A stretch of DNA of 33,833 nt from Caulobacteraceae bacterium. GTDB taxonomy: Bacteria > Pseudomonadota > Alphaproteobacteria > Caulobacterales > Caulobacteraceae. The stretch is from NCBI GenBank assembly GCA_947475845.1, contig CANJMO010000026.1, forward strand, positions 1-33,833. The letters are read 5' to 3'. Shown here in pieces: positions 1-33,833 of the stretch (the stretch's first letter is position 1; each line of letters starts with the position of its first letter). Below the pieces are notes generated by a model. The model made no database searches. It was not told where the DNA came from and saw only the letters and a list, made by a program, of their open reading frames with translations. The translations under genes and the position numbers were made by a program.

Positions 1-93
1 GTAGAACGACAGCCAGATGTTCTCGAACACCTTCTTGCCGCCGGGATAGGCCTTGGTCAGGCCCTGCATCTGATAAATGAACTGTGCGGCCAT
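1..93 (-). CDS. ettA: EttA, energy-dependent translational throttle ABC-F ATPase (5' end only)
   Basis: Only the first 31 codons are in the window; the gene runs off the left edge. The start is the ATG at 93-91. The N-terminus reads MAAQFIYQMQGLTKAYPGG and continues into a KKVFENIWLSFY stretch, which matches the opening strand of the first ABC domain of EttA (E. coli EttA starts MAQFVYTM and has a similar LKNISLSF segment). EttA is a cytosolic ATPase that binds the ribosomal E site and gates the first peptide-bond step according to ADP/ATP ratio. The assignment rests on the N-terminus alone, because the Walker motifs lie outside the window; another ABC-F paralogue is possible but less likely. 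Confidence 0.8.
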   Translation of the reverse strand, partial: MAAQFIYQMQGLTKAYPGGKKVFENIWLSFY

Positions 94-127
94 GGGGCGT
101 GCGCTCGTTAGTCTGGGAGGGTCGGGA

Positions 128-159
128 TTGGCCGTCCAGATAGCGGTCCGGACGGCCAA
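128..159 (-). terminator. Stem-loop between the alpha/beta hydrolase and ettA
   Basis: A perfect 10-bp inverted repeat pairs 128-137 (TTGGCCGTCC) with 150-159 (GGACGGCCAA) around a 12-nt loop. It lies after the hydrolase stop and before the ettA start, both on the minus strand. No T-run follows on either strand, so it could be a weak terminator for the hydrolase or a structure in the ettA leader. Confidence 0.45.
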
Positions 160-195
160 GAGCAACGGGCGGCGCGGCCCAATCTCCCAACTGGC

Positions 196-1086
196 CTAGG
201 CTTTCTTGATCCCGGCCGTGTGCGTCTTCAGGAACGCGTGGGCCCGGGCGATGGTGCGGGCCTTCAGTTCCGGCGGCCGGTTCCACGGATAGACGTTGGT
301 GTCGGCCCTGGGCGCCAGGGAGGCGATGTCCACCGAGCACTGATAGGCGTGAGCGGCGGCGTCGTCCGGCAGCACCAGGATCGGCGTCTGGCATCCCGCC
401 ACGAACTCGCGCGACACGCTGTAGACGAAGTCCGGCCGCACCCGCCACAGGTTGGTCAGGTACTTTTCGATGGTCTCCATCGACACGTCGGGCCGCCGCT
501 TGCGGAACTCCGGGGCCCAGGTGTTGACGCCGGAATCCCACATCACGTTGGGGTTCTCCGGCCGGTGGCCGACCGGCTGGCTCAGCACCGCCGCCACCAG
601 CCGCCCCGGCGCCCGCTCCGCCAGCTTCAGCCCGAACGGCCCGCCGATGCAGTTGCCGAAGAAGGCGAACTGCTTGACCCCCAGATGATCCAGCAGGCCC
701 AGCTGATCGTCGGCGAAGACGTCCCACGGATTGTCCACCGGGACCGGACCGCTGGAGTCTCCGCCGTTGGAATTGCGCAGGTCCATGGTGATGCAGCGGA
801 AGTCCTTGAACGCATCCATGGCGTTGATCACCGAGCCGGGCCACACGGCCATGCGCGAGTTCAGGCCGCCGCCGGGAATGTTGAGCAGCGGGAAGCCCTT
901 GCCGACGTCCTGGTAGCGGGTGCGGACGCCGTTCTTTTCCCAGATCTTGGTCGGGCCCACCGGCTGCGCGTCGGGCGCGGTGGCGGGCGGCTGGGCCAGC
1001 ACCTGGGTCGCCGCGGCGACGGCGCCGGCGGCCGCGCCCAGGGCCAGGGCCAGGGCCAGGGCATTGCGCCTGTCTTGGTCGATCAT
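196..1086 (-). CDS. Exported alpha/beta-fold hydrolase with a Cys nucleophile elbow
   Basis: A 296-residue protein. The ATG at 1086 was chosen because GGGAGAAA lies just upstream; longer readings add only low-quality sequence. Residues 1-31 form a twin-arginine-like or Sec signal (RR at 6-7, Ala-rich core, AQ cleavage site). The mature part has the alpha/beta hydrolase layout: an oxyanion-loop PGGG (71-74), a DLRNSNGGD segment (102-110), a nucleophile elbow GNCIGG with Cys at 146, and a late segment with PDD and a nearby His, near residues 245-255, likely to supply the acid and base. The Cys replaces the usual Ser, as in dienelactone hydrolases and some other branches. Substrate unknown. It stands alone, with ettA downstream and the HAD gene upstream on the same strand. 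Confidence 0.85.
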   Translation of the reverse strand: MIDQDRRNALALALALGAAAGAVAAATQVLAQPPATAPDAQPVGPTKIWEKNGVRTRYQDVGKGFPLLNIPGGGLNSRMAVWPGSVINAMDAFKDFRCITMDLRNSNGGDSSGPVPVDNPWDVFADDQLGLLDHLGVKQFAFFGNCIGGPFGLKLAERAPGRLVAAVLSQPVGHRPENPNVMWDSGVNTWAPEFRKRRPDVSMETIEKYLTNLWRVRPDFVYSVSREFVAGCQTPILVLPDDAAAHAYQCSVDIASLAPRADTNVYPWNRPPELKARTIARAHAFLKTHTAGIKKA

Positions 1087-1192
1087 GGTGTTTCTCCCTG
1101 TTGTCGTCGCGTCCACAGCCCCGTGGCGCGTCTTATTGGGCGGCACTAATCCATGACGGCGGGGCCAGGGCAACAGCCACGCTTTCAGGCCG

Positions 1193-1846
1193 CTAGCGGC
1201 TTGCTAGCAGCGGTCCGACGATCCCGGCGACCGCGTCGTAGCTGGCCGCCACATGGTCCGCCCCCGCGGCCCGCAGCCCCTCGCCTTGGCCGTCGACGAT
1301 ATGGCCGCCCGCGCACAGGCCGATGGTCAGCATCCCCGCCGCCTTGCCGGCGGTGACGCCCATGATGCTGTCCTCGATGACGATGCATTCGGACGGTGGC
1401 ACGCCCATAGTCGAGGCCGCCAGCAGGAACAGGTCCGGATGCGGCTTGCCGCGCTCGATCTCGTGGCCGCTGAAGCGGTGCGCCAGGCCCATCGCCTCAA
1501 GGCTGTCGCCGATCCACTCCTGGGTCGAGGACGAAGCGATGCAGCGCGGGACATGCGCGAACCGCTCGATGAAATCGATCACCCCCGGCACCGGCTGCAT
1601 GCCGTCTGCCAACTGCGCGTAGACCGCCGCCTGTTGGGCGTCGATGAAACCTTCCGGCAGCTTGGCGCCGTGGCGTTCTTCGATCGCCGCCTCGCAGTCG
1701 CGCCAGCGCTTGCCCATGTACAGGCGCAATGAGTCGTCGATGGTCGTGGCCATGCCGATCGCGCTCAAACCCTGCGCCAGCACCCGATTGGCCAGCAGCT
1801 CGCTGTCAGCCACCACGCCGTCGAAGTCGAAGATGATCAGACGCAT
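1193..1846 (-). CDS. HAD-superfamily hydrolase, beta-phosphoglucomutase-like subgroup
   Basis: A 217-residue cytosolic protein starting at the ATG at 1846. Motif I is DFDGVVAD near the N-terminus (nucleophile Asp7 and acid/base Asp9), followed by a helical cap. Motif II is the SSST segment, the motif III Lys is in RGKPHPD, and motif IV is VIEDS followed by a GVTAGKAAGM turn. This is the layout of subfamily IA phosphatases and phosphomutases such as YieH, Gph and beta-PGM. A phosphorylated sugar or other small metabolite is the expected substrate, but it cannot be named from sequence. The gene is divergent from the glycosyltransferase at 2036, and the 189-bp gap holds the poly-G tract. Confidence 0.9.
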   Translation of the reverse strand: MRLIIFDFDGVVADSELLANRVLAQGLSAIGMATTIDDSLRLYMGKRWRDCEAAIEERHGAKLPEGFIDAQQAAVYAQLADGMQPVPGVIDFIERFAHVPRCIASSSTQEWIGDSLEAMGLAHRFSGHEIERGKPHPDLFLLAASTMGVPPSECIVIEDSIMGVTAGKAAGMLTIGLCAGGHIVDGQGEGLRAAGADHVAASYDAVAGIVGPLLASR

Positions 1847-1952
1847 CCAACGCCTTCCCGCCCGCGTACAAGGCCCTGACATGACAACCAGGAACAGGCC
1901 TCGAAAGATGTCGTTTACTGGCTGGCGAGCGAGCCTGCCAGCCTGGCCGTCC

Positions 1953-1967
1953 GGGGGGGGGGGGGGG
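1953..1967. repeat. 15-G homopolymer tract upstream of a glycosyltransferase gene
   Basis: Fifteen consecutive Gs lie 68 nt before the ATG of the glycosyltransferase and 106 nt before the start of the divergent HAD gene. A 6-bp inverted repeat (GCTGGC at 1921-1926, GCCAGC at 1937-1942) sits just to the left. Tracts of this length are prone to slippage in replication and also in sequencing, so the exact count may be unreliable. Confidence 0.9.
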
Positions 1968-2035
1968 ATTTCCGAACCCGGATCGAATGTGGGATAGATC
2001 GGACGATCAGCCGAATCCGTAAGAGGATCGGCGTC

Positions 2036-3268
2036 ATGGCGGGGGACTGTGTGCTGGATATCGGCGAACCGACGCGCACCGAACTGTCGTCTCTCGGTCC
2101 GCGTATCTATTCGGTCGCCCACGGCCCGTCCTCTGCCCACCACCTTGTGGACACCACCATGCTGTTCGCCCCGCGCAGCGGCGGGGTGAAACGCTATCTG
2201 ATGGCCAAGCGCGCCTGGCTGGCCGAGCGCCGTCCGGACCTGCGCCACAGCCTGGTCGTGCCGGGCCGCGCCACCCGCGCCAGCGTCGACGGCATGGTCT
2301 CGATCTCCGCGCCCCTGATCCCGTTCGGCGATGGCTATCGGATACCCGCCTCCTTGCGCAAATGGACCCGCATCCTCGCCCACCTGCGTCCCAATCTGAT
2401 CGAGGCGGGCGACGCCTATGTGCCCGGCCACGCGGCGCTCGACGCCGCCTCCGCCGTCGGCGCCGCCACCGTCGGCTTCTGCCATTCCGACCCCGCCGCC
2501 CTGGCCGCCCTGCACTTCGGCGAATGGGCCGCCGCCCCGGCGCAGAAACGCTGGGCCAAGTTCTACAGCCGCTTCGACATGGTCGTGGCCCCCAGCCAGT
2601 ACATCGCCAATCGCCTGGCCGAATCCGGCGTGCCGCGCGTGGCGGTGCAGCCGCTTGGGGTCGATATCGACATCTTCCATCCCAGCCGGGCCGACCGCGA
2701 GATGGTCCGCGCCGACCTCGGGCTGTCGCCCAAGACCCGCCTGCTGGTGTTCGCCGGCCGCCCGGCCCGCGAGAAGAACCTGGAGACCCTGGTCGAGGCG
2801 GTCGAGAAACTGGGCGGCGACTACCGCCTGCTGCTGATCGCCGCCGGCGCCAACCTCAAGCCGCACCCGCAGACCATCTGCCTCGACTACGTCCGCGACT
2901 CCAAGCAGCTGGCCCGCCTGATCGCCAGCTGCGACGCCTTCGTCCACGCCAACGACTCCGAGCCGTTCGGCCTGATCGTGCTGGAGGCCATGGCCGCCGG
3001 CCTGCCGGTGGTCGGTCCCTCGACCGGCGGCATCTCCGAGTTGATCGATAACGAGGTCGGCCAGAAGGCGACCGACGCCACCCCCGCCGGCATGGCCGAG
3101 GCGATCGAGGCCCTGTTCGAGCGCGACCTGGAGGCCCTGTCCCGCGCCGCCCGCCTGCGCGCCGAGGAACGCCACAGCTGGGACCGCTCGTTCACCGGCC
3201 TGATGGGCATCTACGGCGGCCTGCTCGGCGCGCCGGACCTGGCCGCCCCCGCGCGATTGGACGCTTAG
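2036..3268 (+). CDS. Glycosyltransferase family 4 (GT-B fold)
   Basis: A 410-residue protein. The ATG at 2036 is supported by AGAGGA at 2022-2027, 8 nt upstream. An N-terminal segment with SGGVKRYL resembles the GG-containing acceptor loop of GT4 enzymes. The middle has APSQYIANRL and a VQPLGVDIDIFHP hinge. The C-terminal Rossmann domain contains FAGRPAREKNLETLVEA and the GT4 signature EPFGLIVLE with an EX7E pair at Glu309 and Glu317. It has no signal peptide or clear membrane span, so it should act at the cytoplasmic face, transferring a nucleotide-activated sugar to a lipid, glycan or other acceptor. Donor and acceptor are unknown. It is not in an obvious polysaccharide cluster. Expression or N-terminal length might vary with the upstream G-tract (inference). 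Confidence 0.9.
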   Translation: MAGDCVLDIGEPTRTELSSLGPRIYSVAHGPSSAHHLVDTTMLFAPRSGGVKRYLMAKRAWLAERRPDLRHSLVVPGRATRASVDGMVSISAPLIPFGDGYRIPASLRKWTRILAHLRPNLIEAGDAYVPGHAALDAASAVGAATVGFCHSDPAALAALHFGEWAAAPAQKRWAKFYSRFDMVVAPSQYIANRLAESGVPRVAVQPLGVDIDIFHPSRADREMVRADLGLSPKTRLLVFAGRPAREKNLETLVEAVEKLGGDYRLLLIAAGANLKPHPQTICLDYVRDSKQLARLIASCDAFVHANDSEPFGLIVLEAMAAGLPVVGPSTGGISELIDNEVGQKATDATPAGMAEAIEALFERDLEALSRAARLRAEERHSWDRSFTGLMGIYGGLLGAPDLAAPARLDA

Positions 3269-3350
3269 GCGCAAAATCGCGGCGCGGCGCTGGCGTAGCG
3301 CGCGCCAAGGCGCCAAGTAGGAAGCTCCTCCCGCCGTCCGCGAGCCTCCC

Positions 3351-5972
3351 ATGCGTACCGACACGCCCCAGCCGATCCGGCTTTCCGACTACCAGCCGCC
3401 GGCGTTCCTGATCGACGAGGTGGGCCTCGACTTCCGCCTGGAGCCCAACACCACGCGGGTGAAGGCCAAGCTGACGGTGCGGCGCAATCCCGGCCAAAGC
3501 GGCCCGCTGGTTCTGGACGGCATGCGGCTCAACCTGATCAGCGTGGCCATCGACGGCGCCCCGCTCGACGCCTCCGCCTACACCCTGACCGACGAACACC
3601 TGACCATCGCCAAGCCGCCCGAAGCCTTCATGCTGGAGACCGAGGTCGAGATCGACCCGGAGGGCAACAAGGCGCTCGAAGGCCTGTACATGTCCGGCGG
3701 CCGCTTCTGCACCCAGTGCGAGGCCGAGGGCTTCCGCAAGATCACCTACTATCCCGATCGCCCCGACGTGCTGTCGCGCTTCACCGTGCGGGTCGAGGCC
3801 GACAAGGCCGCCTGCCCGCGCCTGCTGTCCAACGGCAATCTGGTCGATAGCGGCGAGAGCACGCCCGGCCGTCACTACGCCCTGTGGCGCGACCCCTTCC
3901 CCAAGCCCTGCTACCTGTTCGCACTGGTCGCCGGCGAGCTGGATGAGCTGACGGACAGCTTCGTCACCATGACCGGCCGCACCATCGACCTGCGCATCTA
4001 TGTCGATCCCGGCCAGGCGCCGCGCGCCGCCTACGCCATGGACGCGCTCAAGCGCTCGATGAAGTGGGACGAGGAGGCGTTCGGCCGCGAGTACGACCTG
4101 GACCTGTTCATGATCGTCGCCGTGCGCGACTTCAATTTCGGGGCAATGGAGAACAAGGGGCTGAACATCTTCAACTCCTCGCTGCTGCTGGCCGACGGCG
4201 CCACCGCCACCGACTTCGACTACGAGCGCATCGAGAGCGTGGTCGCCCACGAATATTTCCACAACTGGACCGGCGACCGCATCACCTGCCGCGACTGGTT
4301 CCAGCTGTGCCTCAAGGAAGGCCTGACGGTGTTCCGTGACCAGAGCTTCTCCGCCGACATGCGCGGCGCGGCGGTGCAGCGGATCAAGGACGTGCGGGCC
4401 CTGCGCGCGCGCCAGTTCGCCGAGGACGCTGGGCCGATGGCCCATCCGGTGCGCCCGACCAGCTTCATGAAGATCGACAACTTCTACACGGCCACGGTCT
4501 ACGACAAGGGCGCCGAGGTCATCCGCATGCTGAAGACCCTGCTGGGGGCGGACGCCTTCCGCGGCGGCATGGACCTCTATTTCGAACGCTACGACGGCAC
4601 CGCCACCACCGTGGAAGCCTTCATCTCCTGCTTCGCCGAGGTCTCCGGCCGCGACCTGACCCACTTCTTCGGCTGGTACAATCAGGCCGGCACACCCGCT
4701 GTCTCTCTCGCCTCCGACTACGACGCCGCCGCCAAGACGCTGGACCTGCGCCTCACGCAAGCCACCGCCCCGACCCCCGGTCAGTCCGACAAACAGCCCC
4801 TGCCCGCGCCCATCCGCATCGGCCTGCTCGACGCCGAGGGCAAGGCGCTCAGCTTCCGCGCCCCGGACTCTGAGACCCTCGTCCAGGACGCCGTGATCGT
4901 TCTCGACACCGCCCAGCGCACCGTGCGCCTGACCGGCGTCGCCAGCGCCCCGGTGATCTCGGCCCTGCGCCAGTTCTCCGCCCCGGTGAAACTGACCGAC
5001 GCGGCGCCTGAGGACGACTACGTCCTGCTCGCCGCCGACAGCGACCTGTTCAACCGCTGGGAAGCCGGCCAGCGCCTGGCCCGCAACCTGATCCTGGCCC
5101 GCGCTGCCGGCGCCGCCGATCAGGCTGGGGAACAGCGCTTCGCCGCCGCCCTCGGACGCGCCCTGGGCGACCAGTCCTCCGAACACGCCTTCAAGGCCCT
5201 GCTGCTGGCCCTGCCCAGCGAGGGCGATCTCGGCCTGGCGGTGAGCGTGGTCGATCCCGCCGCCATCCACGACGCCCGCGAAGCCCTGCGTGCGCGCTTG
5301 GCGACCGCCCTCGCCGCGGTCCTGGAGCAGATGCACGACGCGCTCAGCGACGGCCGCGCCTTCTCGCCCGACGCCGAAAGCGCCGGCCGCCGGGCCCTGC
5401 GCAACGCGGCGCTCGACCTGCTGGCCGCCGGTCCCGACGCAGCGGACCGTGCGCTGACGCACTACCGCGAGGCCGCCAACATGACCGACACCATGGGCGG
5501 GCTGTCGGCCCTGATGCTGATCGGCGGCGCCCCGTTCGACGAGGCCCTGACCGACTTCTACGCCCGCTGGCAAAACGAGCCCCTGGTCATCGACAAATGG
5601 TTCTCGGTCCAGGGCCGCAGCCCCGCGCCCGATGCGCTCGGCCGCGTGCTTGGACTGACCGTCCATCCGGCCTTCGATCCGAAGAACCCCAACCGCCTGC
5701 GCGCCCTGGTCGCCACCTTCGCCTCGGCCAATCCGTCCCGCTTCCACGACCCGTCCGGCGACGGCTACCGCTTCCTGGCCGACCAGATCCTGGCCACCGA
5801 CGGCTTCAACCCGATGACCGCCGCCCGCCTGCTGGAGCCGCTGGGCGCCTGGCGCCGCTTCAAGCCGGAACTGGGCGAGAAGATGCGCGATCAGCTTGAG
5901 CGCATCGCCGCCACGCCGGGCCTGTCCAAGAACGTCCTAGAGATGGCTACTCGCGCCCTGGCTGAAGCCTGA
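3351..5972 (+). CDS. pepN: Aminopeptidase N, M1 family zinc metallopeptidase
   Basis: 873 residues, close to the 870 of E. coli PepN. The substrate-anchoring GAMEN motif is at residues 264-268 and the zinc site is HEYFH (300-304) with the third ligand Glu323 in the following LKEG segment. The remainder fits the beta-sandwich domain and the C-terminal helical domain of bacterial PepN. It removes N-terminal residues from peptides in the cytosol during protein turnover; no signal peptide is visible. The ATG at 3351 has no strong ribosome binding site, but the N-terminal sequence is typical. It lies 82 nt after the glycosyltransferase and 79 nt before pleC, all on the plus strand. Confidence 0.97.
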   Translation: MRTDTPQPIRLSDYQPPAFLIDEVGLDFRLEPNTTRVKAKLTVRRNPGQSGPLVLDGMRLNLISVAIDGAPLDASAYTLTDEHLTIAKPPEAFMLETEVEIDPEGNKALEGLYMSGGRFCTQCEAEGFRKITYYPDRPDVLSRFTVRVEADKAACPRLLSNGNLVDSGESTPGRHYALWRDPFPKPCYLFALVAGELDELTDSFVTMTGRTIDLRIYVDPGQAPRAAYAMDALKRSMKWDEEAFGREYDLDLFMIVAVRDFNFGAMENKGLNIFNSSLLLADGATATDFDYERIESVVAHEYFHNWTGDRITCRDWFQLCLKEGLTVFRDQSFSADMRGAAVQRIKDVRALRARQFAEDAGPMAHPVRPTSFMKIDNFYTATVYDKGAEVIRMLKTLLGADAFRGGMDLYFERYDGTATTVEAFISCFAEVSGRDLTHFFGWYNQAGTPAVSLASDYDAAAKTLDLRLTQATAPTPGQSDKQPLPAPIRIGLLDAEGKALSFRAPDSETLVQDAVIVLDTAQRTVRLTGVASAPVISALRQFSAPVKLTDAAPEDDYVLLAADSDLFNRWEAGQRLARNLILARAAGAADQAGEQRFAAALGRALGDQSSEHAFKALLLALPSEGDLGLAVSVVDPAAIHDAREALRARLATALAAVLEQMHDALSDGRAFSPDAESAGRRALRNAALDLLAAGPDAADRALTHYREAANMTDTMGGLSALMLIGGAPFDEALTDFYARWQNEPLVIDKWFSVQGRSPAPDALGRVLGLTVHPAFDPKNPNRLRALVATFASANPSRFHDPSGDGYRFLADQILATDGFNPMTAARLLEPLGAWRRFKPELGEKMRDQLERIAATPGLSKNVLEMATRALAEA

Positions 5973-6051
5973 AAACTACCCCGCCCCGCCCTTCCGGCGG
6001 CGCCGCTGACCGCGTACCCTGGCCGCTTGGGGTGACTCGCGGGGACTAGAC

Positions 6052-8572
<2,521 letters not shown>

Positions 8573-8580
<8 letters not shown>

Positions 8581-11476
8581 GCACCGCCTCGTAGGCCTTG
8601 CGCGCCGCCGCCTTCAGCGTCTTGAGGCTGTCGGTCAGGGCCAGAAAGCTATCCGCATGGCCGGCCTTGGCCAGCAGGGCGCGCAAAGCCTCGGGCTCCT
8701 GCGACGGATCCTGGGCTTCGGGCAGCGCCACCTTCAGCACCTGCGACAGGTCCTGCTGCAGCGTCCACGCCGCCTCCAGGTCGCGCCCGGCGTTCTGCGT
8801 CACCAGACCCGCCTCGCGCAGGGCGATCAGCGCCTGGCCGGTGTGCGCCTTGAGCGGCCCGGCCGCCGCCGCATGGGCGATCTGCAGGTACTGAGCGGCG
8901 AACTCGATATCCACCAGCCCGCCCTTGGCCAGCTTGAGGTCCCAGAACCCCTTGGGCGGGCGCTCCTTCTCCATCAGCACGCGCATGGCCCGCACGTCCT
9001 TGGCCGTGCGCGCCGCGTCTCGCGGGCGGCGCAGGGCCGTCTCGATCGCCGCCTCCGCATCGCGCGCGAACTGCGGCGACGTCGACCACACCACCCGCGC
9101 CCGGGTCAGGGCCAGGTACTCCCAGGTATCCGCCTCCTTGGCGTAGTAGCCCTCGAACGCAGCCAGATTGACCGCCACCGGACCCTGGGTGCCGGAGGGG
9201 CGCAGGCGCAGGTCGACGTCGTACAGGCCGCCCTCGGCGGTGGGCGCCAACAGGGCCGACATCAGCCGCTGGGTGAAGCGGGTGTAGAAGGTCTCCGCCG
9301 CCCAGCCCTTGATCGCCGACTGCGCGCTCACCGCCTTGGGCCGGTAGATCGCCATCAGGTCCAGGTCCGAGCCCGCCGTCATCTCGCGCGATCCGGCCTT
9401 GCCCAGGGCCACCACCGCCACGTCGCCGGGGAAGGCGCCGCCGATCCGCTCGGCCTCGAACAGCGCCGCCGCCGCCAGGGCGCGGATGCAAGCGTCGGCC
9501 AGGTCGGCGAAGGCAGGCCCGGCGTCACCGGCGCTGGCCGAGCCGGACAGGATCTGAACCCCGATGCGGAAGGCCTGCTCTCGGTGGGACCGCCGCACCG
9601 CGTCCATCGCCCCCTCGAACCCGCCCTCGCCTTGTTTCAGCGCGTCGGCCGCCGACTGCACCAGCGCCGCCACGTCGTCGGCGTCCAGCCCGTCGTAGAA
9701 GTCGCGGTCGAGCATGGCGTCCAGCGCCGCTGGGTTGCGCGCCAGGGTCCGCGCCAGTTCGGGGGCGAAAGCCAGCACGTCCACCACCAGCTGGAACAGC
9801 TTCGGCTGGGCCAGGAACAGCGCCTGCATCTGCACCCCCGAGGTCAGGCGCGAGAAGAAGTCGGCGAAGCGCAGGAAGGCGGCGTCCGGGGCTCCGGTGG
9901 CCTGCAGCGCGTCGAGCAGCCGCGGCGCCAGGCGGGTGAACAGTTCGCGGCCGCGCTCGGTGCGGGTGGCGCCGATATGGCCGTGGTGCCAGGCGCGGAT
10001 CGTCTCCGACACCTGGGCCGGCTGCGAGAAGCCCATCCGCTCCAGGGTCTTCAGCGTCTCCGGATCGTCCTCGACCCCGGTGAACACCAGACTGCCGAAG
10101 GCCGAGGACAGCTGCTCCTCCTCGGGGAAGAGCTCGCCGTAGCGCGCATTGACCCGGCGCAGCAGCGCCTCCACCCCGGCGTCGAACGTCTTCAGGCTCT
10201 TGGCCCCGTACAGCGCCGCCACCCGCTTGCGCTGGGCGTCAGCCTCCGGCAGCACATGGGTCTGCTCGTCGTCGAGCATCTGCACCCGGTGCTCCAGCGC
10301 CCGCAGCTCGGCATAGGCGGCGATCAGCTCCTCGGCCGTCCGCGGTTCCACATGCCCGGCCTGCGCCAAGGCTTTCAGCGCGTCCACCGTGCGGATCGCG
10401 CGCAGGGTCGGATCGCGCCCGCCCAGGATCAGCTGCTGGGTCTGGGCGTAGAACTCGATCTCGCGGATGCCGCCGTGGCCCAGCTTCAGATTGGCCCCGG
10501 GCGCCGACAGCCGGTCGTCGACCTTGTGCACATGGATCTGGCGCTTGATCGAATGGATGTCCGAGATCGCCCCGAAGTCGAGGTTGCGCCGCCAGACGAA
10601 GGCCTGCATCTCGCCCAGGAACGCCGCCGCCTCGAGCGCGTCACCGGCCACCGCCCGCGCCTTGATAAACGCTGCCCGCTCCCAGTTCTGGCCGACCATT
10701 TCGTAGTAATCGAGCGCCGCCGAGACTGAGACCGCGATCGGCGTCGACGACGGATCGGGGCGCAGGCGCAGGTCCACCCGAAACACATAGCCGTCTGCAG
10801 TTCTCTCATGAAGAAGCGCCGCCATCGCCTTGGTCAGGCGCACCATCGCCTCGCCCGGATCGACGCCCTCGGCCAGCGGCAGCCGCTCCGGCTCGTAGAA
10901 TACCGAGATATCGATATCGCTGGAGTAGTTGAGCTCGTGCGCCCCGTGCTTGCCCAGCGCCAGCACGAACAGCCCCGGGACCGGGCCGCGCTTGTCGTCC
11001 GTCGGCGCCAACAACCGTCCGCGCTCGACTTCCCCCGCCGCGGCCGCCGCCAGGGCCGCCTGCACCGCCGCGTCGGCGAACCGGGTCAGGGCCGAGGTCA
11101 CCTGCTCCAGGCTCCATACCCCGCCCAGATCGGCCAGCGCCGTCAGCAGGTGCAGGTCGCCCTTCAGCTGCCGCAGCCGCACGCGCACCTGTTCGGTATC
11201 GGCTGCATCGAGGGCCGCCGTCTCCTTGAGGATCGCCTCCAGCCGCCGGTCCGGCGCCTCCGCCAGGATTCGCTTCAGCCTCTCGGGCGGGCGCTTAGCC
11301 AAGCCGGTCAGATAGGGCGAGGCCGCGAACACCGGCGCCAGGGCCGGCCAAGCCGCCTCCCCCGCCGTATCTCCCGCCGTATCTCCCAGCGCCTCAAGCG
11401 CCCGCTTGGCCGCCCCCGCGTCGACGACGGGGCCACAGGGCTTGATACGGGCGGATAGGGCGGCGGCGGGACTCAT
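8573..11476 (-). CDS. glnE: Bifunctional glutamine synthetase adenylyltransferase/adenylyl-removing enzyme
   Basis: 967 residues from the ATG at 11476 (E. coli GlnE is 946). A TTG at 11512 could extend it by 12 residues but has no ribosome binding site. There are two nucleotidyltransferase modules. The N-terminal adenylyl-removing half has the metal-binding SSDIDISVF motif near residue 190. The C-terminal adenylyltransferase half has [10 protein letters not shown] near residue 703. Between and after them lie the regulatory helical region and a second GlnD-like helical domain. The enzyme switches glutamine synthetase off and on by adenylylating and deadenylylating a Tyr, in response to PII and glutamine. 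The gene is convergent with pleC, sharing 8 nt, and divergent from uvrB with a 64-bp gap. Confidence 0.97.
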
Positions 11477-11540
11477 TGCGGCACAGTGCCCGAAGGGATC
11501 GGGCCTAGCCAATCGCGAACCGAAACCCTACCTTGCGTTC

Positions 11541-13774
<2,234 letters not shown>

Positions 13775-13778
<4 letters not shown>

Positions 13779-14449
13779 CGCCGCTCTCTGACCATCGCCG
13801 CCTGTCTACAGGCAGGCGAGAACACCACCTCGTCGTCGCCGTCCTCGAACGCCCGCGCGCACATCCGCGCCTGCATCTGGGCGGCGCGCAGCATGCCCTG
13901 GCATTCGCCGGTGTCGGCCAGGGGATCGCCCATCCGTTCGGCGCGGCGGCACATCGGCACGGTGATGCGGAAGCCGGCCGGTTCGGGCGGGGCGTCGAAG
14001 CGCGGGTCGTCGGGGGCGTAATCCCCAGCGCGGCGGGACTCGATGAAGCGGCCGTCGTCGCGCTCGCCGTAAGGATCGGCGCGCAGGTCTAGCGTCGGCC
14101 GCTGGCGCGAGGGCGGCGGCGGGCGCGGCGTCGGGTCCTGGACCCGCAGCAAGCGGGCGGGCGGCGGTTGCGTGGCGGGGGCCTGCGGTTGCGGCCTAAC
14201 GATGGGCGCGGCTAGGGCCTCGGCGACCATCTGCGGCTGGACCGGCATCACCTCCAGCTTTTCCGCCTGCAGCGGCAGCTTGGGGATGTCGGCGTCGTAG
14301 GCCTGGACCTTGATGGTACGAGTCGAGGCGACGGGCGCCGGGGCCTTGGTCGGCAGGCGATGCGGCGTCGGCTCGCCCCACACCAGCGAGACGCCGAGTC
14401 CGGCGCCGAGGATGGCGGGGATCACCAGGCTGAAGACATGCTCGCGCAT
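13775..14449 (-). CDS. Membrane-anchored, proline-rich envelope protein of unknown function
   Basis: A 224-residue protein starting at ATG 14449, at the head of a hydrophobic segment (about 4-25) that is an uncleaved anchor or signal. Residues 46-68 contain an IKVQAYD ... IPK.PL ... KLEVM motif that recurs in the lipoprotein gene just upstream at 14536. A long Pro/Gln/Arg-rich linker follows (about 75-130). The C-terminal third is a Cys-containing domain (four Cys, at roughly residues 167, 182, 196 and 213) that could form disulfides in the periplasm. It is the third and last gene of a minus-strand run; 86 nt separate it from the gene before it. I do not recognise the family. Confidence 0.75.
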
Positions 14450-14535
14450 CGCGGTCCGGCGGTTGCAAAGATCGAAGCGCACAGCCTGGCGCCCGCCGCC
14501 TGAACGGAAGCTGACAAAGCTTGGCCTTGGCGGCT

Positions 14536-14796
14536 TTAGCCCTTGGGCGGCGATCCGCTTTCCGCCGGCGGCGGCTCGGAGGCCGCCGGCGCGCTCGAGG
14601 CGGCGACGGGCGGCGCCTCGGCCGGGCGATTGATCATAGTCTCCAGCTTGCCCTTCAACGGGGCCTTGGGGATCACCGGATCGTAGGCCTCGACCTGCAG
14701 ACCGCGCGAAGACGCCCCGTCGGCGTCATCCGCCTTCTTGTGGCAGGCGCTCAGAGCCAGCAGCGCCGTCCCCGCGATCAGCGTCGCTCGCAGCAT
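14536..14796 (-). CDS. Small lipoprotein sharing a motif with the downstream gene
   Basis: 86 residues. The N-terminus MLRATLIAGTALLALSAC is a lipoprotein signal with lipobox LSAC (acylated Cys18). Residues 33-54 read LQVEAYD.VIPKAPL.GKLETM and align with residues 46-68 of the next gene downstream. The tail is Ala/Pro/Ser-rich and probably unstructured. Its start is only 2 nt past the stop of the 14799-15317 gene, with GAGG overlapping the join, so the two are likely translationally coupled. Function unknown; expected to be attached to the inner leaflet of the outer membrane or the outer face of the inner membrane. Confidence 0.8.
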   Translation of the reverse strand: MLRATLIAGTALLALSACHKKADDADGASSRGLQVEAYDPVIPKAPLKGKLETMINRPAEAPPVAASSAPAASEPPPAESGSPPKG

Positions 14797-14798
14797 CC

Positions 14799-15317
14799 TC
14801 AGTTCCCCGCCATCGAACAGTAGTTCCAGCCCACATGCGGATAGCGCATGCACCAGGCGGCGATCGGCTCGTCGCCCCCCTTGTCGATGCGCAGGTCGAC
14901 GGCGGTGTTGAGCACCGCCGCCGGTCCCTTGGCCTTGAGGTCGATGCGGCGCAGGTCGTCGACATAGAAGTCGCTCTCGAAGAAGCGGCCCGGCGTGCGC
15001 TTGCCGAACTTGTCCACGTCGGTCCCGTAGAGGTCGAAGGTCAGCACCGTGGCGCCCGGCGGCAGGTCCGCCGCGCCCGCCTGCACCGCTCGGGCCAGTT
15101 GCCGCACCGCCCGCGAAGACGCCCGGATGGTGTCTCCGGCCAGATCCGGTTCGGCGATGCGGGCGATCAGCCGCACGCCCTTTTCGGTGGGCTGCAACCC
15201 GGTGATGATCGGGTCGGCCTTGATCAACGAGGCGGGCGCCGGGCCTTCCGCCACGGCGCTGCGCGCGCAGGCGGACAACGCCAACACCGCACCCGCGAAC
15301 AGGGCGGCCGCGCGCAT
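14799..15317 (-). CDS. Lipoprotein of unknown function, first gene of a three-gene envelope run
   Basis: 172 residues from ATG 15317, giving MRAAALFAGAVLALSAC with a lipobox and acylated Cys17. In-frame ATGs at 15341 and 15350 would only lengthen the n-region; none of the three has a convincing ribosome binding site, so the start is uncertain. The mature part has an FDLYGTDVDKFGKRTPGRFFESDFYVDD-type acidic/aromatic stretch and ends with two Cys (Cys160 and Cys168) around a YPHVGWNY segment. This suggests a disulfide-stabilised periplasmic domain. I do not recognise the family. It heads the minus-strand run 15317 to 13775 and is divergent from the sensor kinase at 15500 across a 182-bp gap. 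Confidence 0.78.
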   Translation of the reverse strand: MRAAALFAGAVLALSACARSAVAEGPAPASLIKADPIITGLQPTEKGVRLIARIAEPDLAGDTIRASSRAVRQLARAVQAGAADLPPGATVLTFDLYGTDVDKFGKRTPGRFFESDFYVDDLRRIDLKAKGPAAVLNTAVDLRIDKGGDEPIAAWCMRYPHVGWNYCSMAGN

Positions 15318-15499
15318 CGTGGTTAAGATCGTGCAAGGCATCTGCGACATTTCAGCCCGATTCACCCCCCTAGGCGACCAGGGTCTCGTATTTGTCGCAG
15401 TGGAAGACCATTGTTCGCCTGTCAGGTGAAAAAATTCCGGTCGTGAGCATAGCTGCACCGTAGTATCGACAGCGTCGGCTGAACTGGGGTTAGGGACTG

Positions 15500-16474
15500 G
15501 TGGGGACTCTGAGACAAGACCTGCGGGGACCGTTGGGTTACGTCCTGGGCGTAGCTGTATTCCTGCTTGCCTTGGGCGTCACGTCGTCGACCGCCTGGTT
15601 CCAAATACATTATCCCTATTTGGCCTATCTGCTGGCGGCTCTGGCGACTTGTTATGCAGCCGGGCTCGGCCCTGCGGCGCTCGTCGCCGCCATGACCTCC
15701 GTCGTGGTCTTCTTCACCCGCGCTCCGCCCCGTTTCTTCGACGACTCCTCGCCGGTGGCCAGTTCGGCCGTGCTGCTCGTGGTCATTCTGGGCTGCGCCT
15801 GGGTGCTGTCCGCCCTGCTCACCTCCCGCGACCGTCTGGAGCAGGAGCGCGAGCGCTACGCCCGTCTGGCGGAGAGCCGCGACCTACTCTACCGCGAGAT
15901 GCAGCACCGGGTGTCCAACAACATCCAGATCGTCTCGGGCCTGCTGCGCCTGCAAAGCCAGGGCCTGAGCGACGCCGGGGCCAAGCGCGCCCTCACCGAG
16001 GCCTCCAGCCGCATCGCCCTGATCGCCCGCATCCAGCGCCAACTGCACGACAGCACCGGCAGCCCGACCCCCTTCCGCCAGTTCGCCGAGGAACTGCTGA
16101 CCGACGCGCTGGGCGCGGCCGGCGTCCAGGGCATCGCCGTGGAGATCGTCGGCGGCGAGGGCATGCTGCACCCCGATCAGGCGACCCCGGTGTCCCTGGT
16201 CATGCTGGAATGCGTCAACAATGCCCTCGAGCACGCCTTCGTCCCCGGCCAGGAAGGCATCGTCCGCGTGGTCCTCGCCAGGGAAGGCGACAAGCATGTG
16301 CTGACGGTGGGCGACAACGGCAAGGGCCTGCCCAAGGGCTTCGACGCCGACGCCGGCAAGAGCCTGGGTCTGAAGATCGTGCGCACAATGGCCGCCCAGC
16401 TAAACGGCGACTTCTCCATCGCGCCGCAGCAGCCCGGCGCCCTGTGCACCCTGCACTATCCGGACCTGCCCTGA
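15500..16474 (+). CDS. Membrane sensor histidine kinase, HisKA_2 family
   Basis: 324 residues from GTG 15500 (weak AGGGA just upstream, so the start is tentative). The N-terminal 110 residues are hydrophobic with four probable membrane helices (about 12-30, 38-54, 56-73 and 88-107) resembling the DUF4118/KdpD-type sensor region. A short coiled linker leads to the HisKA_2 motif EMQHRVSNNIQIVSGLL with phospho-acceptor His136. The HATPase domain follows with an N-box LECVNNALEHAF, a GDNGKGLP G1 box and LGLKIVRTMA. This family often phosphorylates stand-alone receivers, including PhyR-type general-stress regulators, in alphaproteobacteria. No response regulator is adjacent, so the partner is unknown. 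Confidence 0.88.
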   Translation: MGTLRQDLRGPLGYVLGVAVFLLALGVTSSTAWFQIHYPYLAYLLAALATCYAAGLGPAALVAAMTSVVVFFTRAPPRFFDDSSPVASSAVLLVVILGCAWVLSALLTSRDRLEQERERYARLAESRDLLYREMQHRVSNNIQIVSGLLRLQSQGLSDAGAKRALTEASSRIALIARIQRQLHDSTGSPTPFRQFAEELLTDALGAAGVQGIAVEIVGGEGMLHPDQATPVSLVMLECVNNALEHAFVPGQEGIVRVVLAREGDKHVLTVGDNGKGLPKGFDADAGKSLGLKIVRTMAAQLNGDFSIAPQQPGALCTLHYPDLP

Positions 16475-16492
16475 GCATTTCTTCTGCGCAAT

Positions 16493-16506
16493 AACATTGC
16501 AATGTT
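16493..16506. promoter_or_regulatory. 14-bp perfect palindrome, possible operator
   Basis: AACATTGCAATGTT is a perfect palindrome 19 nt after the sensor-kinase stop, in an AT-rich patch unlike its surroundings. Its core ATTGCAAT recurs at 22967-22974 beside the NsrR-like site. It lies between two convergent genes, so no promoter function is evident; it may be a binding site or the promoter of an unseen small transcript. Confidence 0.3.
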
Positions 16507-16546
16507 GACATAAACAGAGGTCGGGATAAGCCTGTGCGGACGGGCC

Positions 16547-16585
16547 GCCTCCTGCGGGGGTCCCGCACCGCCCCCCGCAGGAGGC
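16547..16585. terminator. Strong hairpin between convergent genes
   Basis: A perfect 14-bp stem pairs 16547-16560 (GCCTCCTGCGGGGG) with 16572-16585 around an 11-nt loop. It lies between the 3' ends of the sensor kinase and the Nudix gene, the expected place for a bidirectional terminator. There is no T-run on either side, so intrinsic efficiency is uncertain. Confidence 0.65.
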
Positions 16586-16598
16586 TGCTCTCCAAACC

Positions 16599-17036
16599 CT
16601 AGGCCTCGTAGCCGGCCGGCGGTCCTTGCCGGCGAATCCAGCAGGCGATGGCCCAGGCCTGGCTGTCCAGGCGGATCAGGCGCAGGGCCTCGTCGGGCGA
16701 GACCCAGATCAGCTTGTGATCGTCCTCGACCTTGCTGGCCGGATCGTAGCCCTCTGCGGTGGCGGTCATCAGCACGCAGCGGTTGTTGACCGGCTCGCCG
16801 TCGGCCTTGACCATGTAGTGATCGGCGCGCGCCAGTTCGTCGCCTGCGGTGACGATCAGGCCGGTCTCCTCGACCACCTCGCGCGCCAGGGCCCGAGCGT
16901 CGCTTTCGCCCGGTTCGATGGCGCCGCCCGGCAGGTCGTAGATCGGCGGCAGGTTCTCGCGGCTGACGCAGATCAGCGCGAGCTGGCCGCGCCGCTCGAC
17001 CACGGCGAACACCGCCGGGCGGTCACGGTATTTCAC
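16599..17036 (-). CDS. Nudix hydrolase
   Basis: 145 residues if translation starts at GTG 17036, which is 7 nt after the stop of the upstream nuclease gene and is preceded by CGGAGG inside that gene's end. An ATG at 17126 would overlap the nuclease gene by more than 80 nt and add non-conserved residues, so it was not used. The Nudix box runs GGAIEPGE, then SDARALAREVVEETGL, fitting GX5EX7REUXEEXGU. It should hydrolyse a nucleoside diphosphate linked to another moiety (for example an oxidised nucleotide or a nucleotide sugar) in the cytosol; the substrate cannot be read from sequence. Probably co-transcribed with the nuclease. Confidence 0.88.
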   Translation of the reverse strand: MKYRDRPAVFAVVERRGQLALICVSRENLPPIYDLPGGAIEPGESDARALAREVVEETGLIVTAGDELARADHYMVKADGEPVNNRCVLMTATAEGYDPASKVEDDHKLIWVSPDEALRLIRLDSQAWAIACWIRRQGPPAGYEA

Positions 17037-17043
17037 GTCGGGC

Positions 17044-18069
17044 TCAGTGGCCTCCGTAGAGGAGATCGTAGGCGTCGCCCGCCTTGCCGGCTTCCACGTC
17101 GGTGGCGGCCACTCCAGGATATCCAACGACCATCTTGCCGGAGGCGTTCCAGGCGTCGGTCACCAGATCGCGCAGTTCCGCCGCGCCCTCGGCGATGCGC
17201 GCGGTGATGAAGGCGATTCCGCGCGGGTCGCCGTCCTTCAGCCCGCCGTCGTTCCACAGCTGGTACAGCGGCTCGACGTATTGGGCCTCGTTGACCAGAT
17301 AGGCGCCGACCATCTCGTTGATGTTGCAGGCACCGCACCCGGCGTAGGGTCGCATCGCCGCCTTCACCGCCTCGAACTTGATGTTGTTGTTGACGAACTC
17401 GCCCTCCACCGGACCGTGGATGCGCTCGGTGGTGTAGCCCTTGGGGTTCGGGCCGTTACCCCAGCCGTTGTAGTGGTAGGTCATGTGCAGGGGCTGGCTG
17501 GCGTCGCCGACGAAGTGCGACCAGTAGCCCAGCTCGAACAGCAGCTGCTGCTCGCGCCGGATCCGGTCACGCCGCAGCCACGCTCTGTGCGCCTTGTTCT
17601 TGGTGGTTTTCTCGCCGTAGCTGGCCGCGCGCCAATAGGCGAAATCCTTGGTCAGCTGCTGATAGCCCTCGATGATGTTGTAGGGCAGGTAGCCGCCCTT
17701 CCAGCTATCCTGGCCCACCGCCTGCAGCTGCTTCTCGTACTCGGCCCGCGTCACCGGCAGCTTGGCGAGCAGCGGGCCGCCGAGGATCTTCATGTTCTCG
17801 TCGCCGTCGGCAAAGTGCCCGGGGTCGCGATCCTGGTCGTGGGTCCGGCCTGAGCCGCGGGACCTGTCGGGGTCGCGGGCCCACTCGCCGACATCGCTGA
17901 CCGCCTGCGGCGCGCGCAGGAAGGCCGGTAGGGTCGTGGGCAGGGTCGAAATCCCCAGCTGCCCGATCCAGCGGTGGCCCACGTCTTCCCAGGCCAGGGC
18001 CTGCCCGGCCCAACTCAAGCTGAGGGTCAGGGCGGCGAGCGCCGCGAGGTGTCGGGGATGGCGGGCCAT
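17044..18069 (-). CDS. Secreted S1/P1-type nuclease (zinc-dependent)
   Basis: 341 residues from ATG 18069. A Sec signal peptide (1-26) ends AQALA and is followed by Trp27 as the predicted first mature residue. In the S1/P1 nuclease and phospholipase C superfamily the N-terminal Trp itself binds zinc, and the next ligand His lies at mature position 6 (His32 here, in WEDVGHRWI). Further zinc-site motifs are visible: an HFADGDEN Asp/His segment and YWSHFVGDASQPLHMT, which matches the family H...D..H pattern. It is expected to act in the periplasm or outside the cell on single-stranded nucleic acid. Two Cys in GCGAC near residues 245-250 may form a disulfide. The Nudix gene follows directly. Confidence 0.88.
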   Translation of the reverse strand: MARHPRHLAALAALTLSLSWAGQALAWEDVGHRWIGQLGISTLPTTLPAFLRAPQAVSDVGEWARDPDRSRGSGRTHDQDRDPGHFADGDENMKILGGPLLAKLPVTRAEYEKQLQAVGQDSWKGGYLPYNIIEGYQQLTKDFAYWRAASYGEKTTKNKAHRAWLRRDRIRREQQLLFELGYWSHFVGDASQPLHMTYHYNGWGNGPNPKGYTTERIHGPVEGEFVNNNIKFEAVKAAMRPYAGCGACNINEMVGAYLVNEAQYVEPLYQLWNDGGLKDGDPRGIAFITARIAEGAAELRDLVTDAWNASGKMVVGYPGVAATDVEAGKAGDAYDLLYGGH

Positions 18070-18192
18070 GGGGCGCTCCGGCGGCGGACCTTACGAGGGG
18101 CGGTCCTAGCAAGGCTCTGCGACAGTCCCGTGGCGGGCGCAAGCGCAAAGCATGGCGCTCAAGCAGCGAAGCGATAGCGCGACCAAAATGCG

Positions 18193-18783
18193 CTAGTCGG
18201 TGATGCGCAATGCCGCCTCGACGCGGGTCACCCATGCCTGGATGGCCGGATAGCGCGCCAGGTCGAAGCCGCCCTCGTCGGCCACGCGGGTGTAGGCCAC
18301 CAGGGCCACGTCGGCGAGGCTGAGGTGGTCGCCCACCAGGAACGGCGTCTCGCTCAGCTGCAGCTCGAGCCGCTCCAGCGCCGCCTCGCCGCGCTCCATG
18401 ATGCGCGCCTCGACCTCGTCGGGTCCCTTGCCCAGCATCAGGCGATGGAAGCGGGCGACGGCTATGTAGGGCTCGTGGCTGTACTGCTCCCAGAACAGCC
18501 ATTCGAACATCTTGGCCCGCTCGTACGGATCCTTGGGGATCAGGTTCGACCCGTCGGCGAGATGCAGGATCACCGCATTGGACTGCGCCAGCACGCGCCC
18601 GTCCTCCAGCACCACCGTCGGCACCTGTCCGGCCGGGTTCATGGCCAGGAACGCCGGCGTGCGCGAGCCGCCGGTCATGACGTCCACCTCCGTCCACTCG
18701 AACGGCAGGCCCAGCTTCTGGGCGGTCCATTTGATTTTCAGGCAGTTGCCCGAGCGGCTGTAGCCATGGATGTGCAGGGTCAT
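18193..18783 (-). CDS. Glutathione S-transferase family protein
   Basis: 196 residues. The N-terminal thioredoxin-fold half includes YSRSGNCLKIKW at the position of the catalytic Ser/Cys loop, then NPAGQVPTVV with the cis-Pro, and a QSNAVILHLA helix in which Gln-Ser contacts the gamma-glutamyl group of glutathione. The C-terminal all-alpha half has the N-capping motif in LSLADVALVAYTRVADEGG. This layout is typical of bacterial GSTs that detoxify electrophiles or reduce disulfides and peroxides. The exact class and substrate are not determinable. It is flanked by short gaps and is not clearly part of an operon. Confidence 0.93.
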   Translation of the reverse strand: MTLHIHGYSRSGNCLKIKWTAQKLGLPFEWTEVDVMTGGSRTPAFLAMNPAGQVPTVVLEDGRVLAQSNAVILHLADGSNLIPKDPYERAKMFEWLFWEQYSHEPYIAVARFHRLMLGKGPDEVEARIMERGEAALERLELQLSETPFLVGDHLSLADVALVAYTRVADEGGFDLARYPAIQAWVTRVEAALRITD

Positions 18784-18865
18784 GCAACAACCTTAAGCGC
18801 GGCCTTGGCCACGGGACAAACCGCAAAAACTCAACCGAGCCTCAGATCCGCTCACCTGACCGGAT

Positions 18866-19408
18866 TCAGCGCGACGCCGTCTTCGGTCTGTAGCGGTCCG
18901 CCCAAGACTGGAAGCCTTCGCGGTTGGGCATCTTCACCAGCGGCAGGGTCTTGGCGTCGAGCCTGGCGTTGGCCGGCACGATGCCGTCGACCGACAGCAG
19001 ATAGGCGACCACCGCATAGACGTCGTCGTTGCTCAGCGACTGCGGCGCCGGCCACGGCATCGCCCGGCGCACATAGTCGAACACCGTGGTGGCGTAGGGC
19101 CAGAAGCTGGCCACGGTCTTGATCGGCTTGTCCGTCGTCAGGCTGCCGACCCCGCCGGTCAGCCGGTCGTTGGGCCCGCCCGCCCCTGCCGCGTTGTGAC
19201 AGACCTGGCACTGCTGAGCGAACACCACCGCTCCCTGCGCCACCGTGCCCGAGCCCTTGGGCAGGGTCGAGCCATCCGGCGGCACGGAGATATCGACCGC
19301 CTGGATTTCCGCGGGCGTCGCCGGCCGTCCCAGGTGCGGGGTTTCCGCCGCCGAGGCCGCGCCGCCGATCAGAGCGGCAGCGACGACGAGAGCCCTAAGC
19401 GTAGACAT
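18866..19408 (-). CDS. soxD: c-type cytochrome, SoxD-like electron acceptor of the adjacent SoxC-like dehydrogenase
   Basis: 180 residues from ATG 19408. A Sec signal (1-20, ending SAA) precedes one heme-binding motif CQVCH at 67-71. A Met within YVRRAMPWPAPQSL is the probable axial ligand. Family knowledge: SoxD of sulfur oxidisers is usually about twice this size with two hemes, so this is a short, single-heme form closer to the SorB or short SoxD type. It overlaps the 3' end of the molybdoenzyme gene by 14 nt (19395-19408), which points to translational coupling and to a physical partnership in the periplasm. The symbol follows context and is tentative. Confidence 0.8.
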   Translation of the reverse strand: MSTLRALVVAAALIGGAASAAETPHLGRPATPAEIQAVDISVPPDGSTLPKGSGTVAQGAVVFAQQCQVCHNAAGAGGPNDRLTGGVGSLTTDKPIKTVASFWPYATTVFDYVRRAMPWPAPQSLSNDDVYAVVAYLLSVDGIVPANARLDAKTLPLVKMPNREGFQSWADRYRPKTASR

Positions 19409-20672
19409 GCTTGATGCTCCCGCCCGCTTCGACCTGCCAGGCATTGATCGCGTTGTAGTGGTAATTCTGGCCCGGCGCGTACTGCGCCAGCCAATCGGCG
19501 CGCACCGGCTGTACGTCGCCGGTCTCTTCGGTCGCCCGGCTCAGCAGCAGGCTCGGCCCCCCGGCCCAGCGCCACGGCGCGCGGAACCGCGTCACGGCCT
19601 TGGGCAGCACCGGCCCGTTCAGCGCCGCCTCGGCCCAGCTATTGCCGCCGTCCGCCGACACCTCGACGCGCGCCACCCGGCCCGCCCCAGACCAAGCCAC
19701 GCCGCTGATCTCATACAGACCCTGGCCGGACATCGTCATCCCGAAGGACGGCTTGGTGATCACCGACTTCACGCCCATGCCGAACTGGAACTGGCGCGCT
19801 TTGCCGTCCCGCATCAGCTCGGTGTACTTCGAGGTTTCGTCCTTGGTGTAGGTCGGGCCGGCCGTCAGCTTCAGCCGCCGCAGCCATTTGACGTTCATAT
19901 TGCCTTGGAAGCCGGGGACCAGCAGCCGCATCGGGAAGCCCTGCTCGGGCCGGATCGGTTCGCCGTTCTGGTAGAGCGCGATCATCGCGTCATCCATGCA
20001 CTTCCACAGCGGCACGCTGCGGCTCATGCCCGCCGCGTCGGCGCCTTCGGCCAGAAGCCAGGTCGCCTTGGGGTCGATGCCCGTCTCGTCCAGCAGCGAC
20101 GAGACCGGAATGCCCGTCCATTCCGAGCACGACAGCAGGCCGTGCAGGCCGCCGGCCGTGTTCTGCGCCGCGGCCGGAGCGATCATGCCGCCGCTGTTGC
20201 CGGCGCATTCGACGAAGTGGATCCGGCTCTGCATCGGGTAGCGCATGAGCGCATCGAGGCTGAACACCAGCGATTGTTTGACCAGTCCGTGCACGATCAG
20301 GGTGTGCGCCGCCGGATCGATGTCCGGGATGCCGTTGTGATGCCGCTCGAAGTGCAGTCCCGCCGGGGTGATCGAACCCTCCAGCCGCTCCAGCGGCGTA
20401 CGCGAGGCGCCCGTGCCGGGACGGTCGGGCAAGGCGCCGATGGTCCGCTTGATGCCCTCGCGCCAGTGCGCCGGCGTCCCGTATCCGGAGAAGGCCGCAC
20501 CGGGGACTTTCATACCGTCGGGCGAGCCCGCCCCGATCGGATCGGCGGCCCGGGCCGCGAACGCCGCCCCCAGCCCCCCCGCCAGAACCCCGCCGCGCAG
20601 CAGCATCCGCCGGTGCAGCAGGCCGCCGCCGGCCACCTGTTCCTCAGTGTCTCCGAGTCCGGATCCGCTCAT
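19395..20672 (-). CDS. soxC: SoxC-like molybdopterin sulfite/sulfane dehydrogenase
   Basis: 425 residues from ATG 20672. A twin-arginine signal is present (RRMLLRGG at 21-28, then a hydrophobic stretch to about residue 42), consistent with export of a folded Mo-cofactor enzyme. The segment TPLERLEGSITPAGLHFERHH and the Mo-ligand motif HFVECAGNSGG (Cys156) are characteristic of SoxC within the sulfite oxidase family. A C-terminal dimerisation domain follows (about 310-400). It would oxidise sulfite or protein-bound sulfane sulfur and pass electrons to the cytochrome encoded immediately downstream. No soxXYZAB genes are in the window, so the physiological substrate is uncertain. It is divergent from the 3D-domain gene at 20858. 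Confidence 0.88.
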   Translation of the reverse strand: MSGSGLGDTEEQVAGGGLLHRRMLLRGGVLAGGLGAAFAARAADPIGAGSPDGMKVPGAAFSGYGTPAHWREGIKRTIGALPDRPGTGASRTPLERLEGSITPAGLHFERHHNGIPDIDPAAHTLIVHGLVKQSLVFSLDALMRYPMQSRIHFVECAGNSGGMIAPAAAQNTAGGLHGLLSCSEWTGIPVSSLLDETGIDPKATWLLAEGADAAGMSRSVPLWKCMDDAMIALYQNGEPIRPEQGFPMRLLVPGFQGNMNVKWLRRLKLTAGPTYTKDETSKYTELMRDGKARQFQFGMGVKSVITKPSFGMTMSGQGLYEISGVAWSGAGRVARVEVSADGGNSWAEAALNGPVLPKAVTRFRAPWRWAGGPSLLLSRATEETGDVQPVRADWLAQYAPGQNYHYNAINAWQVEAGGSIKHVYA

Positions 20673-20792
20673 CCCGCACCACCCTTAAACCGTCCCCGAA
20701 ACACGATCAGAACACGTTCGGAGCCCGATGCCAAAGCTGTGGGCAATTGGGGGCAGGCTGTGGGGCGTGACTCCATCAGGGGTTGATCCGAC

Positions 20793-20806
20793 CCCGCCCG
20801 GGCGGG
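20793..20806. repeat. 14-bp GC palindrome in the soxC/3D-protein divergent gap
   Basis: CCCGCCCGGGCGGG is a perfect palindrome roughly in the middle of the 185-bp gap between two divergent genes. Nothing else in the gap could be assigned with confidence; no clear promoter hexamers were recognised. It may be an operator or just GC-rich chance. Confidence 0.3.
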
Positions 20807-20857
20807 TAGGAGTCCCCTCATCCAGGCCGACCGGGCCGCCACTGTCGTTAAAAACAC

Positions 20858-21388
20858 GTGATAACCGGACTCGTCGCCGCGCTGGCGCTCGCCGCTAGCC
20901 CCGCTCCCGCACAAGCCTCCACCCCGGTCCAAACCCCGGCCTCCGATCCGATGGGAGACATCATCCAGGCAGTGCGCGGCGCGGTCGACGAGACGGTCGC
21001 CCGGGTCGAGACCCAGCTCAAAGCCACCCTCTATCATGTCGGCGCCCGCGGCGTCGGCCAGCGCGATTCGCTCGGTTGCCGCCCCACCGCCATGCGCACC
21101 GTGGCCACCGACCCCAAGGTCTTCCCCCGCCGCAGCATCCTGTTAATCAAGGAAACCGTCGGCCTGAAGATGCCCGATGGCTCGGCCCACGACGGCTACT
21201 GGTATGCGTCGGACGTCGGCGGGGCCATCAAGGGCGCCCGCATCGACCTGTTCACCGGTGTCGGCGCGACCTCGATGAAGGCCCTGCAGGCGCTGAACAT
21301 GACCACCATCAGCGCGGTCAAGGTCGGCGTCTTCGAAGGCTGCCCCACCAGCGCCGCCCCGACCATGGTCGCCTCGAACGAACGCTAG
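20858..21388 (+). CDS. Exported 3D-domain (MltA-type double-psi barrel) protein
   Basis: 176 residues from GTG 20858, chosen because it begins a clean Sec signal peptide (1-20, cleavage after AQA); no Shine-Dalgarno sequence is evident. The region from about 58 to 150 fits the 3D domain, named for three conserved Asp residues that here appear as Asp85 in DPKVFP, Asp119 in SDVGGAIKG and Asp130 in RIDLF. This is the catalytic fold of MltA-type lytic transglycosylases and Rpf/YabE-like wall enzymes. A periplasmic role in peptidoglycan cleavage or remodelling is likely by family. A Ser/Thr/Pro-rich linker precedes the domain. Its stop overlaps the stop of the convergent peroxidase gene by 4 nt. 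Confidence 0.82.
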   Translation: MITGLVAALALAASPAPAQASTPVQTPASDPMGDIIQAVRGAVDETVARVETQLKATLYHVGARGVGQRDSLGCRPTAMRTVATDPKVFPRRSILLIKETVGLKMPDGSAHDGYWYASDVGGAIKGARIDLFTGVGATSMKALQALNMTTISAVKVGVFEGCPTSAAPTMVASNER

Positions 21389-22950
21389 GCCTTCTTCCGG
21401 CGCCTGAGCCAGAAGACCCCTCCTCCCAAGAGAATCACCCCGCCGCCGGCAAGCATCGCGGCCGGGATTCCCGCGACCGCGTGGACCGAGCCGGACGCAT
21501 CGGCCGCGTCGTTGCGCGCGGTCAGGCGATAGACGTGCAGGCTCCACCGGGTCTGGTCCTCGTCGACGAAGCCGGGCGTCGTCGGCAGGCCGATCACCTG
21601 GCCATCGCGGATCAGCAGGTAGTCGCTGGCGCCGGGCGCCGCCTGCCAGTCCAGGGTCACGACGCCGGGCGCGGTCCAGCTGGCCTTGAAGCCCCGCGGT
21701 TTGGCGGGAGCCTCGGCGCCCTGGGTGCGCTCGCTGCGCAGGACCGGGCGGTCGAAGGGGAAGGTCTCCTTGGCCACGCGCGGGTCGGTCAGGCCGTTGG
21801 TCATGAACTCGATGATCGCCTGGCGCGTGCTCTGCTCGATCGGCAGCTGGTACTTGTCGGTCGTGCCCGGCATCGGGTCGGCCTCTGCCTTGGGCGCGGC
21901 GTAGTGGTTCAAGACCTCGGCCAGGGTGTGGAACTCGCCGGTGTGCATGAAGCTGGAGCGCAAGGCGACGTTGCGCAGGGTCGGCGTCTTCATCGCCCCG
22001 GCTTGCGCCTTGTCGCCGGTGACCTTCTGGCGTCCAGGGTCCTGGAAGGCGCGCCGCACGCCGACGTTGTGAAACAGGTTGTCGGTGAACAGCGGCGGGA
22101 TGTGGCAGACGGTGCAGCGCGCGCTCTTCAGCCAGACCAGGCCCTGTTGGATGGTCGGGTCGATCGGCTGGCCCGGCTTCGTGCCGAGATCGTAAGGCGT
22201 CTGGTCGGCCACCAGGGTCCGCTCGTAGGTGGCGATGGCCATGGCCACGCGGCCGGGGGTGATGGCGGAGTCGCCGAAGGCGGCGGTGAACAGAGCCGGA
22301 TAGCGCGGATGGCGGTCCAGCGCCGCCTTCATGTCGGGCGGGATGCGGGTCGCCAGCGCCAGGGGCCGGGAGACCTTCAGCTTGGTGGAGACGTCGGCCC
22401 AGCCGCGCGCGTCCTTGGCCATTTCGGCCGGGTTCTGCAGCGGGCCCATCACCTGGTTCTCCAGGGCGCCGCCGCTGGCGATCACGCCGGCGCCCGAGAC
22501 CGGATCGACCACCCGCCGGCCGGCGCGGCCGTCCCAGAACATGGTCGGGGACCAGATGTTGCCGAAGTAGCTGGGGGCCGTGCGATCGCCGACCTGGGGC
22601 TTCATGCCGAACAGGGCGTGCTTGGCGGCCATGCCGTGCGCGTCCATGTGCGGTTCGCCCGGCGAGCCGAAGCTGTCGTCGTCGGTGCCGAACACCCCGT
22701 CCTTGCCGGGATAGACCCCCTCGCGCGGATCGCCGCCGCCCTTGCCGGGCCGGTGGCAGGTGCCGCAGGCCACGGTGTTGTCGCTGGAAAGCTGCTCGTC
22801 CCAGAACAGAATCTTGCCCAGCACCCGCTTGGGTTCGGTGATCGGGTTCTCGGCGGGGACCGGCACCGGCGGCAGCTGCGCCAGGGCGACGCCGGACGCC
22901 AGCGTGGTCGCCGTCGCCAATACCGCCAGACATTTCCGCAGCCGCTTCAT
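21385..22950 (-). CDS. Diheme cytochrome c peroxidase/MauG-family protein with C-terminal FN3-like domain and membrane anchor
   Basis: 521 residues from ATG 22950; an ATG at 22957-22959 would add three residues. A Sec signal (1-24) is followed by two heme sites, CGTCH at 62-66 and CTVCH at 279-283, the layout of bacterial di-heme peroxidases. After the peroxidase core come a fibronectin type III-like stretch (about 410-480), a hydrophobic segment near the C-terminus and a terminal RRRKKA, suggesting tethering to the inner membrane with the catalytic part in the periplasm. Family role: reduction of peroxide, or oxidation of another partner in MauG relatives. Control by the divergent NsrR is suggested by the site abutting the start codon. 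It has no ribosome binding site and may be leaderless. Confidence 0.88.
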   Translation of the reverse strand: MKRLRKCLAVLATATTLASGVALAQLPPVPVPAENPITEPKRVLGKILFWDEQLSSDNTVACGTCHRPGKGGGDPREGVYPGKDGVFGTDDDSFGSPGEPHMDAHGMAAKHALFGMKPQVGDRTAPSYFGNIWSPTMFWDGRAGRRVVDPVSGAGVIASGGALENQVMGPLQNPAEMAKDARGWADVSTKLKVSRPLALATRIPPDMKAALDRHPRYPALFTAAFGDSAITPGRVAMAIATYERTLVADQTPYDLGTKPGQPIDPTIQQGLVWLKSARCTVCHIPPLFTDNLFHNVGVRRAFQDPGRQKVTGDKAQAGAMKTPTLRNVALRSSFMHTGEFHTLAEVLNHYAAPKAEADPMPGTTDKYQLPIEQSTRQAIIEFMTNGLTDPRVAKETFPFDRPVLRSERTQGAEAPAKPRGFKASWTAPGVVTLDWQAAPGASDYLLIRDGQVIGLPTTPGFVDEDQTRWSLHVYRLTARNDAADASGSVHAVAGIPAAMLAGGGVILLGGGVFWLRRRKKA

Positions 22951-22973
22951 AAGATACATTTAAAATATTGCAA
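22951..22973. promoter_or_regulatory. NsrR-like operator between the peroxidase gene and nsrR
   Basis: The left half AAGATACATTT (22951-22961) matches the known NsrR half-site AAGATGCATTT at 10 of 11 positions. After one spacer base, the right half AAATATTGCAA (22963-22973) matches its inverted partner at only 5 of 11. Strong single half-sites are known to bind NsrR in enterobacteria. The site touches the peroxidase start codon and lies 28 nt before the nsrR start, so it could control both divergent genes. Confidence 0.55.
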
Positions 22974-22985
22974 TTGAGGGATCAA
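22958..22985 (-). promoter_or_regulatory. Possible promoter of the peroxidase gene, overlapping the operator
   Basis: On the minus strand TTGATC (22985-22980) and TTAAAT (22963-22958) are 16 nt apart. Transcription would begin about 7 nt further, at or next to the ATG at 22950, predicting a leaderless mRNA. The -10 box lies within the NsrR-like site, so binding would block polymerase. Hexamers are approximate. Confidence 0.3.
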
Positions 22986-23001
22986 CTCGTATTCTCGCGC
23001 C

Positions 23002-23436
23002 ATGCGGCTGACCAGCTACACAGACTTTTCGCTGCGGGTGTTGATCTACCTCGCCCTCAACCCGGACCGGCGCCCGACCATCGCCGAGATCGCCGACCGT
23101 TACGCCATCTCTCGCACGCACCTGATGAAGGTGGTCCATCAACTCGGGGTCGCCGGCTACATCGAAACCGTCCGCGGCAAGAACGGCGGGCTGAAACTGG
23201 CCCGCGACATCGAGACCCTGACCGTCGGAGAGGTGGTGCGCCGCACCGAGCCGGACCTGCATCTGGTCTCCTGTTTCGAGGTCGCCGCAGCGCCCGGCTG
23301 CGTGATCGCGCCCGCCTGCCGTCTGAAGGGCAAGCTGCACGAAGCCCGCGCGGCGTTCCTGCGCGTGCTGGACGACTGCACCCTGGCCGAGGTGGTGGGG
23401 AACCGTGACGCGCTGAGCACGCTGCTGGCGTCTTAG
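23002..23436 (+). CDS. nsrR: NsrR-type Rrf2-family nitric-oxide-sensing repressor
   Basis: 144 residues. The opening MRLTSYTDFSLRVLIYLAL closely follows E. coli NsrR. It continues with a winged helix (RTHLMKVVHQL, VRGKNGGLKLA) and a Cys cluster at 91, 100 and 106 ending in PACRLKG. Asp8 corresponds to the Asp that ligates the Fe-S cluster in Streptomyces NsrR. NsrR binds DNA with its Fe-S cluster intact and releases on nitrosylation by NO, de-repressing NO-defence genes. The spacing C-X8-C is longer than the C-X4-C of E. coli. No NO-detoxifying enzyme such as Hmp or NorB is in the window; the divergent peroxidase is the visible candidate target, with autoregulation also possible. Confidence 0.88.
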   Translation: MRLTSYTDFSLRVLIYLALNPDRRPTIAEIADRYAISRTHLMKVVHQLGVAGYIETVRGKNGGLKLARDIETLTVGEVVRRTEPDLHLVSCFEVAAAPGCVIAPACRLKGKLHEARAAFLRVLDDCTLAEVVGNRDALSTLLAS

Positions 23437-23524
23437 CTGCGCTGCACAAGCCTATAGAATTCAACCCTTGGCCCGTGGCGGCCCAGACGGTACTAGGGCG
23501 CGCTCCCGTAATGTCAGGATCACC

Positions 23525-24337
23525 ATGACGGACACCGCTCAGGCCGCGACGGCCCCGGTCAACAGCCCCTACCACCACGAGACGGTGACCTGGGTGAAGC
23601 ATTGGACCGACCGCCTGTTCAGCTTCGGCCTGACCCGGCCGTCGTCGTTCCGCTTTCGCTCGGGCGAGTTCGTGATGATCGGCCTGACGGGCGAAGGCAA
23701 GCCGGTGATGCGCGCCTATTCGATTGCCTCGCCCAACTACGCCGAGGAGTTGGAATTCCTGTCGATCGCGGTGCCCGACGGCCCGCTGACCTCCAAGCTG
23801 GTCAAGATCCAAGTGGGCGACACCGTGCTGGTGGGCAAGAAGCCCGTCGGCACCCTGGTGCATGACGCGCTGAAGCCCGGCAAACGCCTGTGGCTGTTCG
23901 GCACCGGCACCGGCCTGGCCCCCTGGCTCAGCGTCGCCCGCGACTACGAAACCTACGACAAGTTCGAACAGGTGATCGTGGGACACGGCGTCCGCGAAGT
24001 GAACGAGCTGTGCTACCGCGAGCTGTTCACCCAGGACATCAAGGAAGACGAGCTGATCGGCGAGATGGCGTCCGGCCAGCTGGTCTATTACCCGACCGTC
24101 ACCCGCGAACCGTTCGAGCGCCAGGGCCGGCTGACCGCCCTGATCGAGAGCGGCCAGATTTTCAAGGACCTGGGCCTCGAGCAGACCAAGTTCGACCCCG
24201 AGCATGATCGGGTGATGCTGTGCGGCAGCATGGAGATGATCAAGGACATGGCGCACCTGTGCGAAGCCCATGGCATGATCGAGGGCTCCAACGCCGAGCC
24301 GGGCGATTTCGTGCTCGAACGGGCCTTCGTCGGTTAA
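23525..24337 (+). CDS. fpr: Ferredoxin/flavodoxin-NADP+ reductase
   Basis: 270 residues from ATG 23525, with AGGA 5 nt upstream. The FAD-binding motif RAYSIASPN and the following SIAVPDGPLTSKL stretch are typical of bacterial Fpr, as are a pyrophosphate/NADP motif GTGTGLAPWLSV and a late CGSMEMIKD segment. The C-terminus ends ERAFVG, a short bacterial-type tail lying over the flavin. The enzyme exchanges electrons between NADPH and ferredoxin or flavodoxin in the cytosol and supports Fe-S assembly and oxidative-stress responses. It follows nsrR on the same strand after 88 nt, but no shared operator was found. Confidence 0.95.
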   Translation: MTDTAQAATAPVNSPYHHETVTWVKHWTDRLFSFGLTRPSSFRFRSGEFVMIGLTGEGKPVMRAYSIASPNYAEELEFLSIAVPDGPLTSKLVKIQVGDTVLVGKKPVGTLVHDALKPGKRLWLFGTGTGLAPWLSVARDYETYDKFEQVIVGHGVREVNELCYRELFTQDIKEDELIGEMASGQLVYYPTVTREPFERQGRLTALIESGQIFKDLGLEQTKFDPEHDRVMLCGSMEMIKDMAHLCEAHGMIEGSNAEPGDFVLERAFVG

Positions 24338-24363
24338 TATAACGGCGATATCCGTAAGTCTTT

Positions 24364-24390
24364 TCGCGCCGGGATGCACTATTGGCGCGA
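24364..24390 (+). terminator. Stem-loop after fpr
   Basis: A 7-bp stem TCGCGCC (24364-24370) and GGCGCGA (24384-24390) with a 13-nt loop lies 26 nt past the fpr stop. No T-run follows, so this is a weak terminator candidate. The rest of the 180-bp gap holds no further assignable feature apart from the leader hairpin before the next gene. Confidence 0.4.
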
Positions 24391-24482
24391 TGGCCTGAAC
24401 GTAGTTTCGCAGATTTTTGAACGCGATGTGCGGGCTCAACTCTGCAACTCCCTCTCGCTCTAGCTTGTTAGCCCTGCTGAAC

Positions 24483-24501
24483 GACTGGATCGGGTCCAGT
24501 C
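24483..24501 (+). promoter_or_regulatory. Leader hairpin next to the ribosome binding site of the 24518 gene
   Basis: GACTGGA (24483-24489) pairs with TCCAGTC (24495-24501) around a 5-nt loop. The strong GGAGG site follows at 24506-24510, 7 nt before the ATG. A stem this close to the Shine-Dalgarno sequence may tune mRNA stability or translation. Confidence 0.4.
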
Positions 24502-24517
24502 CGACGGAGGTAATCCC

Positions 24518-24922
24518 ATGCGACATTCCCTGATGCTGTTCTCGGCCATCGCTCTGCTGGCCGTCTCGGCCGGCGCCCCAGCACAGGCCCAGAAACTCGA
24601 CGCCAACGGCCAGTTCGCCAAGGCCGAGGTCTGCGGCGGGTTCAGCGCGGCGGTGGCCAAGCTCGACTCCAACGGCAAGTGCCGCGACGCGGCGGGCCAC
24701 TTCGCCAAGGCGGAAATATGCGGCGGCGGCGGCAGCGTGATCGCCAAGTCCGGCGGCTCGATGATGGCCAAGCCCGGCGGCGCGATGACGGCCGGCAACA
24801 AGCCGTCCAATTCCGTCGCCCCGGCCGCCACGGCGACCACCCGGGCCAAGATCCCGGAGCGCTGCAAGAACGACAAAGGCCAGTTCGCCAAGTGCGGCTC
24901 GAAGGGTTCGCACCCGGCGTAG
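24518..24922 (+). CDS. Small secreted protein with repeated G-x-F-A-K motifs
   Basis: 134 residues with a strong ribosome binding site. A Sec signal peptide (1-24, cleavage after AQAQ or nearby) is followed by a low-complexity basic protein. A short unit occurs three times: KLDANGQFAKAEVCGG (26-41), CRDAAGHFAKAEICGGG (55-71) and CKNDKGQFAKCG (116-127). The first two are separated by a partial copy KLDSNGKC. Each full unit combines an Asp/Asn-Gly turn, a Phe-Ala-Lys and a Cys, which hints at disulfide pairing or metal binding outside the cytoplasm. The region between the second and third copies (72-112) is Gly/Ala/Ser/Met-rich. I do not recognise a characterised family. It is convergent with the 24932 gene, 9 nt away. 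Confidence 0.8.
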   Translation: MRHSLMLFSAIALLAVSAGAPAQAQKLDANGQFAKAEVCGGFSAAVAKLDSNGKCRDAAGHFAKAEICGGGGSVIAKSGGSMMAKPGGAMTAGNKPSNSVAPAATATTRAKIPERCKNDKGQFAKCGSKGSHPA

Positions 24923-24931
24923 GGGCTGCCC

Positions 24932-25327
24932 TCACCCGCTCTCGCGGACATCCTCCGGCTCGGGCTCCGGGTCCAGCCAGGACACGGTGTAGCGGGTCGG
25001 TCCCGGAGGATCGCCGCGCGCCTTGGCGGCCTCGGCGCGGCGGCCGCGCCGGGCGGTGACGGCGAGGCGGGCGGCGATCCTGAGGCTTGGGGGTTCGGGA
25101 TTGGCAACCGGCGGCGGCGTGGGCAGATCGTCCAGCAGGGCCGCGAGCGGCGCCCCCGCCTGCCCGCCTTGGATTTCGGTCCGCGCCCAGGCCTCCAGCG
25201 CCAGCCGCGACCAGTCCAACGGCAGGCCGATGTCGGCGCAGATGCGGGCGAGGATTTCGCTGATGGGACGGTCGAGCAGGTCGCCGTAGAGGTCGATATC
25301 GTCGAGCCGGTCGCCGGCCTCGGCCAC
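24932..25327 (-). CDS. Uncharacterised protein, probably 5'-truncated at a rearrangement joint
   Basis: 131 residues if GTG 25327 is used. The N-terminal 50 residues (with [15 protein letters not shown] and [18 protein letters not shown]) look like an ordered helical domain. The C-terminal half is Arg/Ala- and Pro-rich and ends in an acidic PEPEPED tail. The same frame stays open and reads like coding sequence for about 26 more codons upstream ([16 protein letters not shown] and onward) until it meets a stop at 25415-25417 inside the oppositely oriented DUF2200-like gene, with no ATG on the way. This suggests the native start has been lost. Function unknown. Confidence 0.6.
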
Positions 25328-25403
25328 CAGGGCGTCGACGGCGGACGCGTCGTCGACGTGCTCGGCCTCGGCGGCGCGCTCGACGATCCGCTCGACGCGG
25401 GCC

Positions 25404-25715
25404 TTGTACCCGCTCTACATCGCCAAGGTGGAGCGGAAGGGGCGGACGCGGGCGGAGGTGGACGAGGTGATCCGCTGGTTGACGGGGTACAGCCAGGGGG
25501 AGCTGGAGGCGCGGGTGGCGGACGAGTCGGATTTCGAGACGTTTTTCGCTGAGGCGCCGGGGATGAATCCGGCGCGGGCGCAGATCACCGGGACGATCTG
25601 CGGGGTGCGGATCGAGGCGATCGAAGAGCCGCTGATGCGGGAGATCCGCTACATGGACAAGCTGGTGGACGAGCTGGCCAAGGGGCGGGCCATGGGGAAG
25701 ATTTTGCGGGGGTAG
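25404..25715 (+). pseudogene. DUF2200-family gene lacking its 5' end
   Basis: 103 residues readable from TTG 25404 with no ribosome binding site. From [20 protein letters not shown] onward it matches the DUF2200 family along its whole length, through [26 protein letters not shown] and [24 protein letters not shown] to the natural C-terminus. Family members normally start about 14 residues earlier with a sequence like M.xH+IYxMSFASV directly before YPLY; here the upstream codons read [10 protein letters not shown] instead. The gene is therefore probably a remnant, cut at about 25403, at the point where the opposing gene is also cut. A low-level protein from the TTG cannot be excluded. Confidence 0.65.
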
Positions 25716-25751
25716 TCCGTCCCTGCGGCGGCACACCCCCTTCCCCCTTCA

Positions 25752-25782
25752 GGGACCTCCCCCGCTCGGGGGGGGGATTCCC
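25752..25782. terminator. GC hairpin with a 9-G run between convergent genes
   Basis: CCCCC (25759-25763) pairs with GGGGG (25768-25772) around GCTC, flanked by an outer GGGA/TCCC pair at 25752-25755 and 25779-25782. Nine consecutive Gs run from 25768 to 25776. It sits between the 3' ends of the DUF2200 remnant and the 25787 gene and may terminate both; it also resembles dispersed GC-rich palindromes seen in Caulobacterales (recalled, not checked). Confidence 0.5.
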
Positions 25783-25786
25783 TTGC

Positions 25787-26467
25787 CTACATCCTATGGT
25801 CGCGGACGCAGACGCTCTCCTTGAGGTCCATCGGCCCGGGCAGGCGGTTGAAGCGGACGGTGGTGGTCCAGGGGGCGGTGTAGGTCTTGGGGTCGTCGAT
25901 GGTGATGGCGTCGGTGAGGACCTTGCCGCCGGGGCCCATGCTGAGGCGCTCGGTCACCTTCATGTCGTCGGAATGTGGCAGGCCGGCCTTGTCGAGCCAG
26001 GTGCGGTGGTCGTTGTTGATGGTCTCGACCACCAGGGTCCTGCCCTCCCAGTGGCCGGCGGAGTCGCCCAGCCATTTGGGGTCGTCCGGGTCTGCCCTGC
26101 CCTGGTCGATGTAGATCAGGCGCTGGGTGTGGTTGGCTTCCTGGACCAGATCGACCTGGCCGTTGGCCTGCAGGATCAGCAGGGGATAGGGCGCGAACAT
26201 CAGCCGGACGGCGCCGTGCGGCAGGCAGGCGTCGATCGGGTCGTGCACGTCGCGCTTGGCGGCGCGGTCGGCGACGCGCTGGTCGTAGATCTTGCGCGCC
26301 TCGGGCCGCAGGGGCGGAAGCGCGCCCTTGTCGGTCTTGATGGCGGGCACAAAGCGGGTGACCCGCCACATGCCGGTGAAGTCCGGGTGATCGGCGGCCT
26401 GGGCCGGTTGCGAGACGGCGGCGAGCGCGCAGGCGGCGACGCCGGCCGCGATGACTGACTTGAACAT
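25787..26467 (-). CDS. Secreted protein of an unnamed family (CLPxG motif), copy 1
   Basis: 226 residues from ATG 26467, preceded by AGGGGAAAAG. A Sec signal (1-24, cleavage after AQA) precedes DFTGMWRV. A conserved Cys81 lies in DPIDACLPHGAVRLM. Further family marks shared with the next gene upstream are a HT-R-LIYID segment, GHWEGRTLVVET, LPHSDDMKVTERL, an ITIDDPKTYTAPW stretch and a C-terminal Cys in ESVCVRDHR. The fold and function are unknown to me. It follows the 26489-27295 paralogue after 21 nt and is very likely in the same operon. The protein should be periplasmic or secreted. Confidence 0.85.
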   Translation of the reverse strand: MFKSVIAAGVAACALAAVSQPAQAADHPDFTGMWRVTRFVPAIKTDKGALPPLRPEARKIYDQRVADRAAKRDVHDPIDACLPHGAVRLMFAPYPLLILQANGQVDLVQEANHTQRLIYIDQGRADPDDPKWLGDSAGHWEGRTLVVETINNDHRTWLDKAGLPHSDDMKVTERLSMGPGGKVLTDAITIDDPKTYTAPWTTTVRFNRLPGPMDLKESVCVRDHRM

Positions 26468-26488
26468 GATCTTTTCCCCTGCCCCTGG

Positions 26489-27295
26489 TTATCGAACCGA
26501 GGTGTGGCCTTCGGCGTCCGAGGCGTTGCGGTTGTTTTCTTCGCAGACGTATTCCGAGATGCGGTGGCCGTTGTCCCAGTTCTGGTAAATCTTGGCGGTC
26601 CACGGCCGGGTGTAGGCGACCGGATCGTCGAAGGTCATGGTGTCTTCGAGGTTCTTGCCGTCGTTGATCTTGCGGATGCGCTCGGTGACCTTCAGCTCGT
26701 CGGAGTGCGGCGTGCCGAGCTGATCGATGATGCCGAAGCTGGAGATGCCCTTGGAATTGACCACCAGGGTGTCGCCTTCCCAGTGGCCGACCGAATAGCC
26801 GTTCAGCGTGAGCGGGACCTTGGCCGGCATCTTCTGGTCCATGTGGATCAGGCGGACGTTGTGGTTGACCGCGAACAGGAAGGCGACCGTGCCCTTGGTC
26901 TGCACGACCTGGACGCCGTAGGGGGCGATCATCAGGCGCGGCAGGCCGTGAGGCATGCAGTTGGTCGACGGATCGGCGTGGGGCTTGTTGTTGATCTGGG
27001 CGTCGACGGCGGCGTCGAACTTGGCTTTGCCCCAGGGGGTGAAGGGCGGCATCACGTCGCCCTCCTGCCAGGTGATCTCGCTGTCGGGGATGTCGTCGGG
27101 CTGGCCGCGGCCGAGATGGGGCTTGAACTCGCGGGTCAGGTGGGCGCGGCTGGCGGCCATCCAGGTGCCCTGGAAGTTGCGCGGGTCCTTGGGAGGCGTG
27201 GCCCCGGTGGGAGCCTGGGCAGTGGCCGGGGCGGCGGCGGCCAGGGCCAAGGCGGCGAAGGCCGCCAGGGCGACGGTGGGGGGTTTCCTCGACAT
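26489..27295 (-). CDS. Secreted protein of the same unnamed family, copy 2
   Basis: 268 residues from ATG 27295, with AGGA 9 nt upstream; a longer reading to 27349 has no such site. A Sec signal (1-27, cleavage after ATAQA) precedes a Pro-rich spacer and then NFQGTWMA. Cys in STNCMPHGLPRLM corresponds to Cys81 of copy 1, and the later blocks align well: VRLIHMD, VGHWEGDTLVVNS, LGTPHSDELKVTERI, MTFDDPVAYTRPW and EYVCEENNR. It is first of a two-gene minus-strand operon and is divergent from the flavoprotein at 27418. Function unknown. Confidence 0.85.
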   Translation of the reverse strand: MSRKPPTVALAAFAALALAAAAPATAQAPTGATPPKDPRNFQGTWMAASRAHLTREFKPHLGRGQPDDIPDSEITWQEGDVMPPFTPWGKAKFDAAVDAQINNKPHADPSTNCMPHGLPRLMIAPYGVQVVQTKGTVAFLFAVNHNVRLIHMDQKMPAKVPLTLNGYSVGHWEGDTLVVNSKGISSFGIIDQLGTPHSDELKVTERIRKINDGKNLEDTMTFDDPVAYTRPWTAKIYQNWDNGHRISEYVCEENNRNASDAEGHTSVR

Positions 27296-27361
27296 GACGT
27301 CAGTCCTTTTTCTGGTGGACGTTTGGTCTCGGCCTCGCAGACGATACATATGGACGTGTCA

Positions 27362-27367
27362 TGTCAA
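27362..27367 (-). promoter_or_regulatory. Possible -35 hexamer of the secreted-protein operon
   Basis: On the minus strand a perfect TTGACA lies about 70 nt before the 27295 start, in the divergent gap. The matching -10 is poor (TATCGT at 15-nt spacing), so the promoter is only suggested. Confidence 0.3.
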
Positions 27368-27417
27368 TGTGGTGTTGGCGGTTTGCCAGCCCGCCCTGCC
27401 CGGCTAAAACCCCGGCC

Positions 27418-29024
27418 ATGCTGCGCCTCTCCGAACTGAAACTGCCGCCCGGCCATCCGCCCGAGGCGCTGCGCGAGGCGGTGCTGGCGCGGCTGGGGGT
27501 CGATGAGAGCGCGCTGATCGCGTTCAGCGTGGTCCGGCGAGCGCATGACGCGCGCAAGAAGTCGGCCGTGCTGATGGTCTATTCGGTGGACGCCGAGGTC
27601 GCGGACGAGGCGGCGGTGCTGGCGCGTGGGCCGGTGCAGACGCGCATCGCGCCGGATACGGCCTATCGGTTCGTGGCCACGGCGCCCAAGGCGTTCACCC
27701 GGCCGGTGGTGATCGGGGCCGGGCCGTGCGGGCTGTTCGCCGGACTGCTGCTGGCCCAGATGGGGCTTCGGCCGATCATCGTCGACCGGGGCAAGGTCGT
27801 GCGCGAGCGGACCAAGGATACCTGGGGCCTATGGCGCAAGGGGGTGCTGGACCCGGAGTCGAACGTTCAGTTTGGCGAGGGCGGGGCCGGGACCTTCTCC
27901 GACGGCAAGCTCTACAGCCAGATCAAGGACCCGCGGCATCTGGGGCGCAAGGTGCTGACCGAGTTCGTCAAGGCCGGGGCGCCGGCGGAGATCCTGACCG
28001 AGGCGCATCCGCACATCGGCACCTTCCGCCTGGTGGGGATGGTCGAGGAGATGCGGCGGACCATCGAGGGGCTGGGCGGGGAATACCGCTGGCAAAGCCG
28101 AGTCGAGGACCTGCTGGTCGAGGGGCCGGATCGGCGGGTGGCGGGCGTCAAGCTGGCGGGCGGCGAGGTCATCGCCGCTGACCATGTGGTGCTGGCCGTG
28201 GGGCACAGCGCGCGCGACACCTTCGAGATGCTGCACGGGCGCGGGGTGCATATCGAGGCCAAGCCGTTCTCGATCGGGCTGCGCATCGAGCATCCGCAGT
28301 CATGGATCGACAAGGCCCGGTTCGGGCCGTGCGCCGGGCATCCGGACCTGGGGGCGGCGGACTATGCCCTGTCCCATCACTGCTCCAACGGGCGGACGGT
28401 CTACAGCTTCTGCATGTGCCCGGGCGGGACGGTGGTGGCTGCGGCGTCCGAGCCTGGGCGGGTGGTGACCAACGGCATGAGCCAGTATTCGCGCAACGAG
28501 CGCAACGCCAACGCCGGGATCGTGGTGGGGGTGACGCCGGAGGCGGACTTTCCGGGGCATCCGTTGGCCGGGGTGGAGCTGCAACGGCGCTGGGAAGCGG
28601 CGGCGTTCGTGGCGGGCGGGTCGGGCTATCAGGCGCCCGGGCAGAGAGTGGCGGACTTCATCGCGGGCGTGCCGAGCCAGGCGCTGGGGGCGGTGGAGCC
28701 GTCGTACAAGCCGGGAGTGACGCTGACCGACCTGGCGTCGTGTTTGCCAAGCTACGCGGTTGAGGCGATCCGCGAGGCGCTGCCGGTGTTCGGGCGGCAG
28801 ATCCCAGGCTACGACGCGGCCGACGTGATGCTGACCGGGGTGGAGACGCGGACGTCGTCGCCGGTGCGGATCACGCGCGGGGCGGATTTCGAGAGCCTGA
28901 ACACCCCCGGCCTGTACCCCGCCGGTGAAGGCGCGGGGTATGCCGGGGGCATCCTGTCGGCGGCGGTCGACGGCATCAAGGTCGCCGAGGCGGTGGCCCT
29001 GAGCATCTCAGCCGCAGCGGCGGG

Positions 29025-29028
<4 letters not shown>
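27418..29028 (+). CDS. FAD-dependent dehydrogenase (COG2509 type)
   Basis: 536 residues from ATG 27418; an ATG at 27361 would add 19 residues that do not fit the family, whose members begin MLRLSE-like as here. An N-terminal ferredoxin-like small domain (1-90) precedes the dinucleotide-binding GAGPCG at 100-105, then [32 protein letters not shown], a second binding region with [10 protein letters not shown], and a C-terminal [12 protein letters not shown] and [20 protein letters not shown]. The family is widespread and uncharacterised in detail; it should bind FAD and oxidise or reduce a small molecule in the cytosol. The stop overlaps the catalase stop by 4 nt (29025-29028). Confidence 0.92.
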
Positions 29029-31139
<2,111 letters not shown>

Positions 31140-31174
31140 GGGATGGTCCTGGGAAAGTGTCTCGGGACTGGCCG

Positions 31175-31199
31175 AACCGCATGGGTTGGGGAAGGTTCC
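31175..31199 (-). promoter_or_regulatory. Probable EcfG (SigT) general-stress promoter of the catalase gene
   Basis: On the minus strand GGAAC (31199-31195) and GTT (31177-31175) are separated by 17 nt, fitting the alphaproteobacterial EcfG promoter GGAAC-N16/17-CGTT except that the base before GTT is G. The start of transcription would be some 25-30 nt before the catalase ATG. Catalases are common members of this stress regulon. Confidence 0.6.
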
Positions 31200-31242
31200 T
31201 AAGTCGCATTTCAGACTTGGGGCTGTGTCTGCACGCCAAACA

Positions 31243-31280
31243 CCGCTCATCCCCGCGAAAGCGGGGACCCAGGCTTTTTA
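31243..31280 (+). repeat. Left 38-bp inverted repeat with internal GAAA-loop hairpin
   Basis: Perfect inverted match to 31569-31606. Inside, TCCCCGC (31250-31256) and GCGGGGA (31261-31267) form a 7-bp stem closed by a GAAA tetraloop. The inner end TTTTTA carries the TAA stop of the GIY-YIG gene read on the minus strand (31280-31278). Confidence 0.95.
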
Positions 31281-31565
31281 AGATTCAATATCGAGCGCCA
31301 AGTCGCGCCAGCCTGGGTTGAACCGCTCAATCAGTTCGATCTTCCACTGTCGATTCCACTTCTTCATCGCCCGTTCACGAGCAAAAGCCCCCGCGCGCGT
31401 CTGGAACTGCTCGTAGTGGACAAGCATGGTCACCCCATATTCGGCCGTGAACCCCGGAATAGCCTTAGCTTTATGCTGGGCGATGCGACGGTCCAGGCTA
31501 TCGGTCATGCCGATGTAGAGCGTGCCGTTGCGCTGACTGGCCAAGATGTAGGTGTAGAAGGCCAT
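31278..31565 (-). CDS. Single-domain GIY-YIG endonuclease (COG2827/UPF0213-like)
   Basis: 95 residues from ATG 31565. The GIY-YIG signature appears as YTYILAS near residues 4-10 and LYIG at 16-19, followed by the catalytic Arg26 in DSLDRRIAQHK and the metal-binding Glu64 in FARERAMKKW. The family cuts or nicks DNA; small stand-alone members are common and little studied. There is no Shine-Dalgarno sequence, because the 38-bp repeat occupies the leader, and its hairpin lies about 18-35 nt before the start. A reading from 31634 runs through the repeat and yields an HPRESGDP peptide, typical of translated palindromic repeats; it is probably not native. The gene is the only content between the two repeats. 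Confidence 0.88.
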   Translation of the reverse strand: MAFYTYILASQRNGTLYIGMTDSLDRRIAQHKAKAIPGFTAEYGVTMLVHYEQFQTRAGAFARERAMKKWNRQWKIELIERFNPGWRDLALDIES

Positions 31566-31568
31566 CGG

Positions 31569-31606
31569 TAAAAAGCCTGGGTCCCCGCTTTCGCGGGGAT
31601 GAGCGG
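31569..31606 (-). repeat. Right 38-bp inverted repeat with internal hairpin
   Basis: Perfect inverted copy of 31243-31280. The hairpin is TCCCCGC (31582 to 31588 region) against GCGGGGA (31593-31599 region) with the loop between. It lies 3 nt upstream of the GIY-YIG start codon and contains an ATG (31599) in frame with the RsmC-like gene to its right. Confidence 0.95.
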
Positions 31607-31652
31607 AATTGGGTGTGGTACGAGGCCTGCACATAAAAGCAGCGAGACATCC

Positions 31653-32567
31653 TTGGCTACCGAGTCCTCCCTATCCGCCCTCTACGGCTCCCCGCCCCTT
31701 GAACTGGCCGAGCGCAGGCGCGGCGCGGTGCAGACCTCGCCCCTGATCCCTCGATCGGCGGCGCTGGAGGGGCTGCAGCCCGGCTCGGTGGGAGAGTTCG
31801 TGGTGCTGGCCCCGCCCGGCACGGTGGAGCGGCGCTACGTCATGGCCCTGGCCTTGCGCGCCCTGGCCCCCGGCGGGGCGCTGACGGTGATGGCGCTGAA
31901 GGATCGCGGCGGCTCGCGGCTGAAGAAGGAGCTCGAGGCGTTCGGCTGCGACGTGGACGAAAGCTTCAAGCGCCGCCACCGCATCTGCGAGGTCGAGCGG
32001 CCGGCCGACCTGACCGGCGTCGATGCCGCCATCGCCGACGGATCGCCCCGTCTGGTGGAAGCTTTGGGGCTGTGGTCGCAGCCGGGCGTGTTCAGCTGGG
32101 ACCGGATCGATCCGGGCACGGCGCAGCTTCTGAAGCTGCTGCCGGCTCTGTCGGGCAAGGGCGCGGACCTGGGGTGCGGCGTCGGCTTGCTGGCGCGGGC
32201 AGTATTGGCTTCGCCGGCGATCACATCCCTGGCGATGATCGACAACGACCGCCGGGCGGTGGAGGCCGCGCACCGTAACATCGGCGACCCCCGCGCCACG
32301 ATCACCTGGTCCGACGCCACCACCGCGCCTCTGGACGAGCTCAACTTCGTGGTCATGAACCCCCCGTTTCATGACGGCGGGACCGAGGACCGCAGCCTGG
32401 GCCAGCGCTTCATCACCGCCGCGCATGGGGCGCTGATGAAGGGCGGGACGCTTTGGCTGGTGGCCAATATGCATCTGCCCTACGAGCCGATCCTCACCCC
32501 GCTGTTCGCCAAGGTCGAGCGCAAGGGCGACGGTGGCGGCTACAAGGTGTTCGAGGCGCGCAAGTGA
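31653..32567 (+). CDS. RsmC-like class I SAM-dependent methyltransferase (probable 16S rRNA guanine-N2)
   Basis: 304 residues from TTG 31653, giving MATESSLSALYG. An in-frame ATG at 31599 lies inside the right inverted repeat and adds 18 unconserved residues, so TTG is preferred; neither has a good ribosome binding site. An N-terminal degenerate methyltransferase-like domain (about 1-145) precedes the catalytic domain. The latter has the SAM motif ADLGCGVGLL (171-180), MIDNDRRAVE (195-204) and NPPFHD (236-241), the active-site motif shared with RsmC and RlmG. E. coli RsmC methylates G1207 of 16S rRNA in the assembled 30S subunit. The last 4 nt overlap the start of the pseudouridine synthase gene. 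Confidence 0.85.
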   Translation: MATESSLSALYGSPPLELAERRRGAVQTSPLIPRSAALEGLQPGSVGEFVVLAPPGTVERRYVMALALRALAPGGALTVMALKDRGGSRLKKELEAFGCDVDESFKRRHRICEVERPADLTGVDAAIADGSPRLVEALGLWSQPGVFSWDRIDPGTAQLLKLLPALSGKGADLGCGVGLLARAVLASPAITSLAMIDNDRRAVEAAHRNIGDPRATITWSDATTAPLDELNFVVMNPPFHDGGTEDRSLGQRFITAAHGALMKGGTLWLVANMHLPYEPILTPLFAKVERKGDGGGYKVFEARK

Positions 32568-33313
32568 GCCGCCCTCCCCAGCCCTCGCAGATGCGGCTCG
32601 ATCGCCTGCTGGCCAACATGGGCTACGGCTCGCGCAAGGAGATACAGGGCCTGGCCAAGGCGGGGCGCATCGTGCTCGACGGCGCGCCGGTGACCGACGC
32701 CGACAAACGCATCCCGGTGACGCCGGACCTGTCGCAGCGGATGACGGTGCAGGGCCGCCCGCTGGACCCGCCGCCGGGGTTCGCCCTGATGCTGCACAAG
32801 CCGGTGGGGGTGACCTGTTCACACAAGGAAGCCGGGGCCCTGGTCTACGACCTGCTGCCCGGACGCTGGCGCATGCGCGATCCGGCGATCTCGACGGTGG
32901 GGCGGCTGGACAAGGACACCTCGGGCTTGCTGCTGATGACCGACGACGGCGCCCTGCTGCACCGGATCATCTCGCCTAAGAGCCACATCGACAAACGCTA
33001 CCGGGTGTCGCTGGACCGGCCGATGAGCGGCGACGAAGGCGCCCTGTTCGCCTCGGGCGGGCTGCTGCTGGAAAGCGACGACAAGCCACTGCTGCCGGCC
33101 AAGCTGGAGGTGCTGTCGCCGAACGAAGCCCTGCTGACCATTTCGGAGGGGCGCTATCATCAGGTGCGGCGGATGTTCGCCGCCGTCGGCAACCATGTAA
33201 CCGCTCTGCAACGCGACCGTATCGGCGGGCTGGACTTGCCGGATGACCTGGAACCGGGTGGATTCCGCCTGATGACGACCGATAATCGGACAGCATTGTT
33301 CGCCGCTGCTTGA
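32564..33313 (+). CDS. rsuA: RsuA-like 16S rRNA pseudouridine synthase
   Basis: 249 residues from GTG 32564, whose bases overlap the TGA of the methyltransferase gene (GTGA join), indicating coupled translation; ATG 32591 is an alternative. An S4 RNA-binding domain (about 10-58, MRLDRLLANMGYGSRKEIQGL) is followed by the catalytic domain with LHKPVGVTCS and GRLDKDTSGLLLMTDDG, where Asp116 is the nucleophile, and GRYHQVRRMFAAVGNHV near the end. This is the RsuA/RluB/E/F family; RsuA makes pseudouridine 516 in 16S rRNA. RluB, RluE and RluF act on 23S rRNA, so the target is inferred from the similar size and the coupling with an RsmC-like gene. Confidence 0.85.
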   Translation: MSRPPQPSQMRLDRLLANMGYGSRKEIQGLAKAGRIVLDGAPVTDADKRIPVTPDLSQRMTVQGRPLDPPPGFALMLHKPVGVTCSHKEAGALVYDLLPGRWRMRDPAISTVGRLDKDTSGLLLMTDDGALLHRIISPKSHIDKRYRVSLDRPMSGDEGALFASGGLLLESDDKPLLPAKLEVLSPNEALLTISEGRYHQVRRMFAAVGNHVTALQRDRIGGLDLPDDLEPGGFRLMTTDNRTALFAAA

Positions 33314-33348
33314 GACGCTACGACTGTGCTGTAAGCTCAAGCAGCGGC
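33302..33348 (+). terminator. 13-bp stem-loop spanning the rsuA stop codon
   Basis: GCCGCTGCTTGAG (33302-33314) pairs perfectly with CTCAAGCAGCGGC (33336-33348) around a 21-nt loop. The left arm includes the rsuA stop TGA (33311-33313). No T-run follows. It lies just before the next gene, so it could end the rRNA-modification operon or protect its 3' end. Confidence 0.5.
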
Positions 33349-33379
33349 TCGCCATAAGACGGGTGCAGGAGGATATTCC

Positions 33380-33833
33380 ATGAAGACTTTGATCGGCGCC
33401 CTGTTGGCCGCCGCCGCGACGATCGGCCTGGCTGCGGCCGCTGACGCCGCCGACGCCACCAAGACGGCCGCCGCCAAGCCGTACCGGGCGCCGCCCATGA
33501 GCGCCTCGTCCACGCTGCCGGACTGGTCGGGCGTTTGGAACCCGCACGAACGCAACATGTTCGATCCGAGCTCCTTCACCGACCCGCGCAACAAGGGCAT
33601 CACCAACGCCGCCGACATGCGCGAATACCCTCCCTACAACGCCGAGTGGGAAGCCAAGTACGTCAAGGTGCTGGCGGACAACAAGAAGGGCGTCCCGACC
33701 GACCCCCACGCCAACTGCCTGCCGGGCGGCATGCCGCGGACGATCGTCATCCCCTATCCGCACGAGATGGTGGTCACGCCGAAGGTCACCTACTGGCTGC
33801 TCGAGGAAACCAGCGCGGTCCGGCGCATCTTCA
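33380..33833 (+). CDS. Secreted protein of the CLPxG family, copy 3 (3' end outside window)
   Basis: 151 codons are visible from ATG 33380, which has AGGAGG 8 nt upstream. A Sec signal (1-23, cleavage after ADA) precedes a basic spacer and LPDWSGVWNP, equivalent to the DFTGMWRV and NFQGTWMA starts of the copies at 25787 and 26489. The Cys block HANCLPGGMPRTIVIPYP aligns with their CLPHGAVRLM and CMPHGLPRLM, and the following VTYWLLEETSAVRRIF matches their R-LIxxD region. The remainder lies beyond the right edge. Function unknown; third member of the family in this window. Confidence 0.85.
   Translation, partial: MKTLIGALLAAAATIGLAAAADAADATKTAAAKPYRAPPMSASSTLPDWSGVWNPHERNMFDPSSFTDPRNKGITNAADMREYPPYNAEWEAKYVKVLADNKKGVPTDPHANCLPGGMPRTIVIPYPHEMVVTPKVTYWLLEETSAVRRIF

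Follow-up and report, generated by a model that had tools for sequence, protein, structure and literature searches.

A GIY-YIG nuclease gene between inverted CGTC-type REPs, a probable mobile REPtron of Caulobacteraceae

In the RAYT REPtron of GTAG-tagged REPs, as presented in the sections of Di Nocera et al. 2013 available to us (PMC3733652), a gene lies between inverted short hairpins tagged at one end, and these ends vary between elements and match across the gene; genomes also carry many gene-less dimers or REPINs (PMC3733652 and the accessible part of PMC3116915). The CGTC-tagged REPs, among them dRS3 of Neisseria and RPE-6 and RPE-4 of Rickettsia, share a 4-nt loop, a CCA-like tail and an arrangement as outward dimers, and appear from the same sections to be without a dedicated transposase (PMC3733652). 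Here we analyse a 364-bp unit of a Caulobacteraceae genome in which a GIY-YIG nuclease gene is enclosed by two inverted CGTC-type REPs. Sequence comparison indicates that this unit is probably an autonomous mobile REPtron in which the RAYT has been replaced. The mobile-element reading had been advanced in an earlier note on this DNA, and the comparisons that could have told against it came out largely in its favour, in the recurrence of the layout, the filled and element-free junctions, the association of gene and repeat, and the gene-less dimers.

The REP-bounded gene of the window

The window, the whole 33,833-nt stretch analysed, is one contig of a 2.65-Mb genome. The GIY-YIG nuclease gene occupies 31278..31565 on its minus strand and encodes 95 residues comprising the catalytic domain only. 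PF01541 GIY-YIG is the sole Pfam family matched (E 3e-15; none other at E 0.001), and the score of 56.7 bits against a curated cut-off of 22.6 places the protein in the GIY-YIG superfamily. Y17, G19, R27, H31, E64 and N83 do not vary across 24 aligned sequences, one of which is the window protein; the Tyr, Arg, Glu and Asn of this set (Y17, R27, E64, N83) are what we take to be the GIY-YIG catalytic residues, and the catalytic Glu is conserved in at least 90% of 63 sequences. The best named match to the protein in a search of genome contigs is from a Caulobacteraceae bacterium (73%). The neighbouring genes, named from their ORF translations, are presumably katE (minus strand) on one side and a methyltransferase gene on the other.

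Identical 38-bp inverted repeats abutting the coding region, each with a 7-bp stem and a GAAA loop, had been described in the earlier note, and all of these particulars hold. The left terminal REP (31243..31280, plus strand) has its tag CCGCTC outward and its tail CCCAGGCTTTTTA inward, and folds into a 7-bp stem (31250-31256/31261-31267) closed by the loop GAAA (31257-31260), with a DNA folding energy of -9.3 kcal/mol (z -2.46); the right terminal REP (31569..31606, minus strand) is its identical inverted copy, likewise tag outward, 38 nt being the longest inverted match between the arms. The gene's stop codon (31278-31280) lies inside the left arm and its start codon (31565-31563) 3 nt from the right arm, and the translations HPRESGDP and IPAKAGTQ, also quoted previously, are present in the window frames. 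Beyond the REPs, the outer left flank (31232..31242) is an imperfect complement of the outer right flank (31607..31617), and the resulting 49-nt arms (31232-31280/31569-31617) are 92% complementary, the top of 1029 inverted pairs in the window; these outer flanks are possibly target sequence rather than part of the element. The 20-nt hairpin core, allowing up to three mismatches, occurs at five sites in the genome, two of them at the GIY-YIG gene, and at none in the reversed control; chance therefore does not account for its paired occurrence at a single gene. A wider REP pattern gives only six matches in this genome.

The plan of tag, 7-bp stem, 4-nt loop and CCA-like tail, with tags outward, is that of the CGTC REPs. 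The window tag reads GCTC and not the CGTC, TGTC or CCTC that define the CGTC superfamily, and REPs flanking homologues in other taxa carry GTCA-type tags, CGTC among them. Compared with CGTC family 1, which has an 8-bp stem beginning A-T, the window REP has the 4-nt loop and the CCCA tail, but its stem is 7 bp, the first A facing a C. Judged by this layout the window hairpins are variants of CGTC-tagged REPs, a superfamily that the earlier note did not name, and the GCTC tag and mismatched first stem pair make them a derived form.

An outward ATG is present in the REP tag at both ends (31250, 31599), so that open frames of the katE-side and methyltransferase neighbours run into the REPs; start codons called inside the window REPs may be artefacts or genuine starts supplied by the REPs. 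Rfam gave only two matches at the window locus, both far below the gathering score. Phage records contain no homologue of the GIY-YIG protein at E 1e-6, and there is thus no sign of phage cargo there.

Recurrence of the layout and agreement of the ends

At E 1e-10 homologues were found in 159 of the 249 family genomes searched, with 339 matches in total. Seventy loci (L008-L077), comprising 30 as returned and 40 regions of 10-20 kb picked from the listed matches for contig room with their flanks then unseen, yielded 118 REPs with a strict finder, against 2 in the reversed control, and for 96 of these the gene is no more than 400 nt away; in the 40 long regions the figure is 58 of 77. A set of 110 loci (L078-L187), drawn from all bacteria and from a phylum sample, has an inverted match of 14 nt or more between the 5' and 3' flanks in 62 cases, compared with 8 of 220 swapped flanks. 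A looser finder was applied to 189 distinct loci out of 199 (exact duplicates and loci with less than 60 nt per side removed), many of them best matches and not a random draw; outward-tagged REPs stand on both sides of the gene at 89, on one side at 41 and on neither at 59, and the stem is the same on both sides at 72, whereas 362 random positions in the same loci gave both sides once, one side 26 times and matched stems never. For genes of the UPF0213 type of GIY-YIG protein 30 loci were taken, of which 4 proved too short, and none of the other 26 has a REP on either side, a weak control since only 6 of the 26 are in genomes with at least two REPs of the wider pattern.

The plasmid collection has homologues in 32 records (E 1e-10). 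Sixteen of these were read by eye, and hairpins stand on both sides in 14 and on a single side in the other two (L312, L357). Stem types vary from genus to genus among the records read (Rhizobium CIAT894, Shinella, Azospirillum, Sphingobium, Sinorhizobium, Neorhizobium, Novosphingobium, Aeromonas, Planktothrix, Spirosoma and Neisseria gonorrhoeae); in the N. gonorrhoeae record the GIY-YIG gene adjoins repeats of the CGTC-1/dRS3 type. Homologues therefore recur across phyla in the REP-gene-REP layout, and the link between repeat and gene on which the earlier note's reading depended is found across genomes and in many taxa. Because this pairing recurs in many bacterial groups, the GIY-YIG enzyme is the best candidate for spreading those REPs.

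Some observations on individual loci may be recorded here. The cyanobacterial homologue in a Planktothrix plasmid (L356) has an MmeI-type enzyme on one side and DISARM drmA on the other, and is flanked by GTCATTCTGAG-type palindromes. The unit at L041 and L274 has, nested in it or beside it, a further REP-like pair of a different type (TCTTCCCGGCGAAGG...), which at L274 occupies the expected place of the gene.

The stems vary among elements, yet agree across the gene. The left loop equals the right in 59 of the 72 loci with matched stems, where permutation within stem type gives a mean of 26.6 and reached the observed value in 0 of 5000 trials. Single genomes illustrate the same agreement, as one (G229) has three units of three stem/loop types, each self-matched (L014, L191, L192), and another (G236) two, again each self-matched (L057, L061). 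Of 339 REPs whose 7-bp stems pair perfectly, 325 have loops that conform to G-N-A-N, counts inflated by copies inherited together, against 47 of 200 other 7-bp hairpins in the same DNA, and the fourth base is free (A 150, G 117, C 39, T 33). RNA GNRA loops require A at that position, and the wider rule for DNA mini-hairpins is cGNABg. Mini-hairpins of DNA with GAA loops, GCGAAGC for instance, are extraordinarily stable according to the accessible part of PMC6582339. A folded DNA strand would on this evidence be what the enzyme recognises. In one genome that has GIY-YIG homologues (G342) the pattern matches mostly bear the complementary loop CTTC, against the GNAN rule.

These counts bear on one alternative, in which a small gene merely chances to lie between ordinary terminators or hairpins that stabilise RNA. 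REPs do often lie downstream of coding regions, as stated in the available sections of PMC3733652, but a simple sigma-70 and terminator scan of the window locus returned no site, matched stems are absent from the 362 random positions and REPs from the 26 UPF0213 loci, the free fourth loop base is unlike RNA GNRA, and the likeness of paralogues is confined to the REP-bounded stretch, as described below. We consider such a coincidence highly implausible.

Copies, element-free junctions and REP number

Copies within a genome were compared between the outer REP edges and over 150 nt outside them, with the same aligner throughout, unrelated 150-mers giving a mean identity of 33% and a maximum of 47%. 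One pair (L017/L058, in G226) is 95% identical inside, and 27% (left) and 49% (right) outside, the likeness ending at the REP edge on the left but not on the right, where BLAST still aligns the two copies for about 39 nt beyond the REP. A second (L010/L188, in G241) is 87% identical inside and 41% and 36% outside, and a third (L188/L189) 73% inside and 27% and 38% outside. Other same-genome pairs tried were 36-71% identical inside, length differences counted, or had no recognisable edge. In sequence, then, the best-matched copies in a genome resemble each other between the REPs and have little or no likeness beyond them, and we infer that the REP-bounded units are mobile.

Filled and element-free versions of one junction point the same way. 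In a genus within the window's family, dnaN and recF are both present in 27 of 30 genomes fetched, with the GIY-YIG gene between them in 4 of the 27 (three with clear REPs in the ends of the unit, the fourth with a variant) and without it in 23; at three element-free loci just 32 bp separate the two genes. Six element-free dnaN-recF loci (L209, L212, L216, L227, L228, L230) contain another inverted repeat, of GAGTGGCGAG-like units, and palindromic inserts may have a hot spot here. In Azospirillum lipoferum 4B the sufB-sufC junction holds a REP dimer, the gene and a second REP dimer (about 508 bp), where A. ramasamyi, A. oryzae, strain B510 and A. thermophilum are element-free with 55 to 129 bp; the same junction in Shinella PSBB067 (L361) has a GIY-YIG unit with a REP type unlike that of Azospirillum (L314). 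The element-free junctions have diverged, so they supply no base-exact empty site and the cut point is not exactly fixed.

The comparison of strains with and without the unit, proposed previously for this locus, thus succeeded in the same-family genus and in Azospirillum but yielded no empty site for the window copy, whose two flanks fall on different contigs in each of the two same-genus genomes searched. A joined-flank search with five Caulobacter-type copies found none, synteny or intergenic sequence being too diverged; read by eye, one of its sites (L274) has the REP pair without the gene and another (L269) an apparent decayed gene. For Rhizobium CIAT894 and the Shinella plasmids a search for near-identical empty strains gave, among the matches listed, partial flank matches, mostly of about 80-88% identity, and the source records and their near-identical or 92% relatives were all filled. 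Relatives of the window unit therefore display both copies at unrelated sites and empty sites, the latter short of base precision. As to target duplication, direct repeats at the ends are no better than those of swapped flanks, and one candidate (L185) was set aside as it looks like repeated REP-dimer DNA, not a clean duplication.

The boundaries of the copies also speak to the origin of the layout. REPs might spread as dimers by other means and a GIY-YIG homing gene insert in mid-dimer, the dimer being its target. The REP-gene-REP unit does have the outward-tag layout of the dimers of about 120 nt, some REPs occur in genomes without the gene, and known GIY-YIG homing enzymes cut uninterrupted targets (the accessible part of PMC1564403). 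However, the likeness between copies extends over the entire REP-bounded stretch and falls near background outside it, not inside the dimer, some genes have a complete dimer on each side (L043, L314), and REP number tracks the gene, as set out below. The window gene itself is intergenic, with no intron, intein or split target gene and no second Pfam domain, and so does not qualify as a homing endonuclease gene. We regard insertion by homing as unlikely, and the dimers look instead, from their sequences, like non-autonomous copies of the proposed mobile unit. Among the listed matches REPs are mostly outward pairs, and the 25 readable dimers measure 113-133 nt, 13 having a GIY-YIG gene no more than 400 nt away and the other 12 lying elsewhere; the dimers share the orientation of the gene units and their G-poor outer flank, and one genome (G163) has dozens with a single spacing. 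The earlier note had supposed that the isolated hairpin may exist as non-autonomous copies, and gene-less REP dimers are indeed found in related genomes.

REP number was counted across the family with a 24-nt pattern (reversed control 0), which matched 2586 times in the 159 genomes with the gene and 183 times in the 90 without. The gene is present in 64 of 73 genomes with at least 10 REPs and in 46 of 47 with at least 20, and shuffling gene presence within genera reached the observed REP difference in 0 of 20000 trials. Counting genomes with at least two matches, 63 of 20000 such shuffles reached the observed value, and one genus taken alone (code g22) shows no gene effect on this test. The association has exceptions in both directions, 57 of the 159 gene-bearing genomes having fewer than two REPs and 22 of the 90 gene-less genomes at least two. 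In a phylum sample of 349 genomes, with the wider pattern and kinship ignored, at least two REPs occur in 52 of the 102 gene-bearing genomes and in 32 of the 247 that lack the gene. Very REP-rich genomes include four with a GIY-YIG homologue (G274, with 254 pattern matches in 1.5 Mb, G336, with 725, G308 and G296) and two with no homologue at that threshold (G284, 159 REPs, and G410, 122).

Another alternative has a RAYT or other transposase moving REPs and gene in trans, the nuclease being passenger or helper. It is general knowledge that GIY-YIG chemistry alone does not join DNA, and G163, with its 120 REPs, has a Y1 transposase and a single homologue at E <= 1e-10 (L076) with no REP within 400 nt. 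Against this, the Y1 transposase family PF01797, the one tested, occurs in only 40 of the 249 family genomes and has no match in that of the window, and genomes with at least 10 REPs differ little from the others in Y1 (16/73 versus 24/176, p 0.13) and strongly in GIY-YIG (64/73 versus 95/176, p 2e-7); associations of CGTC REPs with transposase genes are few and fortuitous in the available sections of PMC3733652. By these sequence counts REP number tracks the GIY-YIG gene and not Y1/RAYT transposases, and mobilisation in trans seems improbable to us.

Possible mechanism and known systems

The predicted protein model (pLDDT 94) has UPF0213 as its nearest Foldseek match (E 1.4e-3), followed by UvrC and Slx1 (E above 0.1), and a profile of 63 sequences likewise identifies UPF0213 (PDB 1zg2, 1ywl) as the closest solved fold and sequence (E 2e-7). 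UvrC and Slx1 are nucleases of damaged or branched DNA, and GIY-YIG enzymes in general hydrolyse DNA and do not join strands, so that any copying would lean on the host. From the position of the model near UPF0213 and then UvrC and Slx1 we propose that the nuclease would recognise the REP hairpin in its folded form, single-stranded or cruciform, and cleave beside the tag, at the hairpin foot, whereupon host repair or replication would copy the REP-bounded stretch, either the gene unit or the dimer of about 120 nt, to new sites. In the tree UPF0213 stands on one side of a branch (support 74) and 86 of 170 inner branches are open; the REP-flanked state requires 34 changes, against 44.6 when shuffled, and as the tree is poorly resolved no number of gains or losses of REP flanks is claimed.

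Preferred targets might be hairpin-like, or have one C-rich and one G-rich flank. Summed over 47 gene units, the nine positions outside the left tag, a length chosen after looking, contain 16 G among 423 bases and their mirrored counterparts at the right end 15 C among 423, and the dimers follow the same trend in composition. The complementarity of the outer flanks is 10.84 against 9.55 for swapped flanks (64 elements; permutation W 22, 0/5000 as high), a small effect, perhaps partly of base composition, which we therefore keep as a hint only.

CGTC REPs occur widely in proteobacteria, and the question of their mobiliser gains a testable answer from a gene found travelling with them across phyla. 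Such a mobiliser would extend the REP/RAYT idea to an unrelated class of enzyme and offer a 95-residue nuclease that may read DNA hairpins. A broader reading, to which we give even chances, is that small stand-alone GIY-YIG nucleases are the missing mobilisers of CGTC REPs at large, forming a new class of element that is transposase-less and relies on cutting folded DNA in a structure-specific way. It would embrace dRS3 of Neisseria and rhizobial, cyanobacterial and Bacteroidota relatives, perhaps also the Rickettsia RPEs, with hairpins and dimers both spread and hairpin-like or C-rich/G-rich targets preferred. Among the matches listed in our literature search, with subscription papers and preprints outside its scope, no paper makes the GIY-YIG-REP link, nor did a term search find it in the accessible portions of RepRanger (PMC12306157) and a GIY-YIG survey (PMC1564403); priority elsewhere is possible.

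The unit resembles the RAYT REPtron, so far as the available text of PMC3733652 and PMC3116915 describes it, in its gene between inverted hairpins tagged at one end, in ends that vary between elements and match across the gene, and in the many gene-less dimers, but differs in having a GIY-YIG nuclease and not an HUH tyrosine transposase, and CGTC-type repeats and not GTAG; the window gene matches PF01541 only, and PF01797 is absent from its genome. UPF0213 genes differ from the window family in that none of 26 loci is REP-flanked. With GIY-YIG homing endonucleases of the I-TevI type the family shares the catalytic fold (a weak Foldseek match to 1ln0) and, if mobile, selfish spread, but it is intergenic, consists of PF01541 only and has its own inverted hairpin ends. 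The 4-nt loop, CCA-like tail and outward dimers are those of the published CGTC REPs, for which our source on Rickettsia is the available part of PMC3733652 alone; unlike them, the REPs described here are linked with a gene.
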